NCBI GenBank assembly: GCA_015272325.1
Contig: JACYLU010000002.1
Coordinates: forward strand, 372,001 to 436,000
DNA: 64,000 bases
Direction of reading: 5' to 3'
DNA from: Synechococcales cyanobacterium C42_A2020_086
GTDB lineage: Bacteria; Cyanobacteriota; Cyanobacteriia; Elainellales; Elainellaceae
Shown here: in pieces, positions 1 to 64,000 of the stretch
How positions within the stretch are numbered: position 1 is the stretch's first letter
How the letters are laid out: each line of letters begins with the position of its first letter
Program-made: the position numbers and the translations under genes
The notes under the pieces: model-generated
Database searches by the model: none
Told to the model about the DNA's origin: nothing
What the model saw: the letters and a program-made list of their open reading frames with translations, nothing else

Positions 1-357
1 TTGCAGCGTATCGGCGGCAGATTGACAACCCTGTTACTAATTCTTAAATTAGTGTTAAGTTGCTTAGAGATACCCCATTGGTTTTTAAGATCAGGATAGT
101 AAGTCGAGTTTTTAGTTGCCCCTTATTAGTCACCTCAACCACTTGAGATAACCGTAGGGTTTGCCCTTGGTCTTTCGCTGCACACTAGCTTCGATATCCT
201 TTCCTCTGCTGCTGATTTGAGCATGAGCAAAGGCGGGTAGCTATACAGGCATTTAAGTAGTATACGAGCCAATCCGTTCCCGGCGCTGTATGCCGCCGAA
301 GGAATGCCTCGTCCACTCCCTCTAGGGTAAAGACTCGAAACTAGCGGAGTTTTGGAC
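1..357. other. Region upstream of the response-regulator gene, no convincing gene
   Basis: A plus-strand frame is open from base 1 to a stop at about 111 and could be the 3' end of a gene lying to the left, but the translation is not recognisable. The rest holds no supported gene. A GGAG at 346-349 is the ribosome site of the next gene. The 74-codon minus-strand frame here has no RBS or family resemblance and was not called. Confidence 0.4.
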
Positions 358-780
358 ATGAGTATGAATCAATTCCGCCTTGGTAATCAAGGCGATGCGC
401 AACGGGCACTTGTTTTGGGCGTAGACGACGATGAGGATAATTTACTGCTTCTCAGCTATGCCCTGGACTGCCTAGATTGCGACTTCATTGGCGAAACGAG
501 CGGACAGGCAGCCCTGCTAGCGACCAAGACCCATCGACCTAACCTAATTTTGATGGATGTCTTACTGTCGGATGCCAATGGCATCGAGCTAGTGCAAGAG
601 CTGAAGCGGGATCCTCATCTGGCTCAAGTCCCTGTGATTGCCGTGACGGGTCTAGCTGCGGCTGAAAACCAAGCAGAATTACTAGCCGCAGGATTCATCG
701 ATTACATCAGCAAGCCCTATCTGATCGACGAATTAGAAGCTAAGGTACGGCAGCACCTCTGTTTGCCTGCCTGCTTGTAG
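358..780 (+). CDS. Single-domain response regulator (CheY-like receiver)
   Basis: A 140-residue protein made almost entirely of one receiver domain, with no output domain. It shows the acidic pocket (VDDDED), the phospho-acceptor Asp in LILMD, the switch Thr in VTG and the conserved Lys in SKPY. It should act as a phosphorylatable cytoplasmic switch that works through protein partners. ATG 358 is preferred because GGAG at 346-349 sits 8 bases upstream; the in-frame TTG at 352 is too close to that site. No histidine kinase is adjacent, so its partner is unknown. Confidence 0.85.
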   Translation: MSMNQFRLGNQGDAQRALVLGVDDDEDNLLLLSYALDCLDCDFIGETSGQAALLATKTHRPNLILMDVLLSDANGIELVQELKRDPHLAQVPVIAVTGLAAAENQAELLAAGFIDYISKPYLIDELEAKVRQHLCLPACL

Positions 781-914
781 CCGAGAGAGTCAAAATTCGC
801 CTCGAAATTCACGAATTCACGAATTCACTCACATTATTCATGCTGAGAGGGCAGGGCTAGACAGAGCACAGATTTGTGGTAACGGCTTGGCAGCGGCTTT
901 GTCCTACTTGGGGC

Positions 915-3900
915 TTACTTCGAGCGAATAGCAGCCGAGTAGCGGGGAGCAGCTTGAACTCGCTGCTTTGGATCGAGCCAGTCGTGGAGCAATGTGTAAA
1001 AGCAGGGAATAATCACCAGCGTTAGCAGCGTTGCAATGGCCAGACCCGAGAATACAACTACGCCAAGGGGCTGCAAAAACTCGGAGCCTTCGCCGATACC
1101 AAGCGCCAAGGGAAACATACCCAGGACAGTGGTGATGGTTGTCATCAGAATGGGCTGCAGGCGTTCGGGTGCAGCTCGCAGCATGGCGGTTTGGCGATCG
1201 ACCTGCTCCTGGGCGCGAATTTGATTCGCTAGCTCCACCATAATGATGGCGTTGTTGACTACAATCCCCACGAGCAGCACTGCACCTACTAGCACCGTAG
1301 CGCCTATCGCCGTCTGAGTAATAAACAGCCCGAAGATACCTCCCGCCAGCGCCAGCGGCACCGTCAGGATAATCACGAGCGGATCAATCAGCGAGTTGTA
1401 TTGCACAGCCATGACGACGAACACTAGGAACACAGCCAGTCCCCCCAGCAACGCCAGCGAGTTCTGAATCTGACGATTCGTTTCGGCACTGGCACTGGGC
1501 AGCAGGGTGACTCCTTCGGGTAGGGTCAGCGAGTCGATGATTTGCTGCTTTTCCTGCAGGGCGTCTCCGAGACTGGCATTCTCTGCCAAACTGCCGACAA
1601 TCAGAAACACCCGCCGCTGGTTGATCCGCTGAATTTGCCCTGGTGCTCGTCCTGCCTCAATGGTTGCAATATCCCCTAGCCGCACAAGCTGGCGGTTTGC
1701 GGTAAACAGCGGAATCTGCCGCAGCTGGTCGGGTCGCTGAATTGCGGACTGATCGAGCTGCACCCGCACATCTACAAGGCGTTCTTGCCGCTGGAGCTGG
1801 GTGGGAACTGCGCCGGTAATGGCCGTCTGGATAGTTTCGCCGATGGCTTGCGCTGTCAGCCCAAGAGCGGTGGCTCGTTCCCAGTCGGGGCGAATCTGAA
1901 CTTCGAGCTGCGGCGGATCAGCATCCGGGCGATATTGAGCTAGCTGAGCCTGCTGATCGAGGGCGGCTAATACCTGCATTCCTGCCTGTTGCAAGGTGCG
2001 TTCGTCGCTGCCCTGCAACGCGATATCCACATCGCCGCGCACCGGAGAATTATTGAGAATCAGTCCTCGTACCGATTCTGGAGCCAACCGTAGCCGCGTC
2101 CCGACTAGGTTCAACTGGTTGAGCTGTTGATTCATGCGACCAATGAAGCGCCCCACCGGGCTGCCTGGCGTTAGGGTGATGGTGCTAGAGCCACGTAAGG
2201 CGTTCTCGCTCGTGCTGTTGCCAAAAAGAAGGCCCCCCGAAGTCGAGAACACATACTCGGTTTCCGGCTGTTGCAGCATTAGCTGATCGACAGCATCCAT
2301 GACCTTGCGGTTGTCTGCCAACGGCGTACCGGGGGGAAACTGAGCAAACAGGCGAGCCTGACCCGTATTAATTTGCGGCAAAATCTCTTGAGGAATCTGC
2401 TGCACCATGAGGTAGCTGCCGCCGCCCAGCACCAGCACCGTCAGCCCAATCACCCACAACCGCCGCCGCAGCAGCCGTGCCAAAACACGACTGTACCTGA
2501 ATCGCACCGCCTGCAACCGCTGCCGAAACTGCCGCAGCAGCCAGAAGTTGCCTACCCCGCTCGACCAGCGCACCAGCAGCAGACGGGAGGTCAGCATCGG
2601 TACGACGGTTAACGCCACCACCAGTGAGGCTGCCACCGCAAAGCTAATCGTTAAAATCAGCTGGTTGAACAGCAACGAGAAAAAGCCGCCAATCAGCAGA
2701 AACGGCACGACCGCCACCAAGTTTGTAGCTGTTGAGGCAACTAGCGCCGACTCGAGCTGTTGGCTGCTGGTTTCAGCTTGCTGCAGCAGTGCAGCTTCGG
2801 CAACCGCTTGCGATGAGGAGGTACCTGCTACGGCGTCGTTCGAGTGATGGTGCCTGTGACCATTTTGGACCTTCTGGCCCTTCTGACCGTTGCCACCATT
2901 CTGAGTGGGGGAACGCAACGACTGCACGCCATTGACAATGCTCTCCAACATGACAATGGAATTATCCACCACAATGCCAACCCCTAGTGCCAGTCCCCCT
3001 AGGCTGAAGACATTTAGCGATAGCCCAAACAGACCCATTAGCAGAATGGCTACCAGAGTGGCTAACGGAATGGCCAAAACAATAATTAAGGTTTGCCGCA
3101 GAGAACCAAGGAAGAACAGGACCGCGATAGCCGCCAGCAATGCTCCTACTAATCCTGCTGATGCTACATTGCTGATGGAATTACGAATAAAGCGTGATTC
3201 ATCTAGGGTAGGGATAAGCTGCAAATCTGGTGGAAAGGCGTTTGCCCTCCGCAGGTCCTCTAAACGCTGCTTGACGCCGTTGACCACATTAATCGTGTTG
3301 GCATCTGGCTGTTTCTGGATGCTGACTTTCACAGCGGGTTCGCCATTCAAGCTGACAAACACCCGCTGGTTTGCGGTACCGTCAATCACCTCGGCAAAAT
3401 CGCGCAGGTAAACCCGAGGGCGAGCTGCAGAGGCTGCGGAACCGGCAGAACTGATCGAGGACTCCGGCTGATTCACTGCGAAGGAGAGATTGCGGATTTC
3501 GTCGGCAGAGCCAAACCGGCCCACGGTGCGCGTCAGGGTTTCCGTTTGGCTGCCTTCTAAGCGTCCACCAGAGATGTCTTGATTGCGGTCGCGCAGTTCA
3601 TTCAGCACGTCCGTTAAGCCGACGCCCAACGCCTGAAGTCGATTCAGGTCAATATTCACCTGCACTTCTTCCTGGACGCCTCCAGAGACATCGACGCTGG
3701 CTACCCCCGGCACGACGGTCAGCTCGCGAGCTAGCTCTTCGTCGGCAAATACCCGCAGATCGACGCCCGGCAAAGAGCTTGATGTTAGAGCAAACTCGTA
3801 GACCGGCAACTGCGACGGATCGAACTTAAACAGGCGCGGTGATTCGGCCGTATCGGGCAGGGTGTTGCGGGCGCGGTTGATGGCGGCAGTGGCATCGTTG

Positions 3901-4235
3901 AGCGCTTGATCGATATTGCCGCCCGGTTGGAAATAGAGGTCAATGCTGACTTGCCCTTCGCGAGTCTGGGAATACACCTGCTCGACGCCTTCGGCGGCTG
4001 CCAGCGCTTGCTCCAGAGGGCGAGTAATTTCATCTACCGCGACTTCTGGCGACACTCCCGGCGCATCTAGCCGCACTCCAATCCGGGGATAGGTAATCGA
4101 CGGCAGCAAATCCACCGGCAACCGCACCAGGAAAAACACGCCCAGCACAATTACCGCCAGCGTCAGCATCAGGGTGCCAATGTGCCGCCGAATTGCGATC
4201 GTGCTCAGGCTAAGAGCGGGAGGAGAGGAGGTCAT
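915..4235 (-). CDS. RND-family efflux transporter, inner-membrane permease (AcrB/HAE-like)
   Basis: About 1106 residues, slightly longer than the usual 1040. It is the proton-driven inner-membrane pump of a tripartite efflux system. The N-terminal helix is followed by the RND start pattern LPVDLLPSITYPRIGV, and the TM4 (VVDNS) and TM10 (GIVVNNAIIMVE) signatures are visible. A low-complexity, Gly/Gln/Lys- and His-rich insert (near NGHRHHHSND, about residues 445-485) follows TM4 and explains the extra length. ATG 4235 is preferred over an upstream in-frame start because the conserved RND N-terminus begins right after it. The adaptor gene lies just upstream on the same strand with a gap of about 30 bases, so the two form an operon. 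Substrate is unknown. Confidence 0.92.
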   Translation of the reverse strand: MTSSPPALSLSTIAIRRHIGTLMLTLAVIVLGVFFLVRLPVDLLPSITYPRIGVRLDAPGVSPEVAVDEITRPLEQALAAAEGVEQVYSQTREGQVSIDLYFQPGGNIDQALNDATAAINRARNTLPDTAESPRLFKFDPSQLPVYEFALTSSSLPGVDLRVFADEELARELTVVPGVASVDVSGGVQEEVQVNIDLNRLQALGVGLTDVLNELRDRNQDISGGRLEGSQTETLTRTVGRFGSADEIRNLSFAVNQPESSISSAGSAASAARPRVYLRDFAEVIDGTANQRVFVSLNGEPAVKVSIQKQPDANTINVVNGVKQRLEDLRRANAFPPDLQLIPTLDESRFIRNSISNVASAGLVGALLAAIAVLFFLGSLRQTLIIVLAIPLATLVAILLMGLFGLSLNVFSLGGLALGVGIVVDNSIVMLESIVNGVQSLRSPTQNGGNGQKGQKVQNGHRHHHSNDAVAGTSSSQAVAEAALLQQAETSSQQLESALVASTATNLVAVVPFLLIGGFFSLLFNQLILTISFAVAASLVVALTVVPMLTSRLLLVRWSSGVGNFWLLRQFRQRLQAVRFRYSRVLARLLRRRLWVIGLTVLVLGGGSYLMVQQIPQEILPQINTGQARLFAQFPPGTPLADNRKVMDAVDQLMLQQPETEYVFSTSGGLLFGNSTSENALRGSSTITLTPGSPVGRFIGRMNQQLNQLNLVGTRLRLAPESVRGLILNNSPVRGDVDIALQGSDERTLQQAGMQVLAALDQQAQLAQYRPDADPPQLEVQIRPDWERATALGLTAQAIGETIQTAITGAVPTQLQRQERLVDVRVQLDQSAIQRPDQLRQIPLFTANRQLVRLGDIATIEAGRAPGQIQRINQRRVFLIVGSLAENASLGDALQEKQQIIDSLTLPEGVTLLPSASAETNRQIQNSLALLGGLAVFLVFVVMAVQYNSLIDPLVIILTVPLALAGGIFGLFITQTAIGATVLVGAVLLVGIVVNNAIIMVELANQIRAQEQVDRQTAMLRAAPERLQPILMTTITTVLGMFPLALGIGEGSEFLQPLGVVVFSGLAIATLLTLVIIPCFYTLLHDWLDPKQRVQAAPRYSAAIRSK

Positions 4236-4267
4236 GACACAAACAGAGGGAAGAGAGGGCAAGGAAG

Positions 4268-5563
4268 CTAGGGAGCGGTCTCGGACAGGATACTGAGGCG
4301 GACCGGCTGATTATCTTGTAGTGGCTGGCTGCTGCGGACCACAAAGGCTTCGCCGGGCTGCAACCCCGAGCGGACTTCTACCTGACCATTGCGAGCTTCG
4401 CCAAGCTGCACGGTCCGCGCCAATGCTTTGGCTGCGTCGCCACTGCCGGAAACCACGAATAGAGTAGACTGATTGCCTTCGCCCGCTGCGTCTAGAGCTG
4501 TCTGCGGAATCACAACTCGTGGGGTCGCCCCAGTCTGAAACTGCACCCGTGCCAATAGCCCACTGCCGATCCGCCCTTCTGGATTGGGGATGGTTACTTC
4601 TACAGGGATCAGCCGCGCTGTCGGGTCGGCGGCCGGAGAAATGCGCACAATCTCTCCTGTCAAGGTCTGATTCGGGAAGGCATCGAGCCGTACTTCAGCT
4701 GGTTGCCCCACGCGCAAAGTGCCCAGTTCCAGTTCTGACACCTGCACCGACACCTTAACCGCGCTAAAGTCGCCGAGCTGTAGCACTTCATCACCGGGCT
4801 GCACCAAATCTCCCGGCTGCACTGTTCGCTCCAGCACTGCTCCACTAATCGGCGAGGTTAAGGACGAGAAAGCTTTGCGGGCTTGCACTTCTGCCAATGT
4901 CGCCTGTTGCGCCGCCACTCGCCGCTCTGCCGCCACTACTGCCTGCTGCCGCGTCCGCACCTGCTCCTGTGCCGATCGCAACGTTTGCTCCGCCGTTCGG
5001 GCCGCCGTCACGGCCTGCTCTGCCGCTTGAGTGGTGATTGCCCCTTCCCGGGAGAGCGCCAGCAGTCGGTCGGCATCGGCTTGGGCTTGCTGCAATTCTA
5101 CCTGTGCCTGCTCAACTTGGGCCCTGGCATTGCTCACTTCCGCTTCTGCCTGCGCCACTTCCGACTGCAAGGCAGCTAGCTCTGCCCGCTCCTGGTTCAC
5201 CGATGCCGCCAGCAGCCGATTATCGACCTGCCCCAACACTTGCCCCTGGTTAACCCGGTCTCCCACATCTACGGTGAGATCAAGCAGCCGCCCTTCGGTT
5301 TGGGCCCGCAGCGCCACTCGCCGAACCGGAACGGTGGTGCCCGTGTACTCGATCGCCGTATCGAGCGACCCCGTCTGGGCAATGGCCGTTTCCACTGCTG
5401 CCACGCCCTCCGAGTCGCCTTGCTGGGCAGGTTGAGCCTCGCTTCGGGGCAGGTTACCGCATCCTGCTATCAGTCCGCTTGTGATCAGGACGGCTGCGAA
5501 CGGCAAGACAACCGTGCGCCGGTGCTGCAGAGAGGCTAGGCGAGGAGAAATCGGTTGAGGCAT
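4268..5563 (-). CDS. RND efflux periplasmic adaptor (membrane fusion protein)
   Basis: About 431 residues. A lipoprotein-type signal ([10 protein letters not shown]) precedes a barrel-sandwich/lipoyl half-motif, a long Ala/Gln/Glu-rich coiled-coil hairpin (roughly residues 110-210), and beta-barrel and membrane-proximal domains ([20 protein letters not shown]). It bridges the RND pump encoded immediately downstream to an outer-membrane channel. The nearest ATG is at 5563; a TTG at 5578 is a less likely start. No TolC-like gene is adjacent, so the outer-membrane partner must be elsewhere. Confidence 0.92.
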
Positions 5564-5677
5564 GGTGGAGCACAGCAACGCAGAGAGACTGAGTTAATTA
5601 TTGCGTTTTATTAAAGATTTTGTCTCTCTCGTTGAGGGGAGGTTGCGTGCTGCTCGAGCAATAACGGCACTCACGAA

Positions 5678-8305
5678 TCAGGACAAGCCTGCCTGGAGTT
5701 GCTCCCGAGCTGCTTGCAGAGCAGCGGGCAGTTGATCGGCATCCCGTCCTCCAGCTTGCGCCAAATTGGGACGACCACCCCCGCCGCCGCCACAAAGTTT
5801 GGCAATGGCACCAATCAGTTTGCCGGCCTGCAATCCTTTTTGATTCACCGCCGGGCTAAAGGCAGCTACCAGGCTGACCTTCTGCGGCTCTGGTACAGAC
5901 CCTAGCACTACCGCACCTTCACCAAGCTTTTGCAGCAGCCGTTCGGCAACGGTCTTCAGGGCATCGGCATCGACGCCTTCGAGCTGCGCCACGAGAATTT
6001 TGAAGTTCCCCACGGCTTCTGCCTGCCCCAGCAACTGGTCGGATTTAGCCAGCGCTAGCTCTGCCTTCACGGCCTCTAGCTGTTTCTGTGTGGCTTTGAG
6101 TTCAGCTTGCAGCGCCGTGATTCGCTCGGGCAGCTCTTCCGGCTTGGCTTTGAAGCGGTCTCCGAGTTCCCGCACTACCCGGTCGCGCAGGTTGAGGTAC
6201 TCCAGCACCGCCGGTCCGGCTACGGCTTCGATGCGGCGAATTCCGGCTGCTACCCCCGACTCAGAGATGATTTTGAACAGTCCGATTTCGGCTGTGTTTT
6301 GCACATGGGTGCCGCCGCACAGCTCCATGGAAACGCCGGGAAAATCGATCACCCGTACCTCGTCTGCATACTTTTCGCCGAACATGGCAATTGCTCCCTT
6401 GGCTTTGGCTTCGGTGAGCGGCATCACGGCCACATGGGCGCGATGGGCTTCTGCAATCCAGGTGTTGATTTGTTCCTCGATCCGCTGCAGCTCTTCCGGC
6501 GTTACTGGGCGCGGCAGATTAAAGTCAAACCGCAGCCGATCAAAGGCGACGAGCGATCCCGCCTGCCCGATGTTTTCATCGACAATTTGCCGCAGAGCCG
6601 CCTGCAGCAGGTGGGTAGCCGTGTGATTCGCCTGCGCTCGTCGTCGGCAGGCCAGATCGATCTGGGCTGTGACCACATCGCCCACTTGCAGGGTGCCGCG
6701 CTCTACTCGCCCAAAGTGGACAAAAATGCTGCCTTCTTTTTTGACATCCTCGATGCGCACCAGCAGCGAGTCGCCCGAGAGATAGCCCTGATCCCCAATT
6801 TGCCCGCCCGATTCCGCATAGAACGGTGTGCGATCGAGAACAATTTGCACCGAGGTTCCAGCCGTGGCCGAGCTAACCGTCTGCCCCTCCACCAGAAGCA
6901 GCGTCACCGTTGCCGGACTAGCCACCTGCTCGTAGCCAAGAAACTCGGTTTCCCGTAGCTGCTCGGCCAGCGTGTCGAGGGTGCCCTGCACAGTGAGATC
7001 AATCGTTTCGTGAGCATCTCGCGAGCGGGTCCGCTGCTTTTCCATCTCCGCTTCAAAGCCAGAGACATCCACCGTTAACCCTTTCTCTTCAGCAATTTCC
7101 TGGGTTAGCTCCAGCGGGAAGCCGTAGGTGTCGTAGAGAATGAAGGCATCTTCACCGGAAATTTCCCCCGACGGCGTTCCTTTCTCCAGGATTTCGGCCA
7201 CCAGCTTTTCGCCCCGGTCCAAGGTCTTGCGGAAGCGAGCTTCTTCTTCCTGCAAACTGGCTTTGATCGAGCGTTGGCGCTGCCGCACATGGGGATAGGC
7301 CTCCTCAGAGAGGGCAATCGCTGTTTCCGCCACCTCGACGGTAAAGGGTCGCTCAATGCCCAGCAACCGCCCATGCCGCACGACGCGCCGAATCAACCGT
7401 CGCAGCACATACCCCCGCCCCTCATTGGAGGCGTCGATGCCGTCGGCAATCATATGGACTACTGCCCGGATGTGATCGCCAATCACTTTCAGCGACACTT
7501 TGGTTTTCTCATCGGCCTGAGCGTAATCTATGCCAGCAATGGCCGCCGCCGTTTTAATGATGGGGAAGATCAAATCGGTTTCGTAATTGTTGGGCACCTT
7601 TTGCAGAATCTGCGCCATTCGCTCTAGCCCCATGCCGGTGTCGATGTTTTGGGCTTGCAGCGGCGTCAGGTTGCCGTCGGCGTCGCGGTTATACTGCATG
7701 AAGACCAGGTTATAGAACTCGATGAAACGAGTATCGTCTTCGAGATCAATTGCATCGTCGCCGCGCTCGGGATGAAAGTCATAGTAGATCTCCGAGCAAG
7801 GGCCGCAGGGACCCGTCGGACCGGATGCCCAGAAGTTGTCATCTTTGCCCATGCGGATGATGCGATGGGGCGGCACCCCAACCTGATCGCGCCAGATCGC
7901 GAAGGCCTCATCGTCGTCTTCAAAAACGCTGACCACCAGCCGCTCGGGCGGAAGCTGAAATACCTCGGTCGATAGCTCCCACGCCCAGGCAATGGCCTTT
8001 TCTTTGAAGTAGTCGCCGAAGCTGAAGTTGCCCAGCATCTCAAAGAAGGTGTGGTGGCGAGCCGTGCGCCCGACGTTCTCAATGTCGTTGGTGCGGATGC
8101 AGCGTTGGGCTGTTGTGGCACGGGGAAACTCGGCCTGCCGCTGTCCTAAAAAGATTGGTTTGAAGGGCAACATGCCAGCAATCGTCAGCAGCACCGTGGG
8201 ATCTTCTGGAACGAGCGAGGCGCTAGGCAGGATACGATGCCCCTTGGCTGCATAAAAGTCCAGGAAGGTCTGGCGAATTTGGGAGCCGCTGAGAACAGTA
8301 GACAT
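5678..8305 (-). CDS. alaS: Alanyl-tRNA synthetase
   Basis: 875 residues, the normal length for bacterial AlaRS, charging tRNA-Ala in the cytoplasm. The N-terminal class II core ([14 protein letters not shown], then the [15 protein letters not shown] segment) is followed by the editing domain with HTATH and the Cys-His site CGGTHV, then a coiled coil and the Gly-rich C-terminal domain ([15 protein letters not shown]). The frame stays open upstream, but ATG 8305 ([12 protein letters not shown]) matches the family start. It is monocistronic and divergent from the diguanylate cyclase gene. Confidence 0.97.
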
Positions 8306-8952
8306 GGGCTTGGCTTTATTCAATGCGAGAGCAGGTTTAGGACCACTCTGTGTATATCCAGACCGATGGGATCTACACAGATAGGAGACTCTGTTTACTA
8401 TTCTCAATCATGGCGTCAGATTTCGACAAAATTTCTAACGGCGGCTAGGGGTGCTAACGTCTGCAAACAATGACCTAAGGCTCCCCTGATCAACCGCTGA
8501 GCCGCCTCCAAACCGACCCTCGTTTGGCTTGCAGTATTAAGCAATATTCATTAGATCGTGGGTTCTGCTATGGCGTTTTCTGGGCAGTGTTTCCTGAGCA
8601 ATGCTTTTCCAATGCTTTTCCCAAGGGTTAAACGTATCCCCCTAGGGCAGATATGATGAAAACGAAGATAGGCCGAATGGCGCTACTCGGGGGAGTCTGA
8701 TCCAGCGATGATGACTTTCATTTGTGAATTTGAGCTGTGGATATGAACACAGACTAGAACCTCATCCAGTTGGCCAATCCAGTGCAGTCCTGTCGAGCAG
8801 TCCGGGGGCATTTACGTAATTTCACGACTTGCAGCGATATGCCGCTATGGACAGGATGGCTATGATTGCCGCTGAGATCAGAGTAGTAATGGGTGTTTCC
8901 TTGTCTGGGAGCACAACCCTGCTACTCTCTAGAGTAGTTTTTAGGAACGTTG
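8306..8952. other. Intergenic region between alaS and the diguanylate cyclase
   Basis: No coding frame is supported. It contains a tandem duplication of an 11-base unit (AATGCTTTTCC at 8600-8610 and 8611-8621). AGGA at about 8943 is the likely ribosome site of the downstream gene. It must hold the divergent promoters for alaS and the GGDEF gene, but no clear -35/-10 pair stands out. Confidence 0.5.
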
Positions 8953-9924
8953 ATGGATGCTTCAATTCTTTTGGTGGGAGGCGAAACGTTTCGCTTCCCT
9001 CTGCTGAAGTTGATTCGAGACATAGCGACGTTCACAGTAGAGGTCGCTGCGGATCCGCTTGAGGCGATGCCGTTGATCCTAGCTCAGCAACCCGACCTAT
9101 TGCTAATTGAAGCAAATCAAAAAGATAGCTTAGAGCTGTGTCGTCAGATCAAATCTCAGAGCCGGTTGGCTTGGATCTACTGCATCGTGATCGAGGATTG
9201 CAGCCAGCAGCAAACCCGGCAGAACCAGGAAGCCCCTCCACCTTGGGAGCAAGAAGCTGAGGCGCTAGAAGCTGGAGCCGATGCATATCTCAACCTGCCG
9301 CTGCAGAGCCTCATTCAGATTGGCTCTCAATCGCTGCAAAACCGCCGCTTGCAAGCCCAACTCCGCACGGGGCTGCGGCAGGTACAAAACCACCGGGAGC
9401 TAATGCGTACTAATGATGTGTTGTCGGCGATTGCTCTATCGGATCCGCTGACTGAGCTAAACAACCGCCGTGCCTTCGAATGGGAGCTACCGCGGCAAAT
9501 CCAGAACGCCCGCAACCGCAGCATTCCCATTAGTCTCATCATGCTGGATGTCGATTTTTTTAAGGTGATCAACGACACCCACGGGCACTTGATCGGCGAC
9601 CGGGTGCTGAAATTTCTGGCGGCGCGGCTGCGGCACAACCTGCGCCTCTACGACACGCCCTTTCGCTACGGCGGCGAAGAGTTTGTGATTATCCTCAGCA
9701 ATACCGATCGTCAGGAAGCGCTGCTGATCGCCAATCGCCTCTGCCAACTGATCGGTGAACAACCCTTTGCCGTGGATGACGCTCTTGATCTGACCGTTAC
9801 GATCAGCGTCGGAGCAGCCACCCTTCGCCCTGAAGATGACGCCAAAGGCAACAGCCTGCTGCAGCGGGCCGATCAGCGGCTATTGCAAGCAAAGGCAGCC
9901 GGACGGAATCGCGTCGTGGGGTAA
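8953..9924 (+). CDS. Diguanylate cyclase (GGDEF) with a degenerate receiver domain
   Basis: 323 residues. The C-terminal half is a GGDEF domain with an intact GGEEF signature (RYGGEEFVII), a nucleotide/metal motif (LDVDFFKVINDTHGH) and an I-site-like RLYD just before the signature, so it should make cyclic di-GMP from two GTP. The N-terminal part folds like a receiver, but the phospho-acceptor position reads LLLIE, the acidic pocket is replaced by VGGE, and the conserved Lys of YLxKP is Leu (YLNLPL). Classical phosphorylation control is therefore unlikely. ATG 8953 has AGGA 6-7 bases upstream. It converges on the xanthine-dehydrogenase gene. Confidence 0.9.
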   Translation: MDASILLVGGETFRFPLLKLIRDIATFTVEVAADPLEAMPLILAQQPDLLLIEANQKDSLELCRQIKSQSRLAWIYCIVIEDCSQQQTRQNQEAPPPWEQEAEALEAGADAYLNLPLQSLIQIGSQSLQNRRLQAQLRTGLRQVQNHRELMRTNDVLSAIALSDPLTELNNRRAFEWELPRQIQNARNRSIPISLIMLDVDFFKVINDTHGHLIGDRVLKFLAARLRHNLRLYDTPFRYGGEEFVIILSNTDRQEALLIANRLCQLIGEQPFAVDDALDLTVTISVGAATLRPEDDAKGNSLLQRADQRLLQAKAAGRNRVVG

Positions 9925-9933
9925 GAGTCGCGA

Positions 9934-12282
9934 TTAGGACGTCAGCAGTGGCTGCTCAACCGACTCAGAGGCAGCAGCCCGAACCCGCTCGATTGCCCAA
10001 AGGGTGGCTTCTGGAGTCGCAGGAGCCGCCAGCGGCACATACGGAACTGGCTGACCATGGGCAAAGGCCGCCACCGCCTCCCGAATCGCTTCCCGCACCG
10101 ACATCGCCAGCATGAAGGGCGGTTCCCCGACGGCCTTACTGCCGTAGATCACGCCTTCCTGGGGAGCACGCTCTAGCAGGTGAATCTGGAAATGCTCGGG
10201 TACTTCGCTGATGGTGGGGATCTTGTAGGTACTGGGGGCGTAGGTGCGGAGCTGTCCTTGGGGATCCCAGACGAGTTCCTCCATCGTTAGCCAGCCCATG
10301 CCCTGCACAAAGGCTCCTTCAATCTGCCCCTGATCCACCAGCGGATTCAACGACTCTCCAACATCGTGGACAATATCCACCTGCCGCAGCTTGAAGGTGC
10401 CTGTAAAGCCATCGACTTCCACCTCGCTCACTGCTGCCCCAAAGGCAAAGTAATAGAAAGGTCTGCCCTTGGCGGTTTTCGAGTCCCAGTAGATATTGGG
10501 CGTGCGGTAGAAGCCAGTTGCCGCTAGGCTCACCCGCTCGTTGTAAGCCTGCTGTGCCACTTCGCTAAAAGAGAGGCGATAGCTGGGATAGGTTTTGCAG
10601 TAGATCCAGTCGTCTTCAAAGACAAAGGCTTCTGGCGAATCGAGGTTGAGCATGCGTGCCGCCACAATTGCCAACCGGGATTTTAGAGTTTCACAGGCAT
10701 CTTTGACTGCCTGCCCGTTCAGGTCCGAGCCGCTCGACGCCGCCGTAGCTGAGGTGTTGGGCACCTTATCGGTACTGGTGGGCATCACCCGGAAGCGTTC
10801 GATGCTCACCCCCAGCGTTTTAGCCGCAACCTGTAGCATTTTGGTATGCAGCCCCTGCCCCATTTCCGTGCCGCCGTGATTGAGCTGAATGCTGCCGTCG
10901 GTGTAGATCAGGACCAGCGCCCCAGCCTGGTTGTATTGGGTTTTGTTGAACGAGATCCCGAACTTCACCGGCGTAATCGCCAGTCCCCGCTTGCAGTAGG
11001 GATGCTCGCGGTTGAATTCAGCAATGGCTTGCCGCCGCTCCTCGAACCGGGCGTTGGTTTTTACCTCGGTCCAGACGCGATCGATCCGGTTGTCGAAAAT
11101 CTCCTGCCCATAGTGAGTTGTGTTAGTTTCGCCACTGCCGTGGTAGAAGTTGCGTTCGCGGACGCGATGCGGCGGCAGATTTAGGGTGCGGGCAATCCGG
11201 TCCACAATATCTTCAATCACGATCATGCCTTGGGGGCCGCCAAAGCCGCGAAATGCCGTATTCGAGACGCGATTCGTTTTGGCAATCCGTCCCTTCACCT
11301 CGATATGGGGAATGTAGTAAGCATTGTCTACATGCAGCATCGCCCGCATCAGCACTGGTGGCGACAGATCCATGCTCCAGCCCCCATCTGAATACAGCTC
11401 CACAGCCAGAGCAGTGATTTTGCCGTCTGCCGCAAAGCCGACTTGGTAGCGACCTAAAAATCCGTGGCGCTTGCCGGTGAGGATCATGTCGTGATGGCGC
11501 TGCAACCGCACTCGGGCCGGGCGTCCAGTTTTGCGAGCTGCCATGGCTGCCAATGCTGCATAGGGGTTTGCCTGCGATTCTTTGCCGCCAAAGCCGCCAC
11601 CCATCCGCAAACAGGTGACTATCACCTGATTCGTAGCAATCCCCAAGACCCGCGCCACCACCACCTGGGTTTCCGTCGGGTGCTGAGTCGAAGCATAAAC
11701 GTGATAGTTGCCTTCGGTATCGGGAATCACCCAGCTTGCCTGGGTTTCCAGGTAAAAGTGGTCTTGCCCATTCATTTCCACTTCGCCCGACAGAGAATAG
11801 TCCGCCGATTCCAAAGCCGTTGCCGCTTCGCCACGACGAAACACCTGTAGCGGCACATGAAAACTGTCAGCCGCGATCGCTTCTCTAATCGACAAAATCG
11901 GCACTAGCGGTTCGTACTCGACGATCACCCTGGCAGCTCCCTCACGGGCGGCATCTTCGGTTTCGCCGACTACCCAGACGACTGCCTGCCCCCAGTAGTG
12001 AATCTCTTCAGTCGGCAGCAGAATCTCATCCCGGACAATCACGCCCGTATCGTTCTCGCCGGGCACATCTTCGGCCGTCAGCACTGTGACCACACCCGCC
12101 ACCTCATAGGCTGCCGCCACGTCAATTTTGGTAATCCGGGCATGGGCATGGGGCGACAGGACCGGATAAAGAGACACCATGCCGATGGGCGGCCGCTGAT
12201 CGTCGGTGTAGGTAGCTTTACCGCTGACATGCCCTACCGCACTTTCATGACTTCTGCGTTCACCCACTGATCCCATAGCCAT
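9934..12282 (-). CDS. xdhB: Xanthine dehydrogenase-type molybdopterin-binding subunit
   Basis: 782 residues, typical of the separate large subunit of bacterial xanthine dehydrogenases. It carries the a/b hammerhead domain at the N-terminus (GHVSGKATYTDD) and the molybdopterin-binding domains with RMGGGFGGKE, the TAFRGFGGPQG loop and the GGTEMGQGLHTK motif. It would hydroxylate hypoxanthine/xanthine or a related heterocycle at a Mo centre. The partner subunits with 2Fe-2S and FAD are not encoded on either side, so substrate assignment is tentative and the partner must lie elsewhere. A molybdate-uptake operon is present about 30 kb away. Confidence 0.85.
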   Translation of the reverse strand: MAMGSVGERRSHESAVGHVSGKATYTDDQRPPIGMVSLYPVLSPHAHARITKIDVAAAYEVAGVVTVLTAEDVPGENDTGVIVRDEILLPTEEIHYWGQAVVWVVGETEDAAREGAARVIVEYEPLVPILSIREAIAADSFHVPLQVFRRGEAATALESADYSLSGEVEMNGQDHFYLETQASWVIPDTEGNYHVYASTQHPTETQVVVARVLGIATNQVIVTCLRMGGGFGGKESQANPYAALAAMAARKTGRPARVRLQRHHDMILTGKRHGFLGRYQVGFAADGKITALAVELYSDGGWSMDLSPPVLMRAMLHVDNAYYIPHIEVKGRIAKTNRVSNTAFRGFGGPQGMIVIEDIVDRIARTLNLPPHRVRERNFYHGSGETNTTHYGQEIFDNRIDRVWTEVKTNARFEERRQAIAEFNREHPYCKRGLAITPVKFGISFNKTQYNQAGALVLIYTDGSIQLNHGGTEMGQGLHTKMLQVAAKTLGVSIERFRVMPTSTDKVPNTSATAASSGSDLNGQAVKDACETLKSRLAIVAARMLNLDSPEAFVFEDDWIYCKTYPSYRLSFSEVAQQAYNERVSLAATGFYRTPNIYWDSKTAKGRPFYYFAFGAAVSEVEVDGFTGTFKLRQVDIVHDVGESLNPLVDQGQIEGAFVQGMGWLTMEELVWDPQGQLRTYAPSTYKIPTISEVPEHFQIHLLERAPQEGVIYGSKAVGEPPFMLAMSVREAIREAVAAFAHGQPVPYVPLAAPATPEATLWAIERVRAAASESVEQPLLTS

Positions 12283-12678
12283 CCTCCATGACCCTCACAA
12301 TCTAAACCTACAGCGATTCAGTAATCTCTGGTGATCTCCAGCAATCTATGGATGCAGGATGCCTCTGCTAGCAGCCTCCTCGTCCTAGTCTGCTGCCATG
12401 GTAACGAAGGTAGCACCATTAAGTTGTTCACGCTGCACCCAATTAAGCCGCAAAGGTACAGTTGCCTCCCCCTCCTCCCCTATCCGGAGCGGAATTAGCC
12501 TGGGTGCAAGCGCGAGTGACGGAGTTTAACGGAGCCGGAGATGAGCAGCCCTGAATTGAAGCAACGGCTGATGACATAGCAGTCTAACGGCTACTTAACC
12601 ATCTACAAAACGCGACAGTAGATGCTTTAATGAATTGTTAAATTTTGGTCAAGGCACTGAATGTGGCATAAATCATTC
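12283..12678. other. Intergenic region upstream of xdhB
   Basis: About 400 bases with no supported gene. A short plus-strand frame (reading AWVQARVTEFNGAGDEQP near 12495-12555) has no start or RBS and is not recognised. It probably carries the xdhB promoter on the minus strand. Confidence 0.4.
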
Positions 12679-12960
12679 TCATTGATTGATCAGCCGAGCG
12701 ACTCCACTGCCCAATAGATAAAAAACAGCAACGACAATCACTTGAATCAAATAGGTTATGAATAGCGACTGATACAGTCTGCTGCCTCGGGTTTGAAAAA
12801 TATCCTTCCACAAATACCACTTGTCGTGAATATAGGCGATGGCAAACAGAATACCAATCAAAAGAATCCACCAAAGTGGAAACTGCGAGAAGCCTGCATA
12901 AAACGCAATCGCTAATAGCCCAATGCTGAATAATCCTTTCATAAGTCTATTTTGGCTCAT
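12679..12960 (-). CDS. Small hydrophobic membrane protein, function unknown
   Basis: 93 residues with three likely membrane segments: about residues 8-24, 26-44 (FPLWWILLIGILFAIAYI) and 66-87 (LFITYLIQVIVVAVFYLL). The loop DKWYLWKDIFQTRG is basic and likely cytoplasmic. No family was recognised. It lies alone between two gene-poor stretches. An overlapping minus-strand frame (12638..12874) is a shadow. Confidence 0.55.
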   Translation of the reverse strand: MSQNRLMKGLFSIGLLAIAFYAGFSQFPLWWILLIGILFAIAYIHDKWYLWKDIFQTRGSRLYQSLFITYLIQVIVVAVFYLLGSGVARLINQ

Positions 12961-13035
12961 CGTACTTCTCCAGATTTCTGACCAGATTTATAAGACTTAT
13001 GGAATCTATTCAGTACTCTACTCCATCAGAGGCGG

Positions 13036-13257
13036 CTACCCACTCTCAATGCCACTCGAATAATAAAATGGTAAGTTTGAACGAGTTAGGATTTCAAGCC
13101 ACGTCACACCCAGCGGCTGATATTCGTAATAGTATCTGGGAGCCGTCTCTTCTGGGACGGGTGGTATTGCACAAGCAGCTCTCGGACTACCGCAGCGCAC
13201 CTTCACCGGTAGCAGCAGTAGAACGACAACCCAAGCCGCTAAGATCCAGTTCCGCAT
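13036..13257 (-). CDS. Short secreted or membrane-anchored protein, function unknown
   Basis: 73 residues from the internal ATG at 13257, which starts right at a classic signal/anchor segment (RNWILAAWVVVLLLLPVKV) followed by a short Pro/Tyr-rich tail (EETAPRYYYEYQPLG). The frame extends to 13380, but that N-terminal part is unlike a signal peptide. There is no strong RBS and no recognised family, so the call is tentative. Confidence 0.4.
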   Translation of the reverse strand: MRNWILAAWVVVLLLLPVKVRCGSPRAACAIPPVPEETAPRYYYEYQPLGVTWLEILTRSNLPFYYSSGIESG

Positions 13258-13636
13258 GCGGCAGTGCCTCTGTAGAAACTCAACTACAGTTATAGCTGTA
13301 GTTAGTACTGATGGCGAAAACGATTGTGAAGCGCGGCAAAAGATTGGGACGCGAAATCTAAAGAGATGGCAGTTCCGCACTCAATCTTTTAAGGGTGAGA
13401 TACCGTGGGAAATGACAGTGACAATGACAGTGCTAGTTTGTCTGCGTACCCTAGGGTAGGAATGATGAATGCTGTGTGTTCCCCGCTTTGATACTGGATT
13501 TCGCTTGGATGCTTGCGTTCTCGCTAGGCTGAAGCATTAGTTCAACCTTTAGCTGCCCTGCTGCAAGCCGGAAGCTTTTTTGCAGGGTTGGATGCTTAAG
13601 ATGAATTCAAGTCCGTGAATCCAGGCTGTAATTTCC
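13258..13636. other. Regulatory-looking region upstream of the WYL regulator
   Basis: No supported gene. It holds a perfect hairpin with 8-base arms AACTACAG/CTGTAGTT (13282-13303), a direct repeat AATGACAGTG at 13411-13420 and 13423-13432 (period 12), and a CTGCAA/TTGCAG inverted repeat (13561-13585) about 50 bases before the WYL start. These are candidates for control sites of the cas regulator. Confidence 0.45.
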
Positions 13637-14623
13637 ATGTCTCGTCACCTCGAACGACTCCTTCAGCTCGATGCTCTGCTGCGCTCCCAGCACCGGCAGA
13701 CCGCAGCTAGTTTGGCTCAGGCGCTAGAAGTCAGCGAACGCACCATCCGCAGTGACCTGGCGTTTCTACGCGACCGCTACCACGCTCCCCTAGAGTTCAA
13801 CAGAACGCAAGGCTATTACTACAGTGACCCAGAATGGCGGTTACCGAGTATTACCCTTAGCCAAGGCGAACTGTTTGCCCTGACCCTGGGAGCCAGAATG
13901 CTAGAAGCCTATGCCGGTTCTGCCTATGCTGCTGACTTGCGCTCTGCCATTGCTCGCTTAGCCGAACGCCTGCCAGAACAAAGCTGGGTGGATTTGCAAC
14001 AGGTTGCTGATGAGCGGATTCTGTTTCGCTCTGGTGCTGCCATTGGTCTGGATCCTGAAATCTGGCACAAGCTAGAAGATGCTTGCCGTACGCAAAAAAC
14101 GGTGCAGATGACCTACTACACCGCTAGTCGCGACAGCACCTCGGAGCGCAAGCTAGATCCTTACGTATTGCATATCTATCGAGGCACCAATCCCTATGTG
14201 ATTGGCTTCTGCCATCAGCGTCAGGAGATTCGCTGGTTTCGAGTAGACCGGATCAAGTCACTGACGGTTCTGACGAAGACCTTTGTGCCTGACCCAACGT
14301 TCGATGCCAAAGACCATTTAGAACTGATCTTCCAGCATGAAGCAGGGGGTGTGCCCCAGCCCGTCGCCATCTGGTTCGATGCCAAAACCGCTCCCTATGT
14401 ACGAGAACGCCGCTGGCATCCGAGTCAGGATATCCAGGAACACCCGGACGGCTCGCTGACACTGCGGATGGTAGTCCGCGGGCTGAATGATCTAAAGCGC
14501 TGGGTGCTGGGCTACGGCAAAGGGGCAATTGTAAAAGCGCCACCGGAGTTGGTGCAAATGGTACGAGAGGAAGTATCCGTTATGTGTCGTCATTATGCAG
14601 CAAATCAGAATGCCGACGACTGA
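13637..14623 (+). CDS. WYL-domain transcriptional regulator of the CRISPR locus
   Basis: 328 residues. An N-terminal DeoR-type winged helix (LAQALEVSERTIRSDLAFLRD, about residues 24-44) is followed by a WYL domain (about 150-230, with VQMTYYTASR and the ligand-binding Arg/His region ending in IRWFRVDRIKS) and a WCX C-terminal extension. WYL regulators sense nucleic-acid or nucleotide ligands and are common next to phage-defence genes. It lies 127 bases upstream of cas6 on the same strand, so control of the cas operon is a reasonable inference. No other target is visible. Confidence 0.85.
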   Translation: MSRHLERLLQLDALLRSQHRQTAASLAQALEVSERTIRSDLAFLRDRYHAPLEFNRTQGYYYSDPEWRLPSITLSQGELFALTLGARMLEAYAGSAYAADLRSAIARLAERLPEQSWVDLQQVADERILFRSGAAIGLDPEIWHKLEDACRTQKTVQMTYYTASRDSTSERKLDPYVLHIYRGTNPYVIGFCHQRQEIRWFRVDRIKSLTVLTKTFVPDPTFDAKDHLELIFQHEAGGVPQPVAIWFDAKTAPYVRERRWHPSQDIQEHPDGSLTLRMVVRGLNDLKRWVLGYGKGAIVKAPPELVQMVREEVSVMCRHYAANQNADD

Positions 14624-14750
14624 ACACATACTGAGATTTGACGTGAAGACATGATGAAGAAAGGGAATTCTTGAAGTGATTGGGATGGGGACGGAAGGCT
14701 AGGACAATGAACAAACCATTTAAGTTAGTTGGTGCTGGAGGAGATTCAAA

Positions 14751-15413
14751 ATGAATTTTCTGGAGATTCAATTTGCTTTGCGGGGAAGAACGTTACCTGC
14801 GGATCACGGTTATGCGCTGTATTCAGCCGTAAAACAGCTCCTCCAGCGGTCAGAAGAATCAATGAATTTTGATTTTACTGATCTTCCCACGGATGTTCGG
14901 CTATGCAGCATTGCAGGAGTTCCAGATAAAGATGGCATGATCTATCTGCATCGCGGCTCACGGATGCGGTTGCGCTGTCCAGCGGAACAGGTGCAGGTTT
15001 GGTATCGATTGATGCAAAATCAGGTGCTCGATGTTAAAGGACATTTGATTCGCCTGATTCAACCTCGGCTGATGCTGCTCCAACCCAGCCACATTCTCAA
15101 ATCGCGATTGGTAACGTTTAAGCTGGAATCGATTGATCACGCGGAAGTGCCCTACTACTTTTTGGAGTCCTGCAGGAAAGGGCTAGAGCGGTTGGAAATC
15201 AATGCCCAAGCCTTGATTGACAGTACGCCTGATGGTGATTTGGCGAGACGCACACTCAAAGTCAAGGATAGGTTTATTTTGGGTTATGGCGTTGTTGTCG
15301 AAGGGCTGAGCGACGAAGATTCATTAAAGCTGCAATGGCATGGTTTGGGTGGACGGCAGCATTTCGGCTGCGGCTGGTTTTATGCCCCAAAGGAGGGTTT
15401 AGATGCCGCCTAA
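14751..15413 (+). CDS. cas6: Cas6 pre-crRNA endoribonuclease (MYXAN/Cmx6 type)
   Basis: 220 residues, shorter than many Cas6 proteins but right for the Cmx6 branch. The C-terminal Gly-rich loop GLGGRQHFGCGWFY is the Cas6 RNA-binding signature. It should cut the repeat at the base of the GCC-GCAA-GGC hairpin, giving an 8-base 5' handle TTGAGCAC on each crRNA. GGAGGAG lies 6-7 bases before ATG 14751. The stop overlaps the cas3 start by 11 bases, so translation is coupled. Confidence 0.85.
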   Translation: MNFLEIQFALRGRTLPADHGYALYSAVKQLLQRSEESMNFDFTDLPTDVRLCSIAGVPDKDGMIYLHRGSRMRLRCPAEQVQVWYRLMQNQVLDVKGHLIRLIQPRLMLLQPSHILKSRLVTFKLESIDHAEVPYYFLESCRKGLERLEINAQALIDSTPDGDLARRTLKVKDRFILGYGVVVEGLSDEDSLKLQWHGLGGRQHFGCGWFYAPKEGLDAA

Positions 15414-17670
15414 TTCCACACCACCCAGACTAAAGCCAGATATTCTTTTAGCAAAATCCTCGCTACCAGGAAATCCTGACTGGAAAGGGACCCATCATCT
15501 GGTCGGCCACACGGCAGCAGTTGTGGAGTCAGTGACAACTCTGGTTGATACCTTAGGCCCAAATTTGCTCCAGCAGTTTGGATTAAGCCGTGATTTTGAA
15601 ACCCTGCGAGCTACTGCGCGATTGGCGGCTTATCTACATGACTGGGGCAAGGCCAATGACCACTTTCAAATGGTCGTGAGAAATGATCTGACCTCATTGC
15701 CTGCCCAATATCGGCGCAATCCACTGCAACATCCGCAGATGATTCGTCATGAGGTGGCTTCTGTATTGCTAGCCTGGGAGTTTCGAGAATGGCTAAGTCA
15801 GTGCCCGAATGCTGACTTGATGACGGCGATCGCCGCTGCGGGTGGGCATCACCTTAAGCTAGGCGGTAAGCAGGGGCGAGACACCAGTGAACTGGGGGAA
15901 GTTCGGGAAGGTACTGGAGATACCTGCCTTTACTGGTATGTCCATCATCCTTACTTCCGCAAGCTGATTCGCTATGGAGTCAGAACGCTGGGGCTACCTC
16001 GAAAAATTCCCCCCTTTCGGTTCTCGCAGCGATGGGAGATTCACGAAATCAAGCGAGAAAAACGTCAGGCAGTCCTCAATGCGTTGGAGGATTGGGAGCC
16101 AGATACTACATTCCTGGCGGTGATCAAAGCGTTACTTGTAGCAGGCGATGCAATTGGTTCAGCGTCAGCACAGATTGCGATCAACATCCAGCAATGGGTT
16201 CAAGAAGAATTGGCGAATACCCTGACAGAAGCTGATCTCCAGCGGGTCATTGACGCACGGCGAGGCAATAATCCGCTGCGGCGGTTCCAGGTTGACCTAA
16301 AGGAAAAGTCTACGCGGGTGACGATGGCGCGGGCAGGCTGTGGCACGGGAAAAACCCTCGGAGCCTACAACTGGGCACAGCGCCATGCTATCGGACGCAA
16401 GTTGTTCTTTTGTTACCCCACGACTGGCACTAGCACAGAGGGCTTTCTGGACTATGTGCACAACCAAGTGGAAGCAGAGCTTTTGCACTCTCGCTCAGCC
16501 GTTGATTTGGAGCTGGCCTGCACGGGTGAGGAAGTGGAAAATGGCGATGGAGAAATTAACGAAGCCGCGCAAAAATTAGACTCGTTCAAAGCTTGGGGAG
16601 CAAAGGTCAATGTTTGCACCGTTGATACGGTCTTGGGATTACTGCAATGCAATCGTCGTCCTATGTATTGCTTTCCGGCGATCGCCAATGCTGCTTTCGT
16701 CTTTGATGAAGTCCACTGCTACGACGACGCATTATTCGGAGCTTTGCTGCGATTTCTCAACGTCGTTAAAGCGCCAATTTTACTTATGTCTGCTTCGTTT
16801 TTACCGGCGCAGGTGGAGGCAATTCGGGAGGCAGTGGGAGAGCCTGTTGAGATTATCCAGGGGCCGCAGGATATTGAACACCTGCCCCGCTACCGGTTCC
16901 ATGAGCTAGCACAGCCCGACTGGGAGCGTGTCAAACAAGAACTGGCTAACGGCGGTAAAGTTCTGTGGGTGTGCAACCAGGTGAATACGGCGATCGCTGT
17001 CTATCAGCAAGCCAAAGCTTGCGGACTTCGACCCCTGCTCTATCACAGCCGCTTTCGCTATGGCGATCGTGTCGAACACCATCGTGCGGTTGTAGATGCC
17101 TTCAAACAAAATCAGCCCGTCCTGGCGGTCACCACGCAGGTAGCAGAAATGTCACTGGACTTGTCCGCAACGCTCCTGGTGACTCAAATTGCCGACCCCG
17201 CAGGTTTAATCCAGCGGTTGGGACGGCTCAACCGTCAGTACTGTGGTCATGCGTTGGATGCGCTCTTTTACCCCGACGACAAGGTAGGTTTTCCCTACAG
17301 CGCAGATGAGCTAGATGCAGGCTTGGCGCTGGTGCGAGGGTTCTCTGGTGAAGTCAATCAGGCACAACTGGCTGCCTGGCTAGAGAAACTTAATATTCAA
17401 GGCACACCGAAAGATCACTTTGTCTGGCTAGATGGCAAATGGAAAACGTACCCTGCGCCCCTGCGTGAGGCGGGCTATACCGTAACCGCACTGCTCGAAC
17501 AGGATCAGGCAGAAATTGCCCAGCTCAAATCGAGTGAACTGCCCCGACATACCGTTCCCTTACCCACCAAGAACATCAAAGGTTGGCTGCGCCACAAGAA
17601 GGGGTATCTCATCGCCCCCAAGGAGCAGTGGGGCTATGATCCAGAATTCGGTGCGTTTGAACTCAAGTAG
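15403..17670 (+). CDS. cas3: Cas3 helicase-nuclease
   Basis: 755 residues. The N-terminal HD nuclease domain has the conserved His near residues 31-36 (HHLVGH) and the HD pair in AAYLHDWGKANDHF (about 79-80). The SF2 helicase follows, with Walker A GCGTGKT (about 313), DEVH box (about 435), SAS motif III and a C-terminal helicase lobe ending in LIQRLGRLNRQ. It degrades target DNA once Cascade is bound. It begins inside the end of cas6 behind AAGGAGGG. HD and helicase parts are both present and look active. Confidence 0.93.
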   Translation: MPPNSTPPRLKPDILLAKSSLPGNPDWKGTHHLVGHTAAVVESVTTLVDTLGPNLLQQFGLSRDFETLRATARLAAYLHDWGKANDHFQMVVRNDLTSLPAQYRRNPLQHPQMIRHEVASVLLAWEFREWLSQCPNADLMTAIAAAGGHHLKLGGKQGRDTSELGEVREGTGDTCLYWYVHHPYFRKLIRYGVRTLGLPRKIPPFRFSQRWEIHEIKREKRQAVLNALEDWEPDTTFLAVIKALLVAGDAIGSASAQIAINIQQWVQEELANTLTEADLQRVIDARRGNNPLRRFQVDLKEKSTRVTMARAGCGTGKTLGAYNWAQRHAIGRKLFFCYPTTGTSTEGFLDYVHNQVEAELLHSRSAVDLELACTGEEVENGDGEINEAAQKLDSFKAWGAKVNVCTVDTVLGLLQCNRRPMYCFPAIANAAFVFDEVHCYDDALFGALLRFLNVVKAPILLMSASFLPAQVEAIREAVGEPVEIIQGPQDIEHLPRYRFHELAQPDWERVKQELANGGKVLWVCNQVNTAIAVYQQAKACGLRPLLYHSRFRYGDRVEHHRAVVDAFKQNQPVLAVTTQVAEMSLDLSATLLVTQIADPAGLIQRLGRLNRQYCGHALDALFYPDDKVGFPYSADELDAGLALVRGFSGEVNQAQLAAWLEKLNIQGTPKDHFVWLDGKWKTYPAPLREAGYTVTALLEQDQAEIAQLKSSELPRHTVPLPTKNIKGWLRHKKGYLIAPKEQWGYDPEFGAFELK

Positions 17671-17681
17671 GAGGTGAGATT

Positions 17682-19196
17682 TTGAGTCAATTTACCTTAT
17701 CGATCTTTGATCCAAACTTTCTCTTACCCCATCGAGCAGGGATTGCAGGGTTGGCCCTAGCACTATCCGAACTAGAAAGCCAACGTGGGCAGGCTCCTTT
17801 GACTTGGAAAGTCACCGATGAGGCGGTTGAACTGGAATGGGAAGGGAGCGATCAAGCCGTTGTGAAATGGCTACTCGATCGAACGTATCGGATTAATAGC
17901 CAAGGTTATCTGGAAGTTCCTGCCCTCAAGCTAGATGAGCAGGGACAATATACCTTCACGCAGGGTGTGTTATCGACTTTTCTCCAGCACTCACAGCAGC
18001 GAAAACTAGATAGTAATTCTATAACCCGCACGTTTTTGATTGATCCAGATCAGCCAGAAATTCAAATCGACGTGAAATCGCTGTTGAGTTGCTATTACAC
18101 CAGTGAGATGAAGGATGCCTTTAACAATAAGGGTGCCTTCAAGAAGGAAATTGCGCTAAAGGGAAATCACTTGCCCGGACTGGTGGAATGCTTTGTCAAT
18201 GGACCTTACCAGGAGTCTCCTGAAGGGTTTCTGGCCTTGCTGTTTCTGCCCCTTGCCTGCGGCTACTACAAGCTGCCACCCCAGACTGTTGGCGGCAAAC
18301 TATCAGGTCGGTCAGCCTTGGTTATTCCCGATGTTCAAAACTTGACGCACTGGGTCAGCCGCCGTCGAGCCATGCCAGGGCGTACTTATCGAGACTTTCG
18401 TAGCAGTGGTGCTGGCGAATCTGCCTTGCACTTCCTGTTGCAGGAGAAGGTTGTTGAAGCAGCCCAACCATTTCGGGTGAACTACTGCGAAGTCTATCAA
18501 CTGGGCAAGCAGGTTTGGGATGGCAATCAGTCCTACCTGAAACAGGCGGTGTATCGTGTGCAGGTCACTGATGAAGTGCTGCACTTGTATGAAGTGGCCC
18601 GGCAGGTCTTTCCAGCACTCGTTCGACAAACTGAAAACGGAGAAACTTGGCTGGCTGTTTCTAAAACACTGCCCTGGATTTGTGACAACTTGATTGCTGG
18701 CAAACCCTGGTATGCAGGCTTTTTTGAGTTTCGCAAACGTAACGGAGTCTATGAACGCAAAGGATTGGTAAAAATGACTGAATACTTGAATGCTGAAGAA
18801 CAAGTGCTGTTTGATGTGGTGCAGGGTGCGTTTAGCAAATACCTGTACGGACAGTTTAAGCAAGCTCAAAAACAGGGTCGTTCTTTGGATTATGGGCAAG
18901 TGACCGATAAGGTGATTTATCGGTTTCAGCGTCCCAGCACACAGCAGGAATTTGCTACAGCGTTGGTTGACTTCTTGAGTCAATTTCGCAGTAAAGCGGC
19001 TCGCGACAAAGGGCCTCAGATTTTCCACTGGGTACATCGAGAGGAAAACTGGCGGCGGGCACGAGATTTAGTGCTGCTGGCGATCGCCACCTACACCAGC
19101 AAGAAAGGGGATGCCCTTGATGGGGTAGAGGTGCCGATTGAATCTTCTGCTGAACCAGAAGGAGATGAGGCTGAGATGTTTTCGATGAGTGTGTAA
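17682..19196 (+). CDS. cas8: Cas8 large subunit, Cmx8 (MYXAN type)
   Basis: 504 residues. It sits where the Cascade large subunit is expected, between cas3 and cas7, and resembles the Cmx8/Csx13 group (FLLPHRAGIAGLALAL near the N-terminus; a Tyr/Lys-rich middle). It would recognise the PAM and stabilise the R-loop. The start codon is TTG 17682, supported by AGGAGGTGA 5-6 bases upstream; no nearer ATG fits. The subtype assignment rests on gene order and weak recognition, since Cas8 proteins are very divergent. Confidence 0.75.
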   Translation: MSQFTLSIFDPNFLLPHRAGIAGLALALSELESQRGQAPLTWKVTDEAVELEWEGSDQAVVKWLLDRTYRINSQGYLEVPALKLDEQGQYTFTQGVLSTFLQHSQQRKLDSNSITRTFLIDPDQPEIQIDVKSLLSCYYTSEMKDAFNNKGAFKKEIALKGNHLPGLVECFVNGPYQESPEGFLALLFLPLACGYYKLPPQTVGGKLSGRSALVIPDVQNLTHWVSRRRAMPGRTYRDFRSSGAGESALHFLLQEKVVEAAQPFRVNYCEVYQLGKQVWDGNQSYLKQAVYRVQVTDEVLHLYEVARQVFPALVRQTENGETWLAVSKTLPWICDNLIAGKPWYAGFFEFRKRNGVYERKGLVKMTEYLNAEEQVLFDVVQGAFSKYLYGQFKQAQKQGRSLDYGQVTDKVIYRFQRPSTQQEFATALVDFLSQFRSKAARDKGPQIFHWVHREENWRRARDLVLLAIATYTSKKGDALDGVEVPIESSAEPEGDEAEMFSMSV

Positions 19197-19371
19197 AGCC
19201 TACCATTATCAATCAAGGCTTGACATGGTAAAAAAGACGCTCAACCGCATTCGTGGTACTACGCCGAATATTGAGCAGGCTGCCAAGCATCTCAGAAAAC
19301 ACCAACCCCCAGCAGAATCTTGCTGATGGGAGGCACTGAGAAATAAAAAGCTGCATAGCTTGCGTTTTCGT

Positions 19372-19393
19372 CTTCTCCCAACGTTGGGAGAAG
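19372..19393. repeat. REP-like perfect palindrome between cas8 and cas7
   Basis: An 11-base arm CTTCTCCCAAC is followed directly by its exact complement, then by GGGGCTAGGGGATGAGGG. This is the type of dispersed palindromic repeat common in cyanobacterial intergenic DNA; a related but degenerate copy lies near 29411-29516. It occupies the 267-base gap between cas8 and cas7, the only large gap in the effector part of the operon. In RNA it would form a strong hairpin. Confidence 0.75.
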
Positions 19394-19463
19394 GGGCTAG
19401 GGGATGAGGGCAATCAACCATAATACCAACCCCCAAACACTTAATTTCAAGGAGACTCAAATC

Positions 19464-20823
<1,360 letters not shown>

Positions 20824-20841
20824 TCAAGACAGATCTAAACC

Positions 20842-21519
20842 ATGCAACTTTACCTAGACTGTCCCTGCACTAGCTTTCCCCGCAGCTTTGCACGAGACTT
20901 CAAGGAAACCTATCGCTACCCACCACCATCGACGGTTTACGGGCTGCTGCTGTCGCTAGTAGGCGAGGTCGATATGACGGCGCATATTGGTGTGAAGTTG
21001 GGAATCGGAATAATTGGCAGCGATCCACCCATTTCACGCATTGTGCGAAAACAGCGGCACCATAAGTTCAGCAAAACTCACTTGGGGACTTACCCGACCG
21101 GCAAGTTCTCAAAGCCCAATCATCATGAACTGCTGACTGATTTACGGGCGGTGGTCCGAATTGATTCCAGCGAAGAAACGGCAGCAGTAAAACTCGTGGA
21201 TCGAGTGGCGATTGCCCTCTCCACGCCAGCCCAGATTACCCGTTTTGGTGGGCTAAGTTTGGGTGAATCGTGGGCAATGGTGAATGGGATTCGAGTGTAT
21301 CGAGAGTCCGATGGTGAAATTCGCTGGTTGGTTAAAGACCCACGGGGATTAATTGGTCTGCCAGTTTGGATCAACCGCCAAACGACGCAAGGCACATTTC
21401 AGCGCTTCTCCATATCTGAGCCAGGACAAACCTTCACAGAGCAATGTCTGGTTTCAATTCAACTGCCCGCAGCACCTGCAAAGGCGACCAAAGCCAAGCG
21501 CGGTAAAAAGTCAGTTTAG
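20842..21519 (+). CDS. cas5: Cas5 (DevS/Cmx5 type)
   Basis: 225 residues. The N-terminus (LYLDCPCTSFPRSFARDFKETYRYPPPSTVYGLLLSL) is the Cas5 RAMP pattern in which the conserved PPPSTVYG loop precedes the first helix. It caps the 5' handle of the crRNA in Cascade. The basic tail (KATKAKRGKKSV) is unusual but short. It follows the toxin gene by 18 bases and is the last gene of the effector part. Confidence 0.85.
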   Translation: MQLYLDCPCTSFPRSFARDFKETYRYPPPSTVYGLLLSLVGEVDMTAHIGVKLGIGIIGSDPPISRIVRKQRHHKFSKTHLGTYPTGKFSKPNHHELLTDLRAVVRIDSSEETAAVKLVDRVAIALSTPAQITRFGGLSLGESWAMVNGIRVYRESDGEIRWLVKDPRGLIGLPVWINRQTTQGTFQRFSISEPGQTFTEQCLVSIQLPAAPAKATKAKRGKKSV

Positions 21520-21537
21520 CTCTGCGGCTGATTTCGC

Positions 21538-21569
21538 CCAACCTCTGATTGCCGCAAGGCGTTGAACAT
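21538..21569 (+). repeat. Degenerate CRISPR repeat outside the array, next to cas5
   Basis: The segment shares CCAACCT with the array repeat, then a 5-6 base variable stretch (one extra base), then an exact 15-base run GCCGCAAGGCGTTGA, and ends ACAT where the array has GCAC. The Cas6 hairpin GCC-GCAA-GGC is fully kept, while the 5' GTGAG is lost. It is in the same orientation as the array, 18 bases after the cas5 stop. A second hairpin (AGAGCA/TGCTCT, 21597-21614) lies about 28 bases further on. Confidence 0.85.
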
Positions 21570-21607
21570 TACACTAGAGCCAGTACCCTTGCTTTCAGAG
21601 CACAACC

Positions 21608-21885
21608 ATGCTCTATTACGGGCGCTTTATTGATGCTATCGAAGTCATTTCGGGGCAAACCTTTGGTGAAATGCCCGAGAAAGCAACAGACTATTTAGCT
21701 GCCGGGATATCCTGCTGGGTGGTTGATCCGAGAGCGAAAAGCGTCAGCGTATTTCTTCCAGATGCGTCGCCCAAAACCTATCGAGGCAACCGATTGCTTG
21801 AGACGTACTGCTGGGACTCTGTCTAACACCTGAGCAGGTATTTGAGAAGGCTGGGTTAGCTATATTGTCCTTAGAAACTGGTTAA
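21608..21885 (+). pseudogene. Uma2-family (DUF820) endonuclease remnant, frameshifted
   Basis: The first frame reads DAIEVISGQTFGEM...EKATDYLAAGISCWVVDPRAKSVSVF, the middle of a Uma2 protein (PD-(D/E)XK fold). Near 21800 the reading continues in another frame as DVLLGLCLTPEQVFEKAGLA, the usual Uma2 C-terminal strand. The N-terminal third is missing. Uma2 genes are widespread in cyanobacteria and decay often, so this is probably a passenger rather than part of the CRISPR system. Confidence 0.72.
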
Positions 21886-21940
21886 ACGTTAGATTCTGTT
21901 GGCTGAAGTTGTGTTGGGTGTATCCCTGTTCTCGTGACAT

Positions 21941-22087
21941 ATGATTGAACGCGGTAGTCGCCGCATTGATGAATCAAGGGTGTTGCCCGGATTGGGCATT
22001 GAGATTCTAGAACCAGCAATTCAGCAGAGTCGAGAGACAGATCAATCCCAGGTGGGACGTTGGCTGATGGGGCAGTTTCAGGGCTAG
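21941..22087 (+). pseudogene. Second Uma2-like C-terminal fragment
   Basis: A 48-codon frame from ATG 21941. The segment DESRVLPGLGIEILEPAI followed by an SRETDQSQVGRWL tail resembles the C-terminal end of a Uma2 protein. It may be another piece of the preceding remnant or a separate copy. Assignment is by eye and tentative. Confidence 0.45.
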
Positions 22088-22300
22088 ATGATTGAGCGAT
22101 GTATGACTGAGTGACAGTTTATCTAAAATCATTAATCGTCAATCTGGTGATTACAGAAATACATTTGTATTCATAATGAAAAAATCCGTAGAATCGCAGA
22201 GCGGATGATTTCGGAATGCTCGGGTTTATTTTGGTAGCCACCACTGAAGATATGGGTTAGCCACTCAACGGCTAGTTGCTTTGTTGTCACTTGTATTTTT

Positions 22301-22322
22301 TATAGTTCCTGTATAGTTCCTG
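22301..22322. repeat. 11-base tandem duplication just before cas4-cas1
   Basis: TATAGTTCCTG occurs twice back to back and ends 3 bases before the ATG of cas4-cas1. No Shine-Dalgarno sequence is present there, so the duplication sits exactly where transcription and translation of the adaptation genes would begin. Confidence 0.7.
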
Positions 22323-22325
22323 AAA

Positions 22326-23987
22326 ATGAATATTCTCGTTTCGCCGGAGCCGGTTCAGGAGACGCTGCGTGTGTCGTCTCTGCATGCGTTGGCGTACTGC
22401 CCGCGGTTGTTTTATCTGGAAGAAGTCGAAGAACTCTACACGCAAGATGCGGCGGTGTTTGCTGGGCGCAGGCTGCATGTGGAGATTGAAAAAGCAGAGG
22501 GCGATACTTACGAATCGCTGACGTTGGAGAATGAGGCGTTGGGGCTGCGGGGCAAGGTGGATGCTCTGCGAACGCGAGGCGGGCAGACGATTCCCTACGA
22601 GCATAAGCGGGGGCGCTGTCGGCGGGATGGGCAGAACCAGCCGCAGGCGTGGGAGAGCGATCGCTTACAAATTCTTGCCTATGCTTGTTTAATCGAAGCG
22701 GCGTTGGGCGTGACGGTGACCGAAGGGCGGATTCGCTACCATGCCGACAATGTGCTGGTGAGGGTGCTGCTGGATGACCAAGGGCGGCAGGAGGTCAGGG
22801 AGGCGATTGCCCACGCTCGGCAGCTGCGTCGCTCAACGGAACGTCCGCCCGTGACGAGCAACGAACGGCTGTGTGGGCGCTGTTCGCTCGCGCCGGTGTG
22901 TTTGCCGGAAGAAACGCGCTTTGCCCAGGATGAGGCTGTTCAGCCCACTCGCTTGTTTCCGGAAGATGATGACCGAGAGATTTTGCATGTGCTGGAGCCG
23001 GGCACCTGTGTGGGCAAGAGTGGCGATCAGATTAAAATTAGCCGCCGCGATCAGTCCGTGACGACGCTACCGGCGCGGCAGGTGGGGCAGATTGTGCTGC
23101 ATAGCTATGCCCAAATTTCTACTCAAGCGCTGCATTTCTGCGCCGAGCAAGAGATCGGGGTGCATTTTGTTTCGGGCGGCGGGCGCTATATCGGCAGCTT
23201 TGACGGTCGCCAGGGCAGCATTCAGCGGCGCATTCGCCAGTATCGAGCGTTGAGCAGTCCTGAAGTGTGTTTGCAGCTTGCTCGGCGACTCGTGCTGTGC
23301 CGGGGGCAGAGTCAGCGGCGCTTTTTAATGCGGGGGCAGCGCAATCAGAGTTCGGCATCTGAACGATTGCAGCCGACGATCGACCAAATGGAGCGGCTCC
23401 TGAGATTAGTGCCGCAGGCAGAGTCGCTGGAGCAGTTGCTAGGGCTGGAGGGTAATCTGGGGGCGCTCTATTTTGGGGCGTTGCCTGGCTTGATCGCCGA
23501 GGGGGTGCCGCAGGAACTGCGCTTTGGTCGCCGCAGTCGCCGTCCGCCGCTCGATCGGTTTAATGCGCTGCTGAGTTTTGGCTATGCCCTGCTGCTGAAG
23601 GATGTGGTGAATAGCATTCTGACGGTGGGGTTGGAACCAGCCCTCGGGTTTTACCATCAGCCCCGCACCCAGGCACCGCCTCTGGGATTGGATCTCATGG
23701 AAATTTTCCGGGTGCCGCTGGTGGATATGACGGTGATGGGCGCGGTGAACCGGGGACAGTGGGAGGTGTGGGATGACTTTGAGGTGCGCGGTCAGCAGGT
23801 ATGGCTGCGGGAGAGCGGTCGCCGCAAGTTTATTGACCTGTATGAGCGTCGTAAGCAGGAAACCTGGAAGCATCCGATTTTGAAATACTCGCTGACCTAC
23901 CGCCGGCTGATGGAGCTAGAGGTGCGGCTCCTGGAAAAGGAATGGATGGGGGAAGGACAGTTGTTTGGTCATCTGGTAATTCGCTGA
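22326..23987 (+). CDS. cas4-cas1: Cas4-Cas1 fusion, spacer-integration nuclease
   Basis: 553 residues. The N-terminal ~200 residues are a Cas4/RecB-like exonuclease, with an early Cys ([10 protein letters not shown]), the E-x-K motif in YEHKRGR and a Cys cluster [10 protein letters not shown] for an Fe-S site. The rest is Cas1, with [13 protein letters not shown], the catalytic-region [21 protein letters not shown] and [11 protein letters not shown]. It should trim prespacers, choose PAM orientation and integrate them. It is followed 8 bases later by cas2. Fused Cas4-Cas1 proteins are known from Dev/MYXAN and I-G type loci. Confidence 0.93.
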
Positions 23988-23995
23988 GGTGGGCT

Positions 23996-24289
23996 ATGCC
24001 GGAGAGCAAGAATTATTATCTGATCTGCTACGATATCCGTGACCCGAAACGCTGGCGGCAGGTATTTAAGCTGCTGAAAGGCTATGGTGAAAGCCTGCAA
24101 TATTCCATCGTGCGCTGCCGCTTGACGACCCGCGAGCGGGAGAAGCTACGCTGGGAGCTGGAGAAAATTCTCAAAGCGGAGGATAGCCTGCTGATTGCCG
24201 GATTGTGTGACCGCTGCGTGGAGCGAATTCAAAGCTGCAATCGCCCGGAAAGTTGGGTGATGCCAGACGATGCCCACCGAATTTTCTGA
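23996..24289 (+). CDS. cas2: Cas2 adaptation protein
   Basis: 97 residues from ATG 23996 behind a GAGGTGGG site (an upstream in-frame start at 23942 lies inside cas1). The ferredoxin-like fold begins [24 protein letters not shown] with the conserved first-strand Asp, and [17 protein letters not shown] follows. It forms the integrase complex with Cas4-Cas1. The array leader starts right after it. Confidence 0.93.
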
Positions 24290-24551
24290 GGCGCTGCTGG
24301 TAAAGCAAGCATCTCTGAATGTTGGCATCTCGGGGTTGGATGAGTCGGCTGAATGGATTGATGAATCGGTGATTTGGGGATTTTTGCGGCAGTGGAGGTG
24401 CTTGCATGCTGCCAAAGCTTGATGGATTGGGGTTTACGGGGAGGGAGGAGCAGGTAAAATAGAGGAAGTAATGGCAAAAATGACTATGGCAACACAGGAC
24501 CTTGAAAATCTACTGTCAAACCTAGACAGCAAGCAGATTTCAAGGCACGCC
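24290..24551 (+). promoter_or_regulatory. CRISPR leader with putative pre-crRNA promoter
   Basis: A 262-base stretch between cas2 and the first repeat. TTTACG (24433-24438) and TAAAAT (24455-24460), separated by 16 bases, form a plausible promoter pointing into the array. A CTGTC/GACAG stem with a 7-base loop (24513-24529) ends 22 bases before the first repeat and may help position the integrase. A small ORF (24471..24566) runs through the leader end. Confidence 0.6.
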
Positions 24552-24566
24552 GTGAGCCAACCTTAG
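24471..24566 (+). CDS. Possible 31-residue leader ORF ending inside the first repeat
   Basis: ATG 24471 is preceded by AGAGGAAG with about 5 bases spacing, a good ribosome site, 11 bases after the putative -10 box. The frame reads MAKMTMATQDLENLLSNLD then continues to HAVSQP and stops at the TAG in the repeat's CCTTAG (24564-24566). No family was recognised. It could be a translated leader peptide, the stub of a gene the array grew into, or chance. Confidence 0.4.
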   Translation: MAKMTMATQDLENLLSNLDSKQISRHAVSQP

Positions 24567-27500
24567 ATGCCGCAAGGCGTTGAGCACAAAAATTCATCTA
24601 TTGAGACGACTCTAGCAGGTTGGTCCCGTGAGCCAACCTTAGATGCCGCAAGGCGTTGAGCACTCAATCAGGAACGCGCCTGACTCAGCGTTCCCGATTT
24701 GTGAGCCAACCTTAGATGCCGCAAGGCGTTGAGCACAAAAACGACCGCTTGGCGATTTTAATCGCCCACCGTGAGCCAACCTTAGATGCCGCAAGGCGTT
24801 GAGCACTTGATGAACGCGATCGCGTCCTTGCAGCCATCGCGGTGAGCCAACCTTAGATGCCGCAAGGCGTTGAGCACGTGTCGGTCGCGATAGTCTCGCA
24901 ACAAAGCCGCGAGTGAGCCAACCTTAGATGCCGCAAGGCGTTGAGCACTGGGTCACCTTTAACCCCCGCTATCCCAGCGATATGTGAGCCAACCTTAGAT
25001 GCCGCAAGGCGTTGAGCACAATCTGTTTAAAGTCCAGATCCGTGCGCCAAACCGAGTGAGCCAACCTTAGATGCCGCAAGGCGTTGAGCACCTCCGGGCT
25101 GTTGCCCGTCTTCCAGACAAACTGCTGTGAGCCAACCTTAGATGCCGCAAGGCGTTGAGCACTGGGTGGTACTCGATTAAATGGGTTATTCACTCACGTG
25201 AGCCAACCTTAGATGCCGCAAGGCGTTGAGCACCGCCTTCAGGTCTGAAACACTATGATTTTCACGCCGTGAGCCAACCTTAGATGCCGCAAGGCGTTGA
25301 GCACGTACATCACCTTTTCCCTAGAAGACGAATCAGTGGTGAGCCAACCTTAGATGCCGCAAGGCGTTGAGCACCCCCGGCTCCCAGCTTTAACACAACC
25401 CTGACTGTCGCGTGAGCCAACCTTAGATGCCGCAAGGCGTTGAGCACTTAATACTCCTTTTTGAATCGCCTCATACATCTCGTGTGAGCCAACCTTAGAT
25501 GCCGCAAGGCGTTGAGCACATTCACGGACGATTGGATATCAGCAATTTCTACGCGTGAGCCAACCTTAGATGCCGCAAGGCGTTGAGCACTTTGGGGTTC
25601 TAAGCTCATCAAAACACCTCTGAGAAGTGAGCCAACCTTAGATGCCGCAAGGCGTTGAGCACGGCTTTTGGGAACGATTCAACGATCTTGTCTCCCAGGT
25701 GAGCCAACCTTAGATGCCGCAAGGCGTTGAGCACATTCTGCAAGTTGGGCTTGCGCTTTTTGGGCTTCGTGAGCCAACCTTAGATGCCGCAAGGCGTTGA
25801 GCACCGAGGAAAAGCCCGAACTTGGGGTACCCCAACAACGTGAGCCAACCTTAGATGCCGCAAGGCGTTGAGCACCGGCCGACCTCCTAGACCTATGCGT
25901 TTTCACCTTGAGTGAGCCAACCTTAGATGCCGCAAGGCGTTGAGCACGCTGAACCCTGTCTGGGTTCAGATTTTGAGGACTCGTGAGCCAACCTTAGATG
26001 CCGCAAGGCGTTGAGCACTTTTGTGTGCCTTACACTTGGCGTATACTACTTGTAGTGAGCCAACCTTAGATGCCGCAAGGCGTTGAGCACTAGCTGAGCA
26101 AGTACGTGCTAAAGCACAGAGCACGTGAGCCAACCTTAGATGCCGCAAGGCGTTGAGCACGTTTGGAGTTCGATGCAATCTCTGACTCTCAATTCGTGAG
26201 CCAACCTTAGATGCCGCAAGGCGTTGAGCACTTGGGGGTTTTTCGCTTGGTCAACCCCAATCGGGGGGTGAGCCAACCTTAGATGCCGCAAGGCGTTGAG
26301 CACAGCTACCGGGAACATGAGGAGCTACCGGGAACGTGTGAGCCAACCTTAGATGCCGCAAGGCGTTGAGCACTCTGCGTCCGCGGTTGCGGCGGCACCG
26401 GCACTTGTTGCGCGTGAGCCAACCTTAGATGCCGCAAGGCGTTGAGCACATTATCGCCGACGAACTGTTGGCTCCTGGCAATCGTGAGCCAACCTTAGAT
26501 GCCGCAAGGCGTTGAGCACTGACCACGCCAGACGACCAGATCTTCCTGACGGCGTGTGAGCCAACCTTAGATGCCGCAAGGCGTTGAGCACCTGGACGGC
26601 CTCGGCGTAGACTACGTGGGGCGACTGTGAGCCAACCTTAGATGCCGCAAGGCGTTGAGCACTTATTACGCTCTGAACGTTGTTGCGATTGTTCAGAGGT
26701 GAGCCAACCTTAGATGCCGCAAGGCGTTGAGCACGACCGCCTAAAACGGCAGCTGAAACTAATTCACCTTTGTGAGCCAACCTTAGATGCCGCAAGGCGT
26801 TGAGCACTATCTCTTGTAGACGACGAAGCCCTCGACCTGCTCGTGAGCCAACCTTAGATGCCGCAAGGCGTTGAGCACTTTGGTACAGCGTCGAAGCGCA
26901 ATACACCGGCACGTGAGCCAACCTTAGATGCCGCAAGGCGTTGAGCACCGGGTTTCAGCTACTGGGGTCAGACGAAAGAATGCGGGTGAGCCAACCTTAG
27001 ATGCCGCAAGGCGTTGAGCACAATACAAGGTAACAGCGACTACCGGAACGGGAAATGGTGAGCCAACCTTAGATGCCGCAAGGCGTTGAGCACCGGAGGC
27101 AACGGGCAACATGCTGCAAGCGGAGTGGGTGAGCCAACCTTAGATGCCGCAAGGCGTTGAGCACGTTAGTCCGCCGCCAAACAGCGATCTGGGAACGAAG
27201 GCAGGTGAGCCAACCTTAGATGCCGCAAGGCGTTGAGCACTGCAGGCGTTGGGTCCGGTCCCTGCGGACCGGGAGAGTGAGCCAACCTTAGATGCCGCAA
27301 GGCGTTGAGCACTGTATCGCTCAATAATTTGAGGCTCTCGATCATTGGTGAGCCAACCTTAGATGCCGCAAGGCGTTGAGCACACCTAATAACCACATGA
27401 CTGAAATACGCATTAAAGACGTGAGCCAACCTTAGATGCCGCAAGGCGTTGAGCACGGACGGGCGCTGTCGCCCTACCCCACTCCACCGCCTGTGAGCCA

Positions 27501-28453
27501 ACCTTAGATGCCGCAAGGCGTTGAGCACTAGAAAGATTTCAGGGTGATACCCAAAGCCAGAAAAGTGAGCCAACCTTAGATGCCGCAAGGCGTTGAGCAC
27601 TTAGAACACAACAATATATTCAAGAGTTGATTAACGTGAGCCAACCTTAGATGCCGCAAGGCGTTGAGCACGCGAACTATCTCAACTTTGAAAGCGGCGG
27701 ACTGCGGTGAGCCAACCTTAGATGCCGCAAGGCGTTGAGCACCGGATCTTGGCGGTGCCAATCTCCGCGGTGCCGATCTGTGAGCCAACCTTAGATGCCG
27801 CAAGGCGTTGAGCACTAAAGAACCAATTCCTCTGTCTGTTGCCCCGTTCGTGAGCCAACCTTAGATGCCGCAAGGCGTTGAGCACGCTATTAGAAAAACC
27901 GCCTAACCAACTCAGCTTGGTGAGCCAACCTTAGATGCCGCAAGGCGTTGAGCACGTTACGGGTAACTCAGGTGGTAACCGAGTGGTGAGTGAGCCAACC
28001 TTAGATGCCGCAAGGCGTTGAGCACCCCGGCTGAAGAAGCAGTTTACCCAGGATTGCGCGAGTGAGCCAACCTTAGATGCCGCAAGGCGTTGAGCACTCT
28101 CTATCCTCGACATGACCACAAGCGGGATTAGGTGAGCCAACCTTAGATGCCGCAAGGCGTTGAGCACCAACCGAGCAATCTTTCGCCTTCTGTTTGCCGC
28201 AGCGTGAGCCAACCTTAGATGCCGCAAGGCGTTGAGCACATTAGGATTGTTTAGAACAGGTTTGTTGCGATCAGTGAGCCAACCTTAGATGCCGCAAGGC
28301 GTTGAGCACAGCTTTTGGGAACGATTCAACGATCTTGTCTCCCAGGGTGAGCCAACCTTAGATGCCGCAAGGCGTTGAGCACGTACTGTCCCGTTGAGGC
28401 AACTTCCCGCTCACCTAGTGAGCCAACCTTAGATGCCGCAAGGCGTTGAGCAC
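24552..28453 (+). CRISPR. CRISPR array, 55 repeats and 54 spacers
   Basis: I counted 55 copies of a 36-base repeat starting GTGAGCCAACCTTAGATG and ending GCGTTGAGCAC, spaced by 33-40 base spacers (mean unit about 71.6). All copies look identical by eye, including the last, so there is no decayed terminal repeat here. The centre forms a short stem with a GNRA loop (GCC-GCAA-GGC, extendable by U-G and A-U), the likely Cas6 site. Leader and cas2 lie at the low-coordinate end, so new spacers enter there. Spacers 16 and 53 are nearly the same. The minus-strand frames across the array are repeat artefacts. Confidence 0.98.
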
Positions 28454-28474
28454 TGGGAGAGGTATCAACTTCGG

Positions 28475-29379
28475 GGTAGTGAGTCAAATTAATGTGGGGT
28501 AAGTAGCGATGTCGTGCCAATTCCACGATTGTGTTGTTAGTCCTGCTCGCTGTGCAGCAGTGGTTTTGAAGCGGCTATGCTGCCAAACCCAGTTGAAATA
28601 ACTCCCCACTAACGGTGTCGTCACCTTGATTTATTCCCAAACCTTGCCAAACTTATTCTGTCGTCGCTGCTATCTTCCCGTTTGTTGTCGCAACGTTCCA
28701 TTTGTCCGCTCCAATCGCTGTGTTTTATCTTTGTCAATGTAATGATTTGATTTCTGGCGGCAACCCTCGCTCGTATCCACCCCAGTCATCGGTATTCAAC
28801 TGTTTGCAATCAGTTTTGCCTTCAGTATTCATGACTAATTGCTCTATGAACGCATCGGTGTGTTTGCCCACGCAGGCGGTGAGAATCAAGCCACTGAAGC
28901 AGGCAAGACTCGAACCAATCCAACAGTCGCCCCGATTTAGTTCCTTGCTGGTGCATTGCTTCTGTTTTCTGCGACAAATGACCCCATTTCGTCGGCACAG
29001 CCTTCTTCAGTCTCGACGGATTGAACCTCCCCGTTATGCACCCATTGGGCTTTTTGACTGGCAGAGCGCACAATACTCACCACGGTATTGTAGGCAAGTC
29101 CACTGGTCCGGCTAATGCCTCGATAAGCTACTGCCCTCGCTGTGCGCTTGCAGCACTTGGTGAATTTGTTCAGGACTGACATGGCGGCGGTAATAAAGAC
29201 TATCGAATGACTCACCAAAGGTTTGATGGCAAGCGGGACAGAGATAGCGTTGATGACCATTGGGCATCTTGCCATGCTTATGGGTTTTGCTATGACCGCA
29301 CAGTGGGCATTCTATCGCTTTGATTCCAGTCGAGGTTCCTCTCTACTTGATCAATCCCACATTAGCCTGACGCACCACC
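28475..29379 (-). mobile_element. Decayed IS1-family insertion sequence
   Basis: About 905 bases, bounded by 24-base imperfect terminal inverted repeats at 28475-28498 and 29356-29379 (both share GGT, GTG, GTCA and TAATGTGGG in register). It lies 21 bases after the last repeat, so it cuts the 55th spacer. I found no clear target-site duplication next to either end, which suggests a later deletion or rearrangement at one end. The transposase inside is broken. Confidence 0.85.
28484..29321 (-). pseudogene. IS1-family transposase, several frameshifts
   Basis: Read on the minus strand, the N-terminal zinc-binding part (CPLCGHSKTHKHGKMPNGHQ ... CPAC) gives way after HSEGSS to a second frame with YRGISRTSGLAYNTVVSIVR and ETEEGCADEMGSFV. 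Further segments (GKHTDAFIEQLV, then TDDWGGYERGLPPEI, and WQHSRFKTTAAQRAGL near the end) lie in other frames. The first shift may correspond to the programmed shift known in IS1, but the later ones and a stop mean the gene is dead. Confidence 0.85.
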
Positions 29380-29410
29380 AGGAATTGTTTCGGTTGGTTG
29401 ACAAATCTCT

Positions 29411-29516
29411 ACTGCCCTCACCCCAACTCAGAGTAGGAGAGGGGCTTGAAGCCTAGGTTGAAGCTCCGTTCCTCTTTTCCTTTTGGAAGCAGGGGTTGGA
29501 GGATGAGGGAAAAGAT
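29411..29516. repeat. REP-like intergenic repeat, degenerate
   Basis: The stretch holds CCTCACCCC, GGAGAGGGGCTTGAAG and, further on, GGTTGGAGGATGAGGG, the building blocks of the palindromic repeat found in the cas8-cas7 gap (19372-19405) and in many cyanobacterial intergenic regions. The palindrome itself is imperfect here. It lies between the IS1 relic and the end of the DUF4347 gene. Confidence 0.5.
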
Positions 29517-29560
29517 TTGTTCGTTAACCAAGGTGCTTCCCCGAATCGTTCGCTCTTGCT

Positions 29561-32455
29561 CTAAGCAACGATTTGGAAATCGTTGGCTGTCAACGCTGGA
29601 TTGCTCTGGAGCGTGGCAAACTGGTCGCCCCTGCCGAATCCATCTGCTGCGCCGTTTTGGTTGAAGAACAGGTTGCCGGTGGCGCGACTGTAGGTAATCA
29701 ATCCGGCGCTGGTGGCGGCGGCGGTGTCATTATCGACGATCGCAATTTGGCTGGTGGTGATATCGCCAAAGGTGGTTTGGTCGAGGACGATGCGATCGCT
29801 ACCGCGCGTGAAATCGAGAATCAAATCGATGCCGATATCCGCCGTGTTAAACGCCCGGTTAGTATTGAACACAAACGAGTCTCGTCCTGCTCCGCCGCGA
29901 AGCTGGTCGTTGCGTCTGCCGCCCGTCAACACATCATCTCCGGTATTGCCGACAAGTTCCAGTTCTGCGGTTGCGCCGATGCCTGTAATGGTGTCGCGTC
30001 CGCCGCCGCCCGTGACGCGAATAAAGGCCACGCCAGTGCCGGAGGTATCGCGAATTTCGACACCATCGCTGCCTCTCAGACAATTGATTTCCAGGCGTTC
30101 GATATTGGTGGCTTTCAAATCTACCGCAACCGGACGAGTACGGAGCAGTTGCAGGGTGTTGTTGGGGGCTTGCTGAACGATGAGGCGATCGCCCTGATTG
30201 GAGCAGTTAAACACCAGCGTGTCGTTGCCCGCACCGCCGTCGATGATGTCATCGCCATCGCCGCTATCCCAAATGATGCGATCATCCCCGGCATCGCCAA
30301 AGATAAAATCAATGCCGCCATTGCCGTCGATCGTGTCGTTGCCCGCATTGCCGTTGATTTGTTCAGCCGCTGCGGTTCCGTTCAGGCGATCGTCGCCGCT
30401 TGTGCCGCCGATAAAAAGCACATCATTGTCTTGAATTTGTATGGATGCAGCCCGCTGTAGGCTGAGGCTGTATCCGCTGCCAGGAAGCAGTTGAAGCGTC
30501 AGCGTTTCGGTCAGTTCCGGGAGAGTATCGTCAATAGTCGGGACATCTAACGTAAAGCGGCGCTGCCCGCCTGGAATCGTGATGGAACCAGTCTGCAAAC
30601 TGTGGTCAGCATTGGGATTGCCAGCAGGAGTCGCAGAGCCTCCAACCTGGAAGTTGACCGCCAGACCATTGAGCGGGGTTGGCTCATCCAGCGAAATCGT
30701 GAACTGCGCGACGCCACTTTCTTGAACCGTTGGGGTCACGGCAGCGATGCTAATCTGCGGAAAAATGCCGATAAACTGTGCACTTTGCCCAACTGCCCGG
30801 ACATCCAAATTCGTAATAATCTGACCATTTTGCCGACGCACATTGTTTTGTAAGCGAATCAAACTCTCAAAACTGAAAATATCTGATCCAACCGCCAAGC
30901 CGCTATTAGCACCTGCTCCGCCAATCGTGGAGTTATCTTCAAACAGGCTGTTGCGGATTGTCACGTTACTGTTGCGAGCAAAGACTGCGCCGCCCAGTCC
31001 CGCACCGCCACCGCCCCGTCCACCTTGTCCGCCTGCGCCGCCAAACACATCCACATCCGGCCCGCCGGAAAGACCGTTTGCGCCCCTAGACGCATCGCCA
31101 GCAAAGCTGCCTGGCGAACCGTTGCCGCCACCACCGCCGCCAACTGTCGGATCAAACGTGCTGTCGGAACCGCCGCCGCCACCACCGCCGCCACCGCCAC
31201 CGCCGCCAAATCCACCATTCCCCCCAACCCCTCCGTTGCCTCCATTGCCATCCAGAGAGCTAAATAAGAAAAAGACGCTTTGACCGCCGCCACCGCCGCC
31301 GCCCGCACCGCCGCCTTCACCAAAGCCCCCGTTGGCACCGTTACTGCCATCACCACCCTGGCGATCGCGGCCTGCCTGAAAGCCATTGAGTCCTCCCGCT
31401 CCGCCTGCCGGACCCGGACTGCCCTCGAAGCCGCCCCCTCTGCCACCCGCACTGCCGTTATCTCCCCCGATGCCGAGATTGCCGCCGTTGCCGCCTCGTC
31501 CTGCTGTTCCGGTTGAATTGCCACCCCGCGCCGTGTTGTTGCGAAACTGGACGTTGTTGATTTCTACAGTGGAAAACTCAGTAAACAGGGCACCCCCTGC
31601 GCCCAGCCCGCCGCCGCCGCCATTCATGCCCGTGGCTCCTTGAGCAATGCCGTTTTGCAGAGTCAAATTGCTGAAGCTGGCGGTCGTACCGACAACCTTG
31701 AAGATGCGATTCACTCCATTAGCACCGTTGACCGTTGCCCCTGCCCCAGTGCCAATTACTTCAATCGCGTTAGTGATCACCGGCAGCGTGGCTGTCAACG
31801 TAATGTTGCCGGTGATGAAGATGCGATCGAGTCCAAACGCTCTGTTTGCCAGGTTAATGGCATCCGCCAACTGCGCCGCATTACTGACTTGAAAGTCAGC
31901 AAGAACTTGCTGATATGCCTGCATTGCCTGCACCTGCAACGCCAGTGGTGCTTCGATCAGGCCCGTGGCGTATTCCAGCAGCCAATCGCCGCCCAGATCT
32001 GCGCTACCTGTCAGGTCATCGGACGCGGCCACATCTGCTTCGGTTAACTGGCTCAATTGATTCACGAATGCTTGCCCTGCGGCATCTGCGGCGACATTGC
32101 AGCCATAGAGCAGCAGGTCGGCATCTTCAGTCAGAGCGGTTTTCCACTGGTTCAGCGAGTCGGCATATTGGGCGATCGTCTCCTGATTCAAAAGCGTGCT
32201 GCCCAGGCGCAAACTGCCAGAGGAGCCATGCCCAATCAGGTGAACACTGCTGATGTTGCTGCGACTGGCTAGTGCTGCCGTGATTTGAGCAATGCCATCT
32301 TGAGTCGGATCGAGCAACACGGCTTCTACGCCCGGAAGCGTTGATAGGGCAAGCTGTTCAGCGTCTTCGACCGTGCCATCAATGAATACAATCGCATTCG
32401 AGCGGTTGCTCGAATCTGCGTAAGTTGAAAGCCTGGGGGACTGGAGGCAATTCAT
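29561..32455 (-). CDS. Large DUF4347 / Calx-beta / RTX calcium-binding surface protein
   Basis: 964 residues. An N-terminal DUF4347 domain (about 22-185, IVFIDGTVEDAEQL ... HLIGHGSSGSL, LLLYGCNVA) is followed by a beta-helix-like part with a long Gly/Asn-rich region (about 270-490), a Calx-beta domain (about 560-665) and RTX-type nonapeptides (GTSGDDRLNGTAAAEQINGN, then GGAGNDTL, GNTGDDVLTGG) to the end. Such proteins are secreted or cell-surface and bind calcium; adhesion is the usual suggestion. It lies inside the DNA that separates the array from its orphan repeat. The plus-strand Pro-rich frames here are antisense shadows. Confidence 0.88.
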   Translation of the reverse strand: MNCLQSPRLSTYADSSNRSNAIVFIDGTVEDAEQLALSTLPGVEAVLLDPTQDGIAQITAALASRSNISSVHLIGHGSSGSLRLGSTLLNQETIAQYADSLNQWKTALTEDADLLLYGCNVAADAAGQAFVNQLSQLTEADVAASDDLTGSADLGGDWLLEYATGLIEAPLALQVQAMQAYQQVLADFQVSNAAQLADAINLANRAFGLDRIFITGNITLTATLPVITNAIEVIGTGAGATVNGANGVNRIFKVVGTTASFSNLTLQNGIAQGATGMNGGGGGLGAGGALFTEFSTVEINNVQFRNNTARGGNSTGTAGRGGNGGNLGIGGDNGSAGGRGGGFEGSPGPAGGAGGLNGFQAGRDRQGGDGSNGANGGFGEGGGAGGGGGGGQSVFFLFSSLDGNGGNGGVGGNGGFGGGGGGGGGGGGGSDSTFDPTVGGGGGGNGSPGSFAGDASRGANGLSGGPDVDVFGGAGGQGGRGGGGAGLGGAVFARNSNVTIRNSLFEDNSTIGGAGANSGLAVGSDIFSFESLIRLQNNVRRQNGQIITNLDVRAVGQSAQFIGIFPQISIAAVTPTVQESGVAQFTISLDEPTPLNGLAVNFQVGGSATPAGNPNADHSLQTGSITIPGGQRRFTLDVPTIDDTLPELTETLTLQLLPGSGYSLSLQRAASIQIQDNDVLFIGGTSGDDRLNGTAAAEQINGNAGNDTIDGNGGIDFIFGDAGDDRIIWDSGDGDDIIDGGAGNDTLVFNCSNQGDRLIVQQAPNNTLQLLRTRPVAVDLKATNIERLEINCLRGSDGVEIRDTSGTGVAFIRVTGGGGRDTITGIGATAELELVGNTGDDVLTGGRRNDQLRGGAGRDSFVFNTNRAFNTADIGIDLILDFTRGSDRIVLDQTTFGDITTSQIAIVDNDTAAATSAGLITYSRATGNLFFNQNGAADGFGRGDQFATLQSNPALTANDFQIVA

Positions 32456-32798
32456 CAGATAAGCTCCGAAGGATGAGTCAACAATTCTGAGATGCGGTTC
32501 TGTAACCGTTGCTACTCATCTTATGAATCGATCACCCATCCGCTCATCTGAAGAACGTCATGAACACCCTTCAACGAAAGAAATAACTGGGGAGTCAGCG
32601 ATCGCTGAGTTTTGTGCGATCGTCTCCACCTTTCGTTGATGTACCTGTGCGCTCCCATCAGCGAAAGTCGTAATTTAGTCGCATAGGGTAGTCAGTTTCA
32701 GGAATCTCGCAGTATTAGTAAGTAGATAACTGGATCGATCCACACAACTAATCGCAACTGGACAGGACTGAGGATTTATGAATGCCACCTTGGTTGAC
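32456..32798. other. Upstream region of the DUF4347 gene
   Basis: No gene. Two GCGATCGC-type sites occur near 32600-32625 (AGCGATCGCTG, TGCGATCG). The stretch probably holds the minus-strand promoter of the DUF4347 gene. It ends at the inverted repeat of the IS3 relic. Confidence 0.45.
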
Positions 32799-33036
32799 TG
32801 ATCTTGCCCCAATAAAGTGGACATTCTCAAAGAGTCGAAAATCAAGGCAAACTTTCCAATTGCCCTGATGTGCGACGCCCCAGAAGTTTCCAGAAGCGGC
32901 TACTATACTCGATGCAAACGGACTCCATCAGCTTTGAACTATCTTTCCCTGGTTCAGTTCGAGCAGCAGTATTGGTCATCTCTGCAACAGTCCGCAGCAG
33001 CTTAACCGAACTGTCCATTTTTTCAGAGCAAGATCA
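32799..33036 (+). mobile_element. Internally deleted IS3-family relic (about 238 bp)
   Basis: Two 25-base imperfect inverted repeats bound the element: TGATCTTGC...TGGACA at 32799-32823 and its complement at 33012-33036 (about 20 of 25 match). Only the start of an IS3-type OrfB lies between them, so most of the element has been deleted and it is now MITE-sized. It ends 20 bases before the orphan CRISPR repeat. Confidence 0.8.
32817..33005 (+). pseudogene. Fragment of an IS3-family transposase (OrfB N-terminus)
   Basis: 62 residues. The stretch SKIKANFPIALMCDAPEVSRSGYYTRCKRTPSA matches the start of IS3-family OrfB proteins (helix, then the VSRSGYYAW motif). The integrase core with its DDE residues is absent, so it cannot be active. 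Confidence 0.82.
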
Positions 33037-33056
33037 GTGACGACCTAAACGTCATT

Positions 33057-33091
33057 GTGAGCCAACCTTAGATGCCGCAAGGCGTTAGCAC
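33057..33091 (+). repeat. Orphan CRISPR repeat, 4.6 kb beyond the array
   Basis: 35 bases identical to the array repeat except for one missing G (GCGTTAGCAC instead of GCGTTGAGCAC), in the same orientation. 20 bases of possible spacer remnant separate it from the IS3 relic. Its last 7 bases overlap the 3' end of the convergent aminopeptidase gene, whose TAA stop (33085-33087 on the minus strand) lies within the repeat. Confidence 0.95.
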
Positions 33092-34644
33092 TCACGATTC
33101 ACGACTTGCCGACTCTGAGAGCTTTGGGGCTGAGCTGACAATTCACCCTGCACGAGCTGCTCAATCGCATCCGCCTGAGTCGGTAGGGCAGCCGTTAGCA
33201 CCTCACTGCCGGTTTCGGTAATCAGCACATCGTCTTCAATGCGGATGCCGCGCACATCTGCAAATTGAGCTAGCCGTTCCCAGTTGACCACCTCACGATA
33301 GCGCTGCTGCCGCTCTGGGTCCTGCAAAATTGCCGGCACCTGATAGAACCCTGGCTCGATGGTCACCGCCATGCCCGGACGCAAAGGCCGATCCAACCGC
33401 AGATAGCTCAGCCCAAAGCGGTCGCTGCGGACCCGCCCCGCCTCGTAGCCGGCCAGATCGCCCAGATCCTCCATATCGTGAACATCCAGCCCGAGCAAAT
33501 GCCCGACTCCGTGCGGAAAAAACAGCGCGTGGGCGTCCATTGCGACTAGATCCTCAGCTCGACCGCGCAGAATGCCGAGATCGCTCAAGCCGGCTGCAAT
33601 CACCTGAGCCGCCAACAGATGCAGATCGCGATACTCCACCCCAGGACGGGACTGCTGAATGCACTGGTCATGGGCGGCCAACACGACGTCGTAGAGATCG
33701 CGCTGCGTTGGGGAGAATTGACCAGACACCGGCCAAGTCCGGGTGACATCCGACGCCCAACCCGAAGGAGCTTCTGCCCCCAGATCGGCCAGCAGCAGAT
33801 CGCCGGGTTGCAGCAGATGATGGTATTGCTCGTTGTGTAGCACTTCGCCATGCACCGTGACAATGCTGGAGTAGGCGCAAGTTGTATTGTGCGCCATGAC
33901 GACTGCTTCCATGGCCGCCCGCACCTCCGCTTCGGTTTGAGCGTGGGGCGTAGCTGCCATGCCCGCTCTATGGGCCGCTACCGTGATGGTCGCTGCTCGA
34001 CGGATTTCATGCACAGCCGCGGCATCATGACTCAGGCGGAGTTGAATAATTGCTTCGGCGAGCAGCCGGTCGTGGTCGTGCAGCCGGTTGGGCGTCAGCG
34101 GCCGGTCGAGAAGCTGAGATTGCAGCAGGCGTGTCGCTGGGTCGGGGACGGGAATGGTGGCAGCTCCAGCGGTGAAATCCTTGAGCTGGTCCAACGGATA
34201 GGCAGCCTCAGCACCTATCTGGGCGGCAATCTCGTCGCGGGGTGGGGTGTCCCCATGCCAGAGGCGGTCGGCAGGGGTGGCATCGTCTAGGAATAGCGTC
34301 AGCGTGCCGTCGTATAGGTGAATTGCGGCATGGGGGAGCGGCAGCCCAGCAAAGTAGAGGAAGTGGCTGCTAGCCCGAAACGGATAGGTGTTGGCTGGAT
34401 AGTTGCGCGAAGACCTGCCTCCGGCCCAGAGCACCACCGGAAATTCCACCTGTGCGGCTAATCGCAGGCGGCGCTGCTTTAGAATCATCGGCAGCGAGAG
34501 CGAATCGGGGGCAACGGGGGAGGTGATCGGGTGCGGCATCGTCAGGGTAGCTTCAAGCTCTATGTCACTACCATATCGCTGGATGAGGGTTTTGGTGGCC
34601 GGCCCAGATGCCAGTGCCATGCTTGAATTAGCGGATTGACTCAT
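33085..34644 (-). CDS. pepP: Xaa-Pro aminopeptidase (aminopeptidase P, M24B)
   Basis: Up to 519 residues. An N-terminal AMP-binding/creatinase-like domain (about 50-190, FPVVLWAGGRSSRNYPANTYPFR) precedes the M24 pita-bread catalytic domain, with metal ligands in LLADLGAEAPSGWASDVTRTW, HGVGHLLGLDVHD, TIEPGFY and RIEDDVLI. It removes N-terminal residues preceding proline. ATG 34644 overlaps the end of nei; ATG 34620 or 34539 are alternatives. The last residues (NREC) and the stop are supplied by the orphan CRISPR repeat, so the natural C-terminus may have been changed. Confidence 0.9.
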   Translation of the reverse strand: MSQSANSSMALASGPATKTLIQRYGSDIELEATLTMPHPITSPVAPDSLSLPMILKQRRLRLAAQVEFPVVLWAGGRSSRNYPANTYPFRASSHFLYFAGLPLPHAAIHLYDGTLTLFLDDATPADRLWHGDTPPRDEIAAQIGAEAAYPLDQLKDFTAGAATIPVPDPATRLLQSQLLDRPLTPNRLHDHDRLLAEAIIQLRLSHDAAAVHEIRRAATITVAAHRAGMAATPHAQTEAEVRAAMEAVVMAHNTTCAYSSIVTVHGEVLHNEQYHHLLQPGDLLLADLGAEAPSGWASDVTRTWPVSGQFSPTQRDLYDVVLAAHDQCIQQSRPGVEYRDLHLLAAQVIAAGLSDLGILRGRAEDLVAMDAHALFFPHGVGHLLGLDVHDMEDLGDLAGYEAGRVRSDRFGLSYLRLDRPLRPGMAVTIEPGFYQVPAILQDPERQQRYREVVNWERLAQFADVRGIRIEDDVLITETGSEVLTAALPTQADAIEQLVQGELSAQPQSSQSRQVVNREC

Positions 34645-35461
34645 TGCCTTGGCAGTGGGGGCAGAAGTAGAGTCGTCGCCCGGCTAGGATGTCTTTGACA
34701 ATTGGGGTACTGCAGCGGTAGCAGGGTTTGCCTTGTCGCCCAAACACAAAGTGGCGATACTCACGACGTGGATACCCCTGCTGCTTAAGCTGGGCGGCGA
34801 GCTGCAAATCGTTGGTGATTCCCTTGCTTTGGTAAGACTGCCGCGTCACGGCAATGGCTGCTTCGGCGAGCTGCCGGATTTGGGATAGAGCACAGTCTAG
34901 GGGTCGCAGCCGCGGCGACACTCGTGCCACAAACAGCACCTCGCTGCGTAGGTAGTTGCCTAGCCCACACAGAAACTGCTGATTGAGCAGCAGCGCAGCC
35001 AATCCTCGGCGGCGAAAGGTTGGGTCTGTGAACCGCTCAACCACCTGCTCTACGGTAGTGGTGTTGTCCAAGAGATCTGGACCGAGTTTGCAGAGAAACG
35101 GGTGATGGGCAATGGCGATATCGTCGAGTACATCAATATCAGAGGCGCTATAGAGCAGGGCCGACTTTTTGGCGTTGTGAATGGCTAGCCGTAGCTGCCG
35201 CGTGGTTTGAGGATAGTCGTGAGCCGAGCGAATCATCCATTTGCCGTAGAGCTGGTTGTGGCTATAGATGCTGAGCTGGTTGTCGAAGCGAATCAGCAAG
35301 GCTTTCCCTCGGCTTTGCACGGCGGTCACGGTGCGGTTTTGCAAGATGGCTTCATAGAGTTTGAGATGGGGAAAGGCGAAGAAAACTGCCGTAGTCGGGC
35401 GATGGGTGATGGCTTTGGCAATCTGATCGGCGGCGCGTTTGATTTCGGGTCCTTCGGGCAT
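34628..35461 (-). CDS. nei: Endonuclease VIII (Nei), base-excision DNA glycosylase
   Basis: 277 residues from MPEGPEIKRAADQI; the catalytic Pro becomes the N-terminus, so ATG 35461 is the right start rather than the upstream in-frame one at 35470. It parallels Nei proteins throughout (FAFPHLKLYE, SRGKALLIRFDNQLSIYSHNQLYGKW, LLYSASDIDVLDD) and ends in a zinc finger (CYRCSTPIVKDILAGRRLYFCPHC). It excises oxidised pyrimidines and nicks the DNA. Its stop overlaps the possible start of pepP, so the two may be cotranscribed. Confidence 0.95.
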   Translation of the reverse strand: MPEGPEIKRAADQIAKAITHRPTTAVFFAFPHLKLYEAILQNRTVTAVQSRGKALLIRFDNQLSIYSHNQLYGKWMIRSAHDYPQTTRQLRLAIHNAKKSALLYSASDIDVLDDIAIAHHPFLCKLGPDLLDNTTTVEQVVERFTDPTFRRRGLAALLLNQQFLCGLGNYLRSEVLFVARVSPRLRPLDCALSQIRQLAEAAIAVTRQSYQSKGITNDLQLAAQLKQQGYPRREYRHFVFGRQGKPCYRCSTPIVKDILAGRRLYFCPHCQGNESIR

Positions 35462-35668
35462 GGGCAGCAAGGGTGAGGTTGGACTGGTTGATCTATTACG
35501 GTATTCTGATTCAAGCTAGTCACTCATGAATCAAATGAATCATATGGATCGCGTTTAGAGCATTTTGCCCGTTTCTGCGCCTTGCTTCCTCTGGCATTCC
35601 CCCTTGCATTCGGGGTCGCTCTCCGCTACAACCTTAGTGGCGTCTCCAGTGGCATCTCCGCGGTGCCC

Positions 35669-35917
35669 ATGCCGGATGAAGCCTTGGACAAAGCCTGGAG
35701 GAAGCGGACTGTGATTATTTGGGTAAATGAGCAAATCGACCCGTGCGGCATCATTCGCGCCTGCATTGCCTGCTGCGATGAGACGCAGGCCCAAGAGTGC
35801 CACGACTCCTTTGATGCTAATCTCACAGCCGAGCAGAAGCAAGAAGGCTGGGTTGCCCGTATGCGTACTGTCGAATCGTGGGACGAGGTGCCCGTGAATG
35901 CCTTGAAGCTAGACTAG
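35669..35917 (+). CDS. Small Cys-containing hypothetical protein
   Basis: 82 residues from ATG 35669 (the frame is open back to a TTG at 35582). The sequence MPDEALDKAWRKRTVIIWVN is followed by a Cys cluster (CGIIRACIACCDETQAQEC) and an acidic/basic tail. No family was recognised and no clear RBS precedes it. A minus-strand frame overlaps it completely, so strand is uncertain. Confidence 0.35.
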   Translation: MPDEALDKAWRKRTVIIWVNEQIDPCGIIRACIACCDETQAQECHDSFDANLTAEQKQEGWVARMRTVESWDEVPVNALKLD

Positions 35918-35942
35918 ATCTGGTGATACTGGGAAGTGCATC

Positions 35943-36401
35943 ATGAACCATGCTGGTACGGTGAGGGTAGTGGTTTGGCATAGACAACTGCTCCGGCACC
36001 TTTATCTCCTAGGTCGCAGGCTGCTGGGGATGCTGCTGTCCCTGTTGCTGCCGTTGGGTGTAGGGCTAGCGGCTGTTCTGGAGTCGGCTCAGTCTATGCG
36101 CTCTCATGCTCCCATGCTGGACCTAATGCCGGTTGCCAATCTTCTGGATGCGGTTCCTCCTCCCCGGAGCAGTGCGATGCCGCCTCATCCCAGTGAGAGC
36201 GACCGCCGCGGCCCAACGGAGCAAATCAGCGGTGACTGGCAGCCGCCGGTGTTTCCGTTCGTCTATTCCCCAGAGGAGCAACCGAGCACGATCATTCCGG
36301 GGTCCTGGTTCGATGGCTTGCTTGCTGCAGAAGCACCGTCATGGAGCACGCTGCTGCCGGGATATCATCCCTGTCACTTTCTCTCGCTTAGTAACTACTA
36401 A
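35943..36401 (+). CDS. Hypothetical protein with one N-terminal membrane segment
   Basis: 152 residues. A basic N-terminus leads into a hydrophobic helix (LLGMLLSLLLPLGVGLAAVL, about residues 28-47) and then a Pro/Ser-rich outside part without recognisable domains. GGGAAG lies about 7 bases before the ATG. The 3' end overlaps the convergent kinase gene by 14 bases. Confidence 0.45.
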   Translation: MNHAGTVRVVVWHRQLLRHLYLLGRRLLGMLLSLLLPLGVGLAAVLESAQSMRSHAPMLDLMPVANLLDAVPPPRSSAMPPHPSESDRRGPTEQISGDWQPPVFPFVYSPEEQPSTIIPGSWFDGLLAAEAPSWSTLLPGYHPCHFLSLSNY

Positions 36402-38085
36402 CCGACCGACCTGCCAACACATCCGTTGCGGCTTTCAGGGCCGATTCCGCTTTGGCGAGTTCCTCCTGCTCGGCGTAAAGCTCTGCCGACTTCAGGAAGT
36501 CCGTGGCGGCGGCGCTTCGATCGCCAAGTTCTGCGTAGGCTAAACCGCGATTGAAGAAGGCCTTGGCATATTCAGGATCAAGTTTGATTGCTTCGCTGAG
36601 GTCGGCAACGGCTGCCGTATGGTTGCTCAGTTCGTAGTAGGCGTAGCCGCGATTGTTGTAGGCGGTGGCAAGGCTGCGGCTGCCCCAGTCGCCGTTGATG
36701 CGAATGGCTTGGGTGTAGTCTTCGATGGCGGCAGCGTTGTCACCGGTTTCTGCACGAATTACGCCCCGGTTATACAGCGCCAAGGAATAATCGGGTTTGT
36801 GTTTGATGGCTTCAGTAAAGTCGGCAATGGCGCCCTGGGAATCGTTGATTTGGGAGCGTGCCAACCCCCGATCGTTGTAGGCAACGGCATAGTCGGGCTT
36901 GATGGCGATCGCTTTGGTAAAGTCGGCAATGGCACCCTGATAATCTCCCTCGTCGTATTTCTGCCACCCTTGGTTGTACAGATCTTCTGCGGCGGCCACG
37001 GGTGAGGGCGGGGGGCTAGGGGAGGAAGCGATGGCGGTCGGGCTGCTCAGCGGCAGGGGCGACTCTAAATTCTCGGAATTCGCGGGGTTATTCGGGGCAT
37101 TGGCAGAGGTGAAAAAGTCAGGTAGCTTTGCTAGAAACAGGACCCCTAACGCCAAGCCAAACCCTACCGCAACGAGTCCAGCGGTGCGAGTGCCTTTTGT
37201 AGAAGCGGGATTTTCGGGCGGGGGTGGCGGCGGCAGTAGGCTTGGAGGAGGGGTAAGCTGGGTGGGCGGAGTCAGGGCATTGAGCACGTCTGTTGCTGTT
37301 TGGTAGCGCTGGCTGAAGTGGTACCGCACCATTTTGTCGAGGATCGCAGCTAGGTGTGGGCTGACCTGTGCCCGGTCGCGCCAGATGATCTCTAGGGTTT
37401 GCGGATCTTTGGGCAGATCCTCAGGCGGGGTTCCCGTTAGGGCTTGAATGGCCAAAACGCCTAGGGCATGAAGGTCGCTACAGGCTTTGGGGTGCCCACT
37501 GGCCTGCTCGCTGGGCATGTAGCCCGGTGTCCCGATGGCAACGGTGGCATTGGTTTGCCCCTGGGTATTTACCATCAGAGTGCCGATCTCTTTAACGGCT
37601 CCAAAGTCAATCAGGACAAGCTTGTTGTCTTTGCGGCGGCGCATCAGGTTCTGCGGCTTGATGTCGCGATGGATGACGTTGTAGCGATGGATAAACGCTA
37701 GGATTTCCAGCACGTCTTGCAGCAGCCGGATCACCTCTGGCTCGGACCAACGACGTCCGGGTGTGAGTTCTCGGCTGAGGTCATGCCCGTCGATAAATTC
37801 TTGCACCAGATAAAATTCGCCCTGCTCCTCGAAGTGGGCAAACAGTCGCGGAATCTGGCTATGCTCGTTGCCCAGGCGATACAGTGTCTGGGCTTCGGCT
37901 TCAAACAAGCGCCGAGCGACGGGCAGCACCCGAGGATCAGGAGGCTTGGGGCGAAAATGTTTGACGACACAGAAGGGGTGGCTGGGCAAATCCAAATCTT
38001 CAGCTTGGTATGTATCCCCAAACCCACCGCTACCCATGAGTTTGAGGATCTTATACCGATTGCGGAGAATATTTCCTGAAAGCAT
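36388..38085 (-). CDS. Serine/threonine protein kinase with TPR repeats
   Basis: 565 residues from ATG 38085 (MLSGNILRNRYKIL; the frame is open further upstream). The kinase domain has the P-loop GSGGFGDTYQAED, the VAIK-equivalent Lys in VVKHF, the catalytic loop HRDIKPQNLM and DFG in LIDFGAVKE. A Pro-rich linker, one membrane helix (TAGLVAVGFGLALGVLFLA), a second Pro/Ser linker and about five TPRs (YNQGWQKYDEGDYQGAIADF and similar) follow. It would be a membrane-anchored signalling kinase with an external or internal TPR platform, typical of cyanobacteria. Confidence 0.93.
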   Translation of the reverse strand: MLSGNILRNRYKILKLMGSGGFGDTYQAEDLDLPSHPFCVVKHFRPKPPDPRVLPVARRLFEAEAQTLYRLGNEHSQIPRLFAHFEEQGEFYLVQEFIDGHDLSRELTPGRRWSEPEVIRLLQDVLEILAFIHRYNVIHRDIKPQNLMRRRKDNKLVLIDFGAVKEIGTLMVNTQGQTNATVAIGTPGYMPSEQASGHPKACSDLHALGVLAIQALTGTPPEDLPKDPQTLEIIWRDRAQVSPHLAAILDKMVRYHFSQRYQTATDVLNALTPPTQLTPPPSLLPPPPPPENPASTKGTRTAGLVAVGFGLALGVLFLAKLPDFFTSANAPNNPANSENLESPLPLSSPTAIASSPSPPPSPVAAAEDLYNQGWQKYDEGDYQGAIADFTKAIAIKPDYAVAYNDRGLARSQINDSQGAIADFTEAIKHKPDYSLALYNRGVIRAETGDNAAAIEDYTQAIRINGDWGSRSLATAYNNRGYAYYELSNHTAAVADLSEAIKLDPEYAKAFFNRGLAYAELGDRSAAATDFLKSAELYAEQEELAKAESALKAATDVLAGRSVSSY

Positions 38086-38218
38086 CGGAGGAGTTACCCG
38101 CTGCGAATTGCTTTCATTTTGACAAATGGTTTTGCAGACCGCAAATAGTTGGTGCAACCTGTGGAATCAGGAGCGGATCAACGCTCCTCACGGCCAGGTA
38201 TCTCGATCAGCAATTACC

Positions 38219-39007
38219 TCATCTTCTGCTGTGTCTATGGATTAACAGCCGTTGTAGCCCGAGCAGTATGGCTAGTGCCGCCGCTAGCCCAAGGGCCACG
38301 GTTACAATTAGCGGAAAACTGGATTGCCGAACGGCCACGGCAACGGCAGCCCAGATGATTACCAACGAGTAGGCTGCGTCTCGATAACGCCAGGCTAATG
38401 TGGCAGCAATGGCGGCCGCGATGACCAACAGGAGCACCGTCCATACGGGTGCGGGAATGCCACCCCCGGTCCAGCCGCCGCTGTCCAGTGCACAGGCTAC
38501 ATTAACAATGGTTGCAACGCTGATCCAACCGAGGTAGATGCTGAAGGGGATCTGAATCAACCACCTGTCTTGCCGCGAATCTAAGCGATGGCTGGCTTGT
38601 CGAACGACAGCAATTTGATAGATGGCAATCAAGGGCAGCAAAATCCCAAGCATAGCTACCACCGAGAGCCAAAATAAACGCGACAGGAAGAGAAACACCC
38701 ACACAGCCTGCGCTATACAAGTGACGATGACCCAAAGCTGAATGGACTGAACTGCCGGATCGCGGCGCTGAGCGGGCAAGAGCTGATAAATGCCGAATGC
38801 CAGCAGCCCTAAATAAATCACACCCCAGATCGCAAAGGCGTAATTTGCTGGAATAATCAGCACGTTGGCGAATTGGGTGTTAGAGATCTCGCCAATAGAT
38901 TGCCCGTTTAGCGGAAATAGATTAGACCAGACATTTACGGCAAAGGTACCCAGAATGGCTGCTAAGGTCAGTCCGGCGCGCAGGAGAGAAGAAGCAGTAG
39001 ATTTCAT
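38219..39007 (-). CDS. TspO/MBR-like tryptophan-rich membrane protein
   Basis: 262 residues with about seven membrane helices. The segment NYAFAIWGVIYLGLLAFGIYQ and the Trp-rich pieces (WVIVTCIAQAVWVFLFLSRLFWLS, YLGWISVATIVN) resemble the larger cyanobacterial relatives of TspO, which bind tetrapyrroles. The function here is inferred from similarity only. It is monocistronic, downstream of the kinase-TPR gene. Confidence 0.7.
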   Translation of the reverse strand: MKSTASSLLRAGLTLAAILGTFAVNVWSNLFPLNGQSIGEISNTQFANVLIIPANYAFAIWGVIYLGLLAFGIYQLLPAQRRDPAVQSIQLWVIVTCIAQAVWVFLFLSRLFWLSVVAMLGILLPLIAIYQIAVVRQASHRLDSRQDRWLIQIPFSIYLGWISVATIVNVACALDSGGWTGGGIPAPVWTVLLLVIAAAIAATLAWRYRDAAYSLVIIWAAVAVAVRQSSFPLIVTVALGLAAALAILLGLQRLLIHRHSRR

Positions 39008-39309
39008 GAGCCACCACGAGCCAGCGCTACAGGTCGATTGTAAGCAGATCTTGACCCGATTGTGGCTCTATCGCAGGAAATGCAATGATGGTTGAACCTG
39101 CAATCATCGCTGTACAAACGTACTTATTTTCTATCGCATGGATAGACGCTTAACTGGCTTTGCCGATGCCATTGCTGCTACCTTGTAGGCAAACGGCAGG
39201 ATGAAGCTGATAAATTCAACTGGTAGCAGGTTCATACAACGCTGCTTCTATCGGGCTTGCTGCCCTCGCGCTTGGAGCAAATGGATAAAGTCGAGATAAG
39301 ACTCAATCG
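39008..39309. other. Intergenic region, nothing recognised
   Basis: About 300 bases between the TspO-like gene and the pstS remnant. I see no coding frame, no tRNA and no strong hairpin. Confidence 0.4.
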
Positions 39310-39925
39310 TCACGGGATTGCTTGAATCATTTGCAGTACTTGCCCTACCACCTTATCAGGCAATGGTACATAGCCTAATTCCTCAGCTAGCTTTGCCCCA
39401 TCTTGTAGTGCCCAACGGATATACTGCTTGAGGACCTCTGCCTTTGCTGGGTTAGCATACCGTTCATACAGCAGTAAATAGGTCAGTTCCACAATTGGAT
39501 AGGCTTCAGCCTGTTGTGGATCGACGAGCAAGGCTGCTTCAAAATGATTGTCTGCAGTTACTGTTTGTGATGCCACAGCTGTGAATGCAACGGAAGGTGC
39601 TACAAAGCGACCCGCTCGATTTTGTAACGTTGCCATTGAGAAGTTGTTTGTTCTGGCATAGTCGATACTCTAAATATCCGATCGCGCCTGGAGTTTGCTG
39701 AATGACTACACTGGGACCCTCTTCACCTTTTGCACCGATACCAGTAACCCATTGAACAGTGTTACCGGAGTCTGCCAGGATGAACAGACTTTTTCCAGGT
39801 GTTGAGTCAACCGTAGCGTGGTGCCAGAGCCATCAGCACGGTAAACAAAGGTAATGGGAAGTCGGGGTAACACTGCTCCGAGATTGTCTTTGATAATTTG
39901 CGGGTTGGACCAATTGATGATTCTC
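39310..39925 (-). pseudogene. pstS: Phosphate-binding protein PstS remnant, frameshifted
   Basis: Three frames in a row give a PstS C-terminal half: IINWSNPQIIKDNLGAVLPRLP and VYRADGSGTTLRLTQHLEKV, then NTVQWVTGIGAKGEEGPSVV and IQQTPGAIGYLEY, then ATLQNRAGRFVAPS through LTYLLLYERYANPAKAEVLK to the stop. At least two frameshifts and a missing 5' half make it non-functional. It follows an intact MFS gene on the same strand; no pstCAB genes are adjacent. Confidence 0.85.
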
Positions 39926-39960
39926 TTAAACGCGAATGTGAACGGAAGTCCAAGGGTTAC

Positions 39961-41109
39961 TTAATTGCGATTCACTAACAATACTAAAATGGCAATCAGT
40001 TGAATCACAACTGAAAAACTCACTAGAGCAGTCAGGGAGAAGTCATACAGAATGCCCATCAAAGCACTTCCGACAAACCAGGCGAGGCCATACCCTGTAT
40101 TGAAAATGCCGTAGGCCGAGCCACGCCGCTCTGGTGGCACCATACCTGCGACCACTGCTTTTAGGATAGATTCTTGTGCCCCCATGCCGATACCCCACAG
40201 GATCATGCCCAATACGACAGCACCAGTGCCACCCCAAAAAATGACGGGGGCAAATCCCGTAGACAGCACAATTGCCAGGATTAGGGTTGTGATGCCAATT
40301 CGGTCGAACCAGTAACCAAAGATTAGGGCAGCGATCGCATCCACCCCCATTGCCAATGCATAGAGCAGAGGAATCTGAGTCGGCTCATTGAGTCCAGCCT
40401 GTTTCAGGTGAAAGGCAACTAGGGGGAAATCCACAAACCCGGCGGCAATCAGAGCGACGGCAGCCAGGTAGATCCAAAAGCGACGCGGCAGCCCCTCTCC
40501 GTGCAGGTCTTGCGGGGTGGGTTCAAACTCTCGCGGGTTGGGATAAATCGATTGACCGACCAGCAGCGCCACTAGCCCCAAAACCGCTGGAATCACCAGA
40601 ACGGCAAACCCGGCTGGATAGCCTTGTTGCAGAGCTAGGACGGCTGTCACAAGTAGCGGTCCCGACACGGCCCCAAGCTGATCCATGGCTTCGTGAAGTC
40701 CAAAGCCAAAGCCCTTGCCAACTCGGATGGCCGCATGGGACAGCAACACATCTCTGGGGGGTGTGCGAATGGCTTTGCCCGTGCGTTCAGCAATCATGAG
40801 ACTCGCCAGTACCTCCCAGCGCCCTGCTAGTGCCATCAGGGGAACCACAGCCGTGTTGATTGCATAGCCTAACGTCGTAATGCGCCAATACTGTCGAGTG
40901 CGATCGCTCAAATAGCCTGTAAGTAACCGTAATCCATGGCCAATCAGTTCCCCCAATCCTGCCGTTAAGCCAACCACCGTACCACTAGCCCCCAAGACGG
41001 CTAGATAAGCTCCAGTGATGCTGCGTGCTCCCTCATAGGTGGCATCGGCGCAAAGACTCACAATTCCCAATAGCACTACAAATTTGAGGGCAGCACGAGA
41101 TTTAGCCAT
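39961..41109 (-). CDS. Major facilitator superfamily permease
   Basis: 382 residues with about 11-12 helices. The cytoplasmic loop 2-3 motif is seen as LLTGYLSDRTRQYWRI, and AERTGKAIRTPPRDVLLS follows a pattern common in a group of bacterial MFS proteins of unknown substrate. It ends in a stop right beside the pstS remnant. Its neighbours (pstS remnant, Mop, mod genes) hint at anion transport, but nothing in the sequence proves it. Confidence 0.82.
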   Translation of the reverse strand: MAKSRAALKFVVLLGIVSLCADATYEGARSITGAYLAVLGASGTVVGLTAGLGELIGHGLRLLTGYLSDRTRQYWRITTLGYAINTAVVPLMALAGRWEVLASLMIAERTGKAIRTPPRDVLLSHAAIRVGKGFGFGLHEAMDQLGAVSGPLLVTAVLALQQGYPAGFAVLVIPAVLGLVALLVGQSIYPNPREFEPTPQDLHGEGLPRRFWIYLAAVALIAAGFVDFPLVAFHLKQAGLNEPTQIPLLYALAMGVDAIAALIFGYWFDRIGITTLILAIVLSTGFAPVIFWGGTGAVVLGMILWGIGMGAQESILKAVVAGMVPPERRGSAYGIFNTGYGLAWFVGSALMGILYDFSLTALVSFSVVIQLIAILVLLVNRN

Positions 41110-41202
41110 TAAAAATCCTGGTTAATTTTTTTGACTTCTTTCACTGATTTCACTGATTTCACTGAGGGGATAGCTTAGTTCAACACCACCCCCCAGCTTA
41201 GA

Positions 41203-41412
41203 TCAATCCGTTGCAATCATGACATCCGACGCTTTCACAACAGCATAGACCTCTTTACCCTCTGTCAGCCCTAATCTTTCGGCTGAAGATTTGGTGATCA
41301 CTGCCACAATTTCAATTCCTGGAGCCACTTCAACCATTACTTCTGCATTCACAGTTCCGAGCACCAGAGCCTTAACTTTGCCCTTCAGAGTATTGCGTGC
41401 GCTAACTTCCAT
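41203..41412 (-). CDS. Mop-type molybdate-binding protein (molbindin, TOBE domain)
   Basis: 69 residues forming a single Mop/TOBE domain: SARNTLKGKVKALVLGTVNAEVMVEVAPG, then ITKSSAERLGLTEGKEVYAVVKASDVMI. Mop proteins assemble into small oligomers that store or buffer molybdate or tungstate. It is divergent from the mod operon with about 160 bases between the two, so the two probably share control. Confidence 0.9.
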   Translation of the reverse strand: MEVSARNTLKGKVKALVLGTVNAEVMVEVAPGIEIVAVITKSSAERLGLTEGKEVYAVVKASDVMIATD

Positions 41413-41575
41413 CGTTTGAGAACCTTCCCTATCATGAATGAGCCAATTTCTACATCATTTGCTGACTCAGCTCAAAAATTTTGATACCCAAGCTACAGAA
41501 CCTTGAGCAGATATATTGGCATTGTGTTAATAATACTTGCCTAAGGCGTTGAGTTTGCCAAGGATTTGTCAGGAA

Positions 41576-42391
41576 ATGATCAAGAAGCAAAAGTGGTTTT
41601 GGGTACTAGCTTTAGTGGGGCTGTTGGCGGCGTGCGGCATATCTACGGCGGAGCAATCGTCCTCCCTTTCTGGAACGTCCACGGCTGAACCAATCACCCT
41701 AACGATTTCTGCGGCGGCTGATTTGAATTATGTGTTTCCAGAAATTGGCAAGCTGTGGGAGCAAGAAACGGGGCATCGGGTGACGTTTAACTTGGGTTCT
41801 ACAGGGCAACTAGCGCAGCAGATTGAACGGGGTGCACCAGTCGATCTGTTCGCGGCAGCCAATAAGAAATTTGTTGAAGATTTAGACAAAAAAGGGCTGG
41901 TGTATTCAGATACAAAGGAGCTGTACGGTGTGGGGCGGCTGACTCTGTGGCAGCGAGAGGAGGGTACTCATGAGATTAAGGACATCAAAGACCTGATGAA
42001 ACCGGAAATCCAACGGGTGGCAATCGCCAATCCAGACCATGCCCCCTATGGCGTAGCAGCACGAGAGGCGTTGCAGTCGGCAGGCATTTGGGAGGAGATT
42101 CAACCCAAGCTCATTCTTGGTGAAAACATCAAGCAAACCCAGCAGTATGCCCAAACCGGCAATGTGGATGTGGCGATCGCGGCGCTCTCGATCAGTGTGG
42201 AAAAGCCTGGAAAATGGGTGCTGGTGCCCGAGGAACTCCACAACCCCCTAGAACAAATGCTGGCAGTTCCCAAAAGTGCCCCCCACCCAGAGGAAGCTAA
42301 GCAGTTTGCTGCCTTTATCAACGGCGAAAAAGGGAGACCCCTAATGCGGAAGTATGGCTTTGTTCTGCCTGGGGAGGAGCCAGTGTCATGA
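41576..42391 (+). CDS. modA: Molybdate ABC transporter substrate-binding lipoprotein
   Basis: 271 residues from ATG 41576. A lipobox LLAACG follows the signal helix (VLALVGL). The body is ModA-like: TISAAADLNYVFPEIGKLWE, FNLGSTGQLAQQIERGAPVDLFAAA and the GNVDVAIAALSI region. It captures molybdate or tungstate outside the plasma membrane. Its stop overlaps the modB start (ATGA), so it is translationally coupled. Confidence 0.93.
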   Translation: MIKKQKWFWVLALVGLLAACGISTAEQSSSLSGTSTAEPITLTISAAADLNYVFPEIGKLWEQETGHRVTFNLGSTGQLAQQIERGAPVDLFAAANKKFVEDLDKKGLVYSDTKELYGVGRLTLWQREEGTHEIKDIKDLMKPEIQRVAIANPDHAPYGVAAREALQSAGIWEEIQPKLILGENIKQTQQYAQTGNVDVAIAALSISVEKPGKWVLVPEELHNPLEQMLAVPKSAPHPEEAKQFAAFINGEKGRPLMRKYGFVLPGEEPVS

Positions 42392-43128
42392 TTTGGCAGC
42401 CTGCTATTCTGTCACTCCAGGTAACTGTCCTAGCTAGCGTGATGATTCTGCTCCTGGGTCTCAGCTTGGGAATCTTTTTAGCCCGCAAGCAATTTCCGGG
42501 ACAGATTGTTGTTTCGACTCTGCTCAACTTGCCACTGGTTTTACCTCCCAGTGTGGTGGGCTATTTCTTACTCTTAGCATTGGGTCGGGGCAGTCCAATC
42601 AAAGAATGGTTGGGCATCGATTTGCTCTTTACCTGGCAAGCAGGAGCGATCGCCTCTGCGGTGGTGGCACTGCCTTTGATGGTGGAGTCTACTAGAGCCG
42701 CGATCGCCAACGTGAATCCTGAACTAGAAGCCGCTGCTCGCACTCTGGGATCGACCGAGTGGGAAGTCCTGCGACGGATTACCGTCCCTGTGGCATATCG
42801 AGGCATTCTAGCAGGGTTCGGACTCAGTGTTGCTCGCGGGTTGGGGGAATTTGGCGCGACGTTGATGGTGGCGGGCAGCATCCCCGGTCGCACCCAAACC
42901 CTGCCCTTAGCCATTTATGATGCTGTGCAAATGCAGCGTTACACACTCGCGAACGTCATGGTGCTGATCATGACCACGATCGCCTTTGTGCTGCTGTGGT
43001 GGGTCAGACATCTGGAAGCCCAACATCCCCACAATCGAACCCAACGGCAACCCCAACTCCAAAAGCGTCGCCATGAAACTCATCGTCGAGATTCAAAAAC
43101 AGCTTCCCCACTACGATCTGGATATTAG
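42388..43128 (+). CDS. modB: Molybdate ABC transporter permease
   Basis: 246 residues. Five or six helices and the EAA loop (ELEAAARTLGSTEWEVLRRI, GLARGLGEFGATLMVAG-type end) mark it as ModB. LPLVLPPSVVGYFLLL is the usual ModB N-terminal segment. The last ~20 residues (basic, RTQRQPQLQKRRHETHRR) overlap the start of modC by 56 bases, an unusually long overlap that suggests the true C-terminus of ModB was extended. Confidence 0.93.
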   Translation: MIWQPAILSLQVTVLASVMILLLGLSLGIFLARKQFPGQIVVSTLLNLPLVLPPSVVGYFLLLALGRGSPIKEWLGIDLLFTWQAGAIASAVVALPLMVESTRAAIANVNPELEAAARTLGSTEWEVLRRITVPVAYRGILAGFGLSVARGLGEFGATLMVAGSIPGRTQTLPLAIYDAVQMQRYTLANVMVLIMTTIAFVLLWWVRHLEAQHPHNRTQRQPQLQKRRHETHRRDSKTASPLRSGY

Positions 43129-44152
43129 CTTTACCGTTGAAGGGGAAACCCTAGGGCTGTTGGGCAGCTCCGGTTCCGGCAAAAGTATGACGTTGCGTTG
43201 TATTGCTGGAATTGAAACGCCAACTCAGGGAACGATCGCGTTGAATGATCGTATCTTGTACGATTCCCACAAGGGAATTAATTTGCCAAGCCGCGATCGC
43301 AAGGTTGGTTTTGTGTTTCAACACTATGCCCTATTTCCCCATATGACTGTTGCTCAAAACATTGCTTACGGGTTGAGGGGTTTGTCGAAATCGGCAACTC
43401 ATCAACGGGTTACTGAGCAACTGAAACAAGTGCAGTTATTGGAATTGGGCGATCGCTACCCGCATCAACTCTCTGGAGGACAACAGCAGCGAGTCGCCTT
43501 GGCGAGGGCGTTGGCAACAGAACCTGATGTGTTGTTGCTCGACGAACCGTTTTCGGCATTGGATACCCATCTCCGGAGTGAATTAGAAAAGCAGCTCATC
43601 ACAACACTCTCAAGCTATAGAGGACTCACACTTTTTGTTAGTCATAACTTGGAAGAAGCCTACCGCGTTTGCCAAAAGTTATTGGTGCTTGATCAGGGTA
43701 AAGTTGTTGCTGCTGGCGATAAACAGGTTATTTTCGATCGCCCCGGTACCCTCGCTGTTGCTCAGCTAACAGGCTGTAAAAATTACTCCCGCATTCAGCA
43801 TATCAATCGCTATACCGTTCGTGCTCTGGATTGGAGTTGCATCCTCCAAACTGTAGATTCTGTTTTACCCGTCCATACTCACATTGGAATTCGCGCCCAT
43901 CAAATTACTTTTTTGGATACTCTTGACCAGATCCCTGACCAGCCTAATACATTCCCCGCTTGGGTAGTATGGACGAGCGAAACCCCTCACCGCATGACGG
44001 TCTATCTAAAACTAAGAGAACCGCCGATTGATTTGGACGATTATCATCTCCAAGCAGAAGTATTCAAAGAAAAGTGGGAGCGCTTGAAGAATCGACCGAT
44101 GCCTTGGTTTATATACCTGAACTCAGATCGATTAACATTACTTCAACCCTAG
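43073..44152 (+). CDS. modC: Molybdate ABC transporter ATP-binding protein
   Basis: 359 residues from ATG 43073 (MKLIVEIQKQLPHYDLD). Walker A GSSGSGKS, Q-loop FVFQHYALFP, signature LSGGQQQR, Walker B DVLLLDEPF and the switch His (VSHNLEEAY) are complete. The C-terminal 120 residues form a TOBE-like regulatory region. It powers import by ModAB. It ends 9 bases before the second modA. Confidence 0.94.
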   Translation: MKLIVEIQKQLPHYDLDISFTVEGETLGLLGSSGSGKSMTLRCIAGIETPTQGTIALNDRILYDSHKGINLPSRDRKVGFVFQHYALFPHMTVAQNIAYGLRGLSKSATHQRVTEQLKQVQLLELGDRYPHQLSGGQQQRVALARALATEPDVLLLDEPFSALDTHLRSELEKQLITTLSSYRGLTLFVSHNLEEAYRVCQKLLVLDQGKVVAAGDKQVIFDRPGTLAVAQLTGCKNYSRIQHINRYTVRALDWSCILQTVDSVLPVHTHIGIRAHQITFLDTLDQIPDQPNTFPAWVVWTSETPHRMTVYLKLREPPIDLDDYHLQAEVFKEKWERLKNRPMPWFIYLNSDRLTLLQP

Positions 44153-44161
44153 GAAATTGCG

Positions 44162-44950
44162 ATGAAAGCTGGAAATCTCTTGACCTGGCTTGCCTGTGCT
44201 TTCGCCAGTCTGATACTCACCGTAAGCTGTGCCACCTCACCTGCACCTTCTGACGCTCCTGTAGAACTGACGCTTTCCTCCGCCATTGCCCTGACAGAAC
44301 CCTTGCAAGCAATCAAGCCCATTTATGAAGAGGAGCATCCAAATACTACCATCACCTACAACTTTGGGGCATCAGGAGAATTGCGCCAGCAAATTGGTAG
44401 TGGTGCGCCCGTTGATGTCTTTATTTCTGCTGCCCAAAAAGATATGGATGAGTTAGAAAAAGCCAATCTGCTGGCAGCTAATACTCGTCACAATCTGGTC
44501 AAAAATCAGATAGTGTTGGCTGTTCCCAGTGATTCCAGCAAAATCAATAGCTTACAAGATTTGACTCAAGCTGATGTCACTAGAATCGCCATTGGCAACC
44601 CCGACACTGTACCCATTGGGCGCTACTCTGAGGAAATCTTCAAGAATCTAGGGCTGTCGGAGCAGGTGCAACCCAAACTCATTTTGGGTAAAAATGTGCG
44701 TCAAGTTTTAGGCTATGTTGAAGCGGGTAATGTTGATGCGGCCTTGGTATGGGTGACAGATGCCAAAACAACCGATAAGGTTAAAATTGTAGAAACCATT
44801 CCAGAAAATCTCCATTCTCCAGCAATTCATCCCATTGCGGTGATTGCAGCCAGTACACACCCAAAGGAAGCGGAAGATTACGTTCAATTTTTATTGAGTG
44901 ACCAATCCAAATCCATCTTTGAGCAGTATGGTTTTACACCCGTCTCTTGA
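44162..44950 (+). CDS. modA: Second molybdate-type substrate-binding lipoprotein
   Basis: 262 residues; a signal helix and lipobox (ILTVSCA) then a ModA fold (ELTLSSAIALTEPLQAIKPI, YNFGASGELRQQIGSGAPVDVFISAA, NVDAALVWVTDAKTT). It differs clearly in sequence from the first modA of the operon, so it is not a recent duplicate. It may give the transporter a second specificity (for example tungstate versus molybdate) or it may be a sensor protein. The stop overlaps the next start. Confidence 0.9.
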   Translation: MKAGNLLTWLACAFASLILTVSCATSPAPSDAPVELTLSSAIALTEPLQAIKPIYEEEHPNTTITYNFGASGELRQQIGSGAPVDVFISAAQKDMDELEKANLLAANTRHNLVKNQIVLAVPSDSSKINSLQDLTQADVTRIAIGNPDTVPIGRYSEEIFKNLGLSEQVQPKLILGKNVRQVLGYVEAGNVDAALVWVTDAKTTDKVKIVETIPENLHSPAIHPIAVIAASTHPKEAEDYVQFLLSDQSKSIFEQYGFTPVS

Positions 44951-45906
44951 TGTCCCGACTCGATAAACTTCAGCCCTTCTTTACTCTACTGTCCGTTTTG
45001 TTCGGGCTAATGCTGGCTCAAGTTTCTGGGTTGGCACCCATGGCTAGTGCTCTGATTGTGCCGCTGCTAGCAGTCATGCTCTATGCCACCTTTCTGCCCA
45101 TGCCTCTCCAGCAGGTTGAACGCGCGATTCGCAATCTCAACGTCACCGCTGCTAGCTTGGGCATGAATTTTCTGTGGACACCCATTCTGGCGTGGGGACT
45201 GGGGGCTGTATTTTTGCGAGATACGCCCGATCTGTGGGTAGGCTTGATTATGTTGATGGTCACCCCCTGCACCGATTGGTATCTCGTTTTTACCAGCATA
45301 GCAGGAGGTGATGTGTCATTGGCAACCGCACTCCTGCCCTTTAACCTGATTCTGCAAATCGTTCTGCTGCCCATATACCTACTGGTGTTTACAAGCACCC
45401 TAGTCGAATTAAATCCCCAGGTGCTATTCGGTAGTATCCTCTGGGTATTACTCCTACCGTTATTGATTGCGTTTTTGTCGCGTCGATCGGCTGACTATCG
45501 ATGGGGGAAAGAGTGGCTCGATTGTCAGGTTCCCAAAATTACAGCCCTGCAAGTTATCTGTCTCAATATCGCTATCATTGCAATTTTTACTGCCGAAAGT
45601 CGAGCCTTGTTTGAGCATCCTGGGTTGCTGTTGCAACTATTGCCACCTGTAATCCTATTCTTTTTGATTAATTTTTGGGTCGCTCAGACACTAGGACGAC
45701 AATTACAGCTATCCTATGCCACTAGAGTTTGCTTGACTTATACTACCTTGGCACGCAATTCGCCCCTGTCTCTAGCGATCGCGGCTTCTACCTTTGCCGA
45801 TCGCCCTTTAATTACCCTCACCCTCGTCATTGGCCCTTTGATTGAGCTACCGATTTTAATATTGGTCTCACAGCGATTACGGGTTCTCGGAAAAACCCAA
45901 GAATAA
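44950..45906 (+). CDS. ACR3/BASS-family permease
   Basis: 318 residues, ten hydrophobic segments. The pattern MLMVTPCTDWYLVFTSIAGGD matches the conserved P-C-T motif of ACR3-type arsenite exporters and the related bile-acid:Na+ symporters, and LTYTTLARNSPLSLAIA matches the second half. The start ATG 44950 shares its A with the stop of the preceding modA2 (TGATG), so it is part of the mod operon. An arsenite or other anion exporter is possible; the substrate is unproven. Confidence 0.78.
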   Translation: MSRLDKLQPFFTLLSVLFGLMLAQVSGLAPMASALIVPLLAVMLYATFLPMPLQQVERAIRNLNVTAASLGMNFLWTPILAWGLGAVFLRDTPDLWVGLIMLMVTPCTDWYLVFTSIAGGDVSLATALLPFNLILQIVLLPIYLLVFTSTLVELNPQVLFGSILWVLLLPLLIAFLSRRSADYRWGKEWLDCQVPKITALQVICLNIAIIAIFTAESRALFEHPGLLLQLLPPVILFFLINFWVAQTLGRQLQLSYATRVCLTYTTLARNSPLSLAIAASTFADRPLITLTLVIGPLIELPILILVSQRLRVLGKTQE

Positions 45907-45911
45907 CTCCA

Positions 45912-47078
45912 ATGAAGCAAGACCACGACCTTTGCAATAATCTGAAGCAAATTCGGTTGCGGCTGGGCATGAGTCAGCAGGATCTAGCGGCAATTGCCGG
46001 GGTGTCTCGCCAGACGATCGGTGGCGTAGAAGCGGGACAGTATGCTCCTTCCACCACCGTGGCACTTCGGTTAGCCAGAGCACTGGGCTGTCAGGTCGAA
46101 GATTTATTTTGGCTGGAACAGGATACCCCAGAACTGGAAGCCATTCCTACCCAAGATTTTCCTACTGGCACGCCGCTGCGATTGAGTTTGGCCCGAGTTG
46201 GCGGGCGCTGGATTGCCCATCCCTTGATGGGAGAAAACGCCTTCCGGTTGGAAATGATTCCGGCGGATGGCGAAGCCGTTTATGGTGCTAACTCACCGAC
46301 CCTGACCGTTAAATTACTGGATGATCCAGAAAAACTTCAGCACACAGTCGTTTTGGCAGGTTGTACGCCAGCCCTTTCTCTCTGGGCGCGAGCGGCTGAA
46401 ATGTGGCACCCTAACCTGCGCGTCCACTGGACGTTTGACAACAGCATGAGTGCCCTGGAGCGGCTCTGTCGGGGAGAAGTGCATGTGGCGGGAATGCACC
46501 TGTATGATCCAGTAGCTCAAGACCATAATGTACCCTTCGTGCGAGCAGCGCTGAAAGAGAAAGCTGCCGTGTTGATCAATCTCGGCAGTTGGGAAGAGGG
46601 ATTATTGATTCATCCCAACAACCCCCTTAAACTGAAAACCATTCATGATTTGACCCAGCCTCATATCACGATTGTGAACCGCGAGGAAGGATCTGGCAGC
46701 CGTCAACTGTTAGAACGATCGCTGCAAGAGGCGGAGATTCCGTGCCATGCGGTGCATGGATTTGACCAGATTGTCCACGGGCATTTAGAAGTCGCTCATG
46801 CGATCGCTACCGGAAAAGCGACCGCTGGGGTGAGTACAGCATCGGTTGCCAAAGCCTTTGGGTTGGGGTTTATTCCCTTGCATTGTGCCCGCTATGATTT
46901 AGTCATCCTCAAATCTTATCTGGATGAGACACCTGTGCAACAATTGCTCAGTACACTAGGGCATCGGCGTGTGTTATCCCAACTCGCTGCTTTGGGCGGG
47001 TACGATACTAGCCAAACGGGTGAAGTAGTCGCAACCATTGAACCGCGCCCTTTGAATCGAGGAAAGAAAGATATCTGA
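45912..47078 (+). CDS. HTH (XRE-type) regulator fused to a PBP-like ligand domain
   Basis: 388 residues. An N-terminal Cro/CI-type HTH (LRLGMSQQDLAAIAGVSRQT, about residues 15-70) is followed by a periplasmic-binding-protein-like domain (about 90-375) with VVLAGCTPALSLWA, HVAGMHLYDP and REEGSGSRQLLE, the type also seen in ModE-like and MoeA-linked regulators. It should sense a small ligand (molybdate or a molybdenum-cofactor precursor) and control the mod operon, of which it is the last gene (5 bases after the ACR3-like gene). Confidence 0.88.
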   Translation: MKQDHDLCNNLKQIRLRLGMSQQDLAAIAGVSRQTIGGVEAGQYAPSTTVALRLARALGCQVEDLFWLEQDTPELEAIPTQDFPTGTPLRLSLARVGGRWIAHPLMGENAFRLEMIPADGEAVYGANSPTLTVKLLDDPEKLQHTVVLAGCTPALSLWARAAEMWHPNLRVHWTFDNSMSALERLCRGEVHVAGMHLYDPVAQDHNVPFVRAALKEKAAVLINLGSWEEGLLIHPNNPLKLKTIHDLTQPHITIVNREEGSGSRQLLERSLQEAEIPCHAVHGFDQIVHGHLEVAHAIATGKATAGVSTASVAKAFGLGFIPLHCARYDLVILKSYLDETPVQQLLSTLGHRRVLSQLAALGGYDTSQTGEVVATIEPRPLNRGKKDI

Positions 47079-47137
47079 TGTTTCTGGCTGCAAGTCAGTT
47101 TGTGATTTCGTGGGTCTTGCAGCCCCCATGAGAGAGG

Positions 47138-47647
47138 TCAAGCATGTACAATCAGCACTGAGCATGGTGCATGGTGCATGACATAATTACTCACACTGCC
47201 CAAGACTAATTCACTCAACCCTGTACGTCCCCGACTTCCCATCACAATCAAGTCGGCTTTCCAGGTTTGTGCCATTTTCTGAATCGTTCGACCCGGATTT
47301 CCAGGAATTTGAGTGAATTCGGTCGCGATTCCCATAGCGATAGCCTGTTCGCTGTAGGCCTGGAACTTCTCCAGACTTTCCTTTTCAAACTGCTGCCACT
47401 GTTGCCGATGAGCTTCCCAATTGATCTCGTCATACACTGAAAAGAACACAGGAGGCTGGGATGTCTTCAGTGGGTCCTGAGCGTCACCCATGCGCCGAGG
47501 CCAGCCCGGACTACCTTCGTTCTCCACAGATAATACATGCAACAGCATGAGACGTGCGTTCATGGCTTTGGCTAAAGCAACCGCCTTCGTGAAAACAGCT
47601 TGAGCCATAGGCGTGTCGTCTAGCGCAACTAGAATGTTTTGAAACAT
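47138..47647 (-). CDS. Universal stress protein (UspA family)
   Basis: 169 residues. It starts MFQNILVALDDTPMAQAVF and ends with the ATP-binding motif GSRGRTGLSELVLGSVSNYVMHHAPCSVLIVH. An insert between strands (about residues 45-80) makes it somewhat longer than the 140-residue core. It is on the same strand as, and just downstream of, the P-type ATPase, so it may be cotranscribed in a stress response. Role not specified by sequence. Confidence 0.93.
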   Translation of the reverse strand: MFQNILVALDDTPMAQAVFTKAVALAKAMNARLMLLHVLSVENEGSPGWPRRMGDAQDPLKTSQPPVFFSVYDEINWEAHRQQWQQFEKESLEKFQAYSEQAIAMGIATEFTQIPGNPGRTIQKMAQTWKADLIVMGSRGRTGLSELVLGSVSNYVMHHAPCSVLIVHA

Positions 47648-47728
47648 AAACGCTCCAAACCTTAGACTTCAATAGTTTCGATGGCTGAAGAACCCAGCCA
47701 GCCATTTCATCCGGCTATTTCAAATTGC

Positions 47729-50461
47729 TTATTTCCCGTGGGCTTGAGGCGGATCAATTACATTTGCCAAAATTGACCACGGTATCATAAACACCATCGG
47801 CACTAAACAGATCAGCCATTGATTCCAGGTGAGCGGTGCGGTTGCAAAGAGCGTGTTCATCACCTGCCACTGGCTAAATATAATTTGCAAGATCACAGCC
47901 GCCACAATACCCACGATTAAAACCGGCACATTAGTGATGGATGGAGCTTGACGGCGTAAATAGGCGATTAAGCTTGTTCCCAGTTGACTAATACTGATCA
48001 AGTAGATGATTCGCGCTGCCACAAGAGACTGAATGGCCATCGTACGAGCCACTGCAATATTACCGGTCACAGATTGTATCCACTCAAACATCCCGAAAAT
48101 CAGCACCCAATTAAATAGCGAAACAACCAATACTCGATATAATAATTTTCGCGTGAGCAAAGGTTCGTTGGGGTTACGAGGCGGTTGCTGCATAATTCCA
48201 TGAGGGGTTGCCTCAAATGCCAAGGGAACCGTCATCGTGATGGAGTTGATCATGTTCAGCCAGAGCACCTGTAGCGAGAGAATCGGTAACTCTCGCGCCA
48301 GCATGGCACTAATCAGAATGGTCATCGATTCTCCACCGTTGACGGGTAAAAGGAAGGCGATCGCTTTGCGCAAATTGAGATAAACGGTGCGTCCCTCTTC
48401 GATCGCCGCTTTGATGGATGCAAAGTTATCGTCTGTAAGGAGCATATCGGCAGATTCGCGGGCGACTTCCGTTCCTCCTTTGCCCATCGCAATCCCGATA
48501 TCTGCTTGCTTGAGAGCCGGAGCATCATTGACGCCGTCACCGGTCATCGCCACAATCTCACCCTTAGACTGAAGCGCTTCAACCAATTGCAGCTTTTGGG
48601 CAGGGGCAACTCTGGCAAAGACTGCTCCATCTTCTACCGCTTGAGCCAGTTGGCGATCGTCCATCTGCGCCAATTGTTGTCCCTCAAAGGCGACGACTCC
48701 TGCGGTAGATTGAATGCCCATGCGGCGAGCAATTGCCCGCGCTGTCGTAATGTGGTCGCCCGTGATCATTTTCACTTGAATCCCGGCAGTTTGGCAGTCA
48801 TGCACGGCGGTAATGGCTTCTGGGCGAGGCGGATCGATCATGCCTTGCAGCCCTAGGAAAACCAGTCCTGTTGCAATGTCATCATGGTCTACTGAATGCT
48901 GATGAGAACCGACTTCTTTTTTGGCAAAAGCTAGCACCCGTAACCCATGCTCTGCCATGGTTTCTACGACTTGCTCAATGCGTGCTGTGTCAAGAGCAGT
49001 CAGTTGCCCCGTCTGATCCATTGCGTGGGAGCATCGACCGATCAGCGCTTCAACCGAACCTTTGACATAAATGACGCGAGGTACCCCATCATGCAGGGTT
49101 GCCATGTATTGATATTCAGATTCAAATGGAATCGCATCCAAACGGGGTTTCGATGCCACCTGTCCCGATTGGCTGAGGCCCGCTTTGGCGGCGGCTGTAA
49201 TCAGTGCCCCTTCAGTGGGATCCCCCAGCACCGACCAATCGTCTCGTGTTTGTTTCAACTGCGAGTCATTGCAGAGTAAACCCGCCACCAAGCACTCCTC
49301 TAAAGCAGGTGGCAACCCGTCCTCAAAGGGGCTGCTGGGTTTGCCATCGATCATCAAACTAATGTCTCCTTTGGGGCTGTAGCCGCTGCCGCTCACCGTA
49401 TAAGAGAGTCCCCCAGCATAAATCGCCTGTACGGTCATTTGATTTTCGGTCAGCGTTCCAGTTTTGTCGGAACAAATGACGGTTGCACTCCCCAACGCTT
49501 CAACGGCGGGCAGCTTACGAATGATGGCGTGACGCTTAGCCATGCGGTTGACGCCAATGGCCAAGGTAATGGTGACCACCGCCGGAAGCCCCTCTGGAAT
49601 GGCACTCACCGCCAGAGCAACGGCCGCTTCAAACATATAGAGCCAAGATTCCCCCTGGCCCAGGCCAATGGCAAAGGTTAAGGCGGCTAGGGTCAAAACC
49701 ACATACAGCAAGATGCGGCTAAATTTGGCAAACTTGCGGGTTAATGGTGTTGTCAGGCTGACTTGGCGTTCCATCGATTGGGAAATTTGCCCCATTTCGG
49801 TGGCATTGCCCGTGGCCACCACAATTCCTTGACCCTGACCAAAGGTCACGAAACTCCCGGCGTACGCCATGTTGGACCGCTCTGCTAAAGGAGTATCCGC
49901 TGGAAGAGGTTGGCTAGATTTATTGACCGGAACCGATTCCCCCGTTAGGGCAGATTCGTCGACTTGCAAATTACGAACCTTGAATAGCCGCAGATCGGCT
50001 GGAACCTTATCCCCAGATGCCAGAAAAACAATATCCCCAGGGACGAGATCCTGCGATGGAATCCGCAACGTTTGCCCTTCTCGCAGCACCGTCGTTTCCG
50101 TAATGACTGCTTTGGCAAGAGCTGCGATTGCACCTTCTGCCTTGGACTCCTGCACGTAGCCAATGATTGCATTGATAACGGTAACGCCCCAGATGACGGC
50201 TGCATTAGTCCATGACCCTAACAGCGCTTTGATCGCCCCTGCCACCAGCAGGATATAGAGCAGCGGCTGATGAAACTGCAAGATAAATCTCAACCAAGCG
50301 GGTTTTCCAGGCTTAAACTGCAGTTCATTCAGTCCATATTGGCCATAGCGACTGGCAACTGCTTCTGCCGATAGCCCTTCTTCTAAGCTACTGCCGAAGT
50401 GTTCAATCACTTCTTGCTCAGAAAGTTGGTGATACAGGGATGACTGCACCTGACTTTGCAT
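47729..50461 (-). CDS. P2-type cation-transporting ATPase (PacL-like)
   Basis: 910 residues. The N-terminal cation ATPase domain, actuator motif LTGESVPVN, phosphorylation site CSDKTGTLT, nucleotide-binding region (KGSVEALIGRCS) and hinge TGDGVNDAPALKQADIG are all present, with ten helices. P2A/P2B pumps move Ca2+, Mn2+ or Na+/K+; TM4 reads AISAIPEGLPAVVT, which fits a Ca-type pump, but the ion is not certain. ATG 50461 (MQSQVQSS) is preferred over the in-frame start at 50482. It lies about 200 bases downstream of psbA on the same strand, with a terminator between. Confidence 0.93.
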   Translation of the reverse strand: MQSQVQSSLYHQLSEQEVIEHFGSSLEEGLSAEAVASRYGQYGLNELQFKPGKPAWLRFILQFHQPLLYILLVAGAIKALLGSWTNAAVIWGVTVINAIIGYVQESKAEGAIAALAKAVITETTVLREGQTLRIPSQDLVPGDIVFLASGDKVPADLRLFKVRNLQVDESALTGESVPVNKSSQPLPADTPLAERSNMAYAGSFVTFGQGQGIVVATGNATEMGQISQSMERQVSLTTPLTRKFAKFSRILLYVVLTLAALTFAIGLGQGESWLYMFEAAVALAVSAIPEGLPAVVTITLAIGVNRMAKRHAIIRKLPAVEALGSATVICSDKTGTLTENQMTVQAIYAGGLSYTVSGSGYSPKGDISLMIDGKPSSPFEDGLPPALEECLVAGLLCNDSQLKQTRDDWSVLGDPTEGALITAAAKAGLSQSGQVASKPRLDAIPFESEYQYMATLHDGVPRVIYVKGSVEALIGRCSHAMDQTGQLTALDTARIEQVVETMAEHGLRVLAFAKKEVGSHQHSVDHDDIATGLVFLGLQGMIDPPRPEAITAVHDCQTAGIQVKMITGDHITTARAIARRMGIQSTAGVVAFEGQQLAQMDDRQLAQAVEDGAVFARVAPAQKLQLVEALQSKGEIVAMTGDGVNDAPALKQADIGIAMGKGGTEVARESADMLLTDDNFASIKAAIEEGRTVYLNLRKAIAFLLPVNGGESMTILISAMLARELPILSLQVLWLNMINSITMTVPLAFEATPHGIMQQPPRNPNEPLLTRKLLYRVLVVSLFNWVLIFGMFEWIQSVTGNIAVARTMAIQSLVAARIIYLISISQLGTSLIAYLRRQAPSITNVPVLIVGIVAAVILQIIFSQWQVMNTLFATAPLTWNQWLICLVPMVFMIPWSILANVIDPPQAHGK

Positions 50462-50561
50462 CCTATCCTCCAATTCCAGCAACTGCTACTGACTGGCACC
50501 CAGAGCAATCAGTCTTTACGATCCTAGCAATCGGCAATTGGGTCGGGGGGATAAGATTTAT

Positions 50562-50594
50562 GCAAAAATGCGCCTCCTATCATCTGGAGACGCA
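50562..50594 (-). terminator. Rho-independent terminator of psbA
   Basis: On the minus strand a stem (TGCGTCTCC pairing with GGAGGCGCA, one mismatch, 8-base loop) is followed directly by a TTTTT run. It lies about 70 bases past the psbA stop. Confidence 0.8.
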
Positions 50595-50663
50595 AAACAG
50601 AAGACGCTGCGCTCATTCAAACGCACTTATTCAAGCTGTGACAACCCAATGAGCTTGTGCCCA

Positions 50664-51746
50664 TTAGCCTGTAATTGCGGGAGCCTTGAGGGCTACTGGC
50701 TGAGCTTCACCTGCCGCCAGATCTAGCGGAAAATTGTGGGCATTGCGCTCATGCATTACTTCAATTCCCAGGTTGGCTCGGTTTAATAGATCGGCCCAGG
50801 TAGGAATCACACGCCCTTGACTGTCTAACACTGAGTTGTTGAAGTTAAACCCGTTCAGGTTAAACGACATAGTGCTGATGCCCAGGGCTGCAAACCAGAT
50901 GCCCACAACGGGCCACGCTGCTAGAAAGAAGTGTAAGCTGCGCGAGTTATTGAAGCTGGCGTACTGGAAGATCAGGCGACCAAAGTAGCCGTGCGCTGCC
51001 ACAATATTGTAGGTTTCTTCCTCTTGCCCAAACTTGTAGCCATAGTTCTGGGACTCCACTTCGGAGGTTTCCCGAACCAGAGAAGAAGTCACTAGAGAGC
51101 CATGCATGGCGCTAAACAAGGCTCCGCCAAACACACCTGCCACACCCAGCATGTGGAACGGATGCATCAGAATATTATGTTCGGCAGTGAAAACGATCAT
51201 GAAGTTAAAGGTGCCCGATACGCCCAGCATCAATCCATCTGAAAAGCTGCCTTGCCCGATGGGATAAATCAGCAATACAGAGGTTGCGGCTGCTACGGGG
51301 GCCGAATAAGCCACTGCAATCCAGGGACGCATTCCCAAGCGATAGCTCAATTCCCATTGCCGTCCCATGTAGGCGTAGATTGCGATCAAGAAATGAAACA
51401 CAATCATTTGCCAGGGTCCACCATTGTAGAGCCATTCGTCCAGAGATGCCGCTTCCCAGATCGGGTAAAAGTGCAGCCCAATCGCGTTTGATGTAGGCAC
51501 AACGGCGGCTGTCATTAGATTGTTGCCATAGAGCAAAGAGCCAGAAACAGGCTCTCGAATGCCGTCAATATCCACTGGGGGTGCTGCAATCATGGCCAAG
51601 GTGAACACGATCGCGGCAACCAACGCCGTCGGAACCAGCAATACTCCAAACCAGCCGATGTACAAACGATTTTCCACGCTGGTAATCCAGTTACACAACC
51701 GCTCCCAAGCATTGGCTGAGTTTCTGCGTTCTAATAATGTGGTCAT
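50664..51746 (-). CDS. psbA: Photosystem II D1 protein, D1' (low-oxygen) isoform
   Basis: 360 residues from ATG 51746 ([17 protein letters not shown]); the frame is open upstream. Thylakoid reaction-centre subunit with five helices. Numbering matches the standard D1: Tyr161, His118, Gln130, Asp170, Glu189, His190, His332, Glu333, His337 and Asp342/Ala344 are all kept, so Mn binding should be possible. Positions that define the D1' form are all present: Ala80, Leu158 and Ala286 instead of Gly, Phe and Thr. D1' genes in other cyanobacteria are induced under microaerobic conditions. The divergent gene is a pentapeptide protein. Confidence 0.97.
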
Positions 51747-51788
51747 AATGCCAATTCTCAAGTGATGAGGTGATTTGAGGTATAGTGA

Positions 51789-51838
51789 CATCAAGCAAGT
51801 AAAACTTGATGATATGATTTTATAACTTTCTAGTTATA
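51789..51838. promoter_or_regulatory. Two perfect inverted repeats between psbA and the pentapeptide gene
   Basis: CATCAAG/CTTGATG with a 9-base loop (51789-51811) lies in the likely psbA 5' leader. TATAACTTTCTAGTTATA (51821-51838) is an 18-base palindrome with a 4-base centre, a size typical of MarR- or TetR-type operators. Both lie in the 160-base divergent promoter region. The binding protein is unknown. Confidence 0.5.
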
Positions 51839-51906
51839 TAGCTGTCAATAGGAACACTGTCCAATCTTGTAAAATCTTGATTTGACCGAAGTCTGGATGA
51901 ATCCCT

Positions 51907-52632
51907 ATGAGTAATCAAACCGTTGTTCATGAACTGCTGGAGCATTATCGGGCTGGGCAGCGCGACTTTAGTGACACGACACTCCGCGAACTGGATCTGC
52001 TTCACCTGCAACTGTCTGAGATCGATCTAAGTCGGGCTGATCTGCGCCAAAGTCGCCTGGGCAAAACCAACCTCAGTCGGGGCAGCTTGAGAACGGCCGA
52101 TTTAAGTGAAGCAATTCTCTGGGGCACAGATTTGACCGCAGCCGATTTACGGGGTGCGGTTTTACGGGAAGCAGAGCTGAGTGGAGCCGTTTTAACCCAA
52201 GCTCAACTCACCGAAGCGAATTTGATCAAGGCTAGTTTGTCTGGGGCGAATCTATCAGAAGCAAAGCTTGATCGCGCCCTATTGATTGAAGCCGATCTGC
52301 GATCAGGGGTTGATCAGCAAACCAATCTCAGCTCTGCCAGCCTCAAAGGAGCAAACCTGTCCTATGCCAATTTGGGTGGGGCATTGCTATATCGAGCCAA
52401 TTTGGAACGAGCTAGCTTGTGTCGGGCGGTGTTGGTGCAGCGATCGCCCCAGTCGTTACTTGTGACAGACCTCACAGAGGCCAACCTGCAAGGAGCTGAT
52501 CTCAGCTATGCCGATCTCAGTGGTGTGATTTTGCACCGAGCAAATTTGCTCCATGCCGATCTCACAGGCACGATTTTGCACCGGGCTGACTTGGCAGGCG
52601 CAACCATGCCGGATGGCACCCTGCATGACTAA
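51907..52632 (+). CDS. Pentapeptide-repeat protein
   Basis: 241 residues. After about 20 residues, nearly the whole chain is A(D/N)LXX-type repeats (LSRADLRQSRLGKTNLSRG, and so on), giving a right-handed quadrilateral beta-helix. There is no signal peptide, so it is probably cytoplasmic. It is divergent from the D1' psbA and convergent with acsF, within the low-oxygen gene group; its role there is unknown. Confidence 0.92.
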   Translation: MSNQTVVHELLEHYRAGQRDFSDTTLRELDLLHLQLSEIDLSRADLRQSRLGKTNLSRGSLRTADLSEAILWGTDLTAADLRGAVLREAELSGAVLTQAQLTEANLIKASLSGANLSEAKLDRALLIEADLRSGVDQQTNLSSASLKGANLSYANLGGALLYRANLERASLCRAVLVQRSPQSLLVTDLTEANLQGADLSYADLSGVILHRANLLHADLTGTILHRADLAGATMPDGTLHD

Positions 52633-52673
52633 ACTAGCTGCCCCTAGCTCCGCCCGTTTAGCTACACCCCCGG

Positions 52674-53738
52674 CTAGCGAACGGTTCCCCACGTGGCTTG
52701 AGCATTCACCGGCCGCAGTAAATATAGCCTGAGCAAGTGTCCGGCGATCGCCAGTTGCAGCGGCACTTTGCGTAAACGTTTCAGAATTCGAGGTTGTGTG
52801 CTCTGGTTAATCGCAGTGATCTGCTGATTTAGATCGGAACAGTGTTGCAGCCGCCGGTAAAAGTCTGGATGATTGGTATCGAGCACCACCGAAAAGGCAC
52901 GGGCTGCTGTTTCATTCGTCTTTTCAATCACCTGGCGATCGAACTCCGTTGCATCCAGCCCCAGTGCTTGATAAAATCCCGCCCGCTCATGCACGGTCAG
53001 CGTGTGGGTGGCAAACACCATCAGCAAAAAGAACCGCATCCACAGTTTTGCCTTCCAGGTATTGATCAAGTGCGGTTGAGAATGCAATAACGCCTTGAAA
53101 ATATCACCGTGGCGGTTTTCATCCTGACACCAACTTTCAAAATAGTTGAACAGGGGATAAAACGAATGCTCTGGATGTTGTTCTAGATGGCGATAGATAA
53201 TGATGTAGCGCCAATAGCCAATCTTTTCTGATAGATAGACCGTGTAAATAATCCACTCGATCGGAAAGAATGTGTAAGTGCGGGCTTTGGTCAGGTAGCC
53301 CAAATCCATCGAATACCCAAAATCAGCCATGGCTTTGTTGAGAAAACCGGCATGACGTGCCTCATCCCGCGCCATCAGATGAAAGATCTCCGCTAGCAAT
53401 GGGCTGCGCTGCTTCAGCTTGCGAGATAGTTCTTTAAACAATAAAAAACCGGAAAACTCAGACACACAGGAACGTTCTAGATAATCAATAAACGCTTTAA
53501 GGGTCGGTTCATCGAGATGTTCCCAAGATTGATTAAACGAATTATCCCGAACGAAATGATGACGGTTATAATCTGCCCGCATCTCTGCCAGCATGGCTTC
53601 TAGCTGCTGCCGCTGAGGTGTGAGGTCAAGGCTAGCGGCAACGTCAAAGTTTGTAGTGTAAAACCGGGGCGTTAGCAGGGTTTCCTGAATTGCTTTTGAG
53701 GCGACGGACTCTGTTGGACTGGGTGGAGCGGAGACCAT
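52674..53738 (-). CDS. acsF: Mg-protoporphyrin IX monomethyl ester cyclase, aerobic (AcsF/ChlA)
   Basis: 354 residues from ATG 53738 (MVSAPPSPTES), which has GAGG 6 bases upstream; an ATG at 53768 is a possible alternative. The start ETLLTPRFYTTNFD and the diiron motifs (EFSGFLLFKELSRKL, ARDEARHAGFLNKA, then CQDENRHGDIF) are typical of AcsF, which uses O2 to form the fifth ring of chlorophyll. Cyanobacteria often carry two copies, and the one linked to ho and hemN serves at low oxygen. It is divergent from heme oxygenase. Confidence 0.93.
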   Translation of the reverse strand: MVSAPPSPTESVASKAIQETLLTPRFYTTNFDVAASLDLTPQRQQLEAMLAEMRADYNRHHFVRDNSFNQSWEHLDEPTLKAFIDYLERSCVSEFSGFLLFKELSRKLKQRSPLLAEIFHLMARDEARHAGFLNKAMADFGYSMDLGYLTKARTYTFFPIEWIIYTVYLSEKIGYWRYIIIYRHLEQHPEHSFYPLFNYFESWCQDENRHGDIFKALLHSQPHLINTWKAKLWMRFFLLMVFATHTLTVHERAGFYQALGLDATEFDRQVIEKTNETAARAFSVVLDTNHPDFYRRLQHCSDLNQQITAINQSTQPRILKRLRKVPLQLAIAGHLLRLYLLRPVNAQATWGTVR

Positions 53739-53764
53739 AGATACCTCGCTTGTATACTCAATAA

Positions 53765-53885
53765 CCATAAAGCTATGGTACGGCTTCTAGGCCCGATTAA
53801 CTCTCTAAATTGTTTGAAAGATTGTGAAGTCTTGTGCAAAAAAATTTATATATCTGTTTGATAGCTATACAACGATTAAGCTATA
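53765..53885. promoter_or_regulatory. Divergent acsF/heme-oxygenase promoter region with repeated AGCTATA
   Basis: AGCTATA occurs at 53863-53869 and 53879-53885 (period 16), and a short palindrome CCATAAAGCTATGG at 53765-53778 contains a related AGCTATG near the acsF side. The stretch is AT-rich (AAAAAAATTTATATATC). In Synechocystis the equivalent operon is activated by the MarR-type regulator ChlR; no such regulator is in this window, so this is only a candidate site. Confidence 0.4.
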
Positions 53886-53973
53886 TTTGGTCTCGTGCTG
53901 ATCTCGAAAGCTTGAACCTGTGACAAGGTGCAGCGAGCAGGTTTAGCCCATCCGACATTTAAGGAGTCGCATC

Positions 53974-54705
53974 ATGAAAACGCTATCCGTTGCCCTGCGG
54001 GAAGGAACGGCCCATGCCCATACCCTGGCCGAAAACACTGCGTTTATGAAATGCTTTGTGAAGGGAGTGGTAGAGTGGGACCCCTTGCGTAAGCTGCTTG
54101 CCAATCTCTATTTTGTTTACAGTACCTTGGAAGCCGAAATTGAAAGCCACTGTGACGACCCAATTCTAGCTGCCATTCACTTTCCAGAACTAAATCGTTC
54201 TGCCAGTCTAGAGCAAGATCTAGCGTTTTATTATGGCAAACAGTGGCGACATGAGATTGCTCCCTCTGCGGCGGGGTTGGTCTACGTCAACCGCATCCGG
54301 GAAGTGGCTACCACTGATCCAGCCCTGTTAATTGCCCATTCCTATACTCGATACCTAGGCGATCTATCCGGAGGGCAGGCACTCAAAACGATTATTCGCT
54401 CGGCTCTCAATCTACCTCCCACTCAAGGAACAGCGCTGCATGAATTTGACCAGATCCCTACCCCAGAAGCAAAGCGGGCGTTTAAGGAGCGCTATCGTCA
54501 CGCGATTGACGCTCTAGATCTCGATGAAGTCACAGTTCGCCGAATTGTCGCCGAAGCCAATTTTGCCTTTGCTCTGAATCGAGATGTAATGCATGAACTA
54601 GAGCCAGATGTGAAAGCCGCAATCGGCGATCATGCCTTTGATTTGCTGACGCGGCAAGATAAACCGGGCAGTACAGAACGCGCCTTACATCAATATCTAA
54701 ACTGA
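53974..54705 (+). CDS. ho: Heme oxygenase (biliverdin-producing)
   Basis: 243 residues. The proximal heme ligand region LREGTAHAHTLAENTAFMKCF and the distal helix YTRYLGDLSGGQAL are complete. It opens heme to biliverdin for phycobilins with ferredoxin and O2. Its placement beside acsF and hemN matches the low-oxygen isoform HO2 of other cyanobacteria. AAGGAG lies 9 bases before the ATG. Confidence 0.95.
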   Translation: MKTLSVALREGTAHAHTLAENTAFMKCFVKGVVEWDPLRKLLANLYFVYSTLEAEIESHCDDPILAAIHFPELNRSASLEQDLAFYYGKQWRHEIAPSAAGLVYVNRIREVATTDPALLIAHSYTRYLGDLSGGQALKTIIRSALNLPPTQGTALHEFDQIPTPEAKRAFKERYRHAIDALDLDEVTVRRIVAEANFAFALNRDVMHELEPDVKAAIGDHAFDLLTRQDKPGSTERALHQYLN

Positions 54706-54841
54706 TACTTAACAAGAAACAGCTGAATTCATCCCTGAGAACGCAATTTTAATATAAACGTGACTTAAATTGCGTTAATTGCGTTGTCATTCAACCTAAG
54801 TATCAAAACCAGTCTTGATTGGAGAGGAGAACACAGCTTTC

Positions 54842-56227
54842 ATGACTTTTGTATTGTCACCTGTTCAATTTGATGCGCGCTTGTTGCAGAAATACGATCG
54901 CCCATTGCCACGCTATACCAGCTATCCCACCGCGGCTGAATTCACTTCAGAATTTGATCAACATAGCTTCAAGCAGGCAGTCGCTATATCCAATTCCCGT
55001 CAATTGCCCCTATCCCTCTATGTTCACATTCCGTTTTGTCAAACTGCCTGCTACTTTTGCGGTTGCAATATGCTTGTCACCCAAAGCCAAACTGCGGTTC
55101 AATCCTATGTGGACTGCTTAGTGCAGGAGATTCGACAAACGGCAGCCTTGATCGATACGTCGCGTCCAGTGACCCAAATGCACTGGGGTGGCGGCACACC
55201 GAACTATTTGAATTTGGATCAAGTCGAGTTACTGTGGCGGACTCTACAGCAACACTTCTACTTTGCCCCAAATGCGGAGATTTCGGTTGAGATCAATCCT
55301 CGCTATATTAACCGTGACTATATCGTGGCACTGCGAGAGATTGGGTTTAACCGCATTAGTTTTGGTATTCAAGACTTCAATCCAAAAGTACAAGCTGCCG
55401 TGAATCGAGTGCAACCAGAGGATTTATTATTTGATGTCATGAGCTGGATCCGCACTGCTGAGTTTGATAGCATCAATGTTGATCTAATCTATGGCTTGCC
55501 CCATCAAACGCTGCGTTCATTCACCGAAACGATCGAAAAAACGATTGCGCTTAATCCTGATCGCATTGCTGTCTTCAGTTTCGCCTATGTTCCCTGGCTG
55601 AAGCCCATTCAGAAACATATTGCTGCCGATGCATTGCCCAATCCATTTGAGAAGCTAGATATTTTGCAAATGGCAATCGAAACGCTAACCCAGCATCAGT
55701 ATCAATACATTGGCATGGATCACTTTGCCAAACCCGATGATGAACTAGCGATCGCTCAACAGCAGGGTACTCTAAAGCGAAATTTCCAGGGATATACGAC
55801 CTTGCCTGATGCTGAATTGTTTGGTTTTGGCTTAACGTCCATCAGCATGTTGCACGATGCCTACGCCCAGAACCATAAACAGTTGCAGACCTATTTTCGG
55901 TTGATTGAGACAGGGGGACTGCCTACTGAGCGCGGAATTCAGTTACACCGAGATGATCAGATTCGTCGCTACATCATCATGGAATTGATGTGTCAGTTTG
56001 GTCTCTCTAAGCTGGATGTAGAAGCTCGCTATCATCTTGACTTTGATCGGTACTTTACCAGTGAACTTCAAGCATTAACTCATCTAGAAAATGATGGGCT
56101 AGTTGAGGTCATGGGTGATCGGCTTCAGGTGACACCCGTGGGGCGGCTCCTGATTCGCAATATTGCCTCTGTGTTTGATGCATATCTTCATCAGAAGCCT
56201 GTCTCTCGTTTCTCAAAAGCAATTTAG
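54842..56227 (+). CDS. hemN: Oxygen-independent coproporphyrinogen III oxidase (HemN)
   Basis: 461 residues from ATG 54842 (MTFVLSPVQFDARLLQKYDRP); an in-frame TTG at 54815 is less likely. Radical-SAM motif C-x3-C-x2-C-x-C is seen as FCQTACYFCGC, followed by HWGGGTPNYL and EINPRYI. It decarboxylates coproporphyrinogen III without O2. The gene is 136 bases after ho on the same strand. Confidence 0.95.
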   Translation: MTFVLSPVQFDARLLQKYDRPLPRYTSYPTAAEFTSEFDQHSFKQAVAISNSRQLPLSLYVHIPFCQTACYFCGCNMLVTQSQTAVQSYVDCLVQEIRQTAALIDTSRPVTQMHWGGGTPNYLNLDQVELLWRTLQQHFYFAPNAEISVEINPRYINRDYIVALREIGFNRISFGIQDFNPKVQAAVNRVQPEDLLFDVMSWIRTAEFDSINVDLIYGLPHQTLRSFTETIEKTIALNPDRIAVFSFAYVPWLKPIQKHIAADALPNPFEKLDILQMAIETLTQHQYQYIGMDHFAKPDDELAIAQQQGTLKRNFQGYTTLPDAELFGFGLTSISMLHDAYAQNHKQLQTYFRLIETGGLPTERGIQLHRDDQIRRYIIMELMCQFGLSKLDVEARYHLDFDRYFTSELQALTHLENDGLVEVMGDRLQVTPVGRLLIRNIASVFDAYLHQKPVSRFSKAI

Positions 56228-56275
56228 TCTAGATGGGTCCAGCCCGTTTGTAGTGTTTGTTGTGTGAGGAGTCTG

Positions 56276-57121
56276 ATGTCATCTAACCTTAGTTCGCCTA
56301 TCCCAAGCTATTCCCCGATAAGCTGGCCATTCATATTATTCTTTATTGCGATTCATCTTCTGGCAATTGCTGCACTCTGGTTCTTTTCATGGACTGCATT
56401 TGCCATGACGCTATTTCTGCATTGGCTACTGGGTAGTATTGGAATTTGTCTGGGCTATCATCGTCTGCTGAGTCACCGTAGTTTTCAGGTTCCTCAGTGG
56501 CTTGAGTATGCCATCGCTATCCTAGGTGCTTTAGCGATGCAGGGCGGTCCCATTTTCTGGGTGGCTGGGCATCGGTTACACCATGCCTACACAGAAGACG
56601 AGATCAAAGATCCCTACTCGGCTCGTCGCGGTTTTTGGTGGAGCCACATGCTATGGCTGGTTTATCCTCAGCCTGAATTTTTTGACTATGAGCAATATGC
56701 CCGTTTTGCACCTGATTTAGCAAAGCAACCCTTCTATCGCTGGCTAAATCGCTACTTTTTACTTCTGCAACTGCCCTTAGGAATTCTGCTCTATGTGATT
56801 GGGGGTTGGTCGTTTGTGCTGTGGGGCATGTTTGTAAGGGCAGTCTGGCTGTGGCATAGCACTTGGTTCATTAACTCGGTTACGCATCTATGGGGCTACC
56901 GCACCTTCGAAACAGCAGATAACTCGCGAAACCTATGGTGGGCCGCCCTACTAACCTATGGCGAAGGTTGGCATAACAACCATCATGCCTATCCACAAGT
57001 GGCAAAAGCAGGCTGGCAATGGTGGGAGATGGATGTCACGTGGTGGGCAATCAACCTGCTGCAATGGCTCGGTTTAGCCCGAAAAGTAAATCTGCCTCCT
57101 CCGACGTGCTCACAGCGCTGA
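56276..57121 (+). CDS. Membrane fatty-acid desaturase (acyl-CoA/lipid delta-9 type)
   Basis: 281 residues from ATG 56276 behind GAGGAG. Three His boxes are visible: HRLLSHRSF, HRLHHAYTEDE and HNNHHAYP, with four hydrophobic stretches. It is shaped like DesC-type desaturases, which act on saturated acyl chains with O2 and ferredoxin. It follows hemN by 48 bases and may be part of the same transcript. Confidence 0.9.
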   Translation: MSSNLSSPIPSYSPISWPFILFFIAIHLLAIAALWFFSWTAFAMTLFLHWLLGSIGICLGYHRLLSHRSFQVPQWLEYAIAILGALAMQGGPIFWVAGHRLHHAYTEDEIKDPYSARRGFWWSHMLWLVYPQPEFFDYEQYARFAPDLAKQPFYRWLNRYFLLLQLPLGILLYVIGGWSFVLWGMFVRAVWLWHSTWFINSVTHLWGYRTFETADNSRNLWWAALLTYGEGWHNNHHAYPQVAKAGWQWWEMDVTWWAINLLQWLGLARKVNLPPPTCSQR

Positions 57122-57247
57122 TTTAAGCAGTGGTCGATGCAGAAGGAGTCAGCGATGCTAAATGAAACTCGTCGGTTTTAGCACATTTCTGTATCAAAGT
57201 GTTATCACGGGTATCCGTGTTGGGTCACCGAATGATATCAACTAATA

Positions 57248-58621
57248 TCAACAACGCATTCCGGTGACCTTCATCCGCAGTCGATCTGACGGAGCAACGG
57301 TTAGCCCGCGTCGTGTTGGGCGGATTGGCTGTTGGTTCAGCAGCGTCAACTCAAATTGGGACAAGAGCTGAGCTAGGACTAGCTTCATCTCAAACAGGGC
57401 AAAGGCGGAACCGATGCAGCGACGATCGCCACCGCCAAAGGGCAAATACTCGTAGGGTGAATATTGCCGTTCTAGAAACCGTTCGGGTCTAAACTGCTTG
57501 GGTTCGGGATAAACGGCTGCTCGGTGATGGGCCAGGTAAATCGAGGGCATAATCACTGTGCCTGGTTCCAGGGCATAGCCGGCAATGGACATTGGTTGCT
57601 TCACCACTCGTGGAAAAGCGCTGATTGCAATCGGGTAGAGGCGCAGCGTTTCCTGGCAGACTGCCTGCAGGTAGGGCAAGCGGCTGATCGTCACGGGGTC
57701 GGCTTGGGCATCTAGCGCCTCTAGTTCTGCTAGCAGTTTGCTGCGCACGTCTGGCAGCAAGACGATCCAGTACAGCGCCCACGCCAAGGCAGAGGCAGTG
57801 GTTTCGTGTCCGGCAAACAGCAGCGTTACCAGCTCGTCGCGCAGTTCCTCGTCACCCATGGGCTGCCCCTCGGAGTCTCGAGCGGCCATCAGCAGTGCCA
57901 GAATATCGGTTCGTGCCGCATCGGGATGAACGCGGCGGTTGGCGATCTCGGCGTAGAGCAACGCATCTATTTGCTGCCGCAGCCGCAAAAATCGGCCCCA
58001 AGGACTCCAGGCTCCCCAATCTTGCTGCAAAAATCGATAGAACAGAAACATTGTTCCGAAGGGCGAGCCAAATCCATCTAGCATCTGGCTGAGGGTCTGT
58101 CTCAATGGCTCGTAGCGCGGACCGTTCTCCAGCCCAAACACCGCCTGCAAAATGACCTGTAGAGAAATAGCCTGCATTACCGGACGTACTGCAAAGGCTG
58201 TGCCGACTGTCCAGGAACGGGTGGCTTGAGCGGTGATAGATTGGATGACCTGCCCGTAGGAACGCATGCGATCACCATGAAAGGGAGGCATTAAGAGCTG
58301 TCGTTGCCGCTGATGGGCTGCCCCCTCCAGTAAGACAATGCCATGGTCCCCTAGCAGCTCTCTGAGGATTTGATTGCCCCCTCCAGCGCTGAACTGATCG
58401 GGTTTGGCTGTGAAGATGGCTTCTAGTGCTTCAGGACTGCTGAAGTAAACTAGAGCAGGTGTGCGGTCCGGCTGAGATACGCGGTAGTCATCTCCATAGG
58501 CACGATGGCGAGCTTCCAAGGTTTCCAGCGGTTGAAATAAAAAGCGCAGCCCCCAGAGGCGGCGTTTCCAGAGGGGCGTTTTGGCCGGACCGTTGAGCAA
58601 TCGAGGAGTCGGATACACCAT
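57248..58621 (-). CDS. Cytochrome P450 (CYP110-like)
   Basis: 457 residues. I-helix AGHETTASALAWAL, the E-x-x-R (ETLRLYP) and the heme-binding loop PFGGGDRRCIGSAFALFE are intact. The N-terminus (MVYPTPRLLNGPAKTPLWKR) is like CYP110 proteins of cyanobacteria, which oxidise fatty acids, alkanes or terpenes; no membrane anchor is seen. It is convergent with the desaturase and lies just downstream of the phosphonate cluster. Confidence 0.93.
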   Translation of the reverse strand: MVYPTPRLLNGPAKTPLWKRRLWGLRFLFQPLETLEARHRAYGDDYRVSQPDRTPALVYFSSPEALEAIFTAKPDQFSAGGGNQILRELLGDHGIVLLEGAAHQRQRQLLMPPFHGDRMRSYGQVIQSITAQATRSWTVGTAFAVRPVMQAISLQVILQAVFGLENGPRYEPLRQTLSQMLDGFGSPFGTMFLFYRFLQQDWGAWSPWGRFLRLRQQIDALLYAEIANRRVHPDAARTDILALLMAARDSEGQPMGDEELRDELVTLLFAGHETTASALAWALYWIVLLPDVRSKLLAELEALDAQADPVTISRLPYLQAVCQETLRLYPIAISAFPRVVKQPMSIAGYALEPGTVIMPSIYLAHHRAAVYPEPKQFRPERFLERQYSPYEYLPFGGGDRRCIGSAFALFEMKLVLAQLLSQFELTLLNQQPIRPTRRGLTVAPSDRLRMKVTGMRC

Positions 58622-58704
58622 GATGATTCAGTGATCGCCATCGACAAATAGACCCACCACGCTGACCCAGAAATGCAGTTCTGCATCATAGCGCTATCGT
58701 CTGA

Positions 58705-59847
58705 TCACGATTCTAAAGCAACGACTTCCTCTGCTAGCCCAAAGGATAAGGTCATGCCCGCTCCTCCTAAAGCGTTGACAATTGTGACTCCCGGCTCTGG
58801 ATGCACGACTAACTCCGTGCGGTTGGGGATTTTGGCATAGATGCCGTGCCACGTTTGAGCAATCTCCAGTGAAGGCGGCTTGGCAAAGGTTTTGAAGTAA
58901 TCGAGGATGATGCGATTTAAGTCCGCGCGATCGAAGGGATCGGGATTTAAGCCGTACTCATGGGAATCGCCAATCGTTAGCTCGCCTAGGTCATTTTGGG
59001 AGACCATGACATGAATCCCCCACTCAACAAAGTAGGGAGTTTCGGTTTGAATTCTCTGCTTCAGTGCGGCTAAAGAAGCGCAGTGAGCAAACGCGGTGTA
59101 GTGAGTCAGCGTCAACCCGGCACAGAGGGCAGGCCCCAAGCGCCACTGATGGGGTTGCGGCACGGTTCGCAGCATTTGCAGTTTAACTTTGGTCATGCCG
59201 CTCTGCTGATAAGTGGCTGGATAGAGGGTCTCAAAATCAGTACCGCTGCATACATAGAGGCGATCACAGGTCCATGGTTTTCCGCCGGCAACGAAATTGG
59301 GATGGGAGACCTCCGTCACCGCAGTGTTGAACTGGAAAGACACACCGTACTCGTTTATCAGCAATTGGGGAATTTGGGCGATTGCTTGCCGGGGATCAAC
59401 AATGACCTCGGTGCCGCTCCATAGCCCGGCTAATAGTCCATCGGGAACGGCCGCCGGACTTTTGTCAGCCACTTGTTCTGGAGTCAAAAGCGCGATTGAA
59501 TATGAGTCATTATGCCGCGTCTCAACAAACTCTTGCAAAACTGCCAGTTCGTCTGGTTGATAGGCCAGATGCAGCGAACCGCATTGGTCAGCCTGAAACC
59601 CAGCTTTAGCTGCTACATCAATCCAAATTTGCCGCGATCGCAATGCTCGTTCTAGCAAGGCACCCGTCGGTTGACCGATCGGCCAAACCATCCCAAAATT
59701 GCGAATCGAGGCCTCTACTGCCGCAGGATTGCGTTCAAAGACTGTTACCTGTAAGCCGCGTCGTGCTGCGGCCAGGGCATGGGCGAGTCCAACAATACCA
59801 GCACCAATGATCGCAACTTCGGTGTGTGGAGGAGAAGAGTTTGCCAT
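58705..59847 (-). CDS. FAD-dependent oxidoreductase of phosphonate loci (TIGR03364 type)
   Basis: 380 residues. The dinucleotide fold VAIIGAGIVGLAHALAAARRG is followed by the diagnostic SIRNFGMVWPIGQP and, at the end, LGGAGMTLSFGLAEEVV. TIGR03364 members are a DAO-family group that recurs beside TIGR03351 hydrolases in aminophosphonate clusters, where they probably oxidise an aminoalkylphosphonate to an aldehyde. It is the last gene of the minus-strand cluster. Confidence 0.88.
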   Translation of the reverse strand: MANSSPPHTEVAIIGAGIVGLAHALAAARRGLQVTVFERNPAAVEASIRNFGMVWPIGQPTGALLERALRSRQIWIDVAAKAGFQADQCGSLHLAYQPDELAVLQEFVETRHNDSYSIALLTPEQVADKSPAAVPDGLLAGLWSGTEVIVDPRQAIAQIPQLLINEYGVSFQFNTAVTEVSHPNFVAGGKPWTCDRLYVCSGTDFETLYPATYQQSGMTKVKLQMLRTVPQPHQWRLGPALCAGLTLTHYTAFAHCASLAALKQRIQTETPYFVEWGIHVMVSQNDLGELTIGDSHEYGLNPDPFDRADLNRIILDYFKTFAKPPSLEIAQTWHGIYAKIPNRTELVVHPEPGVTIVNALGGAGMTLSFGLAEEVVALES

Positions 59848-59936
59848 GGGAAAAGGTGGAAGAAAGCCTAGAGAACGAGTCAGGAGATGAGTTAAGTAAG
59901 ATGCTCAGCAATAGACAGAATAAGCACAATACAAGC

Positions 59937-60662
59937 TTACTGTAGTCTCAAGATGATCTGCTTCAGCTCGTGTAGAGAATCTAGCAAGCCGTCATTTGGG
60001 TAGGCGGCAAGCTCCTCACGGCTATGGGTTCCTCCAGTTACGCCCAGGGAGAGCAAGCAATTTGCATAATATCCTGACTCCATATCCGCAGGTGTATCGC
60101 CAAGATTAATCACAGTTTTAGAATCTCGAATACCCAATCGATACATTGCCTTTTGAATCATAAATGGAGCGGGACGACCTTCATCGCCGTAAATTTCGCT
60201 GGGGGTCACCGAGGCTTGAATCAGCGAATCGGCTGTGCCTACATAGTTGGCATCTAACCCCTGGTGCCACCCCAACCGCTCCAGAATAATATTGGTCACC
60301 TGACGATAAAACCCAGTAGTCAAGGCAATTTTGATCTGCTGCGACCTTAACCAGGCAAAGATCTCTAAGCAGCCCTGAGTTGGTCGGATCGGCTGGCTGC
60401 GGTAGTAATCTTCTAAAATTACCTTGAACTGATTGAACGATGTCTCAACTTGGGCAGCATAGTCTGAATGATCCTCGCCAATTTGCGTCTGCCACAGCGT
60501 TTCAAACACGCGGCGCTTCGACCACCCCATCATATGCTGAATCTTTTTGGGATCGGCTTGTAATCCAGTAGCGGCAGCGGCTTCTAAAAAACAGCGTTGG
60601 ACAGCGCCGTCATCCTGCACGGTTGTGCCTGCCATGTCAAAAACGACAAGTTGAATTGGCAT
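59937..60662 (-). CDS. Phosphonatase-like HAD hydrolase (TIGR03351 type)
   Basis: 241 residues. Motif I FDMAGTTVQD (nucleophile Asp9), motif II TTG, and the C-terminal LGDTPADMESG are present. The cap has MGWSK with Lys49, in the position of the Schiff-base Lys of phosphonoacetaldehyde hydrolase (PhnX). EGRPAPFMIQKAM follows the cap. It would split phosphonoacetaldehyde to acetaldehyde and phosphate. It ends a few bases after the next gene's stop. Confidence 0.88.
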   Translation of the reverse strand: MPIQLVVFDMAGTTVQDDGAVQRCFLEAAAATGLQADPKKIQHMMGWSKRRVFETLWQTQIGEDHSDYAAQVETSFNQFKVILEDYYRSQPIRPTQGCLEIFAWLRSQQIKIALTTGFYRQVTNIILERLGWHQGLDANYVGTADSLIQASVTPSEIYGDEGRPAPFMIQKAMYRLGIRDSKTVINLGDTPADMESGYYANCLLSLGVTGGTHSREELAAYPNDGLLDSLHELKQIILRLQ

Positions 60663-60665
60663 AGC

Positions 60666-61610
60666 TTAAGTCAGAGAGGATAAGGTGGATGCAGCAGGTT
60701 GCAATTTTAGATCAGTATTTTGACCATTTAGATCAGTATTTTGAAAATCAGTATTTTGACAGTCGGCAGAACGATTGCATGACATCAGCCCTGGAATCAA
60801 TCCTGGGATCGCAAAAGATTGCATATTCACCGCCAAAGGCAGATCGAGCAGCCGACACACCAGCGGCGCAATCGCTAGCTGCGACAAAGCGGCTTCAGTA
60901 TTCACTCCTGGCTGCAATGCAGGACTGAAGCAAAACAGCGGCACGTCTCGCACATCAGGCAGCGTTCCACCATGTTGACCGTCAGCATTCATGCCATGAT
61001 CGGCGGTGATGAGAATCTGGTAGCCTGCCTGCCGCCAGCGCGGTAAATACTGGGCCAGCAAATTGTCCATCTCTAGGGCTTTGTTGCGATATTGACTCGA
61101 CTCGCCGCCAAACTGATGCCCAATTGAATCCATGCCGCAGGGGTGCACTAGGAGGAAATCGGGTTCGTAGTTCTGCCGTAACACCTCTGCATCGGCAAAT
61201 ACATGGGAGTCGGGATAGTCGTCTTCCCAGTAGAACTTGCCATGCTGAATCGGTCGAGATGAATCGTGCTGCTCCCGATCGCAAAACGGATCAAAAGGCG
61301 CTCGGTTGTAAAGTTCGCTAAAGAAATAGTAAGCCGCCGCTGCCGTTGTCCGATTCGCTGCGGTAACTAGGTGAAATAGACTAGTTTGCTGAGAAAGCCG
61401 CACAATTTGATTAGAAGTGATGCCATTCACCGAACAAGGCGTTCCGGTAAGCAATACCTCATAGATGGGACGAGAGACGGAAGGAAGCTGAGCTTGAACT
61501 TTGTATAGGCTAGCTTGACCAACTTCAACGAAATGAGCGAGATACCCCATGGAGGCTTGAGCCACGTCAAAGCGTAGTCCATCAATGATCACTAGAATTA
61601 GCTTTGACAT
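60666..61610 (-). CDS. Alkaline-phosphatase-superfamily enzyme in the phosphonate cluster
   Basis: 314 residues from ATG 61610 (MSKLILVIIDGLRFD), with GGAG 9 bases upstream; the TTG at 61625 is less likely. It has the metal-site pieces IIDGLR, LPSVSRPIYEVLLTG, DSIGHQFGG and TADHGMN with QHGG. Relatives are nucleotide pyrophosphatases or phosphonoacetate hydrolases. The last 35 residues carry a QNTD-type repeat and look added. Confidence 0.8.
   Translation of the reverse strand: MSKLILVIIDGLRFDVAQASMGYLAHFVEVGQASLYKVQAQLPSVSRPIYEVLLTGTPCSVNGITSNQIVRLSQQTSLFHLVTAANRTTAAAAYYFFSELYNRAPFDPFCDREQHDSSRPIQHGKFYWEDDYPDSHVFADAEVLRQNYEPDFLLVHPCGMDSIGHQFGGESSQYRNKALEMDNLLAQYLPRWRQAGYQILITADHGMNADGQHGGTLPDVRDVPLFCFSPALQPGVNTEAALSQLAIAPLVCRLLDLPLAVNMQSFAIPGLIPGLMSCNRSADCQNTDFQNTDLNGQNTDLKLQPAASTLSSLT
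60706..60759. repeat. Short tandem repeat in the 3' end of the phosphatase-superfamily gene
   Basis: TTTAGATCAGTATTTTGA occurs at 60706 and 60727 (period 21), and a shorter copy, ATCAGTATTTTGA, at 60747. On the coding strand this gives QNTDxx repeats just before the stop. Confidence 0.85.
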
Positions 61611-61678
61611 CGATTCAAGCTCCAATTGCTGTTTGGTTCACGCCCCTTTCTTTGCTCCACCTTGCTCAGTCGAGTGGT

Positions 61679-62728
61679 TCAGTCTGCCGCAAACACCCTC
61701 ACCCCATTCGGATTGATGTAGATCTTCACTTGGTTGCCTGGATTGAGCGGAAGCGCCTGCCGAGTGGGTAGGTCGGCGTAGAGGCGAGCCAATCCCCCTT
61801 CATGCTCCAGATTGAGGTAGAGGCGCGTCAGTACACCCTGGAAGATTTTGTTTTCAACGGTGGCTGGATGTCCAATGCCATTGTTGGAAAACTCCACGTC
61901 TTCTGGGCGGAAGAACACAAGCGCGCGACCGCTCCCGTTCACGTCAGGGGCAGGTACGTCAAGGGCGTGTCCCAGCCGTACTCTACCCTGGGAGACCGGC
62001 AGTTCCAACGCATTGCGATTGCCAATAAATGAAGCGCTGAATCGCGTGGCGGGAGCTTCGTACAGCTCATAGGGGTTGGCAAGCTGCTCAATCTTACCGT
62101 GACTCATCACCGCCACCCGATCGGCAATCGCCATGGCTTCAGCTTGATCATGGGTGACAAACAGAGTTGTGATTTTTAGCGTCTGCTGAATCCGCCGAAT
62201 CTCATCCCGCAGTTGATGACGCACCAGGGCATCCAGCGCCGAGAGGGGTTCATCTAGAAGCAGAACTTGGGGGGAAGCCGCCAGAGAACGGGCCAGGGAA
62301 GCTCGCTGTTGTTGTCCCCCGGAAAGCTGATTGGGATAGCGATCGGCTTGGGGCCGCAACTGCACTAGATCCAGCAATTCCTCAACCCGGTCATCAATCA
62401 TCCGCTGCGGGCGCTGACGAATTTTCAGCGGGAAACCAACATTTTGCCGCACCGTCATGTTGGGAAATAAAGCGTAACTTTGAAACACCATGCCAATGGG
62501 TCGGCGGCGGGCAGGCAGATGGGTCATGTCTTGAGCATCAATCAGTACCTGTCCGGTGGTGGGTTGCTCTAGACCCGCGACACAGCGCAGGAGAGTCGTT
62601 TTACCACATCCCGATGATCCTAACAGCGCCACCAGTTCGCCCGTTGGAATATCCAGCGTCACATCATCGAGCGCTTTAACGGAAGTACCGTAAATTTTAG
62701 AAACGTTGCGAAAACTGACTGCACTCAT
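61679..62728 (-). CDS. ABC transporter ATP-binding protein (putative aminophosphonate importer)
   Basis: 349 residues. Walker A GSSGCGKT, Q-loop VFQSYALFP, signature LSGGQQQR, Walker B VLLLDEP and switch His VTHDQAEAM, then a TOBE domain at the C-terminus (FRPEDVEFSNNG). It belongs to the PotA/AbcA-type group and is linked to two permeases upstream, as in 2-aminoethylphosphonate transporters. The substrate is inferred from the neighbouring enzymes. Confidence 0.92.
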   Translation of the reverse strand: MSAVSFRNVSKIYGTSVKALDDVTLDIPTGELVALLGSSGCGKTTLLRCVAGLEQPTTGQVLIDAQDMTHLPARRRPIGMVFQSYALFPNMTVRQNVGFPLKIRQRPQRMIDDRVEELLDLVQLRPQADRYPNQLSGGQQQRASLARSLAASPQVLLLDEPLSALDALVRHQLRDEIRRIQQTLKITTLFVTHDQAEAMAIADRVAVMSHGKIEQLANPYELYEAPATRFSASFIGNRNALELPVSQGRVRLGHALDVPAPDVNGSGRALVFFRPEDVEFSNNGIGHPATVENKIFQGVLTRLYLNLEHEGGLARLYADLPTRQALPLNPGNQVKIYINPNGVRVFAAD

Positions 62729-62748
62729 GGTTTACTGTCCTCCCCGAT

Positions 62749-63579
62749 TTACCGTCCTCCCTGCTTAGCCTGAAACAAACTGCCAGCCTGCCCTCGCCCT
62801 TGATTCCAGTACACCGAAGCCAGCGACACCAGGAACACCACAACAAACGTGATGCAGGTGATCACGGCCAACTGATTGAAATCCGCATTGGTGCCCGTCA
62901 GCAAATCGAGGCTGTACAGCGACAGCGTCTCATAGCGACTGCCGACCAGAATTTGCACAATCGCAAACTCGTTAAAGCTCACTGCAAATACCAGCATTGC
63001 ACCCGTCGCGATGCCTGGTGCCACATTGGGAAAAACTACCTGCCGTAGCGTTTCAAGGGGCTTAGCGCCACAGGTTTGGGCCGCTTCATTAAGCAGGCGA
63101 ATATTTGCCGCTGCCATTGCCCCATCGACTGCCCAATAGAGAAATGGAAAGGCAACCGCTACATGGGCCAGCGTCAGCAACCAGACTGTACCTTGCAGCA
63201 TCGGAACCACCTCGCCGCTGAGGGAAAGGATGCCAAAGGCAATCACGATATAGGGCATGGAAAAGGGAATCGCGGCCGTTAGCTCGATGTGAGACCGAAT
63301 GCTTGAATTTCTCGTCCAGCGCCAATACACGGCTGGTACCACAATCAAGATATCAATCAGCGTCACCAGCAAAGCCAGACCCAACGTGCGGAGTAGGGCT
63401 GAAATCATGCGAGGATCAGCAAAGGCGGTAAACCAATGCTGAAGCGTGTAGCCATCGGGCAGTACATTCGCCGTCCAGCGTGTTGCAAAGGCATAGAGAA
63501 CAACGGCGAGAATCGGCAAAAGCAGATAAACGGCAATTCCCCCAAATAGGAGCCATCGAGCCATCCGTCCTAGAACCAT
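62749..63579 (-). CDS. ABC transporter permease, component 2
   Basis: 276 residues, six helices, with the EAA loop LNEAAQTCGAKPLETLRQVVFPN. It pairs with the ATPase that follows by about 20 bases and with the permease upstream, whose stop overlaps its start by 10 bases. Confidence 0.9.
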   Translation of the reverse strand: MVLGRMARWLLFGGIAVYLLLPILAVVLYAFATRWTANVLPDGYTLQHWFTAFADPRMISALLRTLGLALLVTLIDILIVVPAVYWRWTRNSSIRSHIELTAAIPFSMPYIVIAFGILSLSGEVVPMLQGTVWLLTLAHVAVAFPFLYWAVDGAMAAANIRLLNEAAQTCGAKPLETLRQVVFPNVAPGIATGAMLVFAVSFNEFAIVQILVGSRYETLSLYSLDLLTGTNADFNQLAVITCITFVVVFLVSLASVYWNQGRGQAGSLFQAKQGGR

Positions 63580-64000
63580 CGGGCTGCCCTCCGTAACGTC
63601 CAGCGGTAGACCAACAGAGAGATCACGGCAATCAGCAGCAGCAAAACCGATAGCGTTGCGGCCTTTGCTGGTCCAGAGAAGCTCGATTCCAGCACCCTAG
63701 CAATTTGCAAGGTGATGAGCGAAACCTCCGTTGAGCGGCCGCCTCCGGTCAGAGCAAAGGGAATGCCATACAGACCGACCGACCACGTAAAAATCAGCAG
63801 CCAGCCTGCCGCTAGGAAGGGAAGCAGAATCGGTAAGCCCACCATCCGCCAGAACTGCCAGTGCGTTGCACCGCAGGTTTCAGCCGCCTCAGCCCACTGG
63901 GGCTTTAAGATGCTCATACCCGGCAAGGTCAGCAAAATAAACATTGGGATATTGCCATAGGAATAAGCCATCACCAAGCCGATGAACGATCCAGGAGACG
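63570..64000 (-). CDS. ABC transporter permease, component 1 (runs off the window)
   Basis: C-terminal part of a permease, with the EAA loop WAEAAETCGATHWQFWRMVGLPI near residue 40 of the visible part. The frame is open to the window edge at 64000, so the true start lies beyond it. The substrate-binding protein of the transporter is expected upstream, outside the window. Confidence 0.88.
   Translation of the reverse strand, partial: SPGSFIGLVMAYSYGNIPMFILLTLPGMSILKPQWAEAAETCGATHWQFWRMVGLPILLPFLAAGWLLIFTWSVGLYGIPFALTGGGRSTEVSLITLQIARVLESSFSGPAKAATLSVLLLLIAVISLLVYRWTLRRAARWF

What the first reader, a model, noticed from the sequence alone, without database searches (positions are those of the whole stretch)
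21538..21569. Degenerate CRISPR repeat hidden between cas5 and the adaptation genes
An exact 15-base run of the repeat (GCCGCAAGGCGTTGA) with the whole Cas6 hairpin, plus CCAACCT, lies 18 bases after the cas5 stop, 3 kb from the array and in the same orientation. Divergent single repeats of this kind in other type I loci make crRNA-like guides that turn Cascade on its own promoters or on a toxin (CreA and related RNAs). The guide part would begin about TACACTAGAGCC. The embedded toxin-antitoxin pair 700 bases upstream makes a regulatory or guarding link attractive. I could not find its target by eye.
Basis: partly seen in the sequence, partly recalled or inferred. Interest (0 to 1): 0.85.

Follow-up and report, generated by a model that had tools for sequence, protein, structure and literature searches.

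The report
Conserved CRISPR-repeat hairpin before cas1
A single worn CRISPR repeat sits between the attack genes and the memory genes of a cyanobacterial CRISPR system; relatives in many genera keep the same hairpin in the same place, so it is probably a working control element of the cas message rather than, as first guessed, a guide aimed at a toxin.

Summary
A degenerate copy of the 36-base type I-MYXAN repeat (29 identities, two 1-base insertions, exact 16-base core) lies at 21533-21569, just after the cas5 stop. Outside the 55-repeat array its 15-mer occurs nowhere else in the 5.9 Mb genome. It is not private: 23 of 48 cyanobacterial I-MYXAN loci have a repeat-like hairpin between cas5 and cas4-1 (controls 1-4 of 48). 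In a five-genus alignment the hairpin is conserved far above the rest of the gap (12/16 invariant columns against 41/212). Two forms exist. 'T' has an rRNA-type boxA upstream, no crRNA handle and a U-tract behind the hairpin. 'H', including the window, has no boxA and mostly keeps a TTGA(A/G)C handle. The guide reading is not supported: no CreA-type seed target in the window (offsets -3 to +2), none in ten other H loci, no genome-wide excess. The toxin pair occurs with and without the element. Best reading: a cis-acting, repeat-derived hairpin in the cas transcript, recognised by Cas6, between effector and adaptation genes. Conservation is shown; Cas6 action is inferred. A two-repeat mini-array fills the same gap in one plasmid relative, so a guide is not excluded.

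The parts
21533..21569 (+). degenerate CRISPR repeat (the element)
   Evidence: 29 identities to the array repeat, two 1-base insertions; conserved place in relatives
21551..21560 (+). hairpin GCC-GCAA-GGC, the Cas6-type stem-loop
   Evidence: identical to the array hairpin; the three G-C pairs stay paired in 21 aligned copies
21562..21569 (+). handle-like TTGAACAT (array: TTGAGCAC)
   Evidence: 6 of 8 bases as in the array; the handle is lost in the boxA relatives
21570..21604 (+). stretch that would be the guide if the RNA were crRNA-like; no target found
20842..21519 (+). cas5/devS, last effector gene
   Evidence: TIGR02586, E 6.7e-31
22326..23987 (+). cas4-cas1 fusion, first adaptation gene
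   Evidence: TIGR03983, E 4e-169
23996..24289 (+). cas2
   Evidence: TIGR01573
14751..15413 (+). cas6/cmx6, the presumed binder of the hairpin; intact
   Evidence: TIGR02807, E 6.9e-52
24552..28453 (+). CRISPR array, 55 exact repeats
20330..20823 (+). small ORF (antitoxin by position) and ParE/RelE-type toxin between cas7 and cas5; not specifically linked to the element
   Evidence: PF05016, E 3.8e-14; distribution
21608..21826 (+). fragment of a Uma2 gene inserted between the element and cas4-1
   Evidence: PF05685, weak and partial, below the family cut-off

Best explanation
The element is one instance of a conserved RNA hairpin derived from a CRISPR repeat. It lies in the untranslated gap between the effector genes (cas6-3-8-7-5) and the adaptation genes (cas4-1, cas2) of cyanobacterial type I-MYXAN loci. 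Shown: it descends from a repeat, recurs at this place in many genera, and in the best-aligned clade is conserved above the surrounding gap. Inferred: it works in cis. The cas transcript folds the same hairpin that Cas6 recognises in pre-crRNA; Cas6 binds or cuts there, separating the effector message from the adaptation message and letting free Cas6 (and so the supply of crRNA) influence how much Cas4-1/Cas2 is made. In one clade the element has become boxA - hairpin - U-tract, a terminator-like form; the window keeps the repeat-like form with the handle and has no boxA.
For: Repeat-like hairpin in 23 of 48 cas5-cas1 gaps against 1-4 of 48 in four controls; at the stricter score 18 against 0-1 (per-locus shuffles). 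Five-genus alignment: hairpin 12/16 invariant columns, rest of gap 41/212, Fisher p 7e-6. G-C pairs of the stem paired in all 21 copies. In seven loci the hairpin lies 33-95 bases before the cas1 start, including three where other genes separate it from cas5. Handle and guide are not generally conserved while the hairpin is. Cas6 of the window is intact. The window is sister to the clade in which 9 of 10 loci keep the hairpin.
Against: No RNA or binding data. No compensatory double changes. About half of the loci lack a recognisable element. Several H-form copies keep a handle, which a cis site would not need. The window has no close relative that allows a test of selection on this very copy.
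Confidence: 0.45

Rival explanations
1. A crRNA-like regulatory guide (CreR/CreA kind): Cas6 cuts at the hairpin, the RNA TTGAACAT-TACACTAGAGCC... loads into Cascade and represses a promoter by partial pairing.
For: The handle is kept in the window (6 of 8) and in several other loci. A two-repeat mini-array with 66-base spacing stands in the same gap in Gloeothece citriformis plasmid pP742402. Precedents: PMC8501985, PMC9458426, CreR as reviewed in PMC12737573.
Against: No 10-base seed target in the 64 kb window for starts -3 to +2, none in ten other loci (0 against 1.1 expected), no genome excess. The boxA form has lost the handle.
Confidence: 0.2
2. A relic: the last worn repeat of an old array between cas5 and cas1, without present function in the window.
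For: The window lacks boxA, and a foreign gene fragment follows the element. Another stray repeat exists at 33058. Half of the loci lack the element; in L069 the sides of a repeat remain while the hairpin is gone.
Against: The hairpin is conserved across genera while its flanks are not; always one hairpin at this place, rarely a second; the stem and 16-base core in the window are intact.
Confidence: 0.2
3. An ordinary intrinsic terminator ending the effector operon, made from a repeat hairpin.
For: In the ten boxA loci the 8 bases after the stem hold 48 T against 23 expected (z about 6, relatedness of the loci not corrected).
Against: No U-tract in the window (TTGAACAT) or in the other boxA-less loci taken together (28 T against 25). 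The stem is only 3 G-C pairs plus wobbles, -4 to -8 kcal/mol. The terminator scan does not call it.
Confidence: 0.15

Closest known systems
CreA of CreTA modules (ectopic degenerate repeats; PMC8501985, PMC9458426)
   Same: Degenerate repeat outside the array, inside a type I cas locus, keeping nucleotides for Cas6
   Different: No small toxin RNA or target promoter found; mostly one repeat; the conserved part here is the hairpin, whereas the first CreA repeat conserves the Cas5-binding handle best
CreR and the mini-arrays of Shmakov et al. 2023 (NAR, gkad495; not readable here, known from its citation in PMC10651486 and from memory)
   Same: Stand-alone repeat-like units within cas loci, conserved in related loci
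   Different: No second repeat and no partially complementary cas promoter found for the window copy; I cannot say whether I-MYXAN cases are listed there
boxA elements upstream of CRISPR arrays (Stringer et al., as cited in PMC7862264)
   Same: The T form has an rRNA-type boxA before the repeat-derived hairpin
   Different: Here it precedes a single hairpin and cas1, not an array; absent in the window
Racr / solitary repeat units of phages (PMC10651486)
   Same: Single repeat mimics that Cas6 could bind
   Different: Host-encoded, inside the cas operon, not in a phage or prophage

Membership tests
Ectopic (stand-alone) degenerate CRISPR repeat | repeat-derived sequence outside the array, more similar than chance | tested here: met
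Ectopic (stand-alone) degenerate CRISPR repeat | conserved at the same place in related loci | tested here: met
CreA/CreR crRNA-like guide | 8-nt 5' handle retained | tested here: inconclusive
   6 of 8 in the window; lost in T-form relatives
CreA/CreR crRNA-like guide | seed (1-5, 7-11) complementary to a promoter in the locus | tested here: not met
CreA/CreR crRNA-like guide | second degenerate repeat about one spacer downstream (usual, not obligatory) | tested here: not met
   none in the window; present in L161
CreA/CreR crRNA-like guide | Cas6-processed RNA bound by Cascade | not testable with these tools
   needs RNA-seq and pull-down
CreTA | linked small toxin RNA repressed by CreA | tested here: not met
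   only a protein toxin gene inside the operon, found with and without the element; no seed target near it; small toxin RNAs were not searched for as such
Intrinsic terminator | GC stem followed by a U-tract | tested here: not met
   not in the window; met in most T-form relatives
Cas6 site in mRNA (cis element) | Cas6-dependent cleavage or binding of the cas transcript | not testable with these tools
   inferred from the stem identical to the array repeat and the intact Cas6

The most novel reading that the evidence does not exclude
A CRISPR repeat has been recruited as a Cas6-sensing switch in cis: Cas6 that is not occupied by pre-crRNA binds or cuts the repeat hairpin in the cas transcript (in one clade a boxA - hairpin - U-tract attenuator), so the crRNA supply sets how much of the adaptation machinery is made. 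This would be a guide-free form of CRISPR autoregulation.
Probability: 0.25. Interest if true: 0.8.

Novelty: new variant of a known kind. Interest (0 to 1): 0.55.

Why it matters
Ectopic repeats known so far act as guides for Cascade or Cas12a, or as RNA anti-CRISPRs in phages. Here the hairpin is the conserved part, the handle and guide are not, and the place is the border between interference and adaptation genes. If it is a Cas6 site in mRNA, it would explain how these loci balance spacer uptake against interference without a guide or a transcription factor, and it might bear on the negative autoregulation by DevTRS in the Myxococcus dev system, whose mechanism is unknown (PMC8616872). It can be tested with one stem mutant.

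Tried and rejected
Guide targets: window seeds and shuffles, genome 12-mer with one mismatch, both sides of the hairpin in 22 loci, two-repeat and other handle-keeping loci, guide offsets, upstream sequence added for ten loci without boxA: nothing above chance. Reading the conserved GAACCTTGA(A/C)AACTGAATA upstream of T-form hairpins as a first degenerate repeat with seed: rejected because it matches the published ITS boxA plus D4 and recurs in the leaders of two other arrays of this genome. The rRNA of the own genome could not be used to check boxA, as no LSU rRNA was found in the assembly held. Covariation: none found (one search used a misplaced structure and is void; one search was a length error). 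Rfam: no match in 21400-22400. Link with the toxin pair: not specific. Full-length Uma2 homologue in the own genome, to trace the start of the fragment: none. Literature: Shmakov et al. 2023 is not held and the CreR paper did not come up, so I cannot exclude that this element was listed there; searches for Cas6 acting on cas mRNA gave nothing direct.

Full report
WHAT IS THERE. The window holds a type I-MYXAN (I-B-like) CRISPR-Cas locus of a cyanobacterium: WYL regulator, cas6/cmx6, cas3, cas8, cas7/devR, a small ORF and a ParE/RelE-type toxin gene, cas5/devS, then the element, a Uma2 fragment, a cas4-cas1 fusion, cas2 and an array of 55 exact repeats. The element at 21533-21569 is a degenerate copy of the repeat with 29 identities, two single-base insertions and an exact 16-base core.

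IS IT PRIVATE OR CONSERVED. I collected cyanobacterial I-MYXAN loci by Cas5, oriented them and measured the cas5-to-cas1 gap. A weight matrix from 16 distinct array repeats found a repeat-like hairpin in 23 of 48 gaps at score 9.5 or more; controls of the same length gave 4 (reverse strand), 1 and 3 (upstream, both strands) and 4 (cas1 coding). At score 14 it is 18 against 0-1 (per-locus shuffles). The threshold 9.5 was set after seeing the scores; the stricter cut does not depend on that. The loci come from many genera and from two Cas5 groups that share only about 40% identity.

WHAT IS CONSERVED. In 21 aligned copies the three G-C pairs of the stem are always paired (some through G-U), the loop varies, and G follows the stem in nearly all. 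There are no double compensatory changes, so the pairing is not proven by covariation. In an alignment of five genera the hairpin has 12 of 16 invariant columns, a boxA motif 10 of 12, and the rest of the gap 41 of 212. This points to selection on the hairpin, not the decay of an abandoned repeat, at least in that clade.

TWO FORMS. T form: about 15-35 bases after the cas5 stop lies GAACCTTGAAAACTGAATA or close to it; this is the boxA plus D4 of the 16S-23S spacer of Leptolyngbyaceae (PMC8461337) and a near copy also lies before two other CRISPR arrays of this genome. About 42-76 bases on comes the hairpin, then a U-tract instead of the handle (48 T against 23 expected; relatedness not corrected). 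H form: no boxA, no U-tract, mostly TTGAAC or TTGAGC behind the stem; in seven cases 33-95 bases before the cas1 start, in three or more of them with other sequence of 680-1400 bases between it and cas5. On the Cas1 tree the window is sister (99/97) to a clade of ten of which nine are T form. The window itself is H form, yet shares the inserted T of TGATTGCC with Leptolyngbya sp. FACHB-36, a T-form locus with one of the closest Cas5 proteins. That FACHB-36 locus (L053) did not enter the Cas1 tree.

THE GUIDE IDEA. Known CreA RNAs need complementarity at positions 1-5 and 7-11 (PMC8501985). No site in the 64 kb window meets this for the putative guide or for starts shifted by -3 to +2; the one site at +3 (54597) is what chance gives. 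The genome shows no excess of 12-mers. Ten more loci without boxA, with cas sequence upstream added where the contig allowed, give none. T-form loci lack the handle. Against this, one plasmid relative has a proper two-repeat mini-array in the same gap, and another has two repeats 114 bases apart. The guide reading is therefore unsupported but not excluded, above all for targets outside the cas locus.

THE TOXIN IDEA. The toxin lies between cas7 and cas5 in nine loci; six have the element and three do not, and most loci with the element lack the toxin. The upstream small ORF overlaps the end of cas7. Nothing ties the element to it.

MECHANISM. Step 1, descent from a repeat: shown. Step 2, retention of the hairpin by selection in the class: shown for the clade next to the window, likely but untested for the window copy. 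Step 3, transcription with the cas genes: inferred from strand and place. Step 4, recognition by Cas6: inferred from the identical stem and the intact Cas6. Step 5, effect on cas4-1 expression: inferred from the place. I put 0.45 on this chain, 0.2 each on guide and relic, 0.15 on a plain terminator.

NOVELTY. Ectopic degenerate repeats are a known kind. A solo repeat hairpin fixed at the effector/adaptation border, with boxA in one clade and without a conserved guide, is a variant I have not seen described; the most relevant survey could not be read here, so the claim is provisional.

Noticed in passing
window 33058-33092 (+): A second solo repeat, GTGAGCCAACCTTAGATGCCGCAAGGCGTTAGCAC, identical to the array repeat except for one missing base, 4.6 kb beyond the array end. 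Possibly the old array end, cut off by insertions.
   Followed up: partly
window 28454-29280: After the last exact repeat and a spacer, the array ends in a truncated repeat (GTGAGTCAA), followed by ORFs on the minus strand that look like an IS1-type transposase remnant (family by eye).
   Followed up: no
window 20330-20823: Toxin pair inserted between cas7 and cas5; the toxin protein is 100% identical in G004 although Cas5 is about 80% identical, and it stands in the same slot in nine loci; in Synechococcus sp. NIES-970 (L158) a PIN-domain protein gene fills the slot.
   Followed up: partly
L122 (Leptolyngbyaceae RM1_1_2) cas5-cas1 gap: An insert that looks like a Uma2 gene is flanked by two copies of CCTCAGATGCCGTC, one ending inside the hairpin: insertion into the element with duplication.
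   Followed up: no
L018, L046, L048, L050, L054, L058, L063, L158: 60-100 bases before cas1: Another recurring motif, CGGAAGC-n-TTTTTGCAGGG or similar, upstream of cas1 in loci that mostly lack the repeat hairpin.
   Followed up: no
L117, L062, L020: about 50-100 bases before cas1: A second conserved block in the gap (ACGTATCTTT..AAGTCGGAAA...TGTAG.CATAGTTGG), probably promoter or leader of cas1.
   Followed up: no
L160 (Gloeothece verrucosa PCC 7822 plasmid): I-MYXAN effector genes without cas3 or cas1, a short cluster of degenerate repeats after cas5, then a TniQ gene: looks like a type I-B CRISPR-associated transposon. Other loci with repeats directly after cas5 and no cas1 (L021, L079, L083, L145, L146) may be similar.
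   Followed up: no
L153 and L154 (own genome, contig C8): Two other CRISPR arrays (CRISPR-DR57 type) with identical upstream sequence carrying the boxA-like CTGAACCTTGAAAACCGCATGA.
   Followed up: partly

Follow-up and report, generated by a model that had tools for sequence, protein, structure and literature searches.

The CRISPR repeat standing alone at positions 33057-33091 of the window (the whole stretch of 64,000 nucleotides analysed here) most probably once formed the leader-distal end of the type I-B array to its left, from which incoming mobile DNA and a gene would have severed it, a reading that leans on analogy with related arrays. Such stranding of a terminal repeat when an array is split is ordinary, being already attested and met here at a new location; the orphan is best read as a dead remnant. 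The features concerned are the following.

14751..24289, plus strand: type I-B (MYXAN) cas operon (cas6, cas3, cas8, cas7, cas5, cas4-cas1, cas2)
24552..28453, plus strand: CRISPR array of 55 identical 36-nt repeats and 54 spacers of 34-40 nt, its leader side being the cas2 side
28454..28474, plus strand: 21-nt spacer stub between the last array repeat and the left end of the IS1-family element
28475..29379, no strand assigned: relic IS1-family element, left end at 28475, with other copies in the genome
29561..32455, minus strand: DUF4347 gene, 964 aa (domain match, E 4e-62)
32799..33036, no strand assigned: internally deleted IS3-family remnant with inverted ends
33037..33056, plus strand: 20-nt stub, the putative 3' part of a spacer, between the IS3 remnant and the orphan
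33057..33091, plus strand: orphan repeat with one base deleted (repeat fit, edit distance 1)
33085..34644, minus strand: Xaa-Pro peptidase gene, its stop codon (33085-33087) inside the orphan repeat

The orphan repeat and the neighbouring array

The array lies downstream of a cas operon annotated as cas6/Cmx6, cas3, cas8a1/Csx13, a DevR-type cas7, a DevS-type cas5, a cas4-cas1 fusion and cas2. The leader, or cas2, side of the array is on the left, and the orphan is on the leader-distal side, where decay in related arrays is mostly found. The plus-strand sequence at 33057-33091 is the array's 36-nt repeat minus one G (GTTGAGCAC -> GTTAGCAC), and its strand is identical to that of the array. When the whole 5.9 Mb genome was searched with up to three mismatches allowed, the 21-nt core of the repeat was found 56 times, with 55 copies in the array and one in the orphan, and never on the opposite strand; the reversed core, used as a control under the same conditions, gave no matches. 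The runner-up fits of the repeat on both strands of the window required 9 edits, at 21567 (a site itself repeat-like), and then at least 11. An exact 25-nt core of the repeat found no matches among genome contigs, in a search from which the genome's own record was possibly left out. These results bear out the first-pass annotation, which had described a single repeat with one deleted base, in array orientation, 4.6 kb downstream of the array; the IS1 relic, DUF4347 gene and IS3 relic that it had placed in between were all found.

Within the array, spacers 16 and 53 (25663-25698 and 28310-28346) are near-identical, with differences at their edges. Between cas7 and cas5 (window 20330-20823) the operon holds a gene for a toxin of the ParE type (E 3.8e-14), with a small ORF upstream of it. 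Between cas5 and cas4-cas1 (window 21608-21826) is a fragment similar to the C-terminal portion of Uma2-family proteins, a match (E 4.4e-5) that does not reach the curated cut-off. The related locus L060 of genome G013, when compared with window 13637-24289, is 94-98% identical in cas3, cas8 and cas7 and just 70-82% identical in WYL, cas6, cas5, cas4-cas1 and cas2; judged by these identities, the L060 operon compared with the window is apparently a mosaic.

The broken spacer and the DNA between array and orphan

The array is interrupted inside a spacer, the end of the IS1-family element lying 21 nt past the last repeat. Four other copies of this element occur in the genome at 70-78% match, and three of them match from the same base, 28475, confirming the left end; the right end is at 29379. 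Two of its ORFs were searched and gave no Pfam match. No target duplication was seen at the element, whose flanks differ.

To the right of the IS1-family element come the DUF4347 gene and its upstream region, and after these the IS3 remnant. The remnant carries 27-nt inverted ends (32797-32823 and 33012-33038), and partial copies of it are present elsewhere in its own genome (L054) and in a relative, G022. The ends of IS3 elements run TG...CA; the boundaries of the remnant were set at 32799 and 33036 because of this convention, and therefore exactly 20 nt separate it from the orphan. The G022 copy ends in the same TG..CA way. A TGA/TGA duplication at the ends of the remnant was considered and dropped, as the TG..CA ends leave flanks that differ from one another.

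Together the two stubs come to 41 nt (21 + 20), compared with 34-40 nt in the 54 intact spacers; the sum is one base above that range, and its closeness to a spacer length could be due to chance. Since this is approximately the length of one spacer, spacer loss need not be assumed. The first-pass annotation had proposed that an unknown number of spacers was lost, a claim left unsupported by the stub lengths, although some loss may still have occurred. The left stub, searched as 19 nt, had no matches among viral contigs. One exact viral-contig match was obtained for 18 nt of the right stub, and as its flanks do not extend it was taken as chance. A search of the array against phage records retrieved five records, the best at E 0.3, with no worthwhile spacer match.

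Insertion of IS elements and prophages into arrays or CRISPR loci is on record (PMC10359306). The locus resembles such an IS-interrupted array in that an IS end lies inside a spacer and a repeat is left on the far side; it differs in that no target duplication brackets the inserted DNA and a non-mobile gene stands within the block. As neither IS has a target duplication, the arrangement is not the product of one simple insertion, and more than one event, or a later rearrangement, would be needed to account for it. Mobile DNA would have inserted into a spacer close to the far end of the array, leaving the IS1-family element against what would be the 5' stub of that spacer and the IS3 remnant against its 3' stub, with the DUF4347 gene between the two. 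The severed repeat would have stayed beside the peptidase gene and at some point lost one base; it now gives that gene its stop codon. The orphan should yield no guide RNA any more, because no second repeat bounds a spacer and any transcript starting in the array could reach it only through the intervening 4.6 kb of IS and gene sequence.

The stop codon of the adjoining peptidase gene lies within the right end of the orphan. In two relatives (G030 and G033), the peptidase ends two or three residues past a conserved '...IEQLVK', whereas the protein encoded in the window continues for about twenty residues past the matching '...IEQLVQ' to a stop inside the repeat. The tail being longer here and the stop lying in the repeat, the repeat now supplies the end of the gene. 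No 3' flank of the peptidase gene was shared among 30 loci (29 from family relatives plus its own), in a comparison for which minus-strand loci were also brought into orientation. In each of the six genomes of the same family with a match to the repeat core (G013, G018, G024, G026, G032 and G033), that match is on a contig other than the one with the best peptidase match.

An alternative order of events would make the 3.7 kb block formed by the DUF4347 gene and the IS3 remnant an original neighbour of the array, past which the orphan was moved by inversion, deletion or recombination between repeats. The missing target duplications at both IS elements would fit such a history, as would the presence of DNA homologous to the DUF4347 gene in G030 and G004. 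We nevertheless consider it very improbable: it requires more steps, the orientation of the orphan is preserved, and in G030 the DUF4347 and peptidase genes are on separate contigs. The neighbour of the DUF4347 gene in G030 gave partial, scattered matches only when compared with the window's own genome.

Orphan repeats beyond related arrays

We searched for cas8 in 388 genomes of the class, of which 55 gave a match, and annotated 38 loci in addition to that of the window; all but one (G008) fit the usual operon well enough for their repeats to be used. The evaluable arrays with at least three repeats numbered 27, including that of the window, and 17 of the 27 had at least 1.5 kb visible past the last repeat. 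The other ten were excluded, as the contig or the retrieved sequence ends too soon (G038, G171, G110, G049:C12, G330, G254, G070, G148, G024 and G041). Caution applies to G090, G139 and G175, whose arrays lie near the start of the retrieved sequence, ahead of cas6. Extra searches of the families around G230, G069 and G130 added one genome, with too short a contig. Among the genomes searched, that of the window alone represents its genus.

An orphan repeat more than 300 nt downstream was found in four of the 17 tailed cyanobacterial arrays, the window's included, at distances of 0.56-4.6 kb and on the array strand in every case:

Window: 4.6 kb downstream, array strand, 1 edit
G230: 0.82 kb downstream, array strand, 3 edits
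G095: 0.56 kb downstream, array strand, 3 edits
G130: 0.85 kb downstream, array strand, 7 edits

As controls, the opposite strand and the reversed repeat yielded no fit of 11 edits or fewer in all 17 tails, and tails shuffled 20 times each had minima of 9-12 edits.

Repeat variants indicate where two of these orphans came from. That of G230 is 1 edit from three variant repeats near the distal end of its array and 3 edits from the other 11; these three directly precede the final repeat of the array, which does not share the orphan's variant. The G095 orphan has a variant in common with the last repeat of its array, from which it is 2 edits away, compared with 3 for the other 34. We infer that both once formed the end of their arrays, because the variants are found only in the leader-distal repeats of the array concerned. 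The G130 orphan is 7 edits from all 26 repeats of a uniform array, on which the variant test is silent. With 55 identical repeats in the window, the same test cannot tie its orphan to the distal end, and the link is therefore drawn by analogy. The first-pass annotation had taken the orphan for the true end of the array. That proposal gains from the analogous orphans beyond three other arrays, two of the three with distal-only variants, and from the cut 21 nt into a spacer, but former contiguity in the window itself is argued by analogy.

The orphan could instead be what is left of another, older array with this type of repeat, which stood beside the peptidase gene and was never joined to the present one. 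Lone repeats do exist with no array nearby, as evidenced by a solitary near-perfect repeat in G026 (L058, about 9378, minus strand), where no cas match was found in the surrounding 19.5 kb, and the repeats of the window carry no variants that would prove contiguity. Against this, the orphan is on the same strand and contig as the array, 4.6 kb off, and 1 edit from a repeat otherwise unique to the array within the genome; the present array is visibly cut by an IS inside a spacer; and the G230 and G095 orphans carry variants of the distal repeats of their own arrays. A separate origin is thus unlikely.

The last repeat of the array is perfect, which the first-pass annotation had read as a sign of truncation on the ground that terminal repeats are normally decayed. 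Two published reports point the same way, one describing the terminal repeats of Escherichia and Salmonella as almost always degenerate (PMC2886076) and the other an accumulation of mutations and indels at array 3' ends (PMC4869251). In this family of arrays decay is no more than a tendency: the last recognised repeat was perfect in 10 of the 17 tailed arrays. In three of those ten (G090, G089 and G157) the next unit beyond it is a decayed copy, which leaves seven of 17; a distant orphan is present in three of the seven (the window, G130 and G230) and no orphan in the other four (G139, G097, G175 and G018), within the up to 8 kb that was searched. Perfection of the last repeat accordingly hints at truncation but does not prove it. 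The orphan itself is like a degenerate leader-distal terminal repeat in sequence, strand and side of the array, and is mutated where the array repeats are not; it differs in that 4.6 kb of IS and gene sequence, and not a single spacer, sets it off from the array.

The DNA between array and orphan encodes VapBC in G230, a PIN-domain gene in G130 and two small ORFs with no assigned family in G095, compared with the IS1-family element, DUF4347 gene and IS3 remnant of the window. The array blocks of G171 are separated by an insert that looks like a transposase gene and by a small ORF, both recognised by eye, and in G049:C3, which is outside the count of four in 17, a dehydrogenase gene precedes a two-repeat remnant. 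The inserts in relatives are at L133:10654-11440, L120:12729-13545, L140 about 7370-7930, L119:11993-12322 and 15160-16657, and L062:1017-2582. Because cassettes separate array and orphan in four of the 17 tailed arrays, with G049:C3 in addition, one might speculate, at rather long odds, that gene cassettes, toxin-antitoxin pairs among them, repeatedly land at the distal end of cyanobacterial type I-B (MYXAN) arrays. If so, a toxin-antitoxin pair there would penalise loss of the distal flank of the array, and a stranded repeat would mark the boundary of the cassette. The orphan changes no understanding of CRISPR biology. It helps to reconstruct how the array in the window broke, and it is a warning that array finders which go no further than the contiguous repeats can put the distal end in the wrong position, a distant orphan having been found in four of 17 tailed arrays here.

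Possible guide-RNA function, and repeat-like elements in cas operons

Ectopic repeats that act as guide RNA genes have been published (PMC9458426 and PMC8501985), and repeat-like guide elements occur in the cas3-cas8 gaps of related operons. The orphan might by the same token be a functional ectopic repeat, a CreA/CreR-like guide RNA gene directing the Cas effector to a nearby promoter. It shares with CreTA, CreR and CrePA a position outside the array near a type I-B cas operon. It differs from them in being almost intact, not degenerate, in having neither a second repeat nor a matching target, and in adjoining neither cas genes nor a small toxin gene. The sequence that would have to serve as guide is the end of the peptidase gene. 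Prefix matches to the 36 nt past the orphan do not exceed 9 nt anywhere in the window. None of them is a guide match beside a PAM at a promoter nearby, and both 9-nt matches lack the GATG seen ahead of the 10- and 16-nt matches in G110, G252 and G257. Such a function is extremely improbable, and a severed end of the array remains our preferred reading.

In the cas3-cas8 gap of related operons, two degenerate repeats flank a short spacer (L123:2992-3122, L146:3185-3316, L130, L116 and L117; also L129 and L138). The first 16 and 10 nt of the gap spacers of G110 and G252, respectively, match a site just past the second repeat on the opposite strand, with GATG before the matched site and a small ORF downstream. 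Similar gap-spacer matches were found in G257 (10 nt, GATG) and G038 (10 nt, twice, ATG), whereas G044 had none. When guides were drawn at random from these loci, they too reached 10-14 nt, and more where they fell in repeats, so that only G110 is distinct by length alone. These gap elements are CreTA/CrePA-like, and none is present at the window's own cas3-cas8 junction.

On the coding strand, the cas5 match is followed at a distance of 28-119 nt by a second kind of repeat-like element, a hairpin that usually has a T run after it; this lies at 21534-21567 in the window and in the same place in L119, L121, L130, L139, L147, L056, L057, L059 and L060. The pattern had 11 matches among the 38 loci, one of which (G083) is the array itself, leaving ten, with the place in G041 read by eye; in the 621 kb covered by all loci, it had none on the opposite strand. 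The element is possibly a repeat-derived terminator, a Cas6 site or a guide-like element, and the repeat-like elements inside the cas operons of relatives merit a study of their own.
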